The notes below the pieces were generated by a model. The model did no database searches and was not told where the DNA came from. It saw nothing but the letters and a program-made list of their open reading frames with translations. Positions 1-64,000 of a stretch of DNA of 64,000 nucleotides are shown piece by piece. Each line of letters begins with the position of its first letter. Position 1 is the stretch's first letter. The DNA lies in assembly GCF_000382445.1 (NCBI RefSeq), contig NZ_KB905473.1:388819-452818 (forward strand). Direction: 5' to 3'. Position numbers and translations under genes: made by a program. The stretch is from Phocaeicola massiliensis B84634 = Timone 84634 = DSM 17679 = JCM 13223 (GTDB lineage: Bacteria; Bacteroidota; Bacteroidia; Bacteroidales; Bacteroidaceae).

Positions 1-660
<660 letters not shown>

Positions 661-744
661 TCTTTATATGCCGGATGTTGTATACGTTTAGCGGTTGCTA
701 TGAAATGAAATTACGATCACAGCTTATCAATATGTCAACCTTCT

Positions 745-855
<111 letters not shown>

Positions 856-860
856 TTGAT

Positions 861-902
861 GAAAGCCTCCGAGTCAGTCAAATGATTCGGAGGCTTTTTT
901 TG
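861..902 (+). terminator. rRNA operon terminator
   Basis: A 10-bp perfect stem, AAGCCTCCGA (863-872) with TCGGAGGCTT (887-896), is followed by a run of T. It sits directly after the 5S gene and ends the rRNA operon. Confidence 0.93.
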
Positions 903-1138
903 TGTTTATACTGAGTTCCCGACTTGGAAGGGGTGAAAAAGGCTATTTGACCCAATATTGTTACTCCGCTTGTTTATATCATTGTTCAATGACCTCAAAA
1001 GAGGATTCCTTCCGGCTTGTTGTCTTTCTTTTCTCATTTATTTATTCTGGCTTTGAGCGGACAGTGCTGAGTATTGCTCTGTTGATTCGTTTATATAGAC
1101 TTATGCAGTTAACAGATATTAAATTATCTCTTTCCTTC

Positions 1139-1168
1139 TTGCTTATTCCAATAATATTCATACATTTG
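1139..1168 (+). promoter_or_regulatory. Promoter of the ABC exporter/GntR operon
   Basis: TTG at 1139-1141 and TACATTTG at 1161-1168 with a 19-bp gap match the Bacteroidetes primary promoter pattern. The rest of the 903-1220 gap holds no convincing gene; an 89-codon frame there has no recognisable product and runs into this promoter. Confidence 0.72.
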
Positions 1169-1194
1169 TAGTGTACTAATAAACTAATACACTA
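1169..1194. promoter_or_regulatory. Inverted repeat, probable GntR (YtrA-type) operator
   Basis: TAGTGTA (1169-1175) and TACACTA (1188-1194) form a 26-bp inverted repeat that begins at the last base of the -7 element and so covers the expected transcription start. The third gene of the operon encodes a YtrA-type GntR repressor, and such repressors commonly bind palindromes of this kind at their own promoters. Binding is inferred. Confidence 0.6.
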
Positions 1195-1220
1195 AATAAT
1201 TAATTAAATACATAAACACA

Positions 1221-2063
1221 ATGATGATTGAAGTGAAGAACTTATCTTTCAGTTATGGAAAGAGGAAACAAAAAGTCTTTAATGATTTTTCGCTGACACT
1301 GGATAAAGGTTCAGTTTATGGTCTTTTGGGTAAGAATGGTACCGGTAAATCTACTTTGCTCTATTTAATGACTGGGTTACTCCGTCCGCAAGGAGGTAAA
1401 GTGCTCTATAAAGGAATAGGCGTTTCGTTGCGTTATCCTTTGACATTGCAGGATATGTTTTTGGTGCCCGAGGAATTTGCATTACCATCCGTCAGCCTGA
1501 AACAATATGTAAAGCTGAATGCTCCCTTTTATCCGGCTTTCAGCAATGAACAGCTAAGAGCCTGTCTCCACGACTTTGACATGAATGAGGACATTCATTT
1601 GGGGGAATTGTCCATGGGGCAGAAGAAAAAGGCTTTCATGTGTTTCGCGCTGGCCGCCAACACTTCTTTACTGCTCATGGATGAGCCTAGTAACGGACTG
1701 GATATTCCTTCCAAAAGTCAGTTCCGCAAGGTGATTGCATCGGGCATGACAGATGACAAATCAGTGATTATTTCTACCCATCAGGTAAGGGATATCGACA
1801 GCCTGTTGGACCATGTGGTGATAATCGACGGTACTCATGTGCTGCTGAATGAATCGGTTAAGGACATTTGCGCGAAACTATATTTTGCCGAACAAGGAAT
1901 GAATGAACCCACAGGAGATGCATTGTATGTGCAGCCTTCGGTTCAGGGAAACAGCGTGATTCTTTCTAATGTTTATAACGAAGAAACCAAGCTGAATCTG
2001 GAAGTACTGTTCAATGCTATGTTGGCAGAAAGAGAAAAAATGCAATCAATATTTAACAAGTAA
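1221..2063 (+). CDS. ABC transporter ATP-binding protein
   Basis: A 280-residue ATPase subunit of an ABC exporter, cytoplasmic side. Walker A is GKNGTGKST near residues 38-46, the signature is LSMGQ near residue 133, Walker B is LLLMDEP, and the switch histidine sits in STHQ. The C-terminal 70 residues lie beyond the nucleotide-binding domain and resemble the tail of GntR-linked ATPases rather than importers. ATG ATG gives two adjacent starts; the first is used. The next gene starts 15 bases after the stop and encodes the membrane partner, followed by a GntR regulator that overlaps it. Family knowledge for YtrA-linked ATPases suggests export or defence against a membrane-active compound, but the substrate cannot be read from the sequence. 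Confidence 0.9.
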   Translation: MMIEVKNLSFSYGKRKQKVFNDFSLTLDKGSVYGLLGKNGTGKSTLLYLMTGLLRPQGGKVLYKGIGVSLRYPLTLQDMFLVPEEFALPSVSLKQYVKLNAPFYPAFSNEQLRACLHDFDMNEDIHLGELSMGQKKKAFMCFALAANTSLLLMDEPSNGLDIPSKSQFRKVIASGMTDDKSVIISTHQVRDIDSLLDHVVIIDGTHVLLNESVKDICAKLYFAEQGMNEPTGDALYVQPSVQGNSVILSNVYNEETKLNLEVLFNAMLAEREKMQSIFNK

Positions 2064-2078
2064 AGACACAGATACATT

Positions 2079-2981
2079 ATGGATACTAATCATTTCTTTA
2101 GCTTTTCGCGTATTGCCATGGTCATGAAACGCGAGATTATAGAAAACTGGAAAAAGAACCTTTATGCTTTCATCGGACTTTATGCAGCCTTTGCGCTGGT
2201 CGTGGTGGGTAATATGTGGGGAATGAGTATGAATGCTGAAAATGCATTTGCTAGTCCTGATATCTTCTTTGTTAGGTATTGTACGAATATACTGGGGGCT
2301 TTTATCTTTATATGTCTGTTGGGCAGTTTGATTTATGCTTCCGGCATTTTAGATAATATGAGAAATAAAGAGATGCGCATATCTTTCTTGATGCTTCCTG
2401 CAACAATGTTGGAGAAGTATGTGGCACGCTTCCTGATGGCTACGCTGGGATTTATAATAGCTGCCATTGTTGGAATGCTTTTGGCAGAGGTTACTCGTTA
2501 TATTCTGCTTCCTTTGTTTGACTTGCCTGATGTGTTTCATAGCTCCGCATTGTTTAAAGTATTTTCTATGCTTACTATAGATGGTGAGCAGGCATTTAGA
2601 GGTTCCTATGCATTTAATATGGAGTATATGCCTTGGTTGGGTGAGGCTTGTGGATGGAGCTTTTTGATTTGGTCACACTCACTCTATGTTTTAGGAGGAA
2701 GTTTTTGGTACAAGAGAGCTTTTCTCAAGACTTTGGGGACACTGATTGTGATTTCTATCCTTGGCTCTATTATCACGGTACAGATTGTGGAGTGGATAGG
2801 AGAAGAAGGCATGATGGGTCTTCACGACTGGTTGGAAGAAAACTTCCGGTGGATGACGCTGAACAAACTGCTTTCATTTGGCGGTGCTTTCTTTAGTGCC
2901 TTCACAATGTTCAACTGGTGGTTGGGCTATAAGCTCTTTACCCGTTCGCAAGTTATTAAACCTAAATTTCGTTTGCTATGA
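2079..2981 (+). CDS. ABC-2 type membrane permease
   Basis: A 300-residue integral membrane protein with about six hydrophobic segments (near residues 31-50, 73-92, 117-138, 190-210, 219-240 and 267-287). It has no recognisable catalytic motif. It lies between the ATPase and the GntR regulator of the same operon, and its stop overlaps the regulator start in an ATGA arrangement, indicating translational coupling. The role as the membrane half of the exporter is inferred from topology and context; no specific subfamily is claimed. Confidence 0.8.
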   Translation: MDTNHFFSFSRIAMVMKREIIENWKKNLYAFIGLYAAFALVVVGNMWGMSMNAENAFASPDIFFVRYCTNILGAFIFICLLGSLIYASGILDNMRNKEMRISFLMLPATMLEKYVARFLMATLGFIIAAIVGMLLAEVTRYILLPLFDLPDVFHSSALFKVFSMLTIDGEQAFRGSYAFNMEYMPWLGEACGWSFLIWSHSLYVLGGSFWYKRAFLKTLGTLIVISILGSIITVQIVEWIGEEGMMGLHDWLEENFRWMTLNKLLSFGGAFFSAFTMFNWWLGYKLFTRSQVIKPKFRLL

Positions 2982-3343
2982 AATTTAAAGAAAGTAAATC
3001 TATTTATTTGCAGATAGCCGACCGGATATGTGACGAGATTCTGCAAGGGCAATATCCCGAAGAAGAGCGAATCCCTTCGGTCAGGGAATATGCCGGCACA
3101 GTGGAAGTGAATGCCAATACGGTAGTCCGCACTTATGATTATTTGCAAGGGTTGGAAATCATATACAATAAACGCGGTATTGGCTATTTTGTATCGACAG
3201 GAGCTAAAGAGCGAATTATCACTCTTCGCAAAGATACCTTCTTGCATGAGGACTTACCGGAGTTTTTCAGACAACTGAAGACATTGGAGATTTCCATGGA
3301 TGAGATAGACAAGATGTATAAAAAATATTTGGAACAACAATAG
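2978..3343 (+). CDS. GntR-family transcriptional regulator (YtrA-type)
   Basis: A 121-residue DNA-binding protein. The N-terminal 70 residues are a GntR winged helix-turn-helix (IYLQIADRICDEILQG, then IPSVREYA and NANTVVRTYDYL, then the wing RGIGYFVS). Only about 50 residues follow, the short helical tail typical of the YtrA subfamily, which lacks a large ligand domain and usually dimerises through this tail. It is the last gene of the operon, overlapping the permease by 4 bases. It probably represses its own operon through the palindrome at 1169-1194. Placement last rather than first is the only unusual feature. Confidence 0.88.
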   Translation: MKFKESKSIYLQIADRICDEILQGQYPEEERIPSVREYAGTVEVNANTVVRTYDYLQGLEIIYNKRGIGYFVSTGAKERIITLRKDTFLHEDLPEFFRQLKTLEISMDEIDKMYKKYLEQQ

Positions 3344-3404
3344 TAACACAAACACATTTTTCAGTGGGGTATCAAAACTCAGATGGTCTATCAAACCATC
3401 AACT

Positions 3405-3471
3405 GTAGGGGCAGGGTTTGCCTGCCCGAATACGCAAACAAGCTATTTGGGGAGAGCAATCTCGCCCCTAC
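3405..3471. repeat. Intergenic inverted repeat, GTAGGGGC family
   Basis: GTAGGGGC (3405-3412) and GCCCCTAC (3464-3471) are perfect 8-bp arms around a G/C-rich loop. The same core recurs at 49966-49999 inside the fructan locus. These look like copies of a dispersed intergenic element. Confidence 0.6.
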
Positions 3472-3516
3472 TAATAAAATGACAGCATAATCAACGTTTA
3501 GAAACAGTTCAATTAT

Positions 3517-3920
3517 TTATTTTGATTGATAGTATAATGTATATAAAAAGACTACAGCGATAATCCATATTATCAGCATGGCTATAAAACATATTTTTAT
3601 CCATTGGTAAAATTTCCTTAAACTGCTTTCATGGGAAGTCTTCTTTTTATATTTCTGCCATGCTGTAATATTATGCCTAAAATAGGGCACATGAATGTAA
3701 GTAGAATAGACAGAAGTAATATAGTCTTTATATGTTTATTTATGTGGCTTTAGAATGCGCAACTAATAGCGCTTGTTAGTGCACCTGTAACCGTACAAGC
3801 TCCAAAGAATAGATCACCGACATCACATAATATAGGATGATTGTTCTTATAATAATCTTTGTGTAAAATTAGCTTGCTTCTGTATTTGAATGTTATTAGA
3901 ACCAAACTTACTTTACGTGA
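3517..3920 (-). pseudogene. Decayed small membrane-protein gene
   Basis: Read on the minus strand, three consecutive frame segments look like protein but are joined by frameshifts. The first (about 3920-3750) encodes a hydrophobic stretch including LCDVGDLFFGACTVTGALTS; the second (about 3747-3650) a second hydrophobic helix, TILLLSILLTFMCPILGIIL; the third (about 3665-3517) a basic linker and a third helix ending at a stop at 3517-3519. No start codon opens the first segment. The remainder of the 3344-4189 gap holds a repeat and the MATE promoter. The parent family is not recognised. That this is one broken gene is inferred from composition and order. Confidence 0.4.
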
Positions 3921-4158
3921 TTAAGGATGGGGTTAGTTAGTATGCTATGTGATTCGATATCTATGATTTAAGAGCATAGGACTTTTATGCTCTGAAGAAG
4001 CGTATCAAAATGAATATGCGGCTGTGGATAGGAGTTCATTAATCTTTGTTGATATTATTAGGTACGGAAAGTGATTTTATCAAAACCTTTTGTTGAATGA
4101 TTGTCTGAATTTCTTTATTTCTTGATATAAGTCAAACAGTTACCATCCGAAAACTCAG

Positions 4159-4166
4159 TAACTTTG
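4159..4166 (+). promoter_or_regulatory. Promoter -7 element (MATE gene)
   Basis: TAACTTTG 24 bases before the GTG start matches TAnnTTTG. No clear upstream TTTG at the usual distance. Confidence 0.55.
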
Positions 4167-4189
4167 CACCTCAAAAAACAGGGTAACAA

Positions 4190-5539
4190 GTGAATGAAAT
4201 AAAAGAACCGAGAAGTGTACGCCGGAATTTGTCTAAACTGGTCGTACCTATCTTTATAGAAACTTTATTGATTATGATGCTGGGGGCAGTTGACACTATC
4301 ATGCTGAGCCAGTATTCAGACAATGCAGTTGCCGCCGTCGGAGTGGTGAACCAGTTGATTATGTTTGCCTTTCTTATCTTTGAGGTGATAAACCTGGGTA
4401 CCTCTGTACTTTGTTCGCAATATTTGGGGGCAAAGAAACAGAAGAATGTGGTTCAGGTGGTAGGCGTGGCTATTCTGCTCAATCTTGTGCTCGGATTAGT
4501 GGTAAGTGCTATTTTGCATTATGGTGCGCCGTTGTTATTGACACTGATGGGACTGCGTCCTGAATTGATGGTCTATGGAGTGGGGTATATGGAGATAGTG
4601 GGGGCGTTCGCCTTCTTTCAGGCACTTTCACTGACGGTTTCTGCGTCTTTGCGTAGTGCTAACAAGGCTGTCTATCCTATGATGGTCATTGTGGTGGTGA
4701 ATATCCTGAATATCATAGGTAATTACTCCTTAATCTTCGGTAAGTTCGGCATGCCGGCATTGGGGGTGGAAGGAGCGGCTATTTCGACGGCTTTTGCCAG
4801 AGGAGTGTCGATGATTATCCTTTTTATTATTCTGTTTCGTAAATATATACCCAAGTTCCCGATTGACTACTTCCGACCTTTTCCCTTTGTGGAACTGAAG
4901 AATCTGTTGAAAATCGGTCTTCCGTCGGCAGGGGAGAACATGTCTTATAGCTTATCGCAGGTGTTACTGACTTATTTTATCAATATGCTTGGAAATGAAG
5001 CTCTTACTACGCGAACATACGTGGTTAATATGGTGATGTTTGTCTATCTGTTTGCGATAGCCATGGCACAAGGCGGGGCTATCTGCATCGGGCATTTGGT
5101 GGGGGAGAAGAAAATAAGAGCTGCCTATTTGTTGGGCAAGTATGTAATGCGTATTTCTATTTTAGTGTCGCTGGTACTTTCCTGTATTTGGGCTTTGATG
5201 GGGCACACGCTCTTTAGTTGGTTGACAGACAATGCGGAGATTGTCCGTTTGGGTACTGTCATCCTTTTTGTCGATGTGATACTTGAAGTGGGGCGTGCCA
5301 TTAACATTTATGCCACCAATGCCCTTCGTGCAACCGGAGATGTGAACTATCCTTTTTATGTAGGGGTAGTTGTACAATGGAGCATAGCAGTAGGCTGCGG
5401 CTATCTGTTCGGGCTCTATTGGGGGTGGGGACTGGTCGGTATGTGGTGTGCTTTCTTGCTGGACGAGAACATTCGCGGCATCATTTTTGTGCGGCGTTGG
5501 AATAGTATGAAGTGGGCAAAGAAAGGATTTGTGAAATAA
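4190..5539 (+). CDS. MATE family multidrug/organic cation efflux protein
   Basis: A 449-residue inner-membrane protein with about 12 transmembrane helices and the two-fold repeat of MATE transporters (first half near residues 15-225, second near 235-440). Typical strings include the N-terminal PIFIETLLIMMLGAVDTIML and NILNIIGNYSLIFG at the end of the first half. It would export cationic drugs or metabolites using a Na+ or H+ gradient; the substrate is not visible. The only start in frame close to the promoter is GTG at 4190; the ATG four bases on is out of frame. It has its own promoter and stands alone before purB. Confidence 0.9.
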   Translation: MNEIKEPRSVRRNLSKLVVPIFIETLLIMMLGAVDTIMLSQYSDNAVAAVGVVNQLIMFAFLIFEVINLGTSVLCSQYLGAKKQKNVVQVVGVAILLNLVLGLVVSAILHYGAPLLLTLMGLRPELMVYGVGYMEIVGAFAFFQALSLTVSASLRSANKAVYPMMVIVVVNILNIIGNYSLIFGKFGMPALGVEGAAISTAFARGVSMIILFIILFRKYIPKFPIDYFRPFPFVELKNLLKIGLPSAGENMSYSLSQVLLTYFINMLGNEALTTRTYVVNMVMFVYLFAIAMAQGGAICIGHLVGEKKIRAAYLLGKYVMRISILVSLVLSCIWALMGHTLFSWLTDNAEIVRLGTVILFVDVILEVGRAINIYATNALRATGDVNYPFYVGVVVQWSIAVGCGYLFGLYWGWGLVGMWCAFLLDENIRGIIFVRRWNSMKWAKKGFVK

Positions 5540-5598
5540 TAAATGTGATTTTCGCAAACTTTATAGTGATTGAGGCGGTTAAACTCAATAAAAAGAAT

Positions 5599-5606
5599 TA
5601 ATTTTG
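5599..5606 (+). promoter_or_regulatory. Promoter -7 element (purB)
   Basis: TAATTTTG ends 27 bases before the purB ATG at 5634. It places the transcript start after an upstream in-frame TTG codon, so it supports ATG 5634. Confidence 0.6.
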
Positions 5607-5633
5607 CAATCTGATAATTATCTAAAATACATT

Positions 5634-6980
5634 ATGGAGCTCGATTTACTCACGGCAATATCACCTATTGACGGTCGATACAGAGGAAAAGCGGGAGCTT
5701 TGGCCTCTTATTTTTCTGAATTTGCACTCATTAAGTACCGTGTGCAGGTAGAAATAGAATATTTCATCACTTTATGTGAGCTACCGTTACCGCAGCTGAC
5801 AAGCTTTGATCATGCACGTTTTGCATCGCTTCGTGCTATCTACCAAAACTTCTCGGAAGCCGATGCCGGACGCATTAAGGAAATAGAGAGTGTTACAAAC
5901 CACGACGTTAAAGCTGTAGAATATTTCATTAAGGAACAATTTGATAAGTTGGGCGGAATGGAAGAATACAAGGAGTTTATCCACTTCGGCCTTACTTCTC
6001 AGGACATTAATAATACGTCAGTGCCTTTGTCTGTCAAAGAAGCGCTGGAACAAGTATATTATCCGCAGATTGAAGAACTGATTGCGCAGCTGACTGCTTA
6101 CGCAGAAGAATGGGCGAATATCCCGATGTTGGCAAAGACTCACGGACAGCCTGCGTCTCCCACTCGTTTGGGCAAGGAAATCATGGTGTTCGTTTATCGC
6201 CTTAACCGTCAGTTGGCTGTGCTGAAGGCTTGTCCCATTACTGCTAAATTTGGTGGAGCCACAGGTAATTATAATGCGCATCATGTGGCATATCCGCAAT
6301 ATGACTGGAAAGCATTCGGCAATAAGTTTGTGGCAGAGAAACTCGGTCTGGAACGCGAGGAATATACCACTCAGATTTCAAACTATGACAATCTGGGAGC
6401 TATCTTTGATGCCATGAAACGCATTAATACCATAATGATTGACATGAACCGCGATTTCTGGCAGTATATCTCTATGGAATATTTTAAGCAGAAAATCAAG
6501 GCGGGTGAAGTCGGTTCGAGTGCCATGCCGCACAAAGTGAACCCTATCGACTTTGAAAATGCGGAAGGAAACTTGGGAATGGCCAATGCTATATTGGAGC
6601 ACCTTTCTTCTAAACTGCCGGTTTCGCGCTTGCAGCGTGACTTGACAGATTCTACAGTGTTGCGCAATGTAGGTGTACCTTTCGGACATATCATCATTGC
6701 CATTCAAAGTTCATTGAAGGGATTGCGTAAGCTGTTGCTGAATGAACATAAGATTTATGAGGATTTGGATAACTGCTGGAGTGTAGTGGCAGAAGCTATT
6801 CAAACCATTCTTCGCCGGGAGGCTTATCCGCACCCGTATGAGGCACTGAAAGCGTTAACACGTACTAATCAGGCTATTACCGAATCGTCTATCAAAGAAT
6901 TTATCGAGACATTAAATGTCGGTGAAGAAATAAAAAAAGAGCTGCGTGAGATTACGCCGCACAACTATACAGGCATTTAA
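5634..6980 (+). CDS. purB: Adenylosuccinate lyase
   Basis: A 448-residue cytosolic enzyme of the fumarase/aspartase superfamily. It acts twice in purine synthesis, releasing fumarate from SAICAR and from adenylosuccinate. The N-terminal ISPIDGRYRGK is diagnostic of PurB, and the superfamily signature GSSAMPHKVNP lies near residues 295-305. The catalytic serine is in the signature loop, and the histidine pair is in HDVKAVEY and KTHGQPASPT. ATG 5634 is chosen because it opens the conserved N-terminus and lies just after the promoter element at 5599. It leads a same-strand group with rluB and asnS. Confidence 0.96.
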   Translation: MELDLLTAISPIDGRYRGKAGALASYFSEFALIKYRVQVEIEYFITLCELPLPQLTSFDHARFASLRAIYQNFSEADAGRIKEIESVTNHDVKAVEYFIKEQFDKLGGMEEYKEFIHFGLTSQDINNTSVPLSVKEALEQVYYPQIEELIAQLTAYAEEWANIPMLAKTHGQPASPTRLGKEIMVFVYRLNRQLAVLKACPITAKFGGATGNYNAHHVAYPQYDWKAFGNKFVAEKLGLEREEYTTQISNYDNLGAIFDAMKRINTIMIDMNRDFWQYISMEYFKQKIKAGEVGSSAMPHKVNPIDFENAEGNLGMANAILEHLSSKLPVSRLQRDLTDSTVLRNVGVPFGHIIIAIQSSLKGLRKLLLNEHKIYEDLDNCWSVVAEAIQTILRREAYPHPYEALKALTRTNQAITESSIKEFIETLNVGEEIKKELREITPHNYTGI

Positions 6981-7056
6981 AATGTTATTTATTTAAAGTA
7001 AAAAAAGAAACAGAGCCCGAGAGGGCGTTATACATTAATTTAATTAAAGAGAAATC

Positions 7057-8484
7057 ATGAGTACAGAAAATGAAAACAGACAAGAAGGTTCTGTAAACGA
7101 AGAAAACCAGAATGTCAGCCGTGATGGTGGTTATAAGTCTTATAACAGAGACAATAATTACAACAGATACAACAACGACGGCGAACAGCGTCAGTATCGT
7201 CCCCGCACTAACTATAACCGTGAGGGAGGAGAACGCCCTTATCGCTCTTCGTATAATAATGGTGAGCGTCCTTCTTACAATCGTTATAATAATGGCGAAC
7301 GTCCGCAACGTCCCCGTTTCAATTCTAACAGTGAAGAAGGTGGTGAACGCCAGTATCGTCCTCGTACTAATTATAATCGTGAAGGGGGAGAACAGCGTCA
7401 GTATCGTCCTCGTACCAACTATAACCGCGAAGGTGGTGAGCAGCGTCCTTACTCTCCGCGTCCGCGTACCAATTATAATCGTGAAAGTGGTGAACAGCGT
7501 CCGTATACTCCGCGTCCCCGTTTCAATAGCGGTGAAGGTGGTGAACAGCGTCCTTACTCTCCGCGTCCTCGCGTAGGAGGTTATAATCAAGGAGGTGGAT
7601 ATAACCGTGAGGGCGGCGACCGTCCTTATCGTCCGCGTACCGGGGGGTATAACCAAGGTGGAGGATACAACCGTCCTTACCGTCCGCGTACCAGTGATTA
7701 TAATCCGAATGCTAAATATAGCTTGAAAAAGCAGATAGAATATAAGGATATACTGACTGATCCGAACGAACCGATTCGTTTGAATAAATTCCTGGCAAAT
7801 GCAGGTGTTTGTTCTCGTCGCGAAGCTGATGAATTCATCACTGCGGGAGTGGTAAGCGTAAATGGTGTAATAGTAACAGAATTGGGTACTAAAATCAAGC
7901 GTACAGACGAAGTGAAGTTCCACGATGAACCGGTGAGCATTGAACGTAAAGCTTATGTTTTGCTGAACAAACCGAAAGATTGCGTGACTACTTCCGATGA
8001 TCCTCAGGAACGTAAGACAGTGATGGATTTTGTGAAGGGTGCTTGTAAGGAGCGTATCTATCCTGTAGGTCGTCTGGACCGTAACACTACCGGTGTTCTG
8101 CTATTGACCAATGACGGTGATTTGGCTTCAAAACTGACTCATCCGAAATACTTGAAGAAGAAGATTTATCATGTATATTGTGATAAGAATGTAGCTAAGG
8201 CAGATCTCGATCAAATTGCAGCCGGTATTACTTTGGATGACGGTGATATTCATGCAGATGCCATCAGTTATGCATCGGATACAGACAAGTCGCAGGTAGG
8301 TATTGAAATCCACTCCGGAAAGAACCGTATCGTGCGCCGTATTTTTGAATCACTGGGTTATAAGGTTGTGAAACTGGACCGTGTATATTTTGCGGGTCTA
8401 ACCAAGAAAGGGCTTCGTCGCGGTGACTGGCGTTACCTGACAGAACAGGAAGTGAATATGCTTCGTATGGGCTCATTCGAATAA
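7057..8484 (+). CDS. rluB: RluB/RsuA-family rRNA pseudouridine synthase with a long repetitive N-terminal tail
   Basis: A 475-residue protein. Residues about 25-220 are a low-complexity region rich in Arg, Tyr, Asn and Gly with repeating RPRTNYNREGGEQ-like units. Residues about 240-300 form an S4 RNA-binding domain (RLNKFLANAGVCSRREADE) and the rest is the RsuA/RluB catalytic domain with GRLDRNTTGVLLLTNDGDL, whose Asp is the conserved nucleophile. It isomerises a uridine in rRNA, by homology in helix 89/90 of 23S, though RluE/RluF-like specificity cannot be excluded. Classic RluB carries its basic extension at the C-terminus; here the extension is N-terminal. Start ATG 7057 follows a short GCCC-GAGA-GGGC hairpin at 7015-7026. 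asnS follows after 31 bases. Confidence 0.9.
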   Translation: MSTENENRQEGSVNEENQNVSRDGGYKSYNRDNNYNRYNNDGEQRQYRPRTNYNREGGERPYRSSYNNGERPSYNRYNNGERPQRPRFNSNSEEGGERQYRPRTNYNREGGEQRQYRPRTNYNREGGEQRPYSPRPRTNYNRESGEQRPYTPRPRFNSGEGGEQRPYSPRPRVGGYNQGGGYNREGGDRPYRPRTGGYNQGGGYNRPYRPRTSDYNPNAKYSLKKQIEYKDILTDPNEPIRLNKFLANAGVCSRREADEFITAGVVSVNGVIVTELGTKIKRTDEVKFHDEPVSIERKAYVLLNKPKDCVTTSDDPQERKTVMDFVKGACKERIYPVGRLDRNTTGVLLLTNDGDLASKLTHPKYLKKKIYHVYCDKNVAKADLDQIAAGITLDDGDIHADAISYASDTDKSQVGIEIHSGKNRIVRRIFESLGYKVVKLDRVYFAGLTKKGLRRGDWRYLTEQEVNMLRMGSFE

Positions 8485-8515
8485 TCAAGTAAAATAATAA
8501 TTAAGAGACAAAACA

Positions 8516-9919
8516 ATGGAAAAAATTAGTAGAACAAAGGTAGTTGACCTGTTGAAGCGTCGTGATTTTGGCGCAATGGTCAATGTAAAAGGTTGGGTTC
8601 GTACCCGCCGTGGTAGCAAACAGGTAAATTTTATCGCCCTGAATGACGGTTCTACAATAAATAATGTGCAGATAGTAGTTGATTTGTCAAATTTCGATGA
8701 AGAAATATTGAAACTCATCACTACAGGTGCATGTATCAGTGTGAATGGTGAACTGACCGAATCTATCGGTTCCGGTCAGGCTGCCGAGATTCAGGCACGT
8801 GAAATAGAGGTGCTGGGTGCTTGCGATAACACCTATCCGTTGCAGAAAAAAGGTCATACGATGGAATTCCTTCGTGAGATTGCTCACTTGCGTCCGCGTA
8901 CCAATACTTTCGGCGCAGTGTTCCGCATTCGTCACAATATGGCAATTGCTATCCATAAGTTTTTTCATGAACGTGGCTTTTTCTACTTCCATACTCCTAT
9001 TATTACAGCATCAGACTGTGAAGGAGCCGGTCAGATGTTCCAGGTTACTACCAAGAATCTCTATGACTTGAAGAAGGATGAAAACGGCTCTATTATTTAT
9101 GATGATGATTTCTTTGGCAAACAGGCAAGTCTGACTGTTTCCGGTCAGTTGGAAGGTGAGCTGGCTGCTACGGCATTGGGCGCTATTTATACCTTCGGTC
9201 CGACTTTCCGTGCTGAAAATTCGAATACTCCGCGTCACTTGGCAGAGTTCTGGATGATTGAGCCGGAAGTTGCTTTTAATGATATCATCGACAACATGGA
9301 TTTGGCTGAAGATTTCATTAAATACTGTGTTCGGTGGGCATTGGATAATTGCTATGACGATGTGAAGTTCTTGAATGATATGTTCGATAAGGGCTTGATA
9401 GAGCGTTTGCAGGGCGTATTGAAAGAAACTTTCGTTCGTTTGCCTTATACAGAAGGTATCAAGATCTTGGAAGAAGCGGTAGCGAAAGGGCATAAGTTTG
9501 AATTCCCGGTTTATTGGGGGGTAGACTTGGCGTCAGAGCACGAACGCTTCTTGGTGGAAGAACACTTCAAACGTCCGGTTATTCTGACTGACTATCCGAA
9601 AGAAATCAAGGCATTCTATATGAAGCAGAATGAAGATGGAAAGACCGTTCGCGCCATGGATGTATTGTTCCCGAAGATTGGTGAAATCATTGGTGGTTCC
9701 GAACGTGAAGCAGACTATGATAAACTGATGACCCGCATTCAGGAATTGAACATTCCGATGAAAGATATGTGGTGGTATCTGGATACGCGTAAGTTTGGTT
9801 CATGTCCTCACTCCGGTTTCGGACTCGGATTCGAGCGTCTGCTATTGTTTGTAACAGGCATGACCAATATCCGCGACGTGATTCCGTTCCCGCGTACTCC
9901 GCGCAATGCTGAATTCTAA
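8516..9919 (+). CDS. asnS: Asparaginyl-tRNA synthetase
   Basis: A 467-residue class IIb aminoacyl-tRNA synthetase that charges tRNA-Asn. It has an N-terminal OB-fold anticodon-binding domain ([20 protein letters not shown], residues about 22-41), motif 2 [20 protein letters not shown] near residues 225-245, and motif 3 [10 protein letters not shown] near residues 437-446. Length is normal. It closes the purB-rluB-asnS same-strand group, and a terminator follows at 9939. Confidence 0.97.
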
Positions 9920-9938
9920 AAGATATAAATAATGATGG

Positions 9939-9974
9939 AAATCCTGCCCTATAACATAGAGCAGGATTTTTTTT
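9939..9974 (+). terminator. Terminator after asnS
   Basis: AAATCCTGC (9939-9947) pairs with GCAGGATTT (9961-9969), followed by a T tract to 9974. Confidence 0.9.
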
Positions 9975-10027
9975 GCATTTACCTGTAAAAAAGTTATTTA
10001 AAAACGTGGATATATGAAAATTATTTC

Positions 10028-10035
10028 TAATTTTG
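10028..10035 (+). promoter_or_regulatory. Promoter -7 element (secreted DUF4488-like gene)
   Basis: TAATTTTG lies 44 bases before ATG 10079. Confidence 0.55.
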
Positions 10036-10078
10036 TGTATCCACATTACGCAATTTGTTAACTAAATATTATACGACT

Positions 10079-10573
10079 ATGAAACGACATTCTTTATTTT
10101 TACTGCTGATAGCATTTATGCTGATCGGTACTTCTCGTGTAATGGGACAAAATAAATCTGCTGTTGCCCCTGCTGATTTAAAAGGTATTTGGCAGATGTG
10201 TTTTTATGTATCCGGCGTTCCGAATACTCCCGGAGAGTTAAAGCCGAGTAATTCATTCAAAATCTTGTCTGATGATGGAAAGTTTACCAATATGACGGTA
10301 ATTCCTAACCATGGAGCTATTATTATTGGTGCGGGTACCTATAAACAGACCGCAGAGAATGCATATACAGAGCATGTAGAGAAGAATCTGCATTTACCTC
10401 AATTGGTGGGTTCAGACAATATCTTGGAGTTCGAGATGAAAGGTGGTGATGTAATGGTATTGAAGTTCTTTGTGAAAACAGATAAGGACGGCAATGATAT
10501 CAATTCATGGTATTATGAAACTTGGAAACGGGTGAAGATGCCGGCTGCTTATCCAAAAGATTTGGTAAGATAA
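10079..10573 (+). CDS. Secreted protein, DUF4488-like
   Basis: A 164-residue exported protein. Residues 1-24 are a signal peptide (basic MKRH, hydrophobic core, cleavage probably after RVMGQ). The mature part is a small beta-rich, lipocalin-like domain starting LKGIWQMCFYVSG and ending WYYETWKRV. This matches my recollection of the DUF4488 family of Bacteroides, whose function is unknown. ATG 10079 is preferred over an upstream in-frame TTG because it begins the signal peptide. It stands alone between two terminators. Confidence 0.75.
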   Translation: MKRHSLFLLLIAFMLIGTSRVMGQNKSAVAPADLKGIWQMCFYVSGVPNTPGELKPSNSFKILSDDGKFTNMTVIPNHGAIIIGAGTYKQTAENAYTEHVEKNLHLPQLVGSDNILEFEMKGGDVMVLKFFVKTDKDGNDINSWYYETWKRVKMPAAYPKDLVR

Positions 10574-10587
10574 TAAGTAGTTGGAAA

Positions 10588-10630
10588 AATACAATATAAG
10601 GCGGGCGAGAGTCCGCCTTATATTGTATTT
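10588..10630 (+). terminator. Terminator after the DUF4488-like gene
   Basis: A 17-bp perfect stem, 10588-10604 with 10613-10629, around GCGAGAGT. The arm ends TATTGTATTTT. Confidence 0.85.
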
Positions 10631-10706
10631 TGCACAATTCTTCAAAAAATGTGCTATTCTTCATCACTTTTATGGCTTTGGAAGAACAAAGATTAGAAAT
10701 AATCGT

Positions 10707-10714
10707 TAACTTTG
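10707..10714 (+). promoter_or_regulatory. Promoter -7 element (zeta-like kinase pair)
   Basis: TAACTTTG 33 bases before ATG 10747. Confidence 0.5.
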
Positions 10715-10746
10715 TCACCAATAACATAAAATAGAAAAGGAGATTA

Positions 10747-11322
10747 ATGTCTAAGCTTTATATAATAGCAGGTTGCAATGGGGCCGGAAAAACGACGGCA
10801 TCCTACACAGTGCTTCCCGAAATATTGGACTGTCGCGAGTTTGTCAATGCCGACGAAATCGCAAAAGGTCTTTCTCCTTTTAATCCCTCAAGTGTAGCCA
10901 TTGAAGCCGGCCGGCTAATGCTTAAGCGCATTGGCGAATTGCTTTCTGCCGGAGTCAGCTTTTCTGTTGAAACAACGCTCTCTACCCGTTCTTATATTAA
11001 TCTCATTCATCAGGCGCAAAGTCAGGGCTATAGTGTCAGTCTGATTTATTTTTGGTTGAACTCACCTGAATTGGCTATTGAACGGGTAAAGCAACGTGTT
11101 GCCAATGGAGGGCATGATGTGCCGGCGCCTATCATTCGTCGTCGTTACCGTGCGGGATTGGATAACTTCTTCCATATTTATATGTCATGTGTGGACTATT
11201 GGATGCTGGCAGACAATAGCTCTACACCGCGTGTTATTGTGGCTGATGCTTTTCGTTTGCGGGAAGAGCCACATATTTATAATCATGAACTCTTTAATAA
11301 AATCAGAAGTTATGTCAACTGA
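10747..11322 (+). CDS. Zeta-toxin-like P-loop kinase
   Basis: A 191-residue P-loop protein of the zeta-toxin/AAA_33 group. Walker A is GCNGAGKTT at residues 9-17. The segment FVNADEIAKGLSPF with the conserved Asp and the later FSVETTLST match zeta toxins, which phosphorylate UDP-N-acetylglucosamine and block wall synthesis. RVKQRVANGGHDVP fits the Arg-rich lid that contacts ATP. No epsilon/PezA-type antitoxin precedes it. Instead a 75-residue ORF overlaps its end by 11 bases. It could be a toxin with a downstream partner, or a housekeeping small-molecule kinase of the same fold; toxicity is not shown by the sequence. Confidence 0.8.
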   Translation: MSKLYIIAGCNGAGKTTASYTVLPEILDCREFVNADEIAKGLSPFNPSSVAIEAGRLMLKRIGELLSAGVSFSVETTLSTRSYINLIHQAQSQGYSVSLIYFWLNSPELAIERVKQRVANGGHDVPAPIIRRRYRAGLDNFFHIYMSCVDYWMLADNSSTPRVIVADAFRLREEPHIYNHELFNKIRSYVN

Positions 11323-11539
11323 AGAAGAATATAAGGAACTGAGCGAGAAATTGCGTTATGGTTTGGAACTGGCCGAACAGCGATTAATAGAAGAAACAGC
11401 TCGTCGTGAAGGGACGTTGTGTTATGGTCGTCCTGATGGAAAAGTGGTGCGGGTATCTGCAACGGAACTTTTGAAGCTTCGCCAGTCTGCCGGATATGCT
11501 TGTCCGGTTGGTGAATCCGAATCGGGCTGGAGACATTAA
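11312..11539 (+). CDS. Small hypothetical protein overlapping the zeta-like kinase
   Basis: A 75-residue acidic/basic soluble protein starting MSTEEEYKELSEKLRYG. It has a helical N-terminal half and the segment YGRPDGKVVRVSATEL, then a short tail ending SGWRH. It overlaps the kinase stop by 11 bases, so the two are co-translated. An in-frame ATG at 11285 would add nine residues. No family is recognised. The tight coupling to a zeta-like kinase makes an antitoxin or modulator role possible, but that is inference only. Confidence 0.65.
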   Translation: MSTEEEYKELSEKLRYGLELAEQRLIEETARREGTLCYGRPDGKVVRVSATELLKLRQSAGYACPVGESESGWRH

Positions 11540-11647
11540 AAGAATATTTTAAATAAAAATAAATTGGGGAGATGGATTAATCTTCCCTTTTTTGCTGCCG
11601 TATGTAAGCTCTCTCCCTGAAAATCAACCAAAAAAATGCTTAATTTG

Positions 11648-11678
11648 TTTGCCAGTTCGAAGAAAAGCCGTACCTTTG
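11648..11678 (+). promoter_or_regulatory. Promoter of the rplM operon
   Basis: TTTG at 11648-11651 and TACCTTTG at 11671-11678 with a 19-bp spacer form a full Bacteroidetes promoter. The 22 nt at 11660-11681 recur exactly at 30255-30276 on the other strand. Confidence 0.85.
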
Positions 11679-11685
11679 CAAGCCG

Positions 11686-11800
11686 ATTATTATCAAAAGT
11701 TTATAAAGAATTAATTCTTAGCGTATTAATAGTTCTTTGTCCGGGAACGGTTAGAGACGCTGGGAAGAAATTGTTTTTTAGTAGTTAACATTTAAAAAGA
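11686..11800 (+). promoter_or_regulatory. Structured 5' leader of rplM (ribosomal protein leader candidate)
   Basis: About 120 nt of untranslated leader precede rplM. It contains a palindromic AGAATTAATTCT (11708-11719), then AGCGT (11720-11724) pairing with ACGCT (11757-11761) around an inner GTTC/GAAC stem (11732-11735 with 11745-11748). This looks like an autoregulatory leader bound by L13. Ribosomal leaders of this kind are known in several phyla; I have not matched this one to a model. Confidence 0.5.
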
Positions 11801-11808
11801 TTTTAAGA

Positions 11809-12270
11809 GTGGACACTTTAAGTTACAAGACCATTTCTGCAAACAAAGAAACAGCTCAAAAAGAATGGGTTGTTATCGACGCTACCGATCAGGTCGTAGG
11901 CCGTCTCGGTTCGAAAGTTGCGAAACTGTTGAGAGGAAAGTACAAAGCTAGCTTTACCCCTCATGTTGACTGTGGTGATAATGTGATTATCATTAACGCA
12001 GACAAAGTTAAATTTACCGGAAACAAGTGGAACGATAAAGTTTACTTGAGCTATACAGGTTATCCCGGTGGTCAGAGAGAAATTACTCCTGCCGCATTGA
12101 TGAAGAAACCTAACGGTGAAGAAAAACTGTTGAAGAGAGTAGTAAAAGGTATGCTTCCCAAAAACCGTCTGGGAGCTAAATTGCTGGGCAACTTGTATGT
12201 TTACGCCGGAAGCGAACACAAGCATGAAGCTCAGAGCCCGAAAACAATTGATATAAATTCACTTAAATAA
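11809..12270 (+). CDS. rplM: 50S ribosomal protein L13
   Basis: A 153-residue large-subunit protein that binds 23S rRNA early in assembly. L13 features include WVVIDATDQVVGRLGSKVAK, the GDNVIIINADK block and GMLPKNRLG. The start is GTG 11809, as no ATG lies in frame before the conserved N-terminus. rpsI follows after 6 bases, the usual L13-S9 pair. Confidence 0.97.
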   Translation: MDTLSYKTISANKETAQKEWVVIDATDQVVGRLGSKVAKLLRGKYKASFTPHVDCGDNVIIINADKVKFTGNKWNDKVYLSYTGYPGGQREITPAALMKKPNGEEKLLKRVVKGMLPKNRLGAKLLGNLYVYAGSEHKHEAQSPKTIDINSLK

Positions 12271-12276
12271 TAAAGA

Positions 12277-12663
12277 ATGGAAGTAGTAAATGCATTAGGC
12301 AGACGTAAACGCGCAATCGCACGCGTATTCGTAAGCGAAGGTACTGGAAAGATTACTATTAACAAGAGAGACCTTGCAGAGTACTTTCCATCAACTATTC
12401 TTCAGTATGTTGTAAAACAGCCTCTGACTAAGGTCGAAGCTGCTGAAAAATATGATATTAAAGTAAATCTTTGTGGTGGTGGTTTCACCGGTCAGTCACA
12501 GGCTCTGCGTTTAGCTATCGCTCGTGCTTTGGTGAAAATCAATCCTGAAGATAAGAAAGCGCTCCGTGCAGAAGGCTTCATGACACGTGATCCCCGTTCT
12601 GTTGAACGTAAGAAACCGGGTCAACCGAAAGCACGTCGCAGATTCCAGTTCAGTAAACGTTAA
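12277..12663 (+). CDS. rpsI: 30S ribosomal protein S9
   Basis: A 128-residue small-subunit protein. It shows the S9 N-terminus ALGRRKRAIARVFV, the central GGGFTGQSQALRLAIARAL and the basic C-terminal tail RRRFQFSKR, whose terminal Lys-Arg reaches the P-site tRNA. It is co-transcribed with rplM. Confidence 0.98.
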   Translation: MEVVNALGRRKRAIARVFVSEGTGKITINKRDLAEYFPSTILQYVVKQPLTKVEAAEKYDIKVNLCGGGFTGQSQALRLAIARALVKINPEDKKALRAEGFMTRDPRSVERKKPGQPKARRRFQFSKR

Positions 12664-12689
12664 TATCCGGTTTTACTTAGAACTGGTTA

Positions 12690-12745
12690 AGAAGCGTTTA
12701 GTATCTAAACTGCCGGGACTCTACTTTGTAGCAGACTACCCGATG
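12690..12745 (+). promoter_or_regulatory. Structured leader before rpsB
   Basis: Two hairpins occupy the 133-nt rpsI-rpsB gap: GTTTAG/CTAAAC (12696-12701 with 12705-12710), and CGGG/CCCG (12714-12717 with 12739-12742) enclosing CTAC-TTT-GTAG (12721-12731). No T tract follows, so these look like a regulatory leader for S2 rather than a terminator. Confidence 0.5.
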
Positions 12746-12796
12746 GTTGGTTGAGATAAACAAAAAAGAAAGTAAACGATTTTAAAGAATAACAAA

Positions 12797-13639
12797 ATGT
12801 CTAGAACTAATTTCGATACATTATTGGAAGCCGGTTGCCACTTCGGACACCTTAAGAGAAAGTGGAATCCTGCAATGGCTCCTTATATTTTCATGGAACG
12901 CAATGGTATTCATATCATTGACCTCCACAAAACAGTTGCTAAAGTAGATGAAGCTGCTGATGCACTGAAGCAAATTGCAAAATCAGGAAAGAAAGTCCTG
13001 TTCGTTGCTACTAAGAAACAAGCTAAGCAGGTAGTGGCTGAGAAAGCTGCTTCTGTAAATATGCCTTATGTAATCGAGCGCTGGCCGGGTGGTATGTTGA
13101 CCAACTTCCCGACTATCCGTAAGGCTGTGAAGAAAATGGCTACTATCGATAAGTTGACTAACGATGGTACCTATTCAAATCTTTCAAAGAGAGAAGTTTT
13201 GCAGATTTCGCGTCAGCGTGCTAAACTGGAAAAGAACTTAGGTTCTATTTCTGATCTTACTCGTCTGCCGTCTGCATTGTTCGTTATCGATGTTTTGAAA
13301 GAAAATATTGCAATCCGCGAAGCTAACCGTTTGGGTATTCCTGTATTTGCTATCGTTGATACAAACTCAGATCCTTCAAATGTAGATTTCGTAATCCCTG
13401 CTAATGATGATGCTACTAAGTCTATCGAAGTTATCTTGGATGCTTGTTGCGCTGCTATGGCAGAAGGATTGGAAGAAAGAAAAGCAGAAAAGGTAGATAT
13501 GGAAGCTGCCGGTGAAAACGCTCCTAAGGGTGGTGCCGGTAAGAAGAAAGCTACTAAAGCTCGCATGGACAAAGCCGAAGAAGAAGCTATCAACGCTGCT
13601 AAGGCTGCCGCTTTCATGAAAGACGAAGAAGAAGCTTAA
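12797..13639 (+). CDS. rpsB: 30S ribosomal protein S2
   Basis: A 280-residue small-subunit protein. The N-terminus TLLEAGCHFGHLKRKWNP and the segment VIERWPGGMLTNFPTIR are diagnostic. The C-terminal 45 residues are an Ala/Lys/Glu-rich extension beyond the usual 240-residue core. It precedes tsf, as in most bacteria, but a long hairpin separates the two. Confidence 0.98.
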   Translation: MSRTNFDTLLEAGCHFGHLKRKWNPAMAPYIFMERNGIHIIDLHKTVAKVDEAADALKQIAKSGKKVLFVATKKQAKQVVAEKAASVNMPYVIERWPGGMLTNFPTIRKAVKKMATIDKLTNDGTYSNLSKREVLQISRQRAKLEKNLGSISDLTRLPSALFVIDVLKENIAIREANRLGIPVFAIVDTNSDPSNVDFVIPANDDATKSIEVILDACCAAMAEGLEERKAEKVDMEAAGENAPKGGAGKKKATKARMDKAEEEAINAAKAAAFMKDEEEA

Positions 13640-13647
13640 TATACTAT

Positions 13648-13720
13648 AGTTGAGAGTTGAGAGTTGAAAGTTGAGAGTTACGATATGCAATTCTCAACTC
13701 TCTGTTCTCAACTCTCAACT
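13648..13720 (+). repeat. Long inverted repeat of GAGAGTTGA units between rpsB and tsf
   Basis: Tandem TTGAGAG/TTGAAAG units at 13648-13680 are matched by the reverse complement at 13689-13720, giving a roughly 32-nt imperfect stem with an 8-9 nt loop. No T tract follows. It may act as a dispersed repeat, a processing site or an attenuator within the S2-EF-Ts transcript. Confidence 0.7.
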
Positions 13721-13762
13721 GCTTTTAAAGATATTATTAACAAATTAAAATAAAGGAATATT

Positions 13763-14752
13763 ATGGCTGTAACTATGGCTGAAATTACCAAGCTTCGTAA
13801 AATTAGTGGAGCTGGTATGATGGACTGCAAAAACGCTTTGACTGAAGCTAATGGCGATATCGATAAAGCAATGGAAATTATCCGTAAAAAAGGACAGGCT
13901 GTTGCTGCAAAACGTTCTGACCGTGAAGCATCAGAAGGTTGTGTATTGGCTAAATCAACAGGTCAATTCGCTGCAATCATTGCATTGAAGTGCGAAACAG
14001 ACTTTGTTGCCAAGAATGCTGATTTCGTTGCTTTGACTCAGGCTATTCTGGACGCTGCTGTGGCCAACAAATGTAAGACTTTGGATGAAGTAAAGGCATT
14101 GCCGTTGGGCAACGGTACTGTACAGGATGCTGTAACTGACCGTAGCGGTATTACCGGTGAAAAGATGGAGTTGGACGGCTACAATGTAGTTGAAGGAGCT
14201 TATACTTCTATCTATAACCACCAAGGAAACAACCAGCTTTGTACTATCGTGGCTATGAATAAGGAAGCAGAAGCAGCTGCTCACGGAGTAGCTATGCAGA
14301 TTGCAGCTATGAACCCTATTGCAATTGACGAAGCAGGTGTTCCCGAATCAGTGAAGGAAGCTGAAATTCAGGTTGCCATCGATAAGACTAAGAAAGAACA
14401 AGTGGACAAGGCTGTTGAAGCTGCTTTGAAGAAAGCCGGTATCAACCCTGCGCATGTAGACAGTGAAGAACACATGGAAAGCAATAAGGCTAAGGGATGG
14501 ATTACCGATGAAGACATTGCTAAGGCTAAGGAAATCATTGCCACTGTTTCTGCAGAGAAATCTGCTAACTTACCCGAAGCTATGATTCAGAACATTGCTA
14601 AAGGTCGTTTGGGCAAGTTCTTGAAAGAAGTTTGCTTGTTGAACCAGGAAGACATTATGGACGGCAAGAAAACTGTAAGAGAAGTGCTGAAAGAAATCGA
14701 TCCTGAATTGCAGATCGTTGCTTTCAAACGTTTCACTTTGCGTGCTGAATAA
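13763..14752 (+). CDS. tsf: Elongation factor Ts
   Basis: A 329-residue guanine-nucleotide exchange factor that reloads EF-Tu with GTP. The N-terminal UBA-like domain carries KLRKISGAGMMDCKNALTEA, and the core has KCETDFVAKN, the motif that contacts EF-Tu. It is longer than the E. coli protein because of an insertion in the second half of the core, common in Bacteroidetes. MAVTMAEI offers two starts; the first has better spacing. It ends the rplM-rpsI-rpsB-tsf group. Confidence 0.97.
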   Translation: MAVTMAEITKLRKISGAGMMDCKNALTEANGDIDKAMEIIRKKGQAVAAKRSDREASEGCVLAKSTGQFAAIIALKCETDFVAKNADFVALTQAILDAAVANKCKTLDEVKALPLGNGTVQDAVTDRSGITGEKMELDGYNVVEGAYTSIYNHQGNNQLCTIVAMNKEAEAAAHGVAMQIAAMNPIAIDEAGVPESVKEAEIQVAIDKTKKEQVDKAVEAALKKAGINPAHVDSEEHMESNKAKGWITDEDIAKAKEIIATVSAEKSANLPEAMIQNIAKGRLGKFLKEVCLLNQEDIMDGKKTVREVLKEIDPELQIVAFKRFTLRAE

Positions 14753-14804
14753 TATTCATGAGAAAGCCCTTGGCGCAGTTCTCTGTTACGAGGGTTATAT
14801 GGTA

Positions 14805-14836
14805 GGAAAGAGGGTGCGCACCCTCTTTCCTTTTTT
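14805..14836 (+). terminator. Terminator after tsf
   Basis: Perfect 13-bp arms, GGAAAGAGGGTGC (14805-14817) and GCACCCTCTTTCC (14818-14830), directly abut and are followed by six T. The convergent SUI1 gene ends at 14835, so the T tract overlaps its last codon. Confidence 0.88.
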
Positions 14837-15173
14837 ATTTTGTCTGTGTATATCCTTCTGCTTTCAGCAGCTCGATAATCCGCTGTTTGAACTCTCCTTG
14901 AATGATGATTTCTCCATCTTTCACAGAACCTCCCACACCACATTTGGTCTTGAGCAACTTGCCCAATTCTTTCAGGTCATTTTCAGTCCCTATAAATCCA
15001 TTGACAAGGGTAACAGTTTTGCCTCCCCGGCCTTTCTTCTCGATGCTGACACGCAATTTCTGCTGCTTCTTATCCGGAGTGGCTGTCTCTTCTTCTTCAC
15101 CGTGCTCATAGTTGAAATCAGGATTTGTTGAATACACCACATTCAGACGCTCTTTCCAATCGTTATTTTTCAT
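14835..15173 (-). CDS. SUI1/YciH translation initiation factor-like protein
   Basis: A 112-residue protein of the SUI1/eIF1 fold. The C-terminal 80 residues carry the family core VTLVNGFIGTENDLKELGK, CGVGGSVKDGEIIIQG and the end LLKAEGY. Bacterial YciH is thought to influence start-codon selection and to restrain translation under stress; the exact role here is unknown. The start is ATG at 15171-15173. An upstream extension of the frame is rejected because the promoter element at 15198 lies inside it. Confidence 0.9.
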   Translation of the reverse strand: MKNNDWKERLNVVYSTNPDFNYEHGEEEETATPDKKQQKLRVSIEKKGRGGKTVTLVNGFIGTENDLKELGKLLKTKCGVGGSVKDGEIIIQGEFKQRIIELLKAEGYTQTK

Positions 15174-15197
15174 GTGAATTTTGCTTAAATGAGTGGT

Positions 15198-15205
15198 CAA
15201 AGATA
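15198..15205 (-). promoter_or_regulatory. Promoter -7 element (SUI1 gene)
   Basis: TATCTTTG on the minus strand, 24 bases before ATG 15173. It lies back to back with the rex promoter at 15250. Confidence 0.6.
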
Positions 15206-15249
15206 CTACATTTTTTATTCTCAAAAGGCAGTGGTAACAAATAAAAGTG

Positions 15250-15257
15250 TACTTTTG
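15250..15257 (+). promoter_or_regulatory. Promoter -7 element (rex operon)
   Basis: TACTTTTG, 33 bases before rex. Confidence 0.6.
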
Positions 15258-15290
15258 CACATTACCTAATGATAATGCCAATAGAAACAG

Positions 15291-15941
15291 ATGGATATAC
15301 GTATGCATAAATTCTCAGATAAAGTGCCTGAGCCTACTTTGCGCAGACTTCCTTGGTATCTTTCTAATGTCAAGCTGATGAAAGAGAGAGGAGAAACGTA
15401 TGTGTCTTCTACCCAGATATCCAAGCAGATTAATATAGATGCGTCTCAGATAGCGAAAGATCTTTCGTATGTCAATATATCCGGCCGTACTCGTGTGGGC
15501 TATGAAATAGATGCTCTGATAGAAGTGTTGGAACGTTTTTTGGGCTTTACGCACATGCATAAAGCATTTTTGTTCGGGGTAGGTAGCCTGGGAGGAGCGT
15601 TGCTGCGCGATTCGGGTCTTCACCATTTCGGGTTGGAGATAGCAGGTGCTTTTGATGTGAACCCTGACATTGTGGGAACTGAAATTAATGGTATCCCTAT
15701 TTATCATTCCGATGACTTTGAACAGATGATGAAAAAATATAATGTCAATATAGGAGTTCTGACTGTACCTATCAATATAGCACAGGAGATAACGGATAAG
15801 ATGGTATCGGGCGGAATTAAAGCTGTTTGGAATTTTACTCCGTTCCGTATTCGTGTTCCCGAAGATATTGTAGTGCAGAATACTTCACTGTATGCTCATC
15901 TGGCTGTGATGTTTAACCGTTTAAATGTAAATCAGGACTAA
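15291..15941 (+). CDS. rex: Redox-sensing transcriptional repressor Rex
   Basis: A 216-residue dimeric repressor that senses the NADH/NAD+ ratio. Residues about 10-80 are the winged helix (EPTLRRLPWYL, SSTQISKQINIDASQIAKDL), and residues 90-200 are the Rossmann domain with GVGSLGGALL binding NAD(H) and the conserved FDVNPDIVG. It would control fermentation and anaerobic respiration genes. An alternative start lies at codon 5. It heads an operon with an FAH-family gene 6 bases downstream and ispF. No obvious Rex operator was seen at its own promoter. Confidence 0.95.
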   Translation: MDIRMHKFSDKVPEPTLRRLPWYLSNVKLMKERGETYVSSTQISKQINIDASQIAKDLSYVNISGRTRVGYEIDALIEVLERFLGFTHMHKAFLFGVGSLGGALLRDSGLHHFGLEIAGAFDVNPDIVGTEINGIPIYHSDDFEQMMKKYNVNIGVLTVPINIAQEITDKMVSGGIKAVWNFTPFRIRVPEDIVVQNTSLYAHLAVMFNRLNVNQD

Positions 15942-15947
15942 AATTAT

Positions 15948-16565
15948 ATGAAGATATTAGCCGTAGGTATGAATTATGTGGCTCATTGCCAAGAGTTGCA
16001 TGCCAATGAAAACTTACCGAAGGAACCGGTCATTTTTATGAAGCCCGATTCTGCGTTGCTTAAAGACAGCAAGCCTTTTTTTATCCCGGATTTCTCTCGG
16101 CAGGTAGATTATGAAACAGAACTGGTGGTTCGTATCAACCGTTTGGGAAAAAACATAGCCGAACGATTTGCGCATCGTTATTATGATGCGGTGACGGTGG
16201 GGATTGACTTTACGGCACGTGACCTTCAGCGTCGGTTTCGCGAAGAGGGAAAACCGTGGGAGTTATGCAAGGGCTTTGATAATTCGGCTGTTATCGGAGA
16301 TTTTGTATCGGTGAATAAGTTCAAGGATATTCAGAATTTGAAGTTCCATTTGGACATTGACGGCAATACGGTGCAGCAGGGTAATACGGCAGATATGCTT
16401 TTTAAGGTGGACGAAATCATTGCGTACGTCAGCCGTTTCTTCACATTAAAGATAGGAGACCTGTTGTTTACCGGTACACCGGTAGGAGTAGGACCGGTCA
16501 GTGTCGGCCAGCATTTACAAGGTTATCTGGAAGAAGAAAAACTATTAGATTTCTATGTAAGATGA
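15948..16565 (+). CDS. Fumarylacetoacetate hydrolase-family protein
   Basis: A 205-residue cytosolic enzyme of the FAH superfamily, which cleaves or decarboxylates 2-oxo acids using Mg2+ or Mn2+. It starts directly in the catalytic domain (MKILAVGMNYVAH). Metal-binding acids lie in DYETELVVRI and VGIDFTARDLQ, and the C-terminal FTGTPVGVGPV is a family hallmark. The likely activity is oxaloacetate tautomerase/decarboxylase or acylpyruvase type, judged from its small size, but the substrate is not determined. Its stop overlaps ispF by 4 bases. Confidence 0.88.
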   Translation: MKILAVGMNYVAHCQELHANENLPKEPVIFMKPDSALLKDSKPFFIPDFSRQVDYETELVVRINRLGKNIAERFAHRYYDAVTVGIDFTARDLQRRFREEGKPWELCKGFDNSAVIGDFVSVNKFKDIQNLKFHLDIDGNTVQQGNTADMLFKVDEIIAYVSRFFTLKIGDLLFTGTPVGVGPVSVGQHLQGYLEEEKLLDFYVR

Positions 16566-17038
16566 AAATAAGAGTAGGATTTGGATTTGACGTACATCAG
16601 TTGGTGCCGGGGCGTGAACTGTGGCTGGGAGGGATAAAGTTTGAACATGAATTGGGGCTATTGGGCCATTCGGATGCCGACGTACTGATTCATGCCATTT
16701 GCGATGCTTTGCTTGGAGCTGCCAACATGCGTGATATCGGCTATCATTTTCCCGATACGGCAGGTGAGTTTAAGAATATAGATAGTAAGATTCTGTTGGC
16801 CAAAACAGTTGATCTGATTGCAACCAAAGGCTATAAGGTGGGCAATATAGATGCGACAGTCTGTGCCGAACGCCCGAAACTGAAAGCACGTATACCCGAG
16901 ATGCAGGAAGTCTTGGCCCATCTGATGAAAATAGAACTCGATGATGTCTCCATCAAGGCGACTACCACGGAGAAGCTGGGCTTTACGGGACGTGAAGAGG
17001 GTATTTCGGCGTATGCCACTGTATTGATAGAAGGGTAA
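16562..17038 (+). CDS. ispF: 2-C-methyl-D-erythritol 2,4-cyclodiphosphate synthase
   Basis: A 158-residue trimeric zinc enzyme of the non-mevalonate isoprenoid pathway. It closes CDP-methylerythritol 2-phosphate to the cyclodiphosphate. The signature GFGFDVHQLVPGR holds the zinc-binding Asp and His, followed by LLGHSDADVLIHAICDALLG, and KATTTEKLGFTGREEGI marks the C-terminus. dxr of the same pathway is at 26905. Confidence 0.96.
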   Translation: MKIRVGFGFDVHQLVPGRELWLGGIKFEHELGLLGHSDADVLIHAICDALLGAANMRDIGYHFPDTAGEFKNIDSKILLAKTVDLIATKGYKVGNIDATVCAERPKLKARIPEMQEVLAHLMKIELDDVSIKATTTEKLGFTGREEGISAYATVLIEG

Positions 17039-17109
17039 TTTTACACGTACGTATGAGCCTATACTGACGTACGTGTGAGGCGATGCATACTAACGTGTTT
17101 TTCTCCATC

Positions 17110-18009
17110 TCATAAAATCAATCCCAAGGTCAGTAATATCCCGAATAACAGCATGTTGCGCGAGGTTTCTCCCAATATGATGTTCAGCTCCTTGCCTTTG
17201 TTGATTTTCACCATTCGTTGCCAAGTCAGGAAATGGGGAAGAATATAGATTTGTGGTAGTATTGCTGCCCATATATGTCCGCTGACGGCAAACAAGAGGC
17301 ATAACCATGCGGCTGCCAATCCTAAAAACAGATAAAGCATACGCCCTGTTGCCGCACCCCATCTTACGACCAGTGTTTTCTTGCCGCTTAACGCATCCTG
17401 TTCCCGGTCGCGATAATTGTTTACCATTAACAAGGTGTCGATAATCATGCCACATACCACAGAGGCGATAGTGACATTCCATGTCCAGTCATGGCACATC
17501 ACATAATAGGTACATCCCACGGGCACAAAACCGAAGAAGATGATGACCAGTACGTCTCCCCAGCCATGATAAGCCAAAGGATAGGGACCGGCAGTATATA
17601 AAAAAGCAAACAGAATACACAGCAGTCCGACCGGAATCATCTCTGCTCCACTGTAAAAAAGCAGAAGGGTTCCAACCACACAGGCCAACATGGTGGTCAG
17701 GGCGATACCCCGTTTCATGGCTTCCAATGTAATCCATCCTTGTGCACATGCCCGTTCGGGACCCAACCGGTCTTCGCGGTCACTTCCTTTCAGGTAGTCA
17801 AAAAAATCATTGATAAAGTTGGCATCTATCTGCATCAGAAAAGCAAAAAGAAAACAGAGTATGGCGGGTACGATTTGAAACCATCCGTCTGCTGCTGCCA
17901 AGGCACATCCCAGCATGACGGGAACAGCGGCACCTGCCAATGTCTTGGGGCGTGCAGCCAATAGCCATGCCTTTATAGAATTTGTTTTAACAGTTTCCAT
18001 CCATTTCAT
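17110..18009 (-). CDS. menA: 1,4-dihydroxy-2-naphthoate polyprenyltransferase
   Basis: A 299-residue inner-membrane UbiA-family prenyltransferase that attaches the polyprenyl chain to dihydroxynaphthoate in menaquinone synthesis. The first Asp-rich motif is NDFFDYLKGSDREDR near residues 60-75 and the second is NNYRDREQDALSGKKT; about eight hydrophobic helices follow the usual pattern. Either ATG 18009 (MKWMETVK) or ATG 18000 (METVK) could be the start. The promoter -7 element ends at 18022, so the leader is very short with the first and more ordinary with the second. Confidence 0.92.
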   Translation of the reverse strand: MKWMETVKTNSIKAWLLAARPKTLAGAAVPVMLGCALAAADGWFQIVPAILCFLFAFLMQIDANFINDFFDYLKGSDREDRLGPERACAQGWITLEAMKRGIALTTMLACVVGTLLLFYSGAEMIPVGLLCILFAFLYTAGPYPLAYHGWGDVLVIIFFGFVPVGCTYYVMCHDWTWNVTIASVVCGMIIDTLLMVNNYRDREQDALSGKKTLVVRWGAATGRMLYLFLGLAAAWLCLLFAVSGHIWAAILPQIYILPHFLTWQRMVKINKGKELNIILGETSRNMLLFGILLTLGLIL

Positions 18010-18021
18010 ATTAAAGATGTG

Positions 18022-18029
18022 CAAAGATA
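18022..18029 (-). promoter_or_regulatory. Promoter -7 element (menA)
   Basis: TATCTTTG on the minus strand, 12 bases before ATG 18009. Confidence 0.6.
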
Positions 18030-18074
18030 AACAATTAATTCTCTATCTTTACTCCTCATTTAAAAGAAAAAGAC

Positions 18075-18908
18075 ATGAAGAAACCTGTTCTTTATTTGTT
18101 GCTTGCCGCAGTGCTGTTTACTTCCTGTGCCACTGCTTCTCTGTCGAAGTATCGCGGAGTGGGACGCATCAAGCAGTATGATTTTTACAGTTATGACGTT
18201 CCGTCGGCATTCGACGGATTCCGTATCGGCTTTGCATCGGATTTTCATTATGAAAGTCGTTTCACGCGCAAGCGTCTTGACAATGCGATACGTGCATTAC
18301 AATCTTTAAATGCCGATGTATTATTGTTGGGGGGAGACTACGGCAGTCCGAAAGGAGGGGATATGGACACATTGTTCACCGCATTGGGAAAGGTGCTTAC
18401 ACCGTATGGTATCTATGGTGTGATGGGGAACCATGATTACAGTTATTGCTATACGAAGGTGGCGGAAGCCATGAAGAAGAATAATGTGCATTTGATGGAA
18501 CACAAGAGCTATAAATTGATGAAGGACGGGCAACACATTATCATCAGTGGCGTGCGTAATCCTTTTGACCTGAAAAAGAATGGTGATTCGCCTTCACAAC
18601 ATTTCCCTGCCGATGATTTTATTCTCCTGCTGACCCATACGCCCGACTATGCCGAAGATACGGACGTGTCTAATGCCAATCTGGTTTTGGCCGGGCATAC
18701 GCATGGCGGGCAGGTGAGTTTGTTCAAGAAGTACTCTCCTGTAAAGCATTCCATTTATGGTAACCGTTTTCTGACCGGTCGGAAAGAGAATAGTGCCGGT
18801 GTTCCTATTATTATAACGAACGGACTGGGTACTTCGAGAATGAATGTCCGTCTGTTTACTCCCAGTGAGGTGGTTTTGGTGGTACTTCATCGGGTAGAGA
18901 AAAAATAA
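18075..18908 (+). CDS. Calcineurin-like metallophosphoesterase lipoprotein (YkuE/YaeI type)
   Basis: A 277-residue two-metal phosphoesterase, probably membrane-anchored in the periplasm. Residues 1-17 are a signal with the lipobox LFTSC. The five calcineurin motifs are in order: DFHYE, GGDYG, GNHDY, LLTHTP and GHTHGG. Relatives hydrolyse phosphodiesters or lipid-linked phosphates; the substrate is unknown. A TATCTTTA at about 18042 may be its promoter, back to back with that of menA. No co-transcribed gene follows. Confidence 0.88.
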   Translation: MKKPVLYLLLAAVLFTSCATASLSKYRGVGRIKQYDFYSYDVPSAFDGFRIGFASDFHYESRFTRKRLDNAIRALQSLNADVLLLGGDYGSPKGGDMDTLFTALGKVLTPYGIYGVMGNHDYSYCYTKVAEAMKKNNVHLMEHKSYKLMKDGQHIIISGVRNPFDLKKNGDSPSQHFPADDFILLLTHTPDYAEDTDVSNANLVLAGHTHGGQVSLFKKYSPVKHSIYGNRFLTGRKENSAGVPIIITNGLGTSRMNVRLFTPSEVVLVVLHRVEKK

Positions 18909-19076
18909 TCTGAAAAAAACGGCTTTCGGTGCAACGTTTGGAGGAATGTTTGCGTCTAATAGTAAAAGAACACAAGATAAAATGTGAACACAAACACAAA
19001 GTAGAACGCGGAAAGCGACAGATAAGTATGTTATACCGTATTTTAAATTAGTTATTATACCGAGAATTGTGTGTTT

Positions 19077-19119
19077 CCCCGTAAGGTATTACAGTGTAAT
19101 ATCCTTGCGGGTTTTTCTA
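19077..19119 (+). terminator. Terminator-like hairpin downstream of the phosphoesterase
   Basis: CCCGTAAGGTATTAC and GTAATATCCTTGCGGG form a near-perfect 15-bp stem with an AGT loop, followed by TTTTT. It lies 170 bases after the phosphoesterase stop; no gene is seen in 18909-19076. Confidence 0.82.
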
Positions 19120-19199
19120 TTTTATCGGTTAAACAGCCGGTTTTACCGGTGAATTGTCCGGTTCAAAGCGGCTCATCTGGAAGAAACCGAAGGAAGGTT

Positions 19200-19568
19200 T
19201 ACTTTTGCATTTATAATCATCTCAAAAAGGAACCTTTTGGAAACATTCCTTCATCTTTTTGAAAAAGACTTAATTCTTTTTCGGAAACTCTTTGGGCTTT
19301 TTTGAAAAGCTCGGTGTGTTTTTCATGTAGGGACAAATTGCATCCCCCCTCTCTAATCCGGTCATTCCTTCTTTTCCGTTCATCCTTACATTTTAATTAT
19401 AATATACAGATAATCAATCGGCTAAGAATGACAGAACCTCCTCTCATCCTCCCTTCAGCCGTGCTTCCCAAGTCCCTTCACAATCTGCATTCAGCTTTTG
19501 TCCATCCAAAAGAAGTTACTTTGAAAGTAACCGGACTTAGTGACTAATTTAATCATTTACTAAATATA
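19200..19568 (+). other. Candidate untranslated or short-peptide transcript
   Basis: TACTTTTG at 19200-19207 is a good -7 element, and a strong terminator closes the unit at 19569. The interior is rich in A5/T5 tracts that could pair with each other. The only neat small frame is 39 codons (ATG 19428 to TAA 19547, MTEPPLILPSAVLPK...), with no recognisable family and no clear ribosome binding site. This could be an sRNA of about 380 nt, a peptide gene, or non-functional. Confidence 0.3.
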
Positions 19569-19597
19569 AAGGAGCATTCTTCGGAGTGCTCCTTTTT
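19569..19597. terminator. Bidirectional terminator with a UUCG tetraloop
   Basis: AAGGAGCATTC (19569-19579), TTCG loop, GAGTGCTCCTT (19584-19594), then T on the plus strand and TTTATATTT on the minus strand. It closes the transcript from the left. It also lies just beyond the leftmost nadD tail, so it was probably the original nadD terminator. Confidence 0.85.
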
Positions 19598-19611
19598 TGC
19601 TACCGTTGTTT

Positions 19612-19700
19612 TTATCTCGTCAGTCGTTCATTGACCGCCGGATGCAGGAAATACCTTACGTCTTTCCCTTCCGCCAGAGCCCGGCGGATAAAAGTGGAAC
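19612..19700 (-). pseudogene. Duplicated 3' end of nadD (fragment)
   Basis: This stretch repeats the last 29 codons of nadD (20523-20611) with three differences in about 90 bases, including the stop codon. It encodes [20 protein letters not shown] and onwards, and homology stops at about 19700. It is separated from the intact nadD by the MNT/HEPN pair, so it is the leftover tail of the old gene or a target duplication. Confidence 0.88.
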
Positions 19701-19775
19701 AGATGAAATGGCATTCATTTATTAGGAAAAATGGTAGATATTTTGTTTCTTTGTAAAAGAGATAAAAGCTGAATT

Positions 19776-20099
19776 ATGAAAAAGAACAGGGAAATAGTGC
19801 TGAATGCAATTAGAAGTACTTTGAGCCAGATAGCTCCTGCCGGAACAAAAGTTGTTCTTTTTGGTTCGCGGGCTCGCGGAGATGCTCGCGATGATTCAGA
19901 TTGGGATATTTTAATCATACTCGACAAGACAAAATTGGAGGCGGACGACTATGATAATATTTCATATCCACTCAGAGAATTGGGGTGGAAATTAAAGGAA
20001 TGCATTAATCCGGTGATGTATACTCTTAAAGACTGGATGAAGTATAGTTTCTCGCCTTTTTATCACAATGTAACCAATGAAGGAATAATATTACTATGA
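19776..20099 (+). CDS. MNT-domain nucleotidyltransferase (MntA-like antitoxin candidate)
   Basis: A 107-residue minimal nucleotidyltransferase. The motif VLFGSRARGDARDDSDWDIL fits the GSx10DxD pattern of MntA proteins, with both metal-binding Asp residues present. In characterised HEPN/MNT pairs the MNT protein adds AMP to a tyrosine of the HEPN RNase and silences it. The stop overlaps the next gene by 4 bases (ATGA), the usual layout. The pair sits in an inserted segment bounded by two copies of the nadD tail. Confidence 0.87.
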   Translation: MKKNREIVLNAIRSTLSQIAPAGTKVVLFGSRARGDARDDSDWDILIILDKTKLEADDYDNISYPLRELGWKLKECINPVMYTLKDWMKYSFSPFYHNVTNEGIILL

Positions 20100-20500
20100 G
20101 TATGAACATGGATGACATAGAAGCGATTGTCTTTTATCGTAAGCAGAAGTCTCGTACGACACTGAAAGAAGCAGAAGATATGATAGATAGTTCTCATTGG
20201 AATTTAGCTATCCAACGATTGTATTATGCATCATTTTATATGGCATCTGCTTTATTACTGAAAAATAAGATTTCAGCCTAGAGTCATAATGGCGTGGTTA
20301 GCCAATTAGGTTTCCATTTTGTGACCACAGGAAAGTTGGATAAAAGTGAAGGGCGATTATATTCACGTTTGTTGCAAAATAGAATAACCGGTGATTATAA
20401 TGATTTCTTTGACTTTACAGAAGAGGATGCTGTTGAATTGTTGGAACCAACCCGAAAACTTATAAATAAACTCGAGCAATTAATAGAAGAGAGTGAATAG
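20096..20500 (+). pseudogene. HEPN-domain protein gene interrupted by an in-frame amber codon
   Basis: The frame reads 61 residues (MSMNMDDIEAIVFYRKQKSR... to LLLKNKISA), meets TAG at 20279-20281, then continues in the same frame for 73 residues (SHNGVVSQLGFHF... to LEQLIEESE). Together the halves make a normal HEPN domain of about 134 residues, with the typical RLYYASFYMASALLL helix and the later SRLLQNRITGDYNDF segment. HEPN partners of MNT proteins are RNases in toxin-antitoxin pairs. A single base change from AAG or CAG would explain the stop. Unless the codon is suppressed, the toxin half is inactive. Confidence 0.85.
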
Positions 20501-20522
20501 AACAGTTTTAATTATTTAGACT

Positions 20523-21098
20523 TTATCTCGTCAGCCGTTCATTGACCGCCGGATGCAGGAAATACCTTACGTCTTTCCCTTCCGCCAAAGCCCGGCGGAT
20601 AAAAGTAGAACTTATTTCCAATAAAGGAGTATCGACCTGTTGCACAGAGGGAGGAAGTGCGGCCGGGTCAATCGTGTATCCGGGACGTGGATATATCATT
20701 ATCCGATGGCGTTGTATTATTTCATCGGAATGATACCAACGCGGGAAGATAGCCCAATTGTCCGCCCCGATAATAAGCGTAAACTCACGTTCGGGATAGG
20801 CGGACTGTAAAGCATCGAGCGTATGTATCATGTAAGAAGGGCGGGGAAGATGGAACTCAAAATCAGAAGCACGGAATTTGGGATAATCTGCGATGGCAAG
20901 TTGCACTAACTCCAGTCGCAGACTGTCATCCCATAAATCCGTTTGCTTCTTTAAAGGATTATGCGGAGAAACCAAAAACCATATTTCGTCCAATTCGCTG
21001 TACTCACAAAGGTAATTGGCCAAAGCTAAATGCCCGATGTGAATAGGATTGAATGAACCACCGAATATTCCTGTTCTTATTTTGTTCTCTTTTGCCAT
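20523..21098 (-). CDS. nadD: Nicotinate-nucleotide adenylyltransferase
   Basis: A 191-residue enzyme of NAD synthesis that transfers AMP from ATP to nicotinate mononucleotide. The nucleotidyltransferase motif [14 protein letters not shown] is at residues 13-26 and the second motif ISSTFIRR is near residue 163. The last 90 bases are repeated at 19612-19700 beyond the MNT/HEPN pair, so the present 3' end may have arrived with the insertion while keeping the gene intact. The start overlaps a 67-residue gene by 22 bases. It is the last gene of yicC-gmk-orf-nadD. Confidence 0.95.
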
Positions 21099-21280
21099 AC
21101 TTTAAAGTTCCAAATCTGCATGATGGCAACGATGACCATAATGCCGGCAATGATATATTTCTGCATGGAGATAGCCATAACAGCTACCGCCAAGGCTGTC
21201 AGTCCGATAATGACACAGAGTATCATCATCCGCAGGGCTAATCTTTTGGGGTCTTTGATTATCATCTGTTTATTTTGCAA
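21077..21280 (-). CDS. Small membrane protein between gmk and nadD
   Basis: A 67-residue protein with a basic N-terminus (KDPKRLALR) and two closely spaced hydrophobic segments ([20 protein letters not shown] and [16 protein letters not shown]). It overlaps gmk by 11 bases and nadD by 22, so it is certainly translated as part of the operon if these overlaps are maintained. No family is recognised and no function is assigned. Confidence 0.75.
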
Positions 21281-21839
21281 TAAAGTCCTGAATTATTTTC
21301 AATGTTTCCGCTTCGGCTTTCTCCAACTCGTCGTTTACGATTACCACATCAAACTTGTCGGCAAAACTCAATTCAAACTCTGCTTTGGCAATGCGGCTTT
21401 CGATTACCTCAGGTGCATCTGTTCCCCGCCCTACCAGTCTGTTGCGAAGCTCTTCTATGCCCGGGGGCTGGATGAAAAGTGACAAAGCCTGTTCGCCATA
21501 AAACTTTTTGATGTTACAGCCACCTACTACATCTACATCGAAAACCACATTCTGTCCGGCTTCCAACTGCTTCTCCACCTGCGCTTTCAGTGTTCCGTAA
21601 AAACGGTTTTCGTACACTTCTTCGTATTCCAGGAATTCATTGTTGGCAATGCGTTGTTTGAATTCTTCAGGGGTGAGGAAGAAATACTCCACTCCGTGCT
21701 TCTCTGTGCCGCGGGGCGGGCGGCTGGTGGCAGAGATAGAGAATGCCAGATTCAGGTTCTGTGTCAGCAGATAATTGATAATCGTCGATTTGCCGGAACC
21801 TGAAGGGGCTGAAAATATGATAAGCTTACCTTTTTTCAT
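21270..21839 (-). CDS. gmk: Guanylate kinase
   Basis: A 189-residue cytosolic kinase converting GMP to GDP. The P-loop is FSAPSGSGKST at residues 8-18, and the GMP-binding segment is ISATSRPPRGTEKHGVEYFF. The stop codon of yicC directly abuts its start. The yicC-gmk order is common to many bacteria. Confidence 0.96.
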   Translation of the reverse strand: MKKGKLIIFSAPSGSGKSTIINYLLTQNLNLAFSISATSRPPRGTEKHGVEYFFLTPEEFKQRIANNEFLEYEEVYENRFYGTLKAQVEKQLEAGQNVVFDVDVVGGCNIKKFYGEQALSLFIQPPGIEELRNRLVGRGTDAPEVIESRIAKAEFELSFADKFDVVIVNDELEKAEAETLKIIQDFIAK

Positions 21840-22721
21840 CTACATAACGTTTAATACTTGTTCTTTGATTTGTTCCAACTCGTCCTTCATCTGCACTACG
21901 ATGTTCTGCATCTCTGCATGGTTGGACTTGCTGCCGGTAGTATTTATTTCACGTCCCATTTCCTGAGCAATGAACCCCAGTTTTTTACCCTGTCCGTGGC
22001 CGCTTGCCATTGTTTCGCGGAAATAATTCAGGTGATTGGACAGACGCTGTTTCTCTTCGTTGATATCAAGTTTCTCAATATAGTAAATCAACTCTTGTTC
22101 CAGGCGGTTCTTGTCATAATCCACGCTGATGGTTTTTTCAAGTGCATCTGTAATGCGTTCACGGATTTTTGTCACACGTTCGGTCTCATACGGTTCGATG
22201 GATTTCAACAAACGTTCGATGTTGTCGATTTTCTCATTGAATTTCTTTTCGAGCGCCGCTCCCTCTTGTTTACGGAAATCCACCAAGTGAGCAATTGCTT
22301 CTTCCACTACTTGACGTACCACTTCCCATTCTTCTTCCGATAGCTCTATGATTTCATCTTTACTCATGATATCCGGCATGCGAAGTAATGTTGCCATGGA
22401 ATATTCATTAGGGTAATTTCCCCAGCCTAATGCTTCGGACAGTTTTTGCATTTGTTGGTCATAGCTTTGTGCCAAGGCTATATTGATTTGTGCGGCAGAA
22501 GTACTTGCTTCTTTTTCTATCCACAGGCTGAAATCCACTTTTCCACGTTCCAATGATTTGGAAACCATATTACGGATTTCTATTTCTTTTTCGCGGTATA
22601 AGGGTGCAATGCGTGTAGATAAATCCATAGCCTTGCTATTCAGTGACTTTATCTCTACGTTAATTTTTTTATCTCCGAATGTAGCACTTGCTTTGCCGTA
22701 TCCGGTCATTGATTGTATCAT
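21840..22721 (-). CDS. yicC: YicC/YloC-family endoribonuclease
   Basis: A 293-residue protein starting MIQSMTGYGKA, the diagnostic N-terminus of this family. The C-terminal domain (DUF1732) ends LGFIAQEMGREINTTGSKSN, with the conserved acidic and Asn residues. E. coli YicC and relatives have been reported as RNases acting on small RNAs; the targets here are unknown. The start at ATG 22721 is set by the conserved N-terminus and by the promoter at 22740. It heads the yicC-gmk-orf-nadD operon. Confidence 0.93.
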   Translation of the reverse strand: MIQSMTGYGKASATFGDKKINVEIKSLNSKAMDLSTRIAPLYREKEIEIRNMVSKSLERGKVDFSLWIEKEASTSAAQINIALAQSYDQQMQKLSEALGWGNYPNEYSMATLLRMPDIMSKDEIIELSEEEWEVVRQVVEEAIAHLVDFRKQEGAALEKKFNEKIDNIERLLKSIEPYETERVTKIRERITDALEKTISVDYDKNRLEQELIYYIEKLDINEEKQRLSNHLNYFRETMASGHGQGKKLGFIAQEMGREINTTGSKSNHAEMQNIVVQMKDELEQIKEQVLNVM

Positions 22722-22739
22722 AACTAATGTGTTTTTTTG

Positions 22740-22747
22740 CAAAAGTA
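22740..22747 (-). promoter_or_regulatory. Promoter -7 element (yicC operon)
   Basis: TACTTTTG on the minus strand, 18 bases before ATG 22721. Confidence 0.6.
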
Positions 22748-22781
22748 GTGTTTTTATGGAAATGAAGTATAAATAAAAGTG

Positions 22782-22789
22782 TATATTTG
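22782..22789 (+). promoter_or_regulatory. Promoter -7 element (tsaB operon)
   Basis: TATATTTG, 27 bases before tsaB ATG 22817. It is divergent from the yicC promoter 35 bases away. Confidence 0.6.
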
Positions 22790-22816
22790 CACATTATATT
22801 ATATAAGTATAGCATT

Positions 22817-23506
22817 ATGTCGTGTATTTTGCATATTGAAACATCAACAGAGGCTTGCTCTGTTGCCGTTAGCGAAGATGGGCTGGCGGTGTTCTCCAAA
22901 GAGGACTTGAAGGGACCTTCGCATGCTGTTCAGTTGGGCGTGTTTGTAGATGAAGCGTTGTCATTTGTGGACAGCCGCGGTCTGCCGTTGGATGCGGTGG
23001 CTGTCAGCTGTGGTCCCGGTTCCTATACCGGTTTGCGCATTGGCGTTTCAATGGCGAAGGGTGTTTGTTATGGACGTAATTTGCCACTCATAGGGCTTCA
23101 TACGTTGGAGGTGCTGTGTGTACCGGTTTTATTGTATCATGACTTGCCCGAAGATGCACTGCTTTGTCCGATGATAGATGCACGCCGCATGGAGGTGTAT
23201 GCAGCTGTTTATGACCGTGCGTTGGAAGTGAAGCGTGAAATAGCAGCCGACATAGTAGATGAAAACTCTTACTTGGAGTTTCTGGATGAACATCCTGTTT
23301 ATTTCTTCGGCAACGGAGCTGCCAAGTGCCGTGAGAAGATTACACATCCCAATGCACATTTTATTGATGAAATTTGTCCGCTGGCAAAATGGATGTTTCC
23401 ATTGGCTGAGAAAGCTATTGTGAAACAGGATTTTAAGGATGTGGCATATTTTGAACCTTTCTATTTGAAAGAGTTCGTTGCTTCTAAACCTAAGAAGCTT
23501 TTATAA
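22817..23506 (+). CDS. tsaB: tRNA threonylcarbamoyladenosine synthesis protein TsaB
   Basis: A 229-residue ASKHA-fold protein that joins TsaD and TsaE to make t6A37 in ANN-reading tRNAs. The N-terminal ILHIETSTEACSVAV and the segment VSCGPGSYTGLRIGVSMAKG are typical. It lacks the metal-binding His pair of TsaD, as expected. ATG 22817 is chosen because an upstream TTG would fall inside the promoter region. It heads a seven-gene operon to rseP. Confidence 0.93.
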   Translation: MSCILHIETSTEACSVAVSEDGLAVFSKEDLKGPSHAVQLGVFVDEALSFVDSRGLPLDAVAVSCGPGSYTGLRIGVSMAKGVCYGRNLPLIGLHTLEVLCVPVLLYHDLPEDALLCPMIDARRMEVYAAVYDRALEVKREIAADIVDENSYLEFLDEHPVYFFGNGAAKCREKITHPNAHFIDEICPLAKWMFPLAEKAIVKQDFKDVAYFEPFYLKEFVASKPKKLL

Positions 23507-23536
23507 TTTATAAACAAAATCATATTATTTATATAC

Positions 23537-24160
23537 ATGGAGTATAATACCCAACAACGAAGATTACCCCTTCCTGAGTATGGAAGAAGTGTGCAGAACA
23601 TGGTAGACCATGCTCTTACCATTGAAGATAGAGCTGAACGCCAGCGTTGTGCCAATACGATTATTAATATTATGGGCGGTATGTTTCCGCATCTGCGCGA
23701 TGTGCCCGACTTTAAACATAAACTGTGGGACCATTTGGCTATCATGGCCGATTTTAAACTGGATATTGATTATCCTTATGAAATAGTGAAGAAAGAAAGC
23801 CTTGAAGTGAAACCGGAGGTATTGGCTTATCCGCAAAAACGCATTCGTTATCGTCACTATGGACATATATTGGAAAACATGGTGAAGAAGGCGGTGGAAT
23901 ATCCTGAAGGAGAAGACAGAAAACATCTGATTTCATTGATTGCCAATCAAATGAAAAAATGCTTTATCAACTGGAATAAAGACAGTGTGGAAGACCAGAA
24001 GATACTGGATGACCTTCGCGAATATTCCCAGGGGGCTATCAGTTTGTCTCCCGAAGATTTGCAACTGTGCGGACAGCGCACGTATGTTCAGCGCAGACCG
24101 CAGCAAAACAACGGGCAGCGCAGAATGCAACAGAATAATAATCAGAGAAGAAAATATTAA
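23537..24160 (+). CDS. DUF4290 family protein
   Basis: A 207-residue soluble, mostly helical protein beginning MEYNTQQRRLPLPEYGR. The core includes MVDHALTIEDRAERQRCANT and the segment MGGMFPHLRDVPDFKHKLWD, which I recognise as DUF4290 of Bacteroidetes. The last 25 residues are a Gln/Asn/Arg-rich tail (QQNNGQRRMQQNNNQRRKY). The function is unknown. It lies between tsaB and murA in a conserved housekeeping operon. Confidence 0.85.
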   Translation: MEYNTQQRRLPLPEYGRSVQNMVDHALTIEDRAERQRCANTIINIMGGMFPHLRDVPDFKHKLWDHLAIMADFKLDIDYPYEIVKKESLEVKPEVLAYPQKRIRYRHYGHILENMVKKAVEYPEGEDRKHLISLIANQMKKCFINWNKDSVEDQKILDDLREYSQGAISLSPEDLQLCGQRTYVQRRPQQNNGQRRMQQNNNQRRKY

Positions 24161-24180
24161 TTCTTAAAAACTTCGATATC

Positions 24181-25485
24181 ATGGCTTCGTTTGTAATAGA
24201 AGGTGGACATAAGTTACACGGCGAAATTCATCCGCAAGGTGCTAAGAATGAGGCTCTGCAAATTCTTTGTGCCACTTTATTGACTTCGGAAGAAGTAACA
24301 GTGAATAATATTCCTGACATTCTGGACGTGAATAACTTGATTCAGTTATTGCGTGAAATGGGGGTCAAGGTATCGAAAACAGGAATTGACTCTTATACTT
24401 TCAAGGCCGACTCGGTTGACTTGAACTATCTGGAGAGTGATGACTTCCTGAAAAAGTGTTCCAGCTTGCGTGGCTCGGTCATGTTGGTCGGTCCGCTGGT
24501 GGCGCGTTTCGGCAAAGCACTGATTTCAAAACCCGGAGGCGATAAGATAGGACGCCGTCGTTTGGACACTCACTTTATCGGTATTCAGAAGTTGGGAGCT
24601 TGCTTTGATTATGATGACGAACGCAGCATTTTCACTATCGGAGCTAAAGAACTGAAAGGGGCATTTATGCTGTTGGATGAGGCTTCGGTGACCGGCACTG
24701 CCAATATCGTGATGGCAGCGGTTTTGGCAAAAGGTAAGACTACTATCTATAATGCTGCTTGCGAGCCTTATGTGCAACAACTTTGCCGTATGCTGAACTG
24801 CATGGGGGCAAAGATAACGGGCATTGCTTCTAATTTGCTCACCATCGAGGGAGTGGAATCATTGCACGGGTGCAGTCATACGGTATTGCCTGATATGATT
24901 GAGGTGGGCAGTTTTATTGGTATGGCGGCCATGACAGGCAGTGAGCTTACCATCAAGAATGTATCTCATGAAAATCTGGGTATCATTCCCGAAAGTTTCC
25001 GTCGTTTGGGCATTAAGGTAGTACAGCGTGGTGATGATTTATTTATTCCCGAGCAGGAACATTATCAGATAGAGTCGTTTATCGATGGTTCCATCATGAC
25101 CATTGCCGATGCCACCTGGCCCGGATTGACGCCTGACTTGTTGAGTGTGATGCTGGTGGTGGCTACGCAGGCCAAAGGTAGTGTGCTTATTCATCAGAAG
25201 ATGTTTGAAAGTCGATTGTTTTTTGTAGATAAACTGATAGATATGGGTGCTCAGATTATATTGTGCGACCCTCACCGTGCAGTGGTTATCGGTCACGACC
25301 GCAGTTTTCAGTTGCGTGGCGGGAACATGACTTCACCCGATATCCGTGCCGGCATCGCGTTACTTATTGCGGCAATGAGTGCCGACGGCATCAGCCGCAT
25401 TCACAATATCGAGCAGATAGACCGGGGGTATCAGAATATAGAACAGCGATTGAATGCCCTGGGAGCACGGATTACAAGAATTTAA
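24181..25485 (+). CDS. murA: UDP-N-acetylglucosamine 1-carboxyvinyltransferase with Asp in place of the catalytic Cys
   Basis: A 434-residue enzyme of the EPSP synthase fold that performs the first committed step of peptidoglycan synthesis, adding enolpyruvate to UDP-GlcNAc. The N-terminal [19 protein letters not shown] carries the conserved Lys-Asn. The active-site loop reads [15 protein letters not shown], so the residue aligned with Cys115 of E. coli is Asp121 (codon GAT at 24541). The Cys-to-Asp change is known from several naturally fosfomycin-tolerant lineages, since fosfomycin alkylates that Cys. Catalysis is retained in such enzymes. Other regions are standard in length and order. Confidence 0.95.
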
Positions 25486-25489
25486 GGTT

Positions 25490-26008
25490 ATGATTAAGAA
25501 AGACGAAATTTTTAAGATAGGTATCTTCAATAAGCCTCACGGAGTAAAGGGAGAGGTCTCTTTTACCTTTACGGATGATATTTTCGATCGTGTGGATTGT
25601 GAATACTTGGTATGTCTGCTGGATGGTATTTTCGTTCCGTTTTTTATTGAAGAATATCGTTTTCGTTCCGACACTACTGCTTTGGTGAAGCTGGAGGGAG
25701 TGGATACGGCAGAAAAAGCTCGTATGTTTACGAATGTGGAAGTTTATTTTCCAAAGAAATATGTAGAGCAGGATGATGAGACAGAAGATATTCCTACTTG
25801 GAACTTTTTTATAGGGTTTAAGGTGAAAGATGTTCGTCATGGTGATTTAGGTGAGATTGTGGCAGTGGATGACAGTACAATGAATGTGCTTTTTGCGATA
25901 GAGAAGGACGGAGAAGAACTTCTGCTTCCTGCCCACGAAGAATTTATTTGCAAGCTGGATAAGAAGAAAAGACTCCTGACGGTGGATGTACCCGATGGAC
26001 TTTTATAA
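25490..26008 (+). CDS. rimM: 16S rRNA processing protein RimM
   Basis: A 172-residue 30S assembly factor that helps mature the 3' domain (head) of the 30S subunit. It has the two-part build: RimM N-terminal barrel ([19 protein letters not shown]) and C-terminal PRC-barrel ([20 protein letters not shown] to [11 protein letters not shown]). The start at ATG 25490 lies 4 bases after the murA stop; longer upstream reading in the same frame runs into murA and is rejected. Confidence 0.94.
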
Positions 26009-26040
26009 TATATATTATATTAAGGTACGCGCGTGCAGTA

Positions 26041-26898
26041 ATGAAGAAAAAGAGAAGAAAAGCATTTTGGCATAATATTAAGTTTAAGTATAAACTGACT
26101 GTTACCAATGAAAATACGTTGGAGGAAGTGGTGGGTATCCACGTTTCCAAGCTGAACGGTTTGTCGTGGTTGCTTTCTGCCGTGACGGTTATTTTTTTGG
26201 TTGCTGCTATTATTATTGCTTTCACGCCGCTGCGCAATTATCTGCCCGGATATATGAACAGTGAAGTGCGTGCCCAAATAGTAAGCAATGCCCTGCGTGC
26301 CGATTCTTTACAGAAAATGTTGGAACGGCAAAAGTTGTATATTATGAATATCCAAGATATCTTTAGTGGAAAGATACAGGTGGATACAGTGCAGTCCATT
26401 GATTCACTGACGGCTATCCGTTCGGCTTCATTGATGGAACGTACTCGTAAGGAAGAAGAATTCCGTAAGCAATATGAAGAATCGGAACGTTATAATTTGA
26501 CTGCTGTCAATAATACTCCCACAGCTTCGGGCTTGATATTCTATCGTCCCACGCGCGGTATGATGTCTTCTAACTTTGATCCCGATAACAAACATTATGG
26601 GGTAGATATAGCTGCCAATCCTAATGAAAGTATACTTGCTACATTGGATGGAACAGTGATTCTCTCAACTTATACGGCAGAGACGGGGTATGTGATACAG
26701 ATACAGCACGGGCAAGATTTTGTATCCGTGTATAAACATTGCGGTTCGTTACTGAAGAAAGAGGGAGATACGGTGAAAGGTGGTGAAGCCATTGCGTTGG
26801 TTGGCAATACGGGCGAAAAAACAACCGGTTCTCATCTTCATTTCGAATTGTGGAATAAAGGGCGTGCCATCAACCCTTCGAAATACATTGTATTTTAA
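26041..26898 (+). CDS. M23-family (LytM-type) metallopeptidase
   Basis: A 285-residue membrane-anchored protein. A basic cytosolic N-terminus is followed by one transmembrane helix near residues 42-62, a periplasmic helical region, and a C-terminal M23 domain (residues about 180-285). Zinc ligands are visible in HYGVDIAA (HxxxD) and SHLHFELW (HxH). It probably cleaves peptidoglycan cross-bridges or activates amidases during division. It lies 6 bases before dxr in the tsaB-rseP operon. Confidence 0.92.
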   Translation: MKKKRRKAFWHNIKFKYKLTVTNENTLEEVVGIHVSKLNGLSWLLSAVTVIFLVAAIIIAFTPLRNYLPGYMNSEVRAQIVSNALRADSLQKMLERQKLYIMNIQDIFSGKIQVDTVQSIDSLTAIRSASLMERTRKEEEFRKQYEESERYNLTAVNNTPTASGLIFYRPTRGMMSSNFDPDNKHYGVDIAANPNESILATLDGTVILSTYTAETGYVIQIQHGQDFVSVYKHCGSLLKKEGDTVKGGEAIALVGNTGEKTTGSHLHFELWNKGRAINPSKYIVF

Positions 26899-26904
26899 CA
26901 AATT

Positions 26905-28059
26905 ATGAAAAAACAAATAGCTATATTAGGCTCGACGGGATCTATCGGTACGCAGGCTTTGCAGGTGATAGAGGAACATCCCGATTTATACGAAGCATAC
27001 GCATTGACAGCCAATAACCGGGTAGATTTGCTTATTGAACAAGCTCGTAAGTTTTTGCCTGAGGCGGTAGTGATAGCCAATGAAGAAAAGTATCTCCAAC
27101 TGAAAGAGGCATTGAGCGATTTGCCTATTAAGGTATATGCCGGTGCAGATGCACTCTGCCAGATAGTGGAATCGCAACCCATTGATATCGTTTTAGCCTC
27201 GATGGTAGGGTATGCCGGATTGCGTCCTACCATGAATGCTATTAAAGCGGGAAAGACCATTGCTTTGGCCAATAAGGAAACTTTGGTAGTGGCCGGTGAA
27301 TTGATAAATGCGTTGGCCAATCAATACAGGACACCGATTCTTCCTGTCGATTCGGAACATTCGGCCATTTTCCAGTGTCTGGAAATGAATACTCCTGTAG
27401 AAAAAGTGATATTGACTGCTTCCGGAGGGCCATTCCGTACTTATACGATGGAGCAGTTGCAACAGGTGACTAAGGCACAGGCTTTGAAGCATCCTAATTG
27501 GGAGATGGGGGCGAAAATTACCATTGATTCAGCTTCGATGATGAACAAAGGTTTTGAAGTGATTGAAGCTAAATGGCTCTTTGGGGTAAGACCGGAACAA
27601 ATAGAGGTAGTGGTTCATCCACAGTCGGTCATTCACTCTATGGTACAGTTTGAAGACGGCGCGGTGAAAGCCCAATTGGGTATGCCCGATATGCGCCTGC
27701 CCATTCAGTATGCCTTTTCATATCCTGAGCGTGTGAAGTCTTCTTTTGAACGTCTGGACTTTGCCAAAGTGACCGACTTGACCTTTGAGCAGCCTGATAC
27801 CAAGCGTTTCCGCAATTTGGCCTTGGCGTATGAAGCTTTGCATCAGGCAGGAAATATGCCTTGCATCGTTAATGCGGCAAATGAAGTGGTGGTGGCTGCA
27901 TTCTTGAAAGATAATATTTCTTTCTTGGGCATGAGTGATGTCATTGAGAAGACAATGGGAAGAGTGGCTTATATCAAGGAACCTTCTTATGAGGACTATG
28001 TGGCAACCGATGCAGAGGCACGCTGCATAGCAGAAGAACTGATTATAAATAGTAAATAA
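26905..28059 (+). CDS. dxr: 1-deoxy-D-xylulose 5-phosphate reductoisomerase
   Basis: A 384-residue NADPH-dependent enzyme forming 2-C-methyl-D-erythritol 4-phosphate in the non-mevalonate isoprenoid pathway. The NADPH-binding N-terminus is LGSTGSIGTQALQVI, the metal/substrate site includes PVDSEHSAIFQ and SASMMNKGFEVIEA, and HPQSVIHSMV is conserved. It would be the fosmidomycin target. It is co-transcribed with rseP, as in many bacteria. Confidence 0.97.
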   Translation: MKKQIAILGSTGSIGTQALQVIEEHPDLYEAYALTANNRVDLLIEQARKFLPEAVVIANEEKYLQLKEALSDLPIKVYAGADALCQIVESQPIDIVLASMVGYAGLRPTMNAIKAGKTIALANKETLVVAGELINALANQYRTPILPVDSEHSAIFQCLEMNTPVEKVILTASGGPFRTYTMEQLQQVTKAQALKHPNWEMGAKITIDSASMMNKGFEVIEAKWLFGVRPEQIEVVVHPQSVIHSMVQFEDGAVKAQLGMPDMRLPIQYAFSYPERVKSSFERLDFAKVTDLTFEQPDTKRFRNLALAYEALHQAGNMPCIVNAANEVVVAAFLKDNISFLGMSDVIEKTMGRVAYIKEPSYEDYVATDAEARCIAEELIINSK

Positions 28060-28077
28060 TAAAACAATAATAACTAG

Positions 28078-29415
28078 ATGGAAACATTTTTGATTCGTGC
28101 TCTCCAACTGATAATGAGTTTGTCATTACTGGTCATTATCCATGAGGGGGGACATTTTCTTTTTTCGCGCCTTTTTAAAGTAAGAGTAGAGAAGTTCTAC
28201 ATATTCTTTGACCCGTGGTTCTCTTTGTTTAAGTTTAAGCCTAAGAACAGTGATACTGAATATGGGGTCGGATGGGTGCCTTTGGGTGGCTATGTGAAAA
28301 TTTCAGGTATGATAGATGAGTCCATGGATACCGAACAGATGAAGCAACCGGCACAGCCGTGGGAGTTCCGTTCCAAACCGGCATGGCAACGTTTGCTTAT
28401 TATGATTGGAGGAGTGTTGATGAACTTCTTGTTGGCTATCTTTATTTATTCTATGATTCTATTCCATTGGGGGGACTCTTATATCTCATTACAGGATATG
28501 ACTTATGGTATGAAGTTTAACGAACGTGCTCAGGAAATCGGTTTCCGGGATGGGGATATTCTACTTCGTGCTGATGAACAGCCTTTGGAACGTTTTGGCA
28601 TGGATATGCTGCGTAATGTGGCTGAAGCACGTACGGTTACTGTGCTTCGTGACGGAAAGGAAACAGAAATCTATATGCCTGAAATCAGTCTTTTGGATAT
28701 CGCTAAAGAAGAACCGATGTTTCTTGATATCTTGCGGCCGAATGTGGTGGATTCTGTGATTGCCGGCGGTCCGTTGGCGATAGCCGGAGTGCAGAAAGGG
28801 GACAGCATTTTAGCTGTTAATAATATGCCTGTCGGTAGCTGGAATGAATTTACTGAAAAATTGGAAGGCTTCCGTTCGGATGCTGAAACCAACGGAGCGG
28901 AATATGCCGAGTTTTCATTGGTTTATTCGCACCAAGGGATGCGCGATACTGTTGCAGTTCGTACTGACTCTTTGTTTATGGTAAGAGCAACTTCTATGCT
29001 TGATTATAAAGTCACTACCCGCCATTTTAATTTCTTTGAGTCTTTCCCGGCGGGAGTTAAACTGGGTGTGAATACGTTGAAAGGCTATGTGAACGATATG
29101 AAATATGTGTTCACTAAAGAAGGAGCGAAGAGTGTGGGTGGTTTCGGAACCATTGGAAGTATCTTCCCAAAGGTATGGGATTGGCATCGTTTTTGGGAAA
29201 TGACAGCTTTCTTATCTATCATTCTGGCGTTTATGAACATTCTTCCTATTCCGGCTTTGGACGGTGGGCATGTCTTGTTCTTGCTTTATGAAATAGTAGC
29301 ACGTCGCAAGCCGAGTGATAAGTTTATGGAATATGCACAAATGGTAGGTATGTTCTTGTTATTTGCATTACTTATTTGGGCTAACTTCAATGACATAATG
29401 CGTTTCGTGTTTTAA
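28078..29415 (+). CDS. rseP: RseP-family site-2 intramembrane metalloprotease
   Basis: A 445-residue inner-membrane zinc protease. HEGGHF (HExxH variant order HEGGH) is in the first helix at about residue 22, and NILPIPALDGGHVLF holds the third ligand in the C-terminal helix. Two PDZ-like regions lie between (around residues 140-205 and 215-300). In other bacteria it cleaves anti-sigma factors or leftover signal peptides; no anti-sigma gene is adjacent here. It ends the operon and is followed by a hairpin. Confidence 0.94.
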   Translation: METFLIRALQLIMSLSLLVIIHEGGHFLFSRLFKVRVEKFYIFFDPWFSLFKFKPKNSDTEYGVGWVPLGGYVKISGMIDESMDTEQMKQPAQPWEFRSKPAWQRLLIMIGGVLMNFLLAIFIYSMILFHWGDSYISLQDMTYGMKFNERAQEIGFRDGDILLRADEQPLERFGMDMLRNVAEARTVTVLRDGKETEIYMPEISLLDIAKEEPMFLDILRPNVVDSVIAGGPLAIAGVQKGDSILAVNNMPVGSWNEFTEKLEGFRSDAETNGAEYAEFSLVYSHQGMRDTVAVRTDSLFMVRATSMLDYKVTTRHFNFFESFPAGVKLGVNTLKGYVNDMKYVFTKEGAKSVGGFGTIGSIFPKVWDWHRFWEMTAFLSIILAFMNILPIPALDGGHVLFLLYEIVARRKPSDKFMEYAQMVGMFLLFALLIWANFNDIMRFVF

Positions 29416-29445
29416 ATAGGGCAAAGGCTTTTTTATATATCCTCT

Positions 29446-29488
29446 GGTTGCCGGGGTTAACCTGGCAGCCGGGGGAATTTTTTATCCT
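29446..29488 (+). terminator. Terminator-like hairpin after rseP
   Basis: GGTTGCC (29446-29452) pairs with GGCAGCC (29464-29470) around an inner GGTTAACC palindrome. AATTTTTTAT follows a few bases later. Confidence 0.6.
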
Positions 29489-29670
29489 GGTAATGACCAT
29501 ATGATGGGTCGGTTATTTCTTGGGAATTTAATATATCAATCAAACATCTGTCCCCTGATGTTGTCTTCTCCGGTCTTCAATCCCCTCATGCGTTTTTGGG
29601 CTTCCTACGTCGTTTCATTAGTCGGACCAAGCGTTTTCGTCCTTTCGATTATGCCCGTCTGTCCGTCGGA

Positions 29671-29770
29671 TTACTACAGTCTGCGGCAGCGGACTGTATA
29701 ATCCGTTGCAGTGGACCGTACGGTCTGCTACAGTGGACTGTACGGTCCACTGTAGCAGACTGTAATAATC
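29671..29770. repeat. Cluster of 22-bp repeats with a 16-bp perfect inverted pair
   Basis: Units resembling GTCTGCnnnAGTGGACTGTACG occur back to back with a 22-bp period. The third unit and its reverse complement form perfect 16-bp arms (29723-29738 and 29745-29760) around TGTACG. A related cluster is at 45047-45120. The rest of 29490-29670 holds no supportable gene. Confidence 0.75.
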
Positions 29771-29919
29771 TTCCGTTTAAAAGACCTTGACCGACCTTAG
29801 GAAACGGCTTATTCTTTCCTTTGTTTGTGATATGATATTTAAATCCCCAAGAATAATAAGTGACCTCATATGATGGATAGTGATATGGAAAAGCAGATAA
29901 AATAAAGGGGGATAAAATA

Positions 29920-30251
29920 AAAAAAGAGCGATAGTTCTTTATTTCGAACCCGCCCACGCCTTGAAGAACCCCCCTCATAAAATATGGGGTTCTTTTCATC
30001 TTTCTCGTCGTCGTTGTTGTTATCCCTCTGTTCTTCTACTTAAAAAACAACTTTTTTAATACCTATAAAACTAAATTCCTGAAAACTTGCAATTCTTTCA
30101 AACCTTAAATTAATCTCTAATACCTTGCTTGTTGTCCTTGTTGAAAACAATCTCTTTTTTATTTACCTAAATCTAATACCTTTTCTAATTTTACCTTATT
30201 ACTTAATACCTTAAAAAAATTATTATTAACTTAATTAGTAGTTTCACAACC
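29920..30251 (-). ncRNA. Candidate untranslated RNA downstream of an orphan strong promoter
   Basis: Transcription from the minus-strand promoter at 30258-30265 would run through about 300 nt of very AT-rich sequence without a supportable gene. On the plus strand TAATACC occurs at 30057, 30118, 30174 and 30204 (GGTATTA in the RNA). A GTTC/GAAC stem and a T tract (TCTTTTTTTATTTT on the minus strand near 29930-29915) could end it. The RNA identity is unknown; no 6S, tmRNA or RNase P signature was recognised. Confidence 0.3.
29964..29994 (+). repeat. Hairpin AAGAACCCC/GGGGTTCTT
   Basis: Perfect 9-bp arms, 29964-29972 and 29986-29994, followed by TTC and a few T on the plus strand. No plus-strand gene ends here, so it is more likely part of the minus-strand transcript or a dispersed repeat. 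Confidence 0.5.
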
Positions 30252-30257
30252 ACATTG

Positions 30258-30265
30258 CAAAGGTA
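30258..30265 (-). promoter_or_regulatory. Orphan promoter -7 element
   Basis: TACCTTTG on the minus strand. The surrounding 22 nt (30255-30276) are identical to those at the rplM promoter (11660-11681), which supports a real and strong promoter. Confidence 0.65.
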
Positions 30266-30368
30266 CGGCTTTTCTTGAAAATAGCAAGCGTATATATGCT
30301 GAAAAACATGAAATGACCCGTTTTCATGATATAAATCAAGAAAATGGGTCATTTAGATTTCTTTTGTA

Positions 30369-30827
30369 TTATCGTATGCGGATGATACGTTGGTTGCTGC
30401 TGCCCCTGAATTCCAGATAGGGAGAGTATAAATCCTGTTCAAAACGCCCGTCTACCAAAACATCAATGAAGTCTATTGCCGATTTTAACAAAGGCGAGGC
30501 TTTTATTTGTTCAATTGTGTAGCCTGTGTAGCACCAAATGTTTAATCCGGTAGCTTTTTTTATTTGTTGAGACAGAGCACGAAACTCTTTTGGGAAATAG
30601 AGAGGATCGCCTCCTGAAAAAGTAACACCGTCTAATAACGGATTGGCTTTAATCTCGCTGATGATTGCTTCTATTTTTTCCTGAGTCAGTGGAGTACCTG
30701 CTTGCGGAGACCACGATTCCGGGTTCTGGCAACCGGCACAATGGTGGTGGCATCCGGCCAGATAAATAGAGTAGCGGATGCCTTCACCATCAACTATGGT
30801 TTCGGGATAAGTAAATAACAAGTTCAT
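30369..30827 (-). CDS. nrdG: Anaerobic ribonucleotide reductase activating protein
   Basis: A 152-residue radical-SAM protein that installs the glycyl radical on NrdD. The 4Fe-4S cluster motif is in [15 protein letters not shown] (CxxxCxxC) near residues 26-33, and the SAM-binding TFSGGDPL follows. The length is typical. It starts 8 bases after the nrdD stop and is controlled with it by the riboswitch at 33158. Confidence 0.95.
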
Positions 30828-30835
30828 ATCGGGGG

Positions 30836-33112
30836 TTATCCGTGTTTCACGCGGTCACGTTCTTCGGCGCGTTTAGCTGAGTTCCAAGTGCTGAGATCAC
30901 CGGTCAGATATCCGGTAATGCGGCGCATACGCAGAATGTTTTCACTTTGGCAAACCGGGCATTTGTCATAAATTACTCCTTTATAGCCACAGTTATGGCA
31001 AGTATCCACCGGATGGTTGATCGAACCGTAGCCTATTCCTTCATCATGCATCACTTTTACTATCTTGGCAATGGCTTTGATATTTTTCTGTGCTTCTCCA
31101 TCCAATTCTACATAAGTGATATGACCACCACGTGTGATGGCATGGAACGGAGCTTCCCGCTTGATTTTATCAACAATGGTAATCGACTCTTTTACATCTA
31201 CATGGAAAGAGTTTACGTAATAATCATTGTCTGTTACGCCCGGAATAGTACCATATTTTCGTCGGTCCATACGGGTAAAGCGACCGGAAAGTCCTTCTGC
31301 CGGAGTTGCAAGAACGGAAAAGTTCAGTTGATATTTTGCTTTATAATCATCGGCTACTTTGTTCATTTCCAACACTGCCTCATATAATGTGTCCCATGCT
31401 TTCCGGCTGTGTCCGTGGCTTTCACCGTAAAGTGCCATCATAGCATTGTGCCCGCCGATAAATCCAATGCCTAATGTTCCTTGTCGTAATACATCTCCCA
31501 CCTGGTCGTTGGGAGCGAGTTTTCCTCCTCCTTTCCACACATCGTTGCCCATCATGAATGGAAACTGGCGTGCCAAGGCGGTACGCTGGTATTGATAACG
31601 GCTGTAGAGTTGCTCGGCGATAAGCTCGGCCGTTTGGTGCACGCTTTGTATAAACAGCTCTTTAGCTGTACGTTCGATGGCTTCTTTCTTTCCGGATTCT
31701 TCCATGCTTTCTGCTTTAATGCGTGCTTCGATAGCCAACCGGGGCATATTCATAGTGGTAAACGACAGATTGCCACGCCCCAAAGATGTTTTCTCTCCGG
31801 CTACATTTTCATATACACGTGTACGACATCCCATGGTTGCGAGCTCATAACGATAGCGTTTCGGATCATTGGCATTCCATTTCTCATTCTGATTATAGGG
31901 GGCATCCAAAAACATAAAGTTCGGGAAGAGCGCTTTTGCTGTAGTACGGCAAGCTTTTAGAAATAAGTCGAAGTTAGGCGCCTTGAATTGGATTTTGCCG
32001 GCCACGGCATCATCAAAGTTAGCCATTGCTTTTTTATAATCTTCCTCCGAATAAGAGACGCCGTCTTTAATCTTAAAAATCTGGATGGGGAATACCGGTA
32101 CTTCTCCACGGCTGCCAAGACCTTCAATTGTAGCTTTCAGCAGTTCTTCTATTACCATGCGCCCTTCTGCCGAAGTATCTGTTCCATAATTAATAGAACT
32201 GAATACTACTTGATTTCCGCCACGAGAGTGCATTGTATTCAAGTTATGAATAAAACCTTCCATTGCCTGATGAGTATCTTTGCGAGTCATGGCCAATGCT
32301 TTTTCTTCTATTTTTTTTAGCGCATCTTCGTTGGGCTCTTTCCCCTCTACTTCACGGTAAAAATCCGTCAAGGTTTGCAGATGTTTAAGATGAGTCTTAC
32401 GTACACCTTTTGCCATAAAAAAATCGAAAGCCGGTATAGCCTGTCCTCCATGCTGTTCGTTTTGGTTGGTTTGGAATATGATAGTGGCTAATGTTGCATA
32501 GCTTTGAATGGATTGGGGAGTGCGAATACTTCCGTTTTTGGTGCGGAATCCGCGTTCGAACAAGTCGTCCAAATCATATTGGATGCAAGTGGTGGTCTTG
32601 GTCGGATAGTAATCCAAATCATGAATGTGTATGTCACCCAATTGGTGCGCTTCGGCAAATTTTTTAGGCAATAAATACTTATATGTATAATCTTTGGTTA
32701 CTTCCGATGCAAAGGTCATCATCTGTCCTGCAGGAGTATGACTGGACATATTGGCATTGCTGAGATTGACATCGTTTTTATCAATAGCTACAATACCGTC
32801 CATTATATGTTTCATTTGAGTTTTACGGTCACGTTCCGTATTTCTCCACTCACGGTAAATGATATATTTTTTAGCAACTTCAGGACGCACCTTCATCAAC
32901 TCATTTTCCACCAGGTCCTGAATCTCTTCAACACTGATGGTAGACGAGGTGAAATTACTGATTACCCGCATGGTGATATCAGCAATAAGTTTCTCTTCAT
33001 TGTTTATTCCGGTTGCATGGAATGCTTTACCGATTGCATTTTTAATTTTACTGATAGAGAAGTCTTCCCGCTTCCCATCTCTTTTGATGATACAAATCTC
33101 AGCGTAATTCAT
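30836..33112 (-). CDS. nrdD: Anaerobic (class III) ribonucleoside-triphosphate reductase
   Basis: A 758-residue oxygen-sensitive enzyme that makes deoxyribonucleotides for DNA under anaerobic conditions. Residues about 1-95 are an ATP-cone ([20 protein letters not shown]), the allosteric activity site. The catalytic barrel follows, and the C-terminus has a four-Cys zinc site (CHNCG and CPVC) and the glycyl-radical motif RRITGYLTG, with Gly734 as the likely radical site. It does not need cobalamin, which fits control by a cobalamin riboswitch in its leader. Start ATG 33112. Confidence 0.97.
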
Positions 33113-33157
33113 TGTTTGAAAATTTAAATGTTTTGAGTTAAAGAACTTGTTTGTTCT

Positions 33158-33318
33158 ATGAGGCAGGTTTTCTGACTTATCTCTCCCCGGAAACGCCTTC
33201 CCACAATGATTTGCAGTGGCATCTTGTTTCGGCTCTTCGAGAATTACAGCAGCGGGTACTGTCGCCGATTTTCACAGCATTCCCTTTTTAGAACGGTTAA
33301 CTTCACCTTCATTGAACA
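33158..33318 (-). promoter_or_regulatory. Cobalamin riboswitch upstream of nrdDG
   Basis: On the minus strand the conserved blocks appear in the right order: GGTGAAG and AAGGGAAT at the 5' side, GTGAAAATCGGCGACAGT, ACCCGCTGCTGT (within 33245-33260), the B12 box GCCACTG (33213-33219), GGGAAGG, GGGGAGAGAT and AAGTCAGAAAACCTGCC (33162-33178). Only about 45 nt separate it from the nrdD start and no terminator is evident, so control of ribosome access is the more likely mechanism (inference). Confidence 0.93.
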
Positions 33319-33322
33319 GCTG

Positions 33323-33330
33323 CAAAGATA
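33323..33330 (-). promoter_or_regulatory. Promoter -7 element (nrdDG)
   Basis: TATCTTTG on the minus strand, just upstream of the riboswitch, placing the transcript start at about 33316. Confidence 0.65.
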
Positions 33331-33407
33331 TAACATTTCGGAAAACTTCTCTATTAAAAAATAAAAATAAGTTTTCCAAAACGGATAACTTGTTGATGAT
33401 AGGGATG

Positions 33408-34046
33408 TTATAAAATGTACCACAATGCTATCATGTGGCAGATTGTCCCACCTAATACAAAGAGGTGGAAAACAGAATGCATATAGGGTAATTTATGGAA
33501 GGAGTAAAATACGGCGCCGGTGATGTATGAGACACCTTCGGCAATGAGCCAATAGATAAATAAGGAAGGTACATGATTGCATAAAGGTTTGAAGGCAACA
33601 AAGATGCTGCATCCCATCGCTATGTAACAGATTGTTTCCAGATAACTGTGTTCTTTCAGTCTGCAAAAGCAGAGAGTGGTTCCGATGAATGCACACAGCC
33701 ATACAAAACTGAATATTCCCCAACCCCAATAACCCGCTTCGCGTAGGCTGACCAGCATGATGGGAGAATAACTGCCTGCAATGTGCAGATAGATGGCGGC
33801 ATGGTCGAATTTGCGCAATACTTCCCTGTGCCGGGTGTCCGGCCGGCTGGAATGGTACCAAGTGGAAGTAATATATGAGGCAAGCATACCGAACAGGTAG
33901 AGCCACATTCCTCTCACTGCCCACACATCTCCACTTTTCATGGCAATATGTAGCAAATACCCTCCGCCAATGATACCTATTAATATACCAATGCCGTGTG
34001 ACAGGGCGTTTGCCCATTCTTCCCCTTTTGTGTAGTGTATTGCCAA
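33408..34046 (-). CDS. Haemolysin III family (YqfA/PAQR-like) membrane protein
   Basis: A 212-residue membrane protein with seven hydrophobic helices. Conserved residues of the superfamily are present: the Glu in KGEEWANALSHG, STWYHSS, the DHAAIYLHIAGSY block and the C-terminal HSVFHLFVLGGTICH with two His. Relatives may be metal-dependent amidases or influence membrane properties; haemolytic activity is not established for most. It starts 5 bases after the stop of the CCA enzyme gene and is probably co-transcribed with it. Confidence 0.88.
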   Translation of the reverse strand: MAIHYTKGEEWANALSHGIGILIGIIGGGYLLHIAMKSGDVWAVRGMWLYLFGMLASYITSTWYHSSRPDTRHREVLRKFDHAAIYLHIAGSYSPIMLVSLREAGYWGWGIFSFVWLCAFIGTTLCFCRLKEHSYLETICYIAMGCSIFVAFKPLCNHVPSLFIYWLIAEGVSYITGAVFYSFHKLPYMHSVFHLFVLGGTICHMIALWYIL

Positions 34047-34051
34047 TTTGT

Positions 34052-35476
34052 TTATAGGTTTTTGGGTGTTAATTTCATTTGTTTTGCTTTTTTCAGCATG
34101 TATTCAAAAGCGGCATCGTGCTCGTTTGGGATTACCCCGTCTAGAATAGCGTCTTTGATGGCGCTTTTCAGGCTACCGATTTCACGGCAAGGCTTCATAT
34201 CAAATACACGCATGATTTCTTCTCCGTCTACCGGTGGCTGAAAATTCCGTATGCGGTCTTTCTCTTCCAGATCTTTCAGTTTCTGACGTACCAGTTTGAA
34301 GTTATCCAGGAATTTCTGCTTTCGCGCTTCATTTTTTGAGGTGATATCCGCTTCGCAGAGCATCATAAGATCATCAATGTCATCTCCGGCTTCGAACAGC
34401 AGACGGCGTACGGCCGAGTCGGTTACCACATCATCGGCAATTACGATGGGACGCATGTGCAGGCCGACCAGTTTCTGTACATATTTCATCTTCTCGTTCA
34501 TCGGCAATTTCATTTTGCGGAAAATATCAGGAATCATCTTTTCGCCGATGAAGTTATGATTATGGAAAGTCCATCCGATGCGGGGTTCCCATCGCTTGGT
34601 CTTGGGTTTGCCGATATCGTGCAGCAGGGTAGCCCAGCGCAGCCATAAATTGTCGGTATGTTTGGATATATTATCCACCACTTCCAGTGTATGATAGAAA
34701 TTGTCTTTGTGCGCGCGGCCGTTTTTGACATCTACTCCTTGCAATGCCGAAAACTCAGGGAATATGAGTGGCAATAATCCGCAACGGTCTAGCTCTATGA
34801 AACCTTTAGAGGGGATGGGGGCAAGCAGTATCTTGTTCAGTTCGTCAGCAATGCGTTCTTTTGAAATGATATGGATACGTTCTTTGTTACGCGACAGCGC
34901 CTCAAACGTTTCGTCATCAATATAAAAATTGAGTTGGGTGGCAAAACGGATACACCTCATCATGCGAAGTGGGTCATCGCTGAAGGTGATGTCCGGGTCA
35001 AGTGGTGTACGGATTGTACGCTCTTTCAAATCATCCATCCCGCCGAATGGGTCTACCAGTTCGCCGAAACGTTTTTTGTTGAGGCATACCGCCATTGCAT
35101 TGATGGTGAAATCACGTCGGTTTTGGTCGTCTTCCAGTGTTCCGTCTTCCACTATCGGCTTGCGGCTGTCGTGGCTATACGACTCTTTTCTGGCACCGAC
35201 AAACTCCACTTCCGTGTCTTTGAACTTCACTTGTGCTGTTCCGAAATTCTTGAAAACAGAGACATGCGCACCACGTCCCAGTTTTTTGCCGAAAGCTTGA
35301 GCTATTTCTATGCCACTGCCCACCACTACTACATCTATATCTTTAGAAGGGCGATTTAAAAATATATCTCGTACATAGCCACCTACCACATAACATTCCA
35401 ATCCCAATTCATCAGCTGTCTCGGAAATTAGGGCAAATATTTTGCTATTAAAATGTTCTTTCAATTCCATACTCAT
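34052..35476 (-). CDS. cca: CCA tRNA nucleotidyltransferase with HD domain
   Basis: A 474-residue class II nucleotidyltransferase that adds or repairs the CCA tail of tRNAs. The catalytic head is CYVVGGYVRDIFLNRPSKDI followed by DVVVVG, the neck has RRDFTINAMAV and DPLRMMRCIRFA, and an HD phosphohydrolase domain (LLHDIGKPKTKRW, later GLHMRP) occupies the C-terminal half. A poly(A) polymerase cannot be excluded, but the HD domain favours CCA function. The start is ATG 35476; the frame runs 76 codons further upstream across the promoter and has no homology there. ATG 35470 is an alternative. Confidence 0.92.
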   Translation of the reverse strand: MSMELKEHFNSKIFALISETADELGLECYVVGGYVRDIFLNRPSKDIDVVVVGSGIEIAQAFGKKLGRGAHVSVFKNFGTAQVKFKDTEVEFVGARKESYSHDSRKPIVEDGTLEDDQNRRDFTINAMAVCLNKKRFGELVDPFGGMDDLKERTIRTPLDPDITFSDDPLRMMRCIRFATQLNFYIDDETFEALSRNKERIHIISKERIADELNKILLAPIPSKGFIELDRCGLLPLIFPEFSALQGVDVKNGRAHKDNFYHTLEVVDNISKHTDNLWLRWATLLHDIGKPKTKRWEPRIGWTFHNHNFIGEKMIPDIFRKMKLPMNEKMKYVQKLVGLHMRPIVIADDVVTDSAVRRLLFEAGDDIDDLMMLCEADITSKNEARKQKFLDNFKLVRQKLKDLEEKDRIRNFQPPVDGEEIMRVFDMKPCREIGSLKSAIKDAILDGVIPNEHDAAFEYMLKKAKQMKLTPKNL

Positions 35477-35488
35477 CTTAATGAGATG

Positions 35489-35496
35489 CAAAATTA
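35489..35496 (-). promoter_or_regulatory. Promoter -7 element (cca)
   Basis: TAATTTTG on the minus strand, 12 bases before ATG 35476. Confidence 0.58.
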
Positions 35497-35680
35497 CATT
35501 TTTTGCAGCACTATACCAAACGTTTCCATAGATACCTATTGAAAGGATAAAGAGGATGTCAAAATAAGTATTGGGGTATGGGAACATTGGAAAAGAACCG
35601 TTTGATTGTTGAGGGAGCATGCTTGGCAAAAGCGGAATGACAATGAGAAAATGAACTGCTGAAGAACTGTTAGTGAGACT

Positions 35681-35716
35681 AAAAAAGGTCACTGTGTAGC
35701 ACAATGACCTTTTTTG
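35681..35716. terminator. Bidirectional terminator
   Basis: AAAAAAGGTCACTGTG and CACAATGACCTTTTTT form a stem with one mismatch around TAG. On the minus strand it ends the gene at 35753. Nothing supportable lies in 35500-35680. Confidence 0.85.
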
Positions 35717-35752
35717 ATATTAACAAATATTCCTTTGATATCATTGAATAGA

Positions 35753-36061
35753 CTATTGTTTTTTAGGGGCTGTTTTCAGATTTATGAGAATACTATTTTC
35801 TACTCCTTCTTTGGTTACATACACTACTCTGTACGATTTTACACCTTCTTGCTTTAGAGAAAGAGAAGCGCTTTTGAGGGTGGAACCAGGGGCTTTTTTA
35901 GCTATAGCGTCTTTGATGGATTGAGGGACTTCTTTCAAGTCTATTGTTTTAAATCCGTCTTCAACGGCAATAGTATCATTTTTAATTTGCATAGTATTAT
36001 CGGCCATAACAGACATTCCGATACCAAAAAGAAAAGCAAGCGATAAAAATATTTTTTTCAT
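35753..36061 (-). CDS. Small secreted protein (PepSY-like, unknown function)
   Basis: A 102-residue protein starting MKKIFLSLAFLFGIGMSVMA, a clear signal peptide cleaved near residue 20. The mature part is about 80 residues and has the motif VPQSIKDAIAKKAPGSTLKSA, then a beta-rich tail (SYRVVYVTKEG, NSILINLK). This resembles the BLIP/PepSY-like small periplasmic proteins common in Bacteroides; the family is a guess. ATG 36061 is chosen since it begins the signal peptide. It is a single-gene unit. Confidence 0.75.
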   Translation of the reverse strand: MKKIFLSLAFLFGIGMSVMADNTMQIKNDTIAVEDGFKTIDLKEVPQSIKDAIAKKAPGSTLKSASLSLKQEGVKSYRVVYVTKEGVENSILINLKTAPKKQ

Positions 36062-36367
36062 AATGGTTAAATTAAGATGTTTGTTTGATATATAGAAACA
36101 GAAAGAACCTATCATATTCTTTTGTTGGTATATACCCGTAAATTTAAATAATAAGTATAGACAAAGGAATATCGGAAACTAAGTTATTAATAATGGAGGT
36201 ATGAGCCAAATATATAAACGAATGTTTGTAGAAATAAATATTTTTTTAAGCACTCCTTTGTTTGTGTGCAGGTTATTTTTCTTCATTGTTATCGCTTATA
36301 TATTTAAAGAATAACTGGGTTTTATGTTTTTTTGCTTGTGAATAGGGGAAGTAAAGCAATTTAATTG

Positions 36368-36375
36368 TATTTTTG
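36368..36375 (+). promoter_or_regulatory. Promoter -7 element (lipoprotein gene)
   Basis: TATTTTTG, 24 bases before ATG 36400. The gap 36062-36360 holds nothing else that I can support. Confidence 0.5.
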
Positions 36376-36399
36376 TCCTCATATAAAACGTTTAAATAC

Positions 36400-37230
36400 A
36401 TGAAAAAGATAGGATTAGTGGCATTATTTGCCTTATTACTGGCGGCTTGTGACGATGGCGGCGAAAAGAAGGCTCAACTGCATTTGCAAAAAGCGGAAAC
36501 GGCATTGAAGCAAGAGAACTTTAATGAAGCCAAGTTGCAGATAGATAGTATCCGTATTTTATATCCAAAGGCTTTTGAGGCCAGGAAGCAGGGAATTAGG
36601 TTGATGCAACAAGTTGACTTGAAGGAACAGCAGAAGAGTTTGGTTTATTTGGACAGTATGATGCAGGTGAAGCAGGCTCAGTTGGATTCAATCAAAGGCA
36701 ATTTTGTATTGGAAAAAGATACAGCCTATCAGGAAGTAGGTAATTATTTCTATCCTACTCAGACAGTGGAAAAGAATATCGGTCGTTCTTTTCTTCGCGG
36801 ACAAGTGAATGAGCAGGGCGAGATGTCTATTACCTCTATTTATTGTGCCGGTGGGAAGCTTCATCATGCAGCAGTGAAAGTCAGTGTGGGCGATACTTTT
36901 GCCGAAACTCCCGCGTCCAAAGACAGTTATGAGACGACGGATTTGGGGCGTGCCATTGAGAAAGCTGATTATAAAATGGGCGATGACGGTGGCGTTATCG
37001 GGTTCATTGTTGCCAATAAAGATAAGAATATCCAACTTCAATTTATAGGGGATAAAACTTATAGAACAGTTATGCATCCCAATGACCGTAAAGCAATTGC
37101 CGAGTTGACCGGGTTGGCGCGTATCTTATCGGGTATGGAGCAGATTCGGAAAGATAAAAAGGAAGCTATGCTGAAAATAGAATTTGTTACCCGTAAGATG
37201 CAGGAAGACAAACCGGAAGAAGATAAATAG
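36400..37230 (+). CDS. Hypothetical lipoprotein with coiled-coil N-terminal region
   Basis: A 276-residue lipoprotein: signal with lipobox LLLAAC (Cys near residue 17), then an Asp/Gly linker and a helical, possibly coiled-coil segment (LHLQKAETALKQENFNEAKL, then QIDSIRILYPKAFEARKQ) that resembles a TPR-like helix pair. The C-terminal 150 residues are mixed, with a central block around GRSFLRGQVNEQGEMSI. No enzymatic motif is visible and no function is assigned. Start ATG 36400 begins the signal and follows the promoter element. Its 3' end faces ruvA. Confidence 0.75.
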   Translation: MKKIGLVALFALLLAACDDGGEKKAQLHLQKAETALKQENFNEAKLQIDSIRILYPKAFEARKQGIRLMQQVDLKEQQKSLVYLDSMMQVKQAQLDSIKGNFVLEKDTAYQEVGNYFYPTQTVEKNIGRSFLRGQVNEQGEMSITSIYCAGGKLHHAAVKVSVGDTFAETPASKDSYETTDLGRAIEKADYKMGDDGGVIGFIVANKDKNIQLQFIGDKTYRTVMHPNDRKAIAELTGLARILSGMEQIRKDKKEAMLKIEFVTRKMQEDKPEEDK

Positions 37231-37235
37231 ATATT

Positions 37236-37290
37236 AAAGCATTTTGTTGTAGCAGCCAACACGTGGAATGCCACTACAACAAAATGCTTT
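37236..37290. repeat. Intergenic 17-bp inverted repeat between convergent genes
   Basis: AAAGCATTTTGTTGTAG (37236-37252) and CTACAACAAAATGCTTT (37274-37290) are perfect complements around a 21-nt loop. It probably ends transcription from both sides, although neither side has a long T tract. Confidence 0.75.
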
Positions 37291-37305
37291 GCCACACTTC
37301 TCTTT

Positions 37306-37899
37306 TTATAATCTTTTCAGAGCCAGCTTAATGACTTTTTCAACAGGGGCGCTTGGTTCTTCTTTCAATATGGCTGCCACTACCTTTTGTGAAGCAGCCT
37401 GTGCAAATCCCAGCATAGTCAGTGCAGCTACAGCTTCATCGTGAATTTCCGAGTTGGCAGCGCTTGCAAACATTTCACTGTTGACCGTTTCCATGCCGGA
37501 AGAGGCTATCTTGTCTTTTAAATCGACAATGATGCGTTGGGCTGTTTTCAGTCCGATACCCTTAACTGTTTTCAGCAGTTTGTCGTTTCCCGAACTGATT
37601 ACCCCGCATAATTCGGAAGGAGAAAGGGCCGATAAAATCATTCTTGCGGTATTTCCTCCAATACCCGATACCGAGATTAACAGTAAAAACAGTTCTCTTT
37701 CCTGCTTGGTAGAGAATCCGTAGAGCACGTATGCGTCTTCACGGATGGCTTCATAAATATAGAGTTTGGTACGTGTTTGATTTTGAATGGCCGAGTAAGT
37801 ATTCAGCGAGATATTGATTCCATAGCCCACTCCGTTGCAATCTATCACCGCCATTGCCGGAGTAATCTCTGCAATGTCTCCTTTAATATATTCTATCAT
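37306..37899 (-). CDS. ruvA: Holliday junction branch migration protein RuvA
   Basis: A 197-residue protein that forms tetramers on four-way DNA junctions and loads the RuvB motor. Domain I is an OB-fold ([20 protein letters not shown]), domain II has tandem helix-hairpin-helix motifs ([14 protein letters not shown] and [18 protein letters not shown]), and domain III is the short C-terminal three-helix region that binds RuvB. The start is ATG 37899; the frame extends 19 codons further but the promoter element at 37932 lies inside that. Confidence 0.95.
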
Positions 37900-37931
37900 G
37901 ATTCTTCTAGTTTGTAATTTACAGTTCTTTG

Positions 37932-37939
37932 CAAAAATA
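37932..37939 (-). promoter_or_regulatory. Promoter -7 element (ruvA)
   Basis: TATTTTTG on the minus strand, 32 bases before ATG 37899. Confidence 0.5.
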
Positions 37940-38025
37940 GGATATCTATCTTTCAAATTATAAGTTAGGCAAGAATATTTTTAAAATATTAGGTTTGGAA
38001 GAACAAAAGAATGAGGCAAAATGTT

Positions 38026-38033
38026 TATTTTTG
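38026..38033 (+). promoter_or_regulatory. Promoter -7 element (ddh)
   Basis: TATTTTTG, 40 bases before ATG 38074. Confidence 0.5.
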
Positions 38034-38073
38034 CAGCTAAATAAAAGATAATAGTAAACTAAAACCAATAAAG

Positions 38074-38973
38074 ATGAATAAAATTAGAGCAGCCGTCGTT
38101 GGATACGGTAACATTGGTAAGTATGTAGTGGAAGCTCTGGAAGCAGCTCCCGATTTTGAAATCGCAGGTATTGTTCGCCGTAATGGAGCCGAAAACAAAC
38201 CGGCAGAACTGGAACCATACGCTGTTGTTAAAGATATAAAGGAACTGAAAGATGTAGATGTTGCTATTTTGGCTACTCCGACTCGCAGTGTAGAAAAATA
38301 TGCGAAAGAAATTCTGGCTATGGGCATCAATACGGTAGATAGTTTTGATATCCATACACAGATTACCGCACTGCGCCGTTCGCTGGACGAATCGGCCAAA
38401 GCAGGCAATGCTGTTGCCATTATTTCGGCAGGATGGGATCCGGGAAGTGACTCGGTAGTACGTACCCTCTTGGAAGCAATTGCTCCGAAAGGCATTACTT
38501 ATACCAATTTTGGTCCGGGTCGCAGTATGGGACACTCTGTAGCCGTTCGTGCTATTGCAGGGGTGAAAGATGCTCTGTCTATGACTATTCCTGTAGGTAC
38601 AGGTATTCACCGTCGTATGGTTTATGTGGAACTGGAAGAAGGAGCGGATTTCAAGACTGTTGAAGCGGCTGTTAAGAACGATCCTTATTTTGTCAATGAT
38701 GAGACACATGTTATTCAGGTGCCTTGTGTAGACGACTTGAATGATGTGGGACATGGTGTTAATCTGGTTCGTAAAGGAGTGTCGGGCAAGACTCACAATC
38801 AGTTGTTTGAGTTTGATATGAAGATTAATAATCCGGCTCTGACAGCTCAGGTGTTGGTATGTGTAGCACGCGCTACAATGAAACAGCAACCGGGATGCTA
38901 TACAATGATTGAAGTTCCGGTTATCGATTTGATGTATGGAGACCGCGAGGAATTGATTGCACATTTGGTGTAA
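38074..38973 (+). CDS. ddh: meso-Diaminopimelate D-dehydrogenase
   Basis: A 299-residue NADPH enzyme that reductively aminates tetrahydrodipicolinate directly to meso-diaminopimelate, a shortcut in lysine and peptidoglycan synthesis. The Rossmann motif is [15 protein letters not shown] at residues 8-22; the substrate region includes [13 protein letters not shown] and [12 protein letters not shown]. Length and motifs match the family found in Corynebacterium and Bacteroidetes. It has its own promoter and is followed by lgt after about 107 bases. Confidence 0.95.
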
Positions 38974-39080
38974 AATATCATAATATATAAGGAATAGGGA
39001 AATCTCTTCTCTGATTTATTTCGGGGAAGGGATTTTTTTATTTCCTTTGTGCTTATATAAATAAACAAAGAAATAAAACA

Positions 39081-39887
39081 ATGATAGCTAGTATTCTGTG
39101 GGATGTAGATCCCGTATGGTTTAAGGTTGGCAGTTGGGAAGTGCGTTGGTATGGTTTGATGTGGGGACTGGGATTTATCTTGGCTTATGAGATGGTCGGT
39201 CGCCTTTTCAAAAAAGAAAAATATCCTGAAGACTGGGTAGACAAGCTTTTTGTTTATTGCATTGTCAGTACGGTGATAGGGGCCCGGTTGGGACATTGCT
39301 TATTCTATGAATGGGATTATTATTCGGTGCATCCGGCTGAGATATTAAAGATTTGGAAAGGCGGACTGGCAAGTCACGGAGGAGTCTTTGCCATTATTCT
39401 CGCCCTTGTCTGGTATTCTAAGAAAGTGACGAAGAAGAGTGTCTGGTGGTTGTTTGACCGAATGATTCCGGCAGTTGCGGTGGTGTGCTTCTGTATCCGT
39501 TTCGGCAACTTGATGAATTCCGAGATTTATGGTTATCCCACTACCTTACCGTGGGGCTTTGAGTTTGTGCGTTCGCGTGAATGGCATCAGTTATATGAAG
39601 GTTTACCTTGTCACCCTACCCAGATTTATGAAATGCTCTATTGTTTGGTGGCGGGCGTAACTGCATGGGTGATGTATCATAAATACCATTTGCAGAATCG
39701 TGTGGGATTAATTACCGGAGTGAGCCTGCTCATTTTCTTTGGCTCGCGTTTCGCATTGGAGTTTATGAAGAATCCGCAAGTGGTGGAAGAAACGAATATG
39801 ACCCTGAATATCGGACAATGGTTGAGTGTACCTTTGATATTATTGGGAGGATATCTTATCTATAAAAGTAAAACGGCCAAAGTATAG
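39081..39887 (+). CDS. lgt: Prolipoprotein diacylglyceryl transferase
   Basis: A 268-residue inner-membrane enzyme that moves diacylglycerol from phosphatidylglycerol to the lipobox Cys of prolipoproteins. It has seven hydrophobic helices. The family signature with the essential Arg is in CIRFGNLMNSEIYGYPT, and GGLASHGGVFA and the C-terminal FGSRFALEFMKNPQ are conserved. It would process the many lipoproteins in this window, including the two genes directly downstream. Confidence 0.96.
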   Translation: MIASILWDVDPVWFKVGSWEVRWYGLMWGLGFILAYEMVGRLFKKEKYPEDWVDKLFVYCIVSTVIGARLGHCLFYEWDYYSVHPAEILKIWKGGLASHGGVFAIILALVWYSKKVTKKSVWWLFDRMIPAVAVVCFCIRFGNLMNSEIYGYPTTLPWGFEFVRSREWHQLYEGLPCHPTQIYEMLYCLVAGVTAWVMYHKYHLQNRVGLITGVSLLIFFGSRFALEFMKNPQVVEETNMTLNIGQWLSVPLILLGGYLIYKSKTAKV

Positions 39888-39982
39888 ATATCGGTAAATT
39901 AATCAAAAGTATAGGTATATTATTCAAGCGAGAATAAATATTTGAAAACTAGATGCTTATGAACTAATTTGAAGGCTTTTTC

Positions 39983-40015
39983 TTTGCTTAATCATTTTTA
40001 TATTTCATATCTTTG
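39983..40015 (+). promoter_or_regulatory. Promoter of the first LruC lipoprotein gene
   Basis: TTTG at 39983-39986 and TATCTTTG at 40008-40015, 21 bp apart. ATG 40049 follows 33 bases later. Confidence 0.68.
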
Positions 40016-40048
40016 TATAAAATGTGATTAACTTGAAACAAGCTTATT

Positions 40049-42118
40049 ATGAAGAAAAGCATCTTTTTATTATTGTGTATCTCTGTCTTGTTCTCTTGTA
40101 CGAAGAAAGAAGACTTCTTTGACCCCCATCATATCGATGAAGAAGCAAAAGAGAATTTTCCGGTGAAAGACATTGACCCGAGTCAGGATTGGAATATGGC
40201 TGCGGTAGGAACGTTGTCTGTTTCTATCAATCAAAAGACAGGCGAGGTTTATACTGTGAAAGTATATACGGATAATCCTTTGAACTCTGAAGGCAATGCT
40301 CGGTTGTTGGCTAAGAAAACGGGGGTAAGAGACGGAGAAACAGTATTATTTACTTTTGATGTACCCAAAGCCATTGAATCTGTTTATGTACTTTTTGAAG
40401 ATAAAATGTACAATGGCTGGGTAAAGGTGGCAGATATGAAGGTCGGTCGTCCTTCGGTTTCTTGGGAAGAGCAAGGAAGTGAGGCAGGAAAGAGAAGCGC
40501 TATGGCAAGAAGCAGTTGGGATTACAAGGTGCCTGATGAGAAGAATTTCTTGAAAGAGGTGCCTGCAGATGCTAAACAGTATCCGATACAATGGGCTGAA
40601 ATGCGTGGTGGATATTATATGAATGACGGCTCTTATGAACTACGTTATGGCAACTATACGCTATATATTAAAGGAAATGTTACAATAACAGGTGCTTATC
40701 CTGACGGATTAGTGGTTTACTTATTGGAGGGTAGCACTTTGGATGCCACTGCTGCTGAAACATTTAACCCTAATACGGTTTTCTATATCGCGCAAAATTC
40801 AACGATGAAGCTTAATAGAATAAGCATTAATTGTTCTTTATACAATAAGGGGAAAATTACTGTTGCGGGGGCATCTAACTCTTCGGGTGGATATATATAT
40901 AATGACGGTAGTTTTGAAATAACCGGGAAGACAACATTCGCCATGTCCGGAAAGGCAACTTTTGTAAATCTTCAATCTGCTTCATTGCAGGATGTGACCA
41001 TGACCGGAGGTTCTGAATTAATAAATGAAGAAGGAACTGTCAAAGCTAATTCTTTAGATACCCGTAGTTCTTATATTTATAACCGGTGCAGGATGGAAAT
41101 CCTTAGTTCTACTTATTTCCAAAATGGGGAGGGCTTTGCATTTGAACAAGATGGTGGCTCTTCTTTTGAAACAAATACGCTGAAAACAAATGGGAATATA
41201 CCTTTGAGGTTAGGTTCCAAGAGTGTATTCCATGTAAAAGACAACGTGGAATACCAGAATGGAAAGGTTGATGTGACCGGAGTCGGTTCAGATGAAAAGG
41301 CTCTGTTTTGGGTAAGTGGGGTTTGTATTAAAACTCCCGATGAGAGTATTACTTATTCCGGTGAGTTAGAGGTCGCATTGAAAGGGTATACCGGTAATAC
41401 AAATTTTTCGGATGGTGCACAGCTTGTAAAAGTAGAACAAGTACGATTAGGAGAACCGGTCGGATGTGGCTATAATTATACGACGAACGGTGGCGGAACG
41501 AACTCGGATGCTACAGATATTCCTCAAGTGTATACATACGTTTTTGAAGACATGACCCGTGAAGCCGGTGACTTTGACTTTAATGATGTGGTGTTAAAAG
41601 TTACAGTCCCCGATGAATCCGGAAAGGCAACTGTGACTTTGTTTGCCGCCGGTGCTGCTAAGAATTTGAAGGTGGGATTTACGGATACATCGAACGGGGC
41701 AAATTCTCAATCAGATTTATTTGGAGAGGTTCATGCGGCTATGAACTGTGATCCCGGTACGTTGATAAATACCGGTAGTGGTCCTAACGGTACTTCTGTA
41801 GAAAAGGAAATCACTATAACCGGTACATTGAAAGACAATGGAGACTTTTATATATATGAGGCCGATAATGCGAACAATATAACAATACATGTTGCGTCCC
41901 AAGTAACTCCCGCTTCTACTTATCCTCCTTATGGACTTTGCATTCCCGGAGATTGGGTATTTCCGAGAGAGCGTAATCAGATAACCGCTCTTTATCGTTA
42001 CTTTGCAAACTGGGCACAGAACCATACAATTTATACAAGGTGGTATGAAGAACACATGCCTGAGTTTAAAGAAAAATGGGATACAGCCAATGGTGAATAC
42101 CCTTATGCTGATAAGTAA
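40049..42118 (+). CDS. LruC-domain lipoprotein, first copy
   Basis: A 689-residue exported lipoprotein with signal and lipobox VLFSC near residue 16. Residues 25-50 carry FPVKDIDPSQDWNM, shared with the next gene. The middle has Gly/Ser/Thr-rich beta-helix-like repeats (many short strands of NTVFYIAQNSTMKLNRI type). The C-terminal third is the LruC domain, with the hallmark YVFEDMTREAGDFDFNDVVL, and a DUF4842-type end (ALYRYFANWAQNH). The acidic DFDFNDVV stretch suggests calcium binding. The role is unknown; surface or pilus-like association is a guess. It has its own promoter. Confidence 0.88.
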   Translation: MKKSIFLLLCISVLFSCTKKEDFFDPHHIDEEAKENFPVKDIDPSQDWNMAAVGTLSVSINQKTGEVYTVKVYTDNPLNSEGNARLLAKKTGVRDGETVLFTFDVPKAIESVYVLFEDKMYNGWVKVADMKVGRPSVSWEEQGSEAGKRSAMARSSWDYKVPDEKNFLKEVPADAKQYPIQWAEMRGGYYMNDGSYELRYGNYTLYIKGNVTITGAYPDGLVVYLLEGSTLDATAAETFNPNTVFYIAQNSTMKLNRISINCSLYNKGKITVAGASNSSGGYIYNDGSFEITGKTTFAMSGKATFVNLQSASLQDVTMTGGSELINEEGTVKANSLDTRSSYIYNRCRMEILSSTYFQNGEGFAFEQDGGSSFETNTLKTNGNIPLRLGSKSVFHVKDNVEYQNGKVDVTGVGSDEKALFWVSGVCIKTPDESITYSGELEVALKGYTGNTNFSDGAQLVKVEQVRLGEPVGCGYNYTTNGGGTNSDATDIPQVYTYVFEDMTREAGDFDFNDVVLKVTVPDESGKATVTLFAAGAAKNLKVGFTDTSNGANSQSDLFGEVHAAMNCDPGTLINTGSGPNGTSVEKEITITGTLKDNGDFYIYEADNANNITIHVASQVTPASTYPPYGLCIPGDWVFPRERNQITALYRYFANWAQNHTIYTRWYEEHMPEFKEKWDTANGEYPYADK

Positions 42119-42155
42119 TTTATCATAAGTTACCGGTTTCATCGGAGAAAAGAGG

Positions 42156-42186
42156 TTGTCAAACCCTTGGTAGAGATTTACTTTTG
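42156..42186 (+). promoter_or_regulatory. Promoter of the second LruC lipoprotein gene
   Basis: TTG at 42156-42158 and TACTTTTG at 42179-42186, 20 bp apart. The paralogue is thus transcribable on its own. Confidence 0.65.
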
Positions 42187-42209
42187 TTTACGCTAACACT
42201 TATTATGAT

Positions 42210-44201
42210 ATGAAGAAACTATTAATTCTATGGATGGTACTAGTTGCATTTGCTTCGTGCACAGACCGTAAAGATTTGTTCGATTCAGGGCGAGTGAAAG
42301 AAGAAGCAAAAGAAAATTTTCCGATAAAGGATATTGACCCTGATCAGGATTGGAATATGATGGCTGTACGTACTCTGGATATAACGATAAATGCGGGAAC
42401 CGGGGCTGTTTATACTGTCAAAGTATTGACAGACAATCCTTTTAAGGTAGAGAATGATGCGCATGTGCTTGCTGTGGCAGATGTGAAAGATGGAACTACT
42501 GCCACCTTGAAGTTTGATGCACCGTCGGCCATGGAATATGCATACGTGATGCGCCAAGTGGGAACTAAGGATTGCGAAGTGACTGTTGCTGCCCTTAAAG
42601 ATGATAAGTTTGTTGCTGCTTTCGGACGTTCTGCAACTCAGCGTGCGGTTTCTGAACGGGCTGCTAATATTACGATTGATAATTTGCCGGCTCCCGGTTT
42701 TGTTTGTCCGAGTGATGCTGAAGAATTGGCCGAGAAAGACATTACCGGAAATGTGAGGAATGGGGCTTACTACATTTCAAAGAACCTAAAAGCTGATAAG
42801 ATAAATCTTTCGGAAGATACTAAACTGTACATTAAGTCCGGTATTACCTTGACTCTCAATGTTGATAAGATTGACAAAGGAACAATCGTTGTATGTAAAG
42901 GGGGGACGTTACGTATTAACGGAACCGGAAAGGACGATAAAGATTTTACTTTGAAAGGTTCTATTTACAATGAAGGAACAGTTACTATTAATGGAGATGA
43001 TTTTTACATGCAGAATAAAGAAGCCGAACTTGTTAATTATGGAATAATATATATAGAAGCTGATTTTGAGTTGAGTGCAGGGGAATTCTATAATGGAGAA
43101 AGTGGACAGTGTGTATCTTATGAAACATCGATAGATAGTAACAGCACTGATGGTGCCAATGAGAACAAATCAAGTGCTACCTGGGTAAATGATGGTTATT
43201 ATGCTTGTGATGGATTTAAAGTAAGTTCGGGCTACCGGTTACAGAATAATTGCAATTTACATCTTGGTGAAGATTTTAAATTAGATGGCTCTGATGGTAA
43301 GGATGTAATCTTTAATAATAGCGGATTCATTCATTGTGGGGGAAAGGCTGAATTGGAAAATGCAATTTTAAATATGGCCGGTAAAAGTATCTTTAAGACC
43401 CAAAGTCTGGAATTTGAGAAGAGTGTTCGGCTGAACAGTGATGCAGGCGTACAGGATAAGGATAAGCCTTTGCTGCTGTGTGTTAACAAAGCCTTGTATG
43501 ATGATGATAAAGGAGAACTTACAATGAGCGGAGTTACTTATGTGACATGTGGAAATGACTTTTTTGACTCTTGGGCTGTCTCCGGTCATGTATTATTGGT
43601 GAATGTAACCATTGGAGACCATGCGCAGGGTTGTAATCCCGATTATGATAAAGAGGAACCTTCGACAACTCCGCCTTTGGCTATCTTTACTTATGTCTTT
43701 GAGGATATTACTACTACGACCGGTGACTATGATTTTAATGATGTCGTGTTGAAAGTGACGGCTGTAAACAATGGACAGGTCACAATCGCATTGGCAGCTG
43801 CCGGAGCAACCAAAGAACTATCTGCCGGCTATAAGGTTAACGGTCGGGACAATATTTTATGGAGCAGTGTGCACGAAGCTTTAGGTGTATCGGCCGGTAC
43901 CATAGTAAATCCCGGTCCTTCTACGCTGGCAGATATGCCCAAGCAAACTATCAAAAATATAACAAGTCTTGGAGACATAGCCTTTTATATTCATGAAAAG
44001 AATAACCCGAATCTAAGAGTTTATATCTCACAAGACGACCCTGAGTTTCAACTGGGCGGTGTACCTTTTGCTTTATGTATTCCTACAGATTGGGCATATC
44101 CGGCAGAACGCCAGATGATTAATGAGAAATATGAAGGTTTTGGTGCGTGGGGTGAAGATAGAAATTCACATCAAGAATGGTATAAAAAGCCAACCAAATA
44201 A
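42210..44201 (+). CDS. LruC-domain lipoprotein, second copy
   Basis: A 663-residue paralogue of the upstream protein. The signal ends in the lipobox VAFASC, followed by FPIKDIDPDQDWNMM. The first 110 residues and the C-terminal LruC/DUF4842 region (YVFEDITTTTGDYDFNDVVL, ending near CIPTDWAYPAERQM) align well with it, while the central beta-helix-like part has diverged strongly. This is the pattern of a tandem duplication with a rapidly changing middle, as might face host or phage. Function unknown. Confidence 0.88.
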   Translation: MKKLLILWMVLVAFASCTDRKDLFDSGRVKEEAKENFPIKDIDPDQDWNMMAVRTLDITINAGTGAVYTVKVLTDNPFKVENDAHVLAVADVKDGTTATLKFDAPSAMEYAYVMRQVGTKDCEVTVAALKDDKFVAAFGRSATQRAVSERAANITIDNLPAPGFVCPSDAEELAEKDITGNVRNGAYYISKNLKADKINLSEDTKLYIKSGITLTLNVDKIDKGTIVVCKGGTLRINGTGKDDKDFTLKGSIYNEGTVTINGDDFYMQNKEAELVNYGIIYIEADFELSAGEFYNGESGQCVSYETSIDSNSTDGANENKSSATWVNDGYYACDGFKVSSGYRLQNNCNLHLGEDFKLDGSDGKDVIFNNSGFIHCGGKAELENAILNMAGKSIFKTQSLEFEKSVRLNSDAGVQDKDKPLLLCVNKALYDDDKGELTMSGVTYVTCGNDFFDSWAVSGHVLLVNVTIGDHAQGCNPDYDKEEPSTTPPLAIFTYVFEDITTTTGDYDFNDVVLKVTAVNNGQVTIALAAAGATKELSAGYKVNGRDNILWSSVHEALGVSAGTIVNPGPSTLADMPKQTIKNITSLGDIAFYIHEKNNPNLRVYISQDDPEFQLGGVPFALCIPTDWAYPAERQMINEKYEGFGAWGEDRNSHQEWYKKPTK

Positions 44202-44222
44202 GAGGGGCGAATAACCTTCTTG

Positions 44223-44280
44223 CAAGAGGCTGTTCAAAAAGATAACGCAATATATCTTTGGGAGCAGCCTCTTGTTTTCA
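44223..44280 (+). terminator. Terminator after the LruC pair
   Basis: CAAGAGGCTG (44223-44232) pairs with CAGCCTCTTG (44265-44274) around a 32-nt loop. TTTTC follows. Confidence 0.7.
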
Positions 44281-44355
44281 TAAGAATCAAACGTGCGGAA
44301 AGAGAAACTCATGATAACTTGCACTCTTTCCGGCGGAATGCGAACAAGCATTGAA

Positions 44356-44967
44356 TTAAGCCTCCGGCACCGCCCTGTATATCACGTGAGGGGTCCGTCC
44401 CTCTCTTACTATCTTTTTTTCGTTGTCCCACCGGCGCAGTTCCATGCCCGCTTTTGTCTTCAGCAGTCCCGTAAGTTTGCAATACTCTTTGCAGTTAATG
44501 ACGGAATGTTCCTTCAGATAGACCGTCAGTAATGCAAAGCGTTCTTCTTCCGAATATTGGGAGGAAGAAACCCGGAAGCCATATTCTGCGCGTTCCAATT
44601 CACCTTTGGCACGTATCTCCTTGCGGAATTGCCGGGTAGGTTTGAATTTCACGTTGTCAAAGTGTACCGATGCGGCGCGTATCTCGCGTTTGTCCGCCAC
44701 CTTGCGACAGGTCAGGGTGGCGGACAAAGTGCCCAGCTCTCCCAATTTTACGTTATAACCGTCTGCCAGATAATTGGCGATAATGTTTTCCAGGTCACAG
44801 AACAGTCCCATAACCGTTCCTTCCTTGATGGTGGAACGTCGGGCTATCTCCTTAGCCAAATCTGTCAGGTCTTTTGTGCCCGATACTACAAGTTGCGGAT
44901 ACAGAGTAGCCTGCTCCTTGTCCCCCTGTATGTCGGGTGACGTTTTGAAATCATACTTTGCTGTCAT
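44356..44967 (-). CDS. HU-like DNA-binding protein with C-terminal extension
   Basis: A 203-residue protein. Residues about 1-125 form an HU/IHF-type fold of the Bacteroidetes DNABD (HU-HIG) type (LTDLAKEIARRSTIKEGTVM, then VKLGELGTLSATL). The remaining 75 residues form a separate helical, winged-helix-like domain (EEERFALLTVYLKEHSVINC, ending HVIYRAVPEA). Such proteins are abundant and often lie near surface polysaccharide or repeat regions; specific targets are unknown. A long leader of about 170 nt carrying 22-bp repeats precedes it. Confidence 0.85.
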   Translation of the reverse strand: MTAKYDFKTSPDIQGDKEQATLYPQLVVSGTKDLTDLAKEIARRSTIKEGTVMGLFCDLENIIANYLADGYNVKLGELGTLSATLTCRKVADKREIRAASVHFDNVKFKPTRQFRKEIRAKGELERAEYGFRVSSSQYSEEERFALLTVYLKEHSVINCKEYCKLTGLLKTKAGMELRRWDNEKKIVREGRTPHVIYRAVPEA

Positions 44968-45046
44968 GTTAATGCTTTTTGATAAGAGAATTAAGTCATT
45001 TCTTCCTGAAGGCTAAGGGCTTTCTTCCTATGGGCTTTTATAATCT

Positions 45047-45120
45047 GCTGCAATGGATTGTATAGTCTGCGGTAATGGACTGTACGGTCTACTGTAACGG
45101 ACTGTACAGTCTGTTGGCGG
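45047..45120. repeat. Second cluster of 22-bp repeats
   Basis: Four tandem units like GTCTGCGGTAATGGACTGTACG, period 22, are related to those at 29671-29770. They lie in the 5' leader of the HU-like gene. A hairpin such as the one at 29723-29760 is less perfect here. Confidence 0.7.
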
Positions 45121-45141
45121 AGTCTGTCTTAGTATTCAGTA

Positions 45142-45149
45142 CAAAAGTA
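45142..45149 (-). promoter_or_regulatory. Promoter -7 element (HU-like gene)
   Basis: TACTTTTG on the minus strand, 174 bases before the HU-like start; the 22-bp repeats lie in between. Confidence 0.5.
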
Positions 45150-45315
45150 CTTAATCATACCGTAAAAACCTATTAATCTGCCGGAAAAAAGAGTTTAGGG
45201 GCAAGATATAATTTTGAGCGATACAGCAAAATGATTTCTTTAGAAAAGAATTCTCTTTGTAAAAGAAATAGTAGTTATAATTAAATAAAGAAATGACGGG
45301 CAGAATCAATACATT

Positions 45316-45426
45316 ACGTTATTCGGACATCTTTTGGTGGAATGAGTTGTAACCAAAGATGTGCCGCCTGTGGCTGTAGCAGCAGGTAATCCGGTTCGTT
45401 TTATTAAGAATATTGAAGTCAAATAA
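45316..45426 (+). pseudogene. Remnant of a hexapeptide-repeat acetyltransferase C-terminus
   Basis: The frame ending at TAA 45424-45426 encodes VTKDVPPVAVAAGNPVRFIK and a short tail, the typical end of a maltose/galactoside O-acetyltransferase. About 40 bases upstream, YVIRTSFGGMS is in another frame, so a one-base shift separates it from the tail. No start or N-terminal part remains. The rest of 44968-45717 holds the repeat cluster, two inverted repeats and the promoter below. Confidence 0.6.
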
Positions 45427-45500
45427 ATTAGAAAAACACTTGAAATATGAGAAGACCAAAATAGTAGCAGTATGAAATTACAAATTATTACCATAATGAT

Positions 45501-45563
45501 AGTCCTTTCACAATTTTCTTCGATGGAATGGCGGTTTTTGGATGCGTGAGGTGTGAAAGGACT
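45501..45563. repeat. 12-bp inverted repeat
   Basis: AGTCCTTTCACA (45501-45512) and TGTGAAAGGACT (45552-45563) are perfect complements. No gene ends nearby other than the acetyltransferase remnant. Confidence 0.6.
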
Positions 45564-45607
45564 TTCGGAATTACTTCTGTATGCTGAGAATGTTACATAA
45601 TTGAGCA

Positions 45608-45630
45608 CTTTTGTTACGATGAAACAAAAG
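45608..45630. promoter_or_regulatory. Palindrome upstream of the fructan operon promoter
   Basis: CTTTTGTT and AACAAAAG, 8-bp arms with a 7-nt centre. A second palindrome, GTTGT-GAG-ACAAC, is at 45662-45674 next to the -7 element. Either could be the site of the hybrid sensor-regulator encoded at 52316; this is inferred from position only. Confidence 0.4.
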
Positions 45631-45677
45631 AGCTATCTCATGCAACAAATGTTTTAGAAGTGTTGTGAGACAACCCA

Positions 45678-45685
45678 TACCTTTG
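45678..45685 (+). promoter_or_regulatory. Promoter -7 element (fructan operon)
   Basis: TACCTTTG, 32 bases before ATG 45718. No clear upstream TTTG, as expected for an activator-dependent promoter. Confidence 0.6.
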
Positions 45686-45717
45686 CCTCAGAAAAACTTC
45701 TAAAAATATTTAATGCT

Positions 45718-48036
45718 ATGAACAAGAATCAGCGAATGAACAGAATGGGCGTGCTCCTTATGATATGGGCAGCCGCTTGCTTGAACAGCCACGCACAACA
45801 AGACTCAGCCAAAGTCCTTTCTAATTCTAAGGAAGAAGGTAATCGAAATGTCATGCTGAATGCAGCCAGTGCCAATGGTCCCCGTGAAATTTCCATCGGA
45901 TTGCCCGGCGGCGATGTCAATGTACTCGAAAACGGTTTGCCCGTGGTCTATAACTCAAATCCTCATAATGTAAATACTCATTGGCGCGGAGACAGCAGTT
46001 TGGGACATACCGGACTGCTTAAAATATCCGAAACGGCCATTACTACCGGAAACATCGGTTATGCTGTGAACTCTTTCACCGAATTGGGCCTGAATAAAGA
46101 GAAGCGGTTTAATGGTGTGCTGAATTATAATACCAATCACTTCGGCAAACAGCAGTTTGATTTCAATTTAAACGGAAGCATCGGCAAGGACTGGTTCTAC
46201 AGCGGAAGCGTTTATCAGAACTTTGACCCGGGTTCGTTCAAACTCCGTTTCGCCCAATATCAGGACCGCACACAAATCTATAAGTTTGCTTTGACAAAGT
46301 TCTACCATGAAGGTCGCGGACAATTGTCGGCTATCTACCATTACAGCAATAGTCACTGGTTGTCAAATGCCACTACCGGCGCACCGTTTATTTATGTGGG
46401 CGACGGCAGTGTGAAAGAAATTCCCGGATTCAGTCTCGGTACTTCGTCTTATCTTCCCGATGTTTCTGACATTGTCTATATGGATATACGTACGGGCGAG
46501 ATGAAAAAGACAAGTCTTTATGACGCCACTGCCAGCAAAGGTAATCAATTCACATTGTTGAACCGTTACAAATGGGATAACGGGTTGGAGTGGACTGTGA
46601 ATATGAAGTATGACCACGCATTGGGTTCTTATCTCTACCAGACTCCCATGTCGATGGAAAAGAAAACCTTGGCGGACGGCTATAGCCGGAAAGTATCGGA
46701 CGGGACATTGACCCCTTACGAAGGATATGTGCAGAGCCGTATGTCATGTTTCAATCGCGGCAGTATCGACGAGTTCTTCTTTACCACCGAACTGTCACGG
46801 AAGTATGACAACATGACTTGGCGTGTGGGCTTGAACGAATGGTATTACGATGTAGACTATGCTTCAAACACTACGATGTACGACCATACGGTGGAAGAAT
46901 ATCCTCAGATTCTTTACAGCGCCGATACCAAAGACATTCATCATTATGGTGATACTCCTTATTATAACCTGAACCAGAATGCTTCGGAATACTATAAAGG
47001 TCATGAAAACAAGCTGGCTCTTTATGCTACTCACGATTGGGATATTACTGATAAATGGAATGTGTATTATGGCGCCCGTTTTGAATACCAGCGTTTGACG
47101 GGAAAGAATCTGGCTGTTTACAATGCAGACGGAAAAGCGGTAGGCCGTTTTGCCAATTACCACATCGGGGCAGTGGCAGCCGACGGCACTAAGATTGCTC
47201 CTCGCGGCTATGGTTATGATTGGCTCAATATGGCTTTCACGGCGGCGGCTACCTATAAGATGACACAACAGTTTGGTTTTACTGCCGATTTCACTTACAA
47301 TACCCAGCGCCCGAACATGTCGAATTTTGCGCCTGCCGAGATGCCGAATGTAGATAAGATAACCATTCCGTTGGGACGTGCGGGTATTTATTTTAATAAC
47401 GATTGGATTAGCCTGACTTCTTTGTTTACTTATATTGCCAAAACGAATAACAACTCTACGCTGAATCTGATAAACCCCCATAACGATAAGGATATCAAAG
47501 CCGCAGCATTGAGCTATGATATTGAAACCATCGGATGGACAACGGATGCGGTAGTAAAACCTTTCAAAGGGTTTGATTTTCATTTTCTGTTTACTTACCA
47601 AAGTCCGAAGTACAAGAAATATGAAACGGAGGTGACTTTTGGTGACGGAACCACCTCGGGCATCAATGCTACAGGCAATATTGTGACCGAAATACCCAAG
47701 GTGCTGATTGAACTCGATCCGAGTTATAATATTACAAAAGATTTGAAGGTATGGGCCAGTTTTCGTTATTTTAGCAAGACGTATGCCAATATTAAGAACG
47801 CTTATTACTTTAACGGACGTTGGGAAACCTTTGGCGGTGTCAACTGGAACGTGAACAAACACTTGTCACTCAGCGGAACTGTCATTAACTTCCTCAACCA
47901 GACGGGGGCAAAAGGAAGCATCTCGGGTGCGGAACTGGTGGATAAGGAAAATGCTGCCGCTTATAACGGGGCATGGATGGCAGGAAGCTACATCCGTCCG
48001 TTTACCGTAGAGTTTGCAGCAAAAATTACATTCTGA
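45718..48036 (+). CDS. TonB-dependent receptor-like outer-membrane protein
   Basis: A 772-residue outer-membrane beta-barrel with an N-terminal signal peptide ending near NSHAQ. After a 40-residue linker there is a short plug-like region (ISIGLPGGDVNVLENGLPV to about residue 130), then a long barrel of alternating strands with many aromatic residues, ending in the C-terminal Phe (EFAAKITF) required for outer-membrane assembly. The carboxypeptidase-like leader domain of SusC proteins is missing, and no SusD gene follows. It would import fructose, sucrose or short fructans for the genes downstream; this is inferred from context. Confidence 0.8.
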   Translation: MNKNQRMNRMGVLLMIWAAACLNSHAQQDSAKVLSNSKEEGNRNVMLNAASANGPREISIGLPGGDVNVLENGLPVVYNSNPHNVNTHWRGDSSLGHTGLLKISETAITTGNIGYAVNSFTELGLNKEKRFNGVLNYNTNHFGKQQFDFNLNGSIGKDWFYSGSVYQNFDPGSFKLRFAQYQDRTQIYKFALTKFYHEGRGQLSAIYHYSNSHWLSNATTGAPFIYVGDGSVKEIPGFSLGTSSYLPDVSDIVYMDIRTGEMKKTSLYDATASKGNQFTLLNRYKWDNGLEWTVNMKYDHALGSYLYQTPMSMEKKTLADGYSRKVSDGTLTPYEGYVQSRMSCFNRGSIDEFFFTTELSRKYDNMTWRVGLNEWYYDVDYASNTTMYDHTVEEYPQILYSADTKDIHHYGDTPYYNLNQNASEYYKGHENKLALYATHDWDITDKWNVYYGARFEYQRLTGKNLAVYNADGKAVGRFANYHIGAVAADGTKIAPRGYGYDWLNMAFTAAATYKMTQQFGFTADFTYNTQRPNMSNFAPAEMPNVDKITIPLGRAGIYFNNDWISLTSLFTYIAKTNNNSTLNLINPHNDKDIKAAALSYDIETIGWTTDAVVKPFKGFDFHFLFTYQSPKYKKYETEVTFGDGTTSGINATGNIVTEIPKVLIELDPSYNITKDLKVWASFRYFSKTYANIKNAYYFNGRWETFGGVNWNVNKHLSLSGTVINFLNQTGAKGSISGAELVDKENAAAYNGAWMAGSYIRPFTVEFAAKITF

Positions 48037-48070
48037 TTTTAATAATAAAACTTTTAATACCATATATTCC

Positions 48071-49948
48071 ATGAAAACAAATTTAGTGAACCTTGCATTG
48101 GGTTTAGCCTTTACAGCAGGCACGGTTTCTTGTCAGTCACAGAAAAATAATCCGGTGTTCGAGCATCAAGGAGATACAATGACCGTTGTACGCATTGCTT
48201 CTCCCGCCAAGTATCTGTTGCTTCCCGTTCAGGAAAGCAGCAATGAAGGACAGGTAAAACTGGATACCGGCAGTCCGGCGGATACTTATATGGATGTTCG
48301 TCTGGCTACAGACAGTGTTGAATATTATGTTCCGTTTGCTTTACCGCAGGGAGCCGCTGAAGCTGTCGTTGTTGTGAAGAATGTGGCAGCCGATGCCCTT
48401 TGTTGGGACAGCATTAAGGTTGCAGATACCTTTGATACAACCAACAGAGACAAATTCCGTCCCGTTTATCATCACACTCCGCTTTATGGCTGGATGAATG
48501 ACGCCAACGGGCTGGTTTATAAAGACGGTGAATATCACCTTTATTTCCAGTATAATCCTTACGGATCGGTATGGGGGAATATGCATTGGGGACATTCCGT
48601 GAGCAAGGACTTGGTGCATTGGGAGCATCTTGACCCTGCCATTGCAAGGGATACTCTGGGACATATCTTCTCGGGGAGTGCAGTGGTGGATACAAAGAAC
48701 AGCGCAGGCTACGGTGAAAATACAATGGTTGCTTTCTATACTTCGGCCAGTGACAAGAATGGTCAGATTCAGTGCATGGCATACAGCACCGACAATGGAC
48801 GTACCTATACCAAATACGAGAACAATCCCATTCTGACTCCTTTTGACGGATTGAAAGACTTCCGTGACCCGAAGGTCTTTTGGTATGAACCCGACCAAAA
48901 ATGGGTGATGGTGGTATCTGCCGACAAAGAGATGCGTTTCTATTCTTCTCGGAACTTGAAAGACTGGGAGTTTATGAGCGGTTTCGGTGAAGGTTACGGA
49001 GTACAGCCCAGCCAATTTGAGTGTCCCGATTTTATTCAGTTGCCTGTGGACGGTGATAAGAACCGCATGAAGTGGGCATTGATTGTCAATATCAATCCGG
49101 GATGCATGTTTGGCGGTAGCGCTACACAGTATTTTATCGGTGACTTTGACGGAAAGGAATTTAAATGTGACACAAAACCCGAAGTGACTAAATGGCTGGA
49201 CTATGGCAAGGACCATTATGCTACCGTTTGCTTCTCGAATACGGGAGAGCGCACGATTGCCGTGCCCTGGATGAGCAATTGGCAGTATGCCAATATCCTT
49301 CCCACCAAACAATATCGCAGCGCCAATTCGTTGCCTCGCGAATTGAGCCTTTATACAAAGGACGGAGAGATATACATGGCTGCCGATGCGGTGAAAGAAA
49401 CGGAGGCTTTGCGCAAAGATGAGCATGAGGTGGGCAGTCTGGTTGTGAATGGGGAGAGCCGGTTGGAGGAATTGGTTCCCAACACAGATGGAGCGTATGA
49501 ACTTTCGATGGATATTACTCCGGGGGCATCGCAGTTGGCAGGCTTCGAGTTGCTGAACGGCAAGGGTGAGAAAGTGAATATTTATCTGGATATGAAAGAA
49601 AACAGGCTGGTGATGGACCGTACAGAGAGTGGAATTACTGACTTGGGTGAACCGAGTAAATTTAATGTGCACGAGAAGGAGACAGATAATCATCGCATGA
49701 AACTTTCAGTGAACTATAAGAATGATTTTGCCCTGGGCACTTGGGCTCCACTCTCTTTGTGCGAAGGCAAAACTTATCATCTGAATGTCTTTGTGGATAA
49801 ATGCTCTATCGAGATATTTGTGGATGGCGGACGCATAGCCATGACTAATTTGGTCTTTCCGAATGAACCTTATGACACGCTTCGTTTTTATAGTGAAGGA
49901 GGGGAAATGAAAGTTTCGGATTTCACAGTGTATAAGTTAGGCTTGTGA
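48071..49948 (+). CDS. Glycoside hydrolase family 32 (levanase/sucrase/fructanase) lipoprotein
   Basis: A 625-residue exo-type fructanase or invertase. The signal has lipobox GTVSC near residue 19, so it is probably anchored in the outer membrane or periplasm. The three GH32 catalytic motifs are present: WMNDANG (nucleophile Asp144), FRDPK (Asp266, transition-state stabiliser) and ECPD (acid/base Glu317). A beta-sandwich domain occupies the last 150 residues (CSIEIFVDGG motif). About 120 residues precede the catalytic domain as an additional N-terminal module. It releases fructose from sucrose, inulin or levan; preference cannot be read. The start ATG 48071 begins the signal peptide. Confidence 0.92.
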   Translation: MKTNLVNLALGLAFTAGTVSCQSQKNNPVFEHQGDTMTVVRIASPAKYLLLPVQESSNEGQVKLDTGSPADTYMDVRLATDSVEYYVPFALPQGAAEAVVVVKNVAADALCWDSIKVADTFDTTNRDKFRPVYHHTPLYGWMNDANGLVYKDGEYHLYFQYNPYGSVWGNMHWGHSVSKDLVHWEHLDPAIARDTLGHIFSGSAVVDTKNSAGYGENTMVAFYTSASDKNGQIQCMAYSTDNGRTYTKYENNPILTPFDGLKDFRDPKVFWYEPDQKWVMVVSADKEMRFYSSRNLKDWEFMSGFGEGYGVQPSQFECPDFIQLPVDGDKNRMKWALIVNINPGCMFGGSATQYFIGDFDGKEFKCDTKPEVTKWLDYGKDHYATVCFSNTGERTIAVPWMSNWQYANILPTKQYRSANSLPRELSLYTKDGEIYMAADAVKETEALRKDEHEVGSLVVNGESRLEELVPNTDGAYELSMDITPGASQLAGFELLNGKGEKVNIYLDMKENRLVMDRTESGITDLGEPSKFNVHEKETDNHRMKLSVNYKNDFALGTWAPLSLCEGKTYHLNVFVDKCSIEIFVDGGRIAMTNLVFPNEPYDTLRFYSEGGEMKVSDFTVYKLGL

Positions 49949-49965
49949 TTTTAGGTCGGGTGTTC

Positions 49966-49999
49966 CCGTAGGGGCGGACCCATGTATCTTCCCCTACGG
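49966..49999. repeat. Inverted repeat CCGTAGGGG/CCCCTACGG between GH32 and MFS genes
   Basis: Perfect 9-bp arms (49966-49974 and 49991-49999) around a 16-nt loop. It shares the GTAGGGG/CCCCTAC core with the element at 3405-3471. Lying within the operon, it may affect mRNA stability or reduce downstream expression. Confidence 0.7.
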
Positions 50000-50046
50000 T
50001 GAATGAATAAGAACAACGTACAGAAAAAACAATAGATAATAAAACC

Positions 50047-51207
50047 ATGAACAACAATAAAAATCTATATGCCAAATTAATCCCGGTGATGCTCTGTTTC
50101 TTCGCCATGGGGTTTGTAGACTTGGTGGGTATTGCTTCCAATTATGTCAAGGTCGACTTGAACCTGACGGATGCGCAGGCCAATATCTTTCCGTCGCTGG
50201 TTTTCTTTTGGTTCCTTATCTTCTCGGTTCCCACAGGAATATTGATGAATAAGATAGGCCGTAAGAAGACAGTGCTTCTGAGCCTTGCTGTGACTTTTGC
50301 CTCTTTGCTGATTCCCGTGTTCGGCGATGGTTATGTCATCATGCTGTTGTCTTTCTCTTTGCTGGGCATTGGCAATGCACTGATGCAGACCTCTCTGAAT
50401 CCTTTGTTGAGCAATATTATAACGGGGGATAAATTGGCAAGTACCCTTACTTTCGGTCAATTTGTCAAAGCAATCGCTTCTTTTCTGGCTCCTTATATTG
50501 CCATGTGGGGAGCCACCCAGACTATTCCCACTTTCGGACTGGGTTGGAGAGTGTTGTTTCCTATGTATATGGTGATTGCAGTGCTTGCCATCGTTTTATT
50601 GGGCTCTACTCCCATTGAGGAGGAACAGCCTGACAAGGCTTCCGGTTTCAAGGCTTGTCTGGCTTTGCTGGGAAAACCGTTCATTTTGCTCTCTTTTATC
50701 GGTATCATGTGCCATGTGGGTATCGATGTCGGTACCAATACCACTGCCCCGAAGATATTGATAGAGCGTTTGGGCATGACACTTGCCGAGGCGGGCTTTG
50801 CCACCAGCCTATACTTTATATTCCGCACGATTGGCTGTTTCTTGGGTGCTTTTATCTTGAGGAAAGCTTCTGCCAAACTGTTTTTTGCCTTCAGCGTGGT
50901 GTTAATGTTGTTGGCTATGGCGGGATTGTTTATGTTCCATACCGAAACAATTATTTATATTTGCATCGCCATGATTGGTTTTGGAAACTCCAATGTGTTT
51001 TCCATTATCTTCTCGCAGGCCCTGTTTGCCGCCCCCGACAAGAAGAATGAAGTGTCCGGTCTGATGATAATGGGCTTGTTCGGCGGCACGGTATTCCCAT
51101 TGGCAATGGGAGTTGCCGCTGATGCGGTGGGACAGACGGGAGCTGTAGCGGTAATGACCGTAGGCGTGATTTATTTGTTAATATATACCTTAAAAATAAA
51201 GAAATAA
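50047..51207 (+). CDS. MFS sugar transporter (FucP-like family)
   Basis: A 386-residue inner-membrane permease with 12 predicted helices in two halves. The N-terminal FFAMGFVDLVGIASNYVKVD and the loop NKIGRKKTVLLS between helices 2 and 3 are typical of major facilitators. Placed between GH32 and a PfkB kinase, it most likely imports fructose, or sucrose, into the cytoplasm. The kinase starts 2 bases after its stop. Confidence 0.9.
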   Translation: MNNNKNLYAKLIPVMLCFFAMGFVDLVGIASNYVKVDLNLTDAQANIFPSLVFFWFLIFSVPTGILMNKIGRKKTVLLSLAVTFASLLIPVFGDGYVIMLLSFSLLGIGNALMQTSLNPLLSNIITGDKLASTLTFGQFVKAIASFLAPYIAMWGATQTIPTFGLGWRVLFPMYMVIAVLAIVLLGSTPIEEEQPDKASGFKACLALLGKPFILLSFIGIMCHVGIDVGTNTTAPKILIERLGMTLAEAGFATSLYFIFRTIGCFLGAFILRKASAKLFFAFSVVLMLLAMAGLFMFHTETIIYICIAMIGFGNSNVFSIIFSQALFAAPDKKNEVSGLMIMGLFGGTVFPLAMGVAADAVGQTGAVAVMTVGVIYLLIYTLKIKK

Positions 51208-51209
51208 CC

Positions 51210-52097
51210 ATGAATGATATTATCGTAGGAATGGGCGAGGCACTATGGGATGTGCTGCCCGAAGGAAAGAAAATAGGAGGTGCTCCGGCAAACTTTGCTT
51301 ACCATGTATCGCAATTCGGTTTCGACAGCCGCGTAGTCAGTGCGGTAGGAGAGGACAAGTTGGGTAATGAGATACTGAAGAACTTTGATGCAAAGAAATT
51401 GAATTATCTGATTGAGAAAGTACCTTATCCTACAGGGACAGTACAAGTGGAATTGGACCCGAACGGCGTGCCGATGTATGATATAAAGGAGAACGTGGCA
51501 TGGGACAATATTCCTTTCACTTCTGCATTGGAGGAACTGGCAAAGAAGACCCGTTCGGTATGTTTCGGTTCGCTGGCACAGCGCAGTGTGGTTTCTCGTG
51601 AGACTATCAATAGCTTTCTGAACGCTATGCCCGACGGGGAGGGACAGTGCAAGATTTTTGATGTGAACCTGCGTCAGGGCTTTTATACGAAGGAAATTCT
51701 TTGCAATTCGATGAAAAGATGCAATATATTGAAAATTAACGATGAAGAGCTGGTGACAGTGAGCCGTATGTTTGGTTATCCAGGCATCGACTTGCAGGAC
51801 AAGTGCTGGATTTTGCTCGCCAAGTACAACTTGAAGATGTTGATTCTGACTTGTGGGGTGAATGGAAGTTATGTGTTTACTCCGGGTGAGATTTCCTTTG
51901 TGGAGACACCCAAGGTGGAGGTGGCAGACACGGTGGGTGCGGGAGACTCGTTCACTGCTACCTTTGTGGCTGCTATCTTGAAAGGCAAGCCGGTGGCGGA
52001 AGCACATAAGTTGGCGGTAGAGGTTTCTGCATACGTGTGTACGCAGAATGGGGCTATGCCGGAATTGCCTGTCCGCCTGAAGGAACGGCTGATGTAA
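51210..52097 (+). CDS. PfkB-family fructokinase
   Basis: A 295-residue sugar kinase of the ribokinase fold. The N-terminal GEALWDVLPEGKKIGGAPAN and the C-terminal DTVGAGDSFTATFVAA, with the catalytic Asp, are the two PfkB signatures. KIGGAPANFAYHVSQFG is typical of fructokinases. It would phosphorylate incoming fructose to fructose 6-phosphate and deliver it to glycolysis. It is translationally coupled to the MFS gene. Confidence 0.93.
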   Translation: MNDIIVGMGEALWDVLPEGKKIGGAPANFAYHVSQFGFDSRVVSAVGEDKLGNEILKNFDAKKLNYLIEKVPYPTGTVQVELDPNGVPMYDIKENVAWDNIPFTSALEELAKKTRSVCFGSLAQRSVVSRETINSFLNAMPDGEGQCKIFDVNLRQGFYTKEILCNSMKRCNILKINDEELVTVSRMFGYPGIDLQDKCWILLAKYNLKMLILTCGVNGSYVFTPGEISFVETPKVEVADTVGAGDSFTATFVAAILKGKPVAEAHKLAVEVSAYVCTQNGAMPELPVRLKERLM

Positions 52098-52170
52098 AAA
52101 TACACTTGCCCGACTATTTGCCGGCAGTTGCCCGAGGGCCAAAGCTGCTGTTGGGTATTGCAAATGTAAA

Positions 52171-52250
52171 TGTGTCAAAACGTAGATAATGCTATCATTC
52201 TGAACGAAGTGATAGGTCATTTGGGTTTTGACACATTCTCTTTTTCTTTT
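52171..52250 (+). terminator. Terminator with dispersed-repeat core after the fructokinase
   Basis: TGTGTCAAAAC (52171-52181) and GTTTTGACACA (52225-52235) form a perfect 11-bp stem, then TTCTCTTTTTCTTTTC. The loop contains CATTCTGAACGAAGTGA, a repeat core partly seen again at 55092. Confidence 0.75.
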
Positions 52251-52261
52251 CTTTCCAAATT

Positions 52262-52293
52262 CTTGTATTATTTCTCTTCTCCTTTTATCTTTG
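52262..52293 (+). promoter_or_regulatory. Promoter of the hybrid sensor gene
   Basis: CTTG at 52262-52265 and TATCTTTG at 52286-52293, 20 bp apart. The start site would be about 52300, favouring ATG 52316 over GTG 52310. Confidence 0.65.
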
Positions 52294-52315
52294 TTTCCAT
52301 AATACATCTGTGAAT

Positions 52316-55048
52316 ATGAAAAACGGTCTTCTCTATTTCCTGCTTTGCCTGGCAGCGCTTGTTTCCTCGTGTGACGGAACGAATACACGTTATCACATCG
52401 GCGTGTCCCAATGCAGCGATGATGAATGGCGGCATAAGATGAATAAAGAAATGCAGCGTGAAGCACTTTTCTACGACGGTGTGCAGGTGGAATTTCGTAC
52501 GGCAAAAGACAATAACCAATATCAGATAAATGATATCAATTATTTTATTGACCGGAAGGTTGATTTGTTAATCGTCGCTCCCAATGAGGCGGCGGCTATT
52601 ACTCCATCGGTCGAAAAGGCGATAAAGAAAGGAATTCCGGTAGTAGTGGTAGACCGTAAGATATTATCGGACAACTATACGGCTTTTGTCGGGGCGGATA
52701 ATTATAAGATCGGCAGTGATGTGGGACATTACATTGTCAGCCGTTTGAATGGAAAGGGGAATATTTTTGAGGTGACAGGACTGCAAGGCTCTACACCTGC
52801 CATGGAGAGGCATAGGGGATTGATGGATGCATTGGCCGGGATTCCGAATATAAAGAGAGTTGGAAGTGTGGATGGCGGCTGGTTACAGAGTCAGGCCGGC
52901 GAAAAGGTGGATTCTGTTTTACGTGTTCACAAAGATATTGATTTGCTGTTTGCACAGAATGACCGTATGGCTATCGGTGCTTATCTGGCTGCCAGACAGC
53001 AGGGAAGAGAAAAAGAAATGCTTTTTGTGGGAGTGGATGCACTGCCCGGAAAAGATTATGGACTGGAGCAGGTGATAAGCGGTGTGTTGGATGCTACTTT
53101 TATTTATCCTACCGGTGGCGATAAGGTGATGCAGATTGCGATGAACATTTTGGAGAAAAGACCTTTTGAAAAAGAAAATATACTTTCTACGGCATTGGTG
53201 GATAAAACCAATGCCCGCGTGATGCAGTTGCAGACCGACCATATTTTGGAACAAGACGGCAAGATAGAGAAACTGAACGGGCAGATTGATGAATTCTGGT
53301 CGCGTTATTCGGCGCAGACTATGTTTTTGTATGCTTGTCTGGTTATTCTGATTCTGTTTGCGGCATTGTTGGGCATTATTGTACGTGCTTATTGGATGAA
53401 GAACCGGATGAATGCTGAGCTTTCTTCCCAAAAGAAAAAGTTGGAAGAGCAGCGTGACCAACTCATCAGCCTTTCTAAACAATTGGAAGAAGCTACTCAT
53501 GCCAAATTGGTGTTCTTTACGAATGTATCTCATGATTTTCGCACCCCGCTTACATTGGTTGCTGCTCCGGTGGAACAGTTATTGGAAGATGAAGCGCTGA
53601 CATCCCGGCAACGGTCTTTGTTGCAGATGGTGCATAAAAATGTGACTATATTGTTGAGGCTGGTCAATCAGATATTGGATTTCCGCAAGTATGAGAATGG
53701 AAAATTGGAATTGGTTCTATCCAATATTGATTTGCGTGCTCAGTTGCAGGAGTGGAGTGGGGCATTTCGTGCGTTGGCGCTCAAGAAGCATATTCATTTT
53801 ATATTGGATGTGGAAAATGGACAGGCGGATTATAAGATGGCGCTTGATGCCGAGAAGATGGAACGTATTTATTTTAATGTGCTTTCCAATGCCTTTAAAT
53901 TTACTCCCGAAAATGGGAGCATTGTGGTGACATTGTCTGCTATTGCTCAAGCCGATGGAAAAGAGTATGCGCGGCTGGTGGTCAGTGACAGTGGTTCGGG
54001 TATCTCAGTCCAACATATCCGGCATATCTTTGACCGGTTCTATCAGATTGATGTGAATCATGCCGGCTCGGGCATCGGACTGGCGTTGACAAAGGCTTTT
54101 GTGGAATTGCACGGAGGAACGATTGCCGTGGATAGCATGGAGGGAAAGGGAACGGTGTTTACAATAGATATCCCTGTCAACAGGTGGTCTGCCACAGAGA
54201 TAGAAAGAAAAGAGTCGGAAGGCATTGGTATTCCGTCCCGGTCGGTAGTGGAAGAACTGTCGGAGGCAGAAACGGAAGAGGTGAAACCGGATGAAAGCAA
54301 GGCGTGTGTCTTGGTGATTGACGACAATGCCGATGTGCGTAGTTATGTGAAGTCGTTGCTTAGAGATGAGTACGTAGTGATAGAGGCTCCGGACGGTCAT
54401 ACGGGAGTAAAAATGGCCATGAAGTATGTACCGGATGTTATTATCTGTGATGTGATGATGCCGGTGATGGATGGACTGGAGTGTTGCAGACAATTGAAGT
54501 CGGAATTGCAGACTTCCCATATTCCGGTGATGTTACTTACGGCTTGTTCTTTGGACGAGCAGCGGATAGCCGGATTTGAATGTGGGGCGGATTCATATAT
54601 TGCCAAGCCGTTCAATTCCAAGTTGTTATTGGCACGTCTCCGTAATCTGATAGCAAACCACCATCGTTTACAGCAGTTCTTTGGCGATAAAACGACTCTG
54701 TCAAAAGAACCGGTCAGTGAGATTGATAAAGGATTTGCAGACCGTTTCCGTCGGTTGATTGAAGAGAATATGTCGGATTCGGAGTTGAGCGTGGAGGAGT
54801 TGGGCAGCAAAATGGGTATGAGCCGCGTGCAACTCTATCGCAAGATAAAAGCGTTGACTAATTATTCTCCGGTGGAGCTGTTGCGCATCGCCCGTTTAAA
54901 GAAGGCTGCTTCTTTACTTGCTTCTTCGGAAAAAACTATTTCAGAAATAACGTATGAGGTTGGTTTTACTTCGCCTTCCTATTTTACAAAATGTTATAAG
55001 GAATATTTTGGTGAAAGTCCTACCGATTTTTTAAAGCGCAGAGGATAA
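52316..55048 (+). CDS. Hybrid two-component sensor-regulator with a periplasmic sugar-binding domain
   Basis: A 910-residue one-protein phosphorelay. A signal/lipobox-like region (VSSCDG) is followed by a type I periplasmic sugar-binding domain (residues about 25-310; ribose-binding-protein fold, with VDLLIVAPNEAAA and VVVDRKI), a transmembrane helix near 334-356, histidine kinase with HDFRTPLTL (His406) and ATPase boxes (SNAFKFTPENG, DSGSGI), a receiver with Asp712 in CDVMMPVMDG, and a C-terminal AraC helix-turn-helix. This architecture matches the characterised fructose-sensing BT1754 of B. thetaiotaomicron. It probably senses fructose and activates the operon at 45718. It has its own promoter and is transcribed in the same direction. 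Confidence 0.93.
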   Translation: MKNGLLYFLLCLAALVSSCDGTNTRYHIGVSQCSDDEWRHKMNKEMQREALFYDGVQVEFRTAKDNNQYQINDINYFIDRKVDLLIVAPNEAAAITPSVEKAIKKGIPVVVVDRKILSDNYTAFVGADNYKIGSDVGHYIVSRLNGKGNIFEVTGLQGSTPAMERHRGLMDALAGIPNIKRVGSVDGGWLQSQAGEKVDSVLRVHKDIDLLFAQNDRMAIGAYLAARQQGREKEMLFVGVDALPGKDYGLEQVISGVLDATFIYPTGGDKVMQIAMNILEKRPFEKENILSTALVDKTNARVMQLQTDHILEQDGKIEKLNGQIDEFWSRYSAQTMFLYACLVILILFAALLGIIVRAYWMKNRMNAELSSQKKKLEEQRDQLISLSKQLEEATHAKLVFFTNVSHDFRTPLTLVAAPVEQLLEDEALTSRQRSLLQMVHKNVTILLRLVNQILDFRKYENGKLELVLSNIDLRAQLQEWSGAFRALALKKHIHFILDVENGQADYKMALDAEKMERIYFNVLSNAFKFTPENGSIVVTLSAIAQADGKEYARLVVSDSGSGISVQHIRHIFDRFYQIDVNHAGSGIGLALTKAFVELHGGTIAVDSMEGKGTVFTIDIPVNRWSATEIERKESEGIGIPSRSVVEELSEAETEEVKPDESKACVLVIDDNADVRSYVKSLLRDEYVVIEAPDGHTGVKMAMKYVPDVIICDVMMPVMDGLECCRQLKSELQTSHIPVMLLTACSLDEQRIAGFECGADSYIAKPFNSKLLLARLRNLIANHHRLQQFFGDKTTLSKEPVSEIDKGFADRFRRLIEENMSDSELSVEELGSKMGMSRVQLYRKIKALTNYSPVELLRIARLKKAASLLASSEKTISEITYEVGFTSPSYFTKCYKEYFGESPTDFLKRRG

Positions 55049-55091
55049 GCTTTTCATTACTCCGGGCCATTGTTTATTCCGGACCGTTGCC

Positions 55092-55166
55092 ATTCTGAAC
55101 ATCAGTGAAGAATCTGATAACACAAAGCAGATGTATTCAGATTCTTCACCGGTGATGACAAAATGA
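55092..55166. repeat. Inverted repeat with GTGAAGAATCTGA arms
   Basis: GTGAAGAATCTGA (55105-55117) and TCAGATTCTTCAC (55137-55149) are perfect 13-bp arms. Flanking CATCA and TGATG extend the pairing, and CATTCTGAAC (55091-55100) matches the core at 52196-52205. It lies between convergent genes and can end transcription from either side. Confidence 0.7.
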
Positions 55167-55198
55167 GAGGATTGTCACGTTTCTTGCGCGAGCTCTTG

Positions 55199-55627
55199 TT
55201 AAATCAGCGACGATAAATCCTTGTCTGCCACGAAAGAGAGGTTATTCAGGATAATTACTTCTCTGGCGCGGTCGGGATTATCTGTTCGGAAAATCAGGAT
55301 GCCTTTATCTCCCAACAAGAAAGAATACATATAGGTAATACCGATTTTGGCATCACTGAAAATCTTAATTGCATCCGCAGCACGGCCTACCTGGTTGTCC
55401 AGTGTCAGGGCAAATACATCCGAAAGGGCAACCGATATATTGGCTTCTTTTAGCGTGTTATAAGCTCGCATCGGTTCGGAACAAATAATACGATAAATTC
55501 CATATTCTACCGTATCTGCAATAGTCGAAGCTATCAGTTGAATCTTGGCTTCTTTCAATAACTCCAGAACTTTAAGTAATGTCCCCGCTTTGTTTTCAAT
55601 GAAGACAGATAATTGTTGGACGGTCAT
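55199..55627 (-). CDS. Tandem ACT-domain protein
   Basis: A 142-residue protein made of two ACT domains (residues about 1-68 and 70-140). The first begins VQQLSVFIENKAGTLLKVLE with the conserved Gly at the ligand loop. Such proteins bind amino acids or related acids and often sit next to phenylacetate-CoA ligase or indolepyruvate oxidoreductase genes; here the ligase is 11 bases upstream. It may regulate or stabilise the ligase in aromatic amino acid derived acid metabolism; this is inferred from context. Confidence 0.88.
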   Translation of the reverse strand: MTVQQLSVFIENKAGTLLKVLELLKEAKIQLIASTIADTVEYGIYRIICSEPMRAYNTLKEANISVALSDVFALTLDNQVGRAADAIKIFSDAKIGITYMYSFLLGDKGILIFRTDNPDRAREVIILNNLSFVADKDLSSLI

Positions 55628-55638
55628 AATTTTATCTT

Positions 55639-56949
55639 TTAAAAAGTTTTACGTAAGTCTTTCACTCTCACAGCCTTGCCTTCCGACTTGGGTAAAGAGC
55701 CTTTTGGAACAAGTTTTACTCGCGGAGTAACCAGTATCTCGTCTTTCAGCTGTCGTGTAATCTCGCGGGTAAGGGCTTGCAGGCGGGCATAGTCATCGGT
55801 AAATAATTGGCTGAGTTCCACTTCGATGGTCATCTCATCGTTCGACTCCATTGTTTCGAGTGTAATCAGGTAGTCGCTGCCCAACTCTTTAAACTGCAAC
55901 AATACAGTTTCGATTTGTATCGGGAAGATATTTACCCCTTTCAGGATAATCATGTCATCACTGCGGCCTTTCATTCTGTCCAGGCGTTTATGATGGCGTC
56001 CGCACGGACATTCCCCCGGAAGAATGCGGGTGAGGTCGCGGGTGCGGTATCTCAACATCGGCATCGCTTCGCGGTTGATGGTGGTCAGCACCAGTTCGCC
56101 TACTTCGCCGTCGGGCACAGGCTCCAGCGTGTCGGGATTGATGATTTCAACGATATAGTAATCTTCCCAAATGTGCAGGCCATTTTGCTCCCGGCATTCA
56201 AAAGCTACGCCGGGACCACACATTTCAGACATTCCGAAGGAATTATATGCTTTGACTCCCAACATATCTTCGATGCGGCGGCGTTGTTCTTCCGAATGAG
56301 GCTCTGCTCCGATGATTAATGTTTTGAGCTTAGTGTCCCGACGAGGATCAATGCCCATTTCTTCCATTACTTCATAGAGGCGGGCAGCATAACTGGGGAT
56401 GGCATGCAAGGCGGTGGTTCCGAAATCGGTGATGAACTTCAATTGTCTTTTGGTGTTTCCGGCAGCAGCGGGAACGGTAAGCATTCCCATGCGTTCCGCT
56501 CCGTATTGAAAACCGAGTCCGCCGGTAAACATTCCGTAGCCGGAAGAGTTTTGGAAGATATCACCGGGGCGCAAGCCTACCATGTAGAGGCATCGTGCAA
56601 CGGCGTTGGCCCATTCGTCAAGGTCTTTCTGTGTGTGAAGAATCACAGTCGGATTACCGGTTGTGCCACTGGATGAATGCAAACGGACTGCCTTCTCCAA
56701 AGGAACGGCAGCCATTCCGAAGGGATAAGTATCGCGTAAGTCTTGTTTGGTGGTAAAAGGGATTTTGCGTAAATCATTTAATGAGCGGATATCTTCGGGT
56801 TTCAGGTGGTTATCTTCAAAACGTTTTTTATAAAAAGGAGAGTTCATGCAATGACGGACGGTTTTTTGTAGGCGTTCCAGTTGCAGCTTCTCGATTTCGG
56901 GACGTGTCAACGTCTCCATTTCCGGATGTAAATACATAGTATCTTTCAT
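55639..56949 (-). CDS. paaK: Phenylacetate-CoA ligase
   Basis: A 436-residue adenylate-forming enzyme that activates phenylacetate or related aryl acids to CoA thioesters. The AMP-binding P-loop is HSSSGTTGNPTVI near residues 95-107, RTRDLTRI and GRSDDMIILKGVNIFP mark the adenylation core and hinge. Length and motifs match gut-anaerobe PaaK paralogues that work in reverse of aromatic amino-acid fermentation. The start is ATG 56949, just after the promoter at 56971; 87 further upstream codons in frame are rejected for that reason. The ACT gene follows in the same operon. Confidence 0.92.
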   Translation of the reverse strand: MKDTMYLHPEMETLTRPEIEKLQLERLQKTVRHCMNSPFYKKRFEDNHLKPEDIRSLNDLRKIPFTTKQDLRDTYPFGMAAVPLEKAVRLHSSSGTTGNPTVILHTQKDLDEWANAVARCLYMVGLRPGDIFQNSSGYGMFTGGLGFQYGAERMGMLTVPAAAGNTKRQLKFITDFGTTALHAIPSYAARLYEVMEEMGIDPRRDTKLKTLIIGAEPHSEEQRRRIEDMLGVKAYNSFGMSEMCGPGVAFECREQNGLHIWEDYYIVEIINPDTLEPVPDGEVGELVLTTINREAMPMLRYRTRDLTRILPGECPCGRHHKRLDRMKGRSDDMIILKGVNIFPIQIETVLLQFKELGSDYLITLETMESNDEMTIEVELSQLFTDDYARLQALTREITRQLKDEILVTPRVKLVPKGSLPKSEGKAVRVKDLRKTF

Positions 56950-56970
56950 GTTTAGTTGGTTATCAATTGC

Positions 56971-56978
56971 ACAAAAGT
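56971..56978 (-). promoter_or_regulatory. Promoter -7 element (paaK-ACT operon)
   Basis: TACTTTTG on the minus strand, 21 bases before ATG 56949. It is divergent from the DUF3256 promoter. Confidence 0.6.
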
Positions 56979-57021
56979 AGAAAAAAATCTTATATGGTTG
57001 ACAAATAGGAGAGAAAATATG

Positions 57022-57029
57022 TATCTTTG
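57022..57029 (+). promoter_or_regulatory. Promoter -7 element (DUF3256 gene)
   Basis: TATCTTTG; the predicted transcript start of about 57036 falls at the upstream ATG 57038 and so favours ATG 57053. Confidence 0.58.
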
Positions 57030-57052
57030 GGCGCTTAATGAAAGATGATAAT

Positions 57053-57691
57053 ATGAAAAAACTGATAAGTATATTGATTGGTATAGCAAGTGTGGTTGGT
57101 GTGCAGGCACAGGATATGAAGGCGTTGTTTGTGTCGATGCCGGATTCTATTGCACCATTGCTCACAAAGGTGAACCGGGAAGATTGTATTGATTTTCTTG
57201 CCAGTAACATGAAAGCGGAAGTAAAAAACCGGTTCGGTCAGCCGACAGAACTGAAGAAGCTGACAGATGATTATCTGTACCTGCAAACGACTTCAAAAAG
57301 CAGTATGGAAATGAAATTGCTACCATTGAATGATTCGGTGAAAATCGTATGTATGGTGAATACAGTGTGTGCATCCGCTTGTGATAGTGAGATACGCTTC
57401 TTTTCCACTCAGTGGCAGGAACTCCCTAAGCAGGATTATATGAAGCTGCCATCGGTTGAAGCATTTTATCTTCCTGTTGATTCTTTGAAGGAAGATTTTC
57501 TTTTGTTGCGTGAGAAGGCTGATATGGAACTTCTGAAAGCTACACTCTCACCGGACAGTGCAGTTTTAAGTATTGCCTATACCACTCCTGATTATCTGGC
57601 AAAATCAGAAAGAGAAAAGCTGACTGTTTATATAAAAAAGGAGCCGATTGTGTATGAATGGGTAGGGGGAAGGTTTATTGAAAGGAAATGA
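57053..57691 (+). CDS. DUF3256 family secreted protein
   Basis: A 212-residue exported protein. The signal peptide is MKKLISILIGIASVVGVQAQ, cleaved after about residue 20. The mature start, MKALFVSMPDSIAPLLT, is the hallmark I associate with DUF3256 of Bacteroidetes; VCASACDSEIRFFST in the middle has two Cys. Its function is unknown. A start at ATG 57038 would add five residues before the signal peptide and is less likely. It is a single-gene unit. Confidence 0.85.
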   Translation: MKKLISILIGIASVVGVQAQDMKALFVSMPDSIAPLLTKVNREDCIDFLASNMKAEVKNRFGQPTELKKLTDDYLYLQTTSKSSMEMKLLPLNDSVKIVCMVNTVCASACDSEIRFFSTQWQELPKQDYMKLPSVEAFYLPVDSLKEDFLLLREKADMELLKATLSPDSAVLSIAYTTPDYLAKSEREKLTVYIKKEPIVYEWVGGRFIERK

Positions 57692-57703
57692 CGACATGTT
57701 GGT

Positions 57704-57750
57704 CAAAATAAAAGGCTGCAACTTTTTTTGAGTTGCAGCCTTTTATTTTG
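57704..57750. terminator. Bidirectional terminator between DUF3256 and rpmE
   Basis: Perfect 19-bp arms (57704-57722 and 57732-57750) with a T-rich loop; the lower stem is A/T rich on both sides, so it terminates convergent transcripts. Confidence 0.9.
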
Positions 57751-57771
57751 AAACTTGAATGAAGTTACAAA

Positions 57772-58026
57772 TTACTTTTTCATGCGGTTACCATAACGGC
57801 TCATGAACTTATCAACACGACCTGCTGTATCCACCAATTTAGATTTACCGGTGTAGAAGGGGTGTGATGTGCTAGAGATTTCAATTTTCAAAAGCGGATA
57901 AGTTTCACCTTCGAATTCGATGGTTTCTTTAGTTGCCACAGTTGACCGAGACAAGAACATATCACCGTTTGACATATCTTTGAACACAACGGGACGATAG
58001 TTTTCTGGATGAAGACCTTTTTTCAT
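57772..58026 (-). CDS. rpmE2: 50S ribosomal protein L31, type B
   Basis: An 84-residue L31. [20 protein letters not shown] and [20 protein letters not shown] are diagnostic, and the CxxC zinc motif of type A is absent, so it is the zinc-independent form. In species with both forms this one is induced under zinc limitation; here it may be the only L31 gene, which the window cannot show. It has a leader of about 70 nt. Confidence 0.96.
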
Positions 58027-58100
58027 TTCTATATATGTTTTTATTGTTATTATTTTACTGTTTTGGTAACAACAATGTGTAATGGTTCAATTTTGGATTG

Positions 58101-58108
58101 CAAAGATA
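58101..58108 (-). promoter_or_regulatory. Promoter -7 element (rpmE2)
   Basis: TATCTTTG on the minus strand, 74 bases before the rpmE2 start. The gap 58109-58300 has no supportable gene. Confidence 0.6.
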
Positions 58109-58303
58109 GGTCATTTCTTTGAAAGAGAAAAACTTCGGCAGCATTTTTTTTGTTTTTCATCTGCATTTTATTGTTTGTCGATATTGCAAGGTCGACATTA
58201 CAATATAATCTGTTTGAGACATTTAGCATGGATATTAGTTAATAAAACCATAATTTATAAGATAATTTTAGAGCGAAAATGCCATAGTTAGAACATTTAT
58301 GCT

Positions 58304-58311
58304 TAATTTTG
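58304..58311 (+). promoter_or_regulatory. Promoter -7 element (aldolase gene)
   Basis: TAATTTTG lies within an upstream in-frame extension of the aldolase frame. This sets the start at ATG 58353. Confidence 0.6.
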
Positions 58312-58352
58312 CAATGGAATTTAATTCACTAACAATTATAAATATTAGAACA

Positions 58353-59357
58353 ATGGTTAATTACAAAGATTTAGGTCTGGTAAACACTAGAGATATGTTT
58401 GCTAAGGCTATCAAAGGTGGATATGCAATCCCTGCATTCAATTTCAACAATATGGAACAGATGCAGGCTATCATCAAAGCTGCAGTAGAAACAAAATCTC
58501 CGGTTATTTTGCAGGTTTCAAAAGGTGCTCGTCAGTATGCTAACGCTACTTTGTTGCGTTACATGGCTCAGGGTGCTGTAGAATATGCAAAAGAATTAGG
58601 TTGTGCAAAACCTGAAATCGTTCTTCACCTTGACCACGGAGATACTTTCGAAACTTGCAAGAGCTGTATCGACTCAGGTTTCTCTTCTGTAATGATCGAC
58701 GGTTCTCACCTGCCTTACGAAGAAAACGTTGCTTTGACTAAGAAGGTTGTTGACTACGCTCATCAGTTTGATGTAACTGTAGAAGGTGAATTGGGTGTAT
58801 TGGCCGGTGTGGAAGATGAAGTTTCTTCTGATCATCATACTTATACTGACCCTGAAGAAGTAATTGATTTTGCTACTCGTACAGGTTGCGACTCATTGGC
58901 TATCTCTATCGGTACTTCTCACGGTGCATACAAATTTACTCCGGAACAGTGCCACATTGATCCTGCTACAGGTCGTATGGTTCCTCCTCCTTTGGCATTC
59001 GAAGTATTGGATGCTGTAATGGAAAAACTTCCGGGATTCCCCATCGTTCTTCATGGTTCTTCATCAGTTCCTCAGGAAGAAGTTGAAACAATCAACAAGT
59101 ATGGTGGTGCATTGAAGGCTGCTATCGGTATCCCTGAAGAAGAATTGCGCAAGGCTGCCAAGTCTGCTGTTTGCAAAATCAACATTGACTCAGACTCTCG
59201 TTTGGCTATGACTGCTGCTATCCGTCAGACTTTTGCTGAAAAACCGGCAGAATTCGACCCGCGTAAGTACTTAGGTCCGGCTCGTGACAACATGGAAAAA
59301 CTGTACAAGCACAAAATTATTAACGTGCTGGGTTCAGACAATAAATTGGCTGAATAA
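58353..59357 (+). CDS. fba: Class II fructose-bisphosphate aldolase
   Basis: A 334-residue zinc aldolase that cleaves fructose 1,6-bisphosphate in glycolysis and makes it in gluconeogenesis. Zinc ligands and catalytic residues lie in LHLDHGDTFETCKS, VEGELGVLAGVEDEVS, GTSHGAYKF and LHGSSSVP. It is closer to the type B class II aldolases than to E. coli FbaA. Codon use is strongly biased, as for a highly expressed gene. Start ATG 58353 (MVNYKDLGLVN) follows the promoter; the ATG at 58314 is nearer to the promoter but lies outside the family start. Confidence 0.96.
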   Translation: MVNYKDLGLVNTRDMFAKAIKGGYAIPAFNFNNMEQMQAIIKAAVETKSPVILQVSKGARQYANATLLRYMAQGAVEYAKELGCAKPEIVLHLDHGDTFETCKSCIDSGFSSVMIDGSHLPYEENVALTKKVVDYAHQFDVTVEGELGVLAGVEDEVSSDHHTYTDPEEVIDFATRTGCDSLAISIGTSHGAYKFTPEQCHIDPATGRMVPPPLAFEVLDAVMEKLPGFPIVLHGSSSVPQEEVETINKYGGALKAAIGIPEEELRKAAKSAVCKINIDSDSRLAMTAAIRQTFAEKPAEFDPRKYLGPARDNMEKLYKHKIINVLGSDNKLAE

Positions 59358-59382
59358 TATTTACTCCATAATATTATAAAGG

Positions 59383-59420
59383 TAGAGGCTGCTTTCTATT
59401 GTGAAGGCAGCCTCTATTGT
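59383..59420 (+). terminator. Terminator after the aldolase gene
   Basis: TAGAGGCTGC (59383-59392) and GCAGCCTCTA (59407-59416), then TTGTTT. It may also serve the convergent AraC gene. Confidence 0.8.
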
Positions 59421-60257
59421 TTAATTTAGGTTACTTCTGTATTTGGCAGGAGAAACTCCGGTATGTTTCTTGAAATAACGTCCGAAGAAAGATTGGTCAG
59501 GAAAACAGAGCCGGTTTGATATTTCTTGAATGCTCAAATTGGTAGATTGCAGTAATGCTTTACTTTCCAGGATTACATGGCGGTCTATAATGCTTTTGGC
59601 TGTTGCATTGGATACATTTTGCACCACAGTGGAGAGATAACGGGGTGTGATGAAAAGTTCGGATGCATAAAAAGAAACCTCCCGTTGCGTAGTGCAGTGC
59701 TTATGAATCAACTGAATGAAATGTTTGAATATCTCTTCCTGGCGATTCATTCCTTTCGGCTTCTTTTGGAGGAACAGATGCCGGGTCTTGTCATAGAAAT
59801 CCAGGATAAAGTTCTGCACGAAGTTCTTGAATATCTGAAGACGGAAATTGTTATCGCGGTCATTATACAGGTCTTTCATGGCAAAACTCAGTCCGATAAA
59901 AGGCTTGACACGCTCTTCGGGAATGACAATGCACGGATGCTCTTTCAAAAACTGGAAGAAAGAAGGCTCCAGACGTGAGGTGATTTCTCTGAACAGGGTA
60001 TCGGAGAAAACAATATAGGACACACTGAGGTCCTCACTGGCGTAAGTGCAATTGAAAATGCTGCCGGGTAACAGCAGGATCTGGGTATTCTCGGTCAGCT
60101 CGTAGGCTTGCATATCAATTTCGATACGGGCTTTTCCTCTGCGGCAATGGCAAATGGACGCATCACTCAATTTCATAATTTGATTAGAGCAAATATCTAT
60201 GCTTTCATCTGTTCCGGCAATGAACGGTTCGTTATCCGGTAAACTTAATATATCCAT
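59421..60257 (-). CDS. AraC-family transcriptional regulator
   Basis: A 278-residue one-component regulator. The N-terminal 160 residues are a cupin-like sensing domain (for example YELTENTQILLLPGSIFNC), and the C-terminal 100 hold the AraC double helix-turn-helix (SIQEISNRLCFPDQSFFGRY, then HTGVSPAKY). It diverges from the RND efflux operon 148 bases away and is its likely local regulator. The ligand is unknown. Confidence 0.9.
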   Translation of the reverse strand: MDILSLPDNEPFIAGTDESIDICSNQIMKLSDASICHCRRGKARIEIDMQAYELTENTQILLLPGSIFNCTYASEDLSVSYIVFSDTLFREITSRLEPSFFQFLKEHPCIVIPEERVKPFIGLSFAMKDLYNDRDNNFRLQIFKNFVQNFILDFYDKTRHLFLQKKPKGMNRQEEIFKHFIQLIHKHCTTQREVSFYASELFITPRYLSTVVQNVSNATAKSIIDRHVILESKALLQSTNLSIQEISNRLCFPDQSFFGRYFKKHTGVSPAKYRSNLN

Positions 60258-60372
60258 GTCTGTTTTTATTTTGACGCAAAATAAGCTATTATTTTTATAA
60301 TAAGGAGAACTTTGTTCTTAAATTAAACAATTGTGGCTAATAATTGAATGTGCCGGCTCGTAAAAATCCAAC

Positions 60373-60380
60373 TACCTTTG
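60373..60380 (+). promoter_or_regulatory. Promoter -7 element (RND efflux operon)
   Basis: TACCTTTG, 25 bases before ATG 60406. No matching upstream TTTG, consistent with regulation by the divergent AraC protein. Confidence 0.6.
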
Positions 60381-60405
60381 TCGTCGAATTAAAAAAGATT
60401 GGAAT

Positions 60406-61521
60406 ATGATAACAATGAACAGAAAATGGATGCGACTAATGGTATTAGTTGGTTGTGCTGCTTTGGCAGCATCGTGCAAACAGGCACCTGCTGCACAGAC
60501 GGAGGCAGAGTATGCGGTGTTAAGGGTATCGCCGTCAGACAAAGTTTTATCTACTACGTATTCAGCCACGATCCGCGGCCGTCAGGATATTGACATTTAT
60601 CCCCAAGTTTCCGGTTTCCTCACTCAACTTTGTGTAGAGGAAGGCCAGGCAGTGCGTAAAGGACAAGTATTATTTATTATTGATCAGGTGCCTTATAAGG
60701 CAGCTTTGGAAACCGCTGTCGCCAATGTGGAATCGGCTAAAGCCGGTCTTGCCACAGCCGAACTGACTTATAACAGCAAGAAAGAATTGTTTGCCAAAAA
60801 GGTGGTTTCAGAGTTTGATCTGAAGACTGCGGAAAACTCTTACCTGACCGCTAAGGCTGGATTGGCTCAGGCTAAGGCGCAGGAAGTCAGTGCTCGCAAT
60901 AACCTTTCATATACCGAGGTGAAAAGTCCTTCGGACGGGGTAATCGGCACTTTGCCTTATCGTGTAGGTGCGTTGGTCAGTGCCGGCTTGCCGCAGCCGT
61001 TGACTACGGTTTCTGATAATTCGGATATGTATGTCTACTTCTCGATGACCGAAAATCAATTGTTGGCTCTGACCCGTCAGTATGGTTCCAAAGCAGAAGC
61101 GTTGAAGAATATGCCCGAAGTGGAGTTGCAACTGAATGACAAGTCCATGTATGGTGAGAAGGGACGTATTGAAACCATCAGTGGGATAGTGGACCGGACA
61201 ACCGGTACGGCAAGTCTTCGTGCTGTGTTCCCCAATAAGAACGGCTTGCTGTATAGCGGCACATCAGGTAATGTGATTCTGCCGGTTACGATGAAAGGAA
61301 GCTTGGTTATCCCTCAGGCGACTGCTTTTGAAATTCAGGATATCACCTATGTATATAAGGTAGTGGACGGCAAAGCTCAATCGGCTCCTGTCAGTGTAAC
61401 CCGTGTAAACGGCGGACAGGAATATATCGTAAACGAAGGCTTGAAAGAAGGGGACATCATTGTTGCCGAAGGTGTAGGTTTGCTGCGTGAAGGTACTCCG
61501 ATTAAAGTAAAACAAAACTAA
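60406..61521 (+). CDS. RND efflux membrane fusion (adaptor) lipoprotein
   Basis: A 371-residue periplasmic adaptor, anchored by a lipid at the Cys in LAASCKQ (near residue 24). It has the split lipoyl domain (IYPQVSGFLTQLCVEEGQAV and SYTEVKSPSDGVIGTL), a helical hairpin between (VANVESAKAGLATAELTYNS), a beta-barrel and a membrane-proximal domain (to GVGLLREGTP). It links the inner-membrane pump encoded next to an outer-membrane channel, whose gene is probably beyond the window. ATG 60415 is an alternative start, six bases before the signal core. Confidence 0.94.
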   Translation: MITMNRKWMRLMVLVGCAALAASCKQAPAAQTEAEYAVLRVSPSDKVLSTTYSATIRGRQDIDIYPQVSGFLTQLCVEEGQAVRKGQVLFIIDQVPYKAALETAVANVESAKAGLATAELTYNSKKELFAKKVVSEFDLKTAENSYLTAKAGLAQAKAQEVSARNNLSYTEVKSPSDGVIGTLPYRVGALVSAGLPQPLTTVSDNSDMYVYFSMTENQLLALTRQYGSKAEALKNMPEVELQLNDKSMYGEKGRIETISGIVDRTTGTASLRAVFPNKNGLLYSGTSGNVILPVTMKGSLVIPQATAFEIQDITYVYKVVDGKAQSAPVSVTRVNGGQEYIVNEGLKEGDIIVAEGVGLLREGTPIKVKQN

Positions 61522-61529
61522 GAAAGAAA

Positions 61530-64000
61530 ATGAATTTAAGAACCTTTATAGAACGCCCCATCCTATCGGCTGTTATTTCTATTTCGATAGTGGTAGTGGG
61601 TATCATCGGGCTGTTTACTTTGCCCGTCGAACAATATCCTGATATTGCTCCGCCTACCATTCAGGTAAGTACCTCTTATTTTGGTGCCAGTGCGGAAACT
61701 CTTCAGAAGAGTGTTATCGCTCCGTTGGAGGAAGCGATTAACGGTGTGGAAAACATGACTTATATGACTTCTACGGCTTCCAATGCCGGCGTGGTGGATA
61801 TCACAGTGTATTTCAAACAGGGGACAGATCCCGATATGGCAGCGGTCAATGTGCAGAACCGTGTATCGAAGGCAACCGGACAGTTGCCGGCGGAAGTAAC
61901 GCAGGTGGGTGTGACTACTTCCAAGCGTCAGACCAGTATCTTGCAGATGTTTTCCTTGTACAGTCCCGACGATTCGTATGACGAGAAGTTTCTGTCCAAC
62001 TATATCAGTATCAATCTGAAACCTTCCATCCTTCGTATTCAGGGTGTGGGCGATATGATGATTATGGGTGGCGACTACAGCATGCGTATTTGGATGAAGC
62101 CCGATGTGATGGCTCAGTACAAACTGATTCCGTCGGATGTGGCACAGGTGCTGTCCGAACAGAATATCGAGTCGGCTACCGGCTCGTTTGGTGAGAACTC
62201 AGATGAGACGTATCAGTATACCATGAAATATAAAGGTCGTTTGATAACTCCAGAAGAATTTGGTGAGATTGTCATTCGCTCTACTGATGACGGTGAGGTG
62301 CTGAAACTGAAAGATATTGCCGATATAGAGATGGGTGAAGAAAGTTACGCCTTTCATGGTGCTATGAATGGACATCCGGGGATTTCATGCATGATTTTTC
62401 AGACCGCAGGTTCCAATGCGACTGAAGTAAACAACCATATCGATGCGTTTTTGGAAGAGGCGGCGAAAGACCTGCCGAAAGGAGTGGAGCTGACGAAAGT
62501 GATGAGTTCCAATGACTTTCTGTACGCTTCTATTCACGAAGTAGTGAAGACATTGTTCGAAGCTGTCTTCCTGGTTATCTTGATAGTGTATGTGTTCTTG
62601 CAAGATATCCGCTCTACTGTTATTCCGTTGGTAGGTATCATTGTATCTTTGATTGGTACCTTCGCTTTTATGTCGTTGGCCGGGTTCAGCATCAACCTGA
62701 TCACCTTGTTTGCTTTGGTATTGGTCATCGGTACGGTAGTGGATGATGCCATAGTCGTCGTTGAGGCGGTGCAAGCTCGTTTTGATGTGGGTTATCGTTC
62801 TTCGTATATGGCAAGTATTGATGCGATGAAGGGTATCAGTAATGCAGTTATTTCTTCTTCACTGGTATTTATGGCCGTGTTTATTCCGGTATCGTTTATG
62901 AGCGGTACTTCCGGTACATTCTATACCCAGTTTGGTCTGACTATGGCGGTGGCTGTAGGTATCTCAGCTGTCAATGCATTGACATTGAGTCCGGCATTGT
63001 GTGCTTTGTTCCTGAAACCGTATATCAACGAAGATGGTACAGAGAAAAACAATTTTGCAGCTCGTTTTCGTAAAGCGTTCAATGCGGCCTTCGATGCAAT
63101 GATTGAAAGGTATAAGAAAGGAGTATTGTTCTTTATCAAACGCAAATGGATGGTATGGACACTTCTTGCGGCTTCGGTAGTACTATTGGCTTTCCTGATG
63201 AATACCACCAAAACCAGTTTGGTGCCTGATGAAGACCAGGGTGTGGTGTTTGTCAATGTCAGCACGGCTGCAGGTAGTTCATTGAAGACAACCAATGACG
63301 TGATGATGCGTATTGAAAAGCGTATGATGGATATCCCGCAGGTATTGCATGTGCAGCGCGTAGCCGGTTACGGTCTGTTGGCGGGGCAGGGTAATTCATT
63401 CGGTATGCTGATTCTGAAGCTGAAACCTTGGGATGAACGTAAAGGAAAAGAGAATGATGTGCAAGCGGTCATCGGGCAAGTATATGGTCGTACGGCAGAC
63501 ATCAAAGATGCCAGTATATTTGCCATTTCTCCGGGTATGATTCCGGGGTATGGTATGGGTAATGCATTGGAGCTGCACATGCAGGATAAACTGGGAGGAG
63601 ATATCGGTACATTCTTTAATACTACTCAGCAATATCTGGGTGCGTTGAACCAACGTCCTGAAATTGCGATGGCATACTCTACTTTCGATATCCGTTATCC
63701 GCAATGGACAGTAGAAGTGGATGCTTCCAAATGTAAGCGTGCCGGTATTACGCCGGATGCGGTGTTAAGCACTCTGTCAGGGTATTATGGCGGACAGTAC
63801 GTTTCCAACTTTAATCGTTTCTCTAAAGTGTATAAGGTTATGATTCAGGCAGATCCTAAATACCGTGTGGATGAGGCTTCGCTGAACAATATATTTGTGC
63901 GTATGTCTAATGGCGAGATGGCACCGCTTAGTCAGTTCGTACATTTGACACGTAGTTACGGTGCCGAGTCTCTGAGCCGCTTCAATATGTTCAACTCCAT
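61530..64000 (+). CDS. RND (AcrB/HAE1-type) efflux pump, 5' part
   Basis: The first 823 codons of an inner-membrane proton-driven multidrug exporter; full members have about 1040 residues, and the gene runs off the window. The start is MNLRTFIERPILSAVISISI with the first helix, then the porter loop (LPVEQYPDIAPPTI, GVENMTYMTSTASN). Helix 4 has GTVVDDAIVVVEAV, with the Asp pair needed for proton relay; VEAV replaces the usual VENV. A second large loop begins near residue 560. It begins 8 bases after the adaptor stop. Drug, bile-salt or metabolite export is likely; the substrate is not visible. Confidence 0.95.
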   Translation, partial: MNLRTFIERPILSAVISISIVVVGIIGLFTLPVEQYPDIAPPTIQVSTSYFGASAETLQKSVIAPLEEAINGVENMTYMTSTASNAGVVDITVYFKQGTDPDMAAVNVQNRVSKATGQLPAEVTQVGVTTSKRQTSILQMFSLYSPDDSYDEKFLSNYISINLKPSILRIQGVGDMMIMGGDYSMRIWMKPDVMAQYKLIPSDVAQVLSEQNIESATGSFGENSDETYQYTMKYKGRLITPEEFGEIVIRSTDDGEVLKLKDIADIEMGEESYAFHGAMNGHPGISCMIFQTAGSNATEVNNHIDAFLEEAAKDLPKGVELTKVMSSNDFLYASIHEVVKTLFEAVFLVILIVYVFLQDIRSTVIPLVGIIVSLIGTFAFMSLAGFSINLITLFALVLVIGTVVDDAIVVVEAVQARFDVGYRSSYMASIDAMKGISNAVISSSLVFMAVFIPVSFMSGTSGTFYTQFGLTMAVAVGISAVNALTLSPALCALFLKPYINEDGTEKNNFAARFRKAFNAAFDAMIERYKKGVLFFIKRKWMVWTLLAASVVLLAFLMNTTKTSLVPDEDQGVVFVNVSTAAGSSLKTTNDVMMRIEKRMMDIPQVLHVQRVAGYGLLAGQGNSFGMLILKLKPWDERKGKENDVQAVIGQVYGRTADIKDASIFAISPGMIPGYGMGNALELHMQDKLGGDIGTFFNTTQQYLGALNQRPEIAMAYSTFDIRYPQWTVEVDASKCKRAGITPDAVLSTLSGYYGGQYVSNFNRFSKVYKVMIQADPKYRVDEASLNNIFVRMSNGEMAPLSQFVHLTRSYGAESLSRFNMFNS

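Follow-up and report, generated by a model that had tools for sequence, protein, structure and literature searches.

The window, the whole stretch of DNA analysed here (64,000 nucleotides from Phocaeicola massiliensis B84634), contains an intact nadD gene whose 3' tail occurs a second time nearby, with a pair of MNT/HEPN-type genes between the two tails. The features of the site, in window coordinates, are as follows.

18075-18908, plus strand: metallophosphoesterase-like gene (NCBIfam matches below cut-off), the other border of the variable site
19034-19207: intergenic stretch, 84% identical to P. massiliensis TSDC17.2-1.1 and 86% to P. faecalis, with flanks at 98-99% to TSDC17.2-1.1
19568-19595: 12-bp hairpin and T-run beside the outer tail, a probable intrinsic terminator
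19611-19700, minus strand: outer (free) copy of the nadD tail, found by direct-repeat search
19701-20521: insert of 821 bp between the two nadD tails, absent from the TSDC17.2-1.1 locus
19776-20099, plus strand: gene for an MNT-type nucleotidyltransferase, antitoxin-like, 107 aa, open (Pfam NTP_transf_2, E 5.9e-11)
20096-20500, plus strand: HEPN gene (PF05168), broken by an in-frame TAG at 20279-20281
20522-20611, minus strand: inner copy of the nadD tail, forming the 3' end of the intact gene with the stop codon and one further base
20523-21098, minus strand: nadD, intact, 191 aa (TIGR00482 above its cut-off)

The direct repeat 19611-19700/20522-20611 is 90 nt long with 87 of 90 positions identical (97%) at a spacing of 911, and corresponds to nadD nt 488-576, the last 89 nt of the gene, plus one base, in direct orientation. 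This agrees with an initial annotation of this DNA, made from the sequence alone, which had reported the nadD tail twice in the same orientation with three differences. These differences lie at nadD nt 492, 511 and 564 and all three are synonymous, for which the chance is 0.017 if any substitution is allowed and 0.056 if only transitions are. Since the cassette lies between two nadD tails, nadD stays intact, its coding sequence ending in the inner copy, and the earlier proposal that the insertion keeps the gene functional therefore holds. The hairpin at 19568-19595, which had been called a strong terminator next to the outer copy, does fold stably (-17.9 kcal/mol, z -5.1) but is missing from the list of a consensus terminator scan. 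A 1.1-kb query across the nadD site found one matching place in the genome (4.65 Mb, 15 contigs), and Rfam gave no match at gathering threshold over 18500-22000. A dispersed intergenic repeat occupies 19248-19518 of the window, with portions that resemble many TSDC17.2-1.1 records (about 75-88% identity).

The insert proved to be the MNT/HEPN pair of about 0.8 kb that had been described, with Pfam matches for its genes, which lie on the strand opposite to nadD. The in-frame TAG, on which the initial annotation was silent, splits the HEPN gene into 20096-20281 and 20294-20500, each matching PF05168, and a stop is absent at this position in three aligned relatives; the broken HEPN gene suggests that the module is decaying in this genome. 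The MNT protein scores 35.2 bits with the MntA NCBIfam model, below the cut-off of 60, and PF01934, the HepT-type family, has no match in this genome, the MNT partner being PF05168. The nadD cassette thus differs from type VII HepT/MntA toxin-antitoxin systems, which are recognised by MntA above cut-off and a PF01934 partner, while it has the general MNT/HEPN layout of a nucleotidyltransferase gene followed by a HEPN gene, here stop-interrupted. Elsewhere in the window, a gene for an AAA/zeta-toxin-like protein (10747-11322) lies between a DUF4488 gene and the gene for ribosomal protein L13.

Comparison with other genomes supported the claim that the cassette is an insertion. A nadD match was found in 59 of 61 Phocaeicola genomes and a second nadD tail in one, the genome studied here; among 46 tested nadD loci (46 of the 65 returned by the search) a second tail was found in none, and matches of 18-26 bp beside the stop were seen in three. 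TSDC17.2-1.1, the one other strain of the species that was found, and the sister species P. faecalis each carry a single nadD tail and lack the cassette, so that relatives do not all share the same layout at this spot. The flanks align with TSDC17.2-1.1 at 99.4% over 6579 bp and at 98.05% over 5079 bp. The expectation of empty sites with a single nadD tail next to the terminator was correct as to the tail but not as to its neighbourhood, since the site in these relatives is not beside the 19568 hairpin; instead, a 7-8-kb module lies between metallophosphoesterase and nadD in TSDC17.2-1.1 and P. faecalis (L160, L140). We take the genes of this module to encode RND efflux and membrane-fusion proteins, a sensor kinase and a LytTR regulator. 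It qualifies as the alternative cargo that had been anticipated at the same place, but it comes with no second nadD tail. Of the module, the genome studied here has matches over just 175 bp at this site and 81 bp in another place. Because the content between metallophosphoesterase and nadD differs, the site is variable, and because the module is present in TSDC17.2-1.1 but not here, more than one event separates the two strains. In 18 of 61 Phocaeicola genomes the two border genes lie at most about 1 kb apart on one contig.

The low identity at 19034-19207 points to DNA having been replaced from there to nadD. This raises the alternative that the duplication arose earlier and elsewhere and that the whole metallophosphoesterase-nadD block was received by homologous recombination in the flanks, as a minimal mobile element would be. 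Such a transfer would account for a segment from about 19034 to 20521 that is unlike TSDC17.2-1.1 between flanks at 98-99%, and for the absence from the block of the 7-8-kb module and one small gene present in TSDC17.2-1.1, but no donor allele was seen, and the outer tail is nearer to TSDC17.2-1.1 (88/90) than to P. faecalis (91.7% of 84), so that this portion of the block looks native; we consider block transfer improbable. Among the Phocaeicola genomes searched, no nadD gene directly followed by MNT/HEPN was seen, the closest approach being an MNT gene in G020 that lies some 3.3 kb away from nadD. The nadD gene of P. faecalis (L140/L002) has lost its usual stop, seemingly because about 46 bp were deleted, and reads on for about a dozen codons; this simpler account led us to reject its nadD end as the ancestral tail. 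A phage or plasmid carrying the nadD tail was likewise rejected, a 29-base pattern having 0 matches in viral_contigs. Two 'Bacteriophage sp.' records, MT839374.1 and MT836768.1, match nadD, but the match continues in coding sequence well beyond the tail and both look bacterial; in one of them the nadD frame is broken.

To which of the two tails the term original applies depends on the position considered. At the three differing sites, in nadD order, the inner copy has T, T, G and the outer C, C, A, compared with T, T, A in TSDC17.2-1.1 and T, T, G in P. faecalis, the final G of P. faecalis being uninformative because it may stem from the deletion at that point. Nearest the stop, TSDC17.2-1.1 shares its base with the outer copy and not with the inner, and in the 18 positions past the repeat it is matched at 13 beside the outer copy and at 4 beside the inner (13 or more matches were reached in 121 of 100000 shuffles), which is what an original outer and an imported inner copy would give. 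At the two 5' sites, however, it is the inner copy that agrees with TSDC17.2-1.1 and P. faecalis, so the initial assignment fits the stop-proximal part but not the remainder. The pattern fits a resident T, T, A tail and an incoming C, C, G tail joined by one crossover between sites 2 and 3, with the proviso that half of the random placements of three changes would equally resemble a single crossover and that three sites are too few for proof.

We tentatively favour, at somewhat below even confidence, the view that a tail-bearing fragment entered nadD through one crossover of RecA type within the tail, a mechanism that we infer from these patterns. A piece of DNA in which a nadD tail was joined to the cassette, for instance a fragment ligated into a circle once conjugation had delivered it, would have recombined within the resident tail; the intact nadD would then end in a partly incoming copy, and the displaced resident tail would remain as the free copy beside the old downstream sequence. 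The two tails would then permit loss or exchange of the cassette by ordinary homologous recombination. For conjugation in E. coli, PMC3240628 describes how linear DNA circularises and then undergoes a single crossing-over. The synonymous tail differences count in favour of this crossover because they are expected between two working alleles. Against it stand the lack of a nadD-MNT/HEPN donor among the Phocaeicola genomes searched and the TSDC17.2-1.1 site, which is not cleanly empty but holds the 7-8-kb module.

The main rival is insertion with long target duplication, in which illegitimate recombination, by a staggered break with fill-in or by template switching, would have copied about 90 bp of the target, the tail differences arising later. 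The identities of the inner (89/90) and outer (88/90) tails to TSDC17.2-1.1 are such as drift would also give, and there is precedent in restriction-modification genes (excerpts of PMC3874152 and PMC3031569). That all three tail differences are synonymous, even though a free tail is under no constraint, speaks against this route, which we regard as unlikely here yet well worth weighing. The two may also both apply, target duplication making the first copy at a new target and the crossover spreading that copy.

Similar layouts recur around other small toxin-antitoxin (TA) genes in Bacteroidaceae. A match to the MNT protein occurs in 86 out of 301 Bacteroidaceae genomes, counting the one studied here. 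A first set comprised 60 regions around the better MNT matches plus the window, four matches of the same score range (three at contig ends) having been left out, and a locus was scored positive if a direct repeat of at least 45 bits had both copies within 600 bp. After four of the 61 cassettes had been dropped at contig edges (two of these four had long repeats in an earlier look), long flanking direct repeats were found at 13 of 57 MNT loci, or 12 of 56 when the window is set aside. Tiles of equal length from these regions had such a repeat in 60 of 7513 cases and gene-boundary controls in 4 of 269 (3/237 single genes and 1/32 pairs); the difference between MNT loci (12/56) and gene-boundary controls is significant (p = 2.5e-7).

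For comparison between families a common rule was used, with one TA gene per locus and repeat copies within 1 kb. The close MNT/HEPN family gave 14/55 (5 dropped), ParE 3/24 (6 dropped) and HepT 3/24 (6 dropped), against 1/41 for matched small ORFs. The excess over small ORFs was significant for MNT/HEPN (p 0.0017) but not for ParE or HepT taken alone (p 0.14), and MNT/HEPN did not differ significantly from ParE (p 0.25). A second set included 41 more distant MNT places, four of which had already been looked at before, and yielded 2/39 for distant MNT relatives (2 dropped), 0/11 for ParE (6 dropped) and 6/20 for HepT (1 dropped), four of the six HepT repeats being short (27-46 bp), with a tile control of 32/2367. 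Both sets joined give 9/44 for HepT and 3/35 for ParE; the sets leave aside weaker, partial or contig-end MNT, ParE and HepT places. Enrichment of flanking repeats is therefore clear for the close MNT/HEPN family and suggestive for HepT, with little or none for ParE and the distant MNT relatives. The idea that the repeats are exclusive to MNT/HEPN was rejected, as HepT and ParE loci have them too.

The repeats themselves are diverse. Their lengths range from 27 to 450 bp across positive loci, and a single common attachment sequence was rejected, since the repeats of 12 loci, compared with one another, share nothing; in a further comparison three of 12 repeats had one or two weak matches in the regions of other genomes. 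Copies of a gene end with the gene kept are seen at nadD and at an amidase gene beside a YoeB/ParE pair (P. faecalis and this genome), while genome G102 has, next to a ParE gene, a 116-bp tail copy (95%) of a gene matching Porph_ging, G013 has a copy of the tRNA-Met end with an apparent terminator beside a HepT gene (105 bp, 83%), and G278 is a less clear case with a 104-bp gene tail copy. In G286, an identical 43-bp piece of the head of a sigma gene flanks the cassette, and ends other than tails therefore also occur. At L396 (3784-4768) a HepT gene lies between 99-bp repeat copies of 100% identity, probably a young insertion. Other repeats are intergenic and some of those are dispersed. It was thus rejected that all repeats are locus-specific: those of G111, G204 and partly G217 are dispersed, and that of L223 is repetitive in its own region. 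In genome-wide counts, which cover G111, G204, G217, G064 and G278 among the positive loci, the G111 repeat has 29 matches (21 over 90 bits, including the two flanking copies) and the G204 repeat 47 (14 over 65 bits), while the G064 and G278 repeats are in essence confined to their own loci. In G204, pairs of this one repeat about 0.9-1.1 kb apart enclose differing small cargo (L213, L216, L222, L247, L255), namely three MNT cassettes, with HEPN detected in two, and two further units, presumably one MNT/HepT-like pair and one exonuclease gene.

This diversity bears on each of the readings. Differing long repeats at TA cassettes, such as the 43-bp sigma-gene head and the 99-bp HepT pair, are what target duplication would produce, and the tRNA, sigma-gene head and intergenic repeats need a first duplication event that the crossover cannot supply; on the other side, the piece copied in G286 lacks the gene's own upstream border, which target duplication does not readily explain. 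A site-specific recombinase, acting in trans or since lost, could have placed the cassette at the gene end as in gene-3'-end islands, and repeats at gene 3' ends are indeed seen more than once (nadD, amidase, Porph_ging gene, tRNA-Met); nadD and the amidase gene also have hairpins there. Yet the 12 compared repeats share no sequence, their lengths vary widely, a gene head and dispersed repeats are among them, and no recombinase was found among the 20 proteins flanking the nadD cassette (8.5-33.1 kb of the window) or in the insert, in line with the integrase having been reported absent; we hold this explanation to be quite improbable. Least probable is that part of nadD was duplicated in tandem and then trimmed by deletion, or that the assembly is faulty: long paralogous stretches surround the duplicated tail in G102, but at nadD the duplication covers just 90 bp and lies well inside a long contig, and like layouts occur in unrelated assemblies.

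For movement of a cassette together with a tail copy, which counts in favour of the crossover, the best evidence comes from sequence comparison at the amidase locus, where exchangeable TA-type cassette arrays follow the amidase gene (L325 4617-6935; L324 5227-8376; L335 4100-6602). In this genome the order is amidase, DUF3990 module, YoeB/ParE pair and amidase-tail copy (110 bp, 96%); in P. faecalis it is amidase, YoeB/ParE pair, tail copy, MNT/HEPN and HepT/MNT; and in TSDC17.2-1.1 amidase, DUF3990 module and a HepT/MNT cassette. The YoeB/ParE pair and amidase-tail copy of this genome and P. faecalis are 98.0% identical over 715 bp, while two aligned blocks upstream of the pair are at 87.7% and 90.3%, so the cassette moved as one piece with its tail copy. 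Between this genome and TSDC17.2-1.1 identity is 99.2% as far as a cassette border, after which different cassettes follow. Six borders besides the genes' own ends were examined, a set that leaves out the P. faecalis MNT/HEPN-HepT/MNT border: copies of the amidase tail or of its terminator stand at four, one has only a 31-bp partial match to a tail copy, and neither tail nor terminator is repeated where, in this genome, the DUF3990 module meets the ParE pair. Cassettes and tail copies at this locus thus differ among strains as exchangeable units. The array adjoins an apparent polysaccharide locus.

How small chromosomal TA pairs move when no mobile element is visible is, to our knowledge, an open question; one published paper (PMC7157771) reportedly deals with TA pairs in Tn3 transposons. 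In searches of open-licence PMC literature we found no description of such a layout for MNT/HEPN or in Bacteroides. Our observations suggest that the arrival of a small TA pair often brings in, or leaves behind, a copy of neighbouring sequence, with no integrase belonging to the pair. A wider and rather doubtful generalisation would be that small TA pairs of Bacteroidaceae are integrase-free cassettes which use a copy of a host-gene tail, often with its terminator, as a homologous landing site, keep the host gene working and form exchangeable stacks, in some likeness to integron cassettes without integrase. If long target copies, some of them gene ends, commonly mark the arrival of TA pairs, this trace is countable genome-wide and the mechanism testable by one recA experiment; it might also explain how TA pairs come to lie next to housekeeping genes such as nadD and leave them intact.

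Some integrative elements use the 3' ends of genes or tRNAs, with a direct repeat that keeps the gene working. The nadD site shares with them the repeat restoring the gene, but the cassette is 0.8 kb long, no integrase was found with it, and repeat length is variable elsewhere. Insertion with long target duplication of restriction-modification systems is said to have been described by Nobusato 2000 and Furuta 2010. In the nadD site and in such insertions a small addictive gene pair without transposase lies between direct repeats of roughly 100 bp, and the repeat is single in relatives without the insert; unlike in those systems, the cargo is MNT/HEPN (elsewhere HepT or YoeB/ParE) rather than restriction-modification genes, several of the repeats are gene ends, and the two tails may be different alleles. 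For restriction-modification genes, repeats of the order of 100 bp are given in the excerpts of PMC3874152 and PMC3031569. With the minimal mobile elements of Neisseria, as far as the excerpts of PMC3898611 describe them, the site has in common differing whole-gene cargo between two conserved genes, here metallophosphoesterase and nadD, with no recombinase found, but here the tail of a border gene is directly repeated and the host is a gut member of the Bacteroidaceae. For the T6SS effector-immunity arrays of Vibrio cholerae, growth by homology-facilitated illegitimate recombination has been proposed (PMC5361080, in excerpt), and these share serial toxin-type modules at a conserved anchor with older 3' ends left behind; there, according to the same excerpt, the anchor lies upstream of the module and effectors are displaced, whereas here the host gene is kept intact. 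We read the nadD cassette as an integrase-free, target-duplicating insertion with TA cargo, near to what Kobayashi has called 'insertion with long target duplication'.
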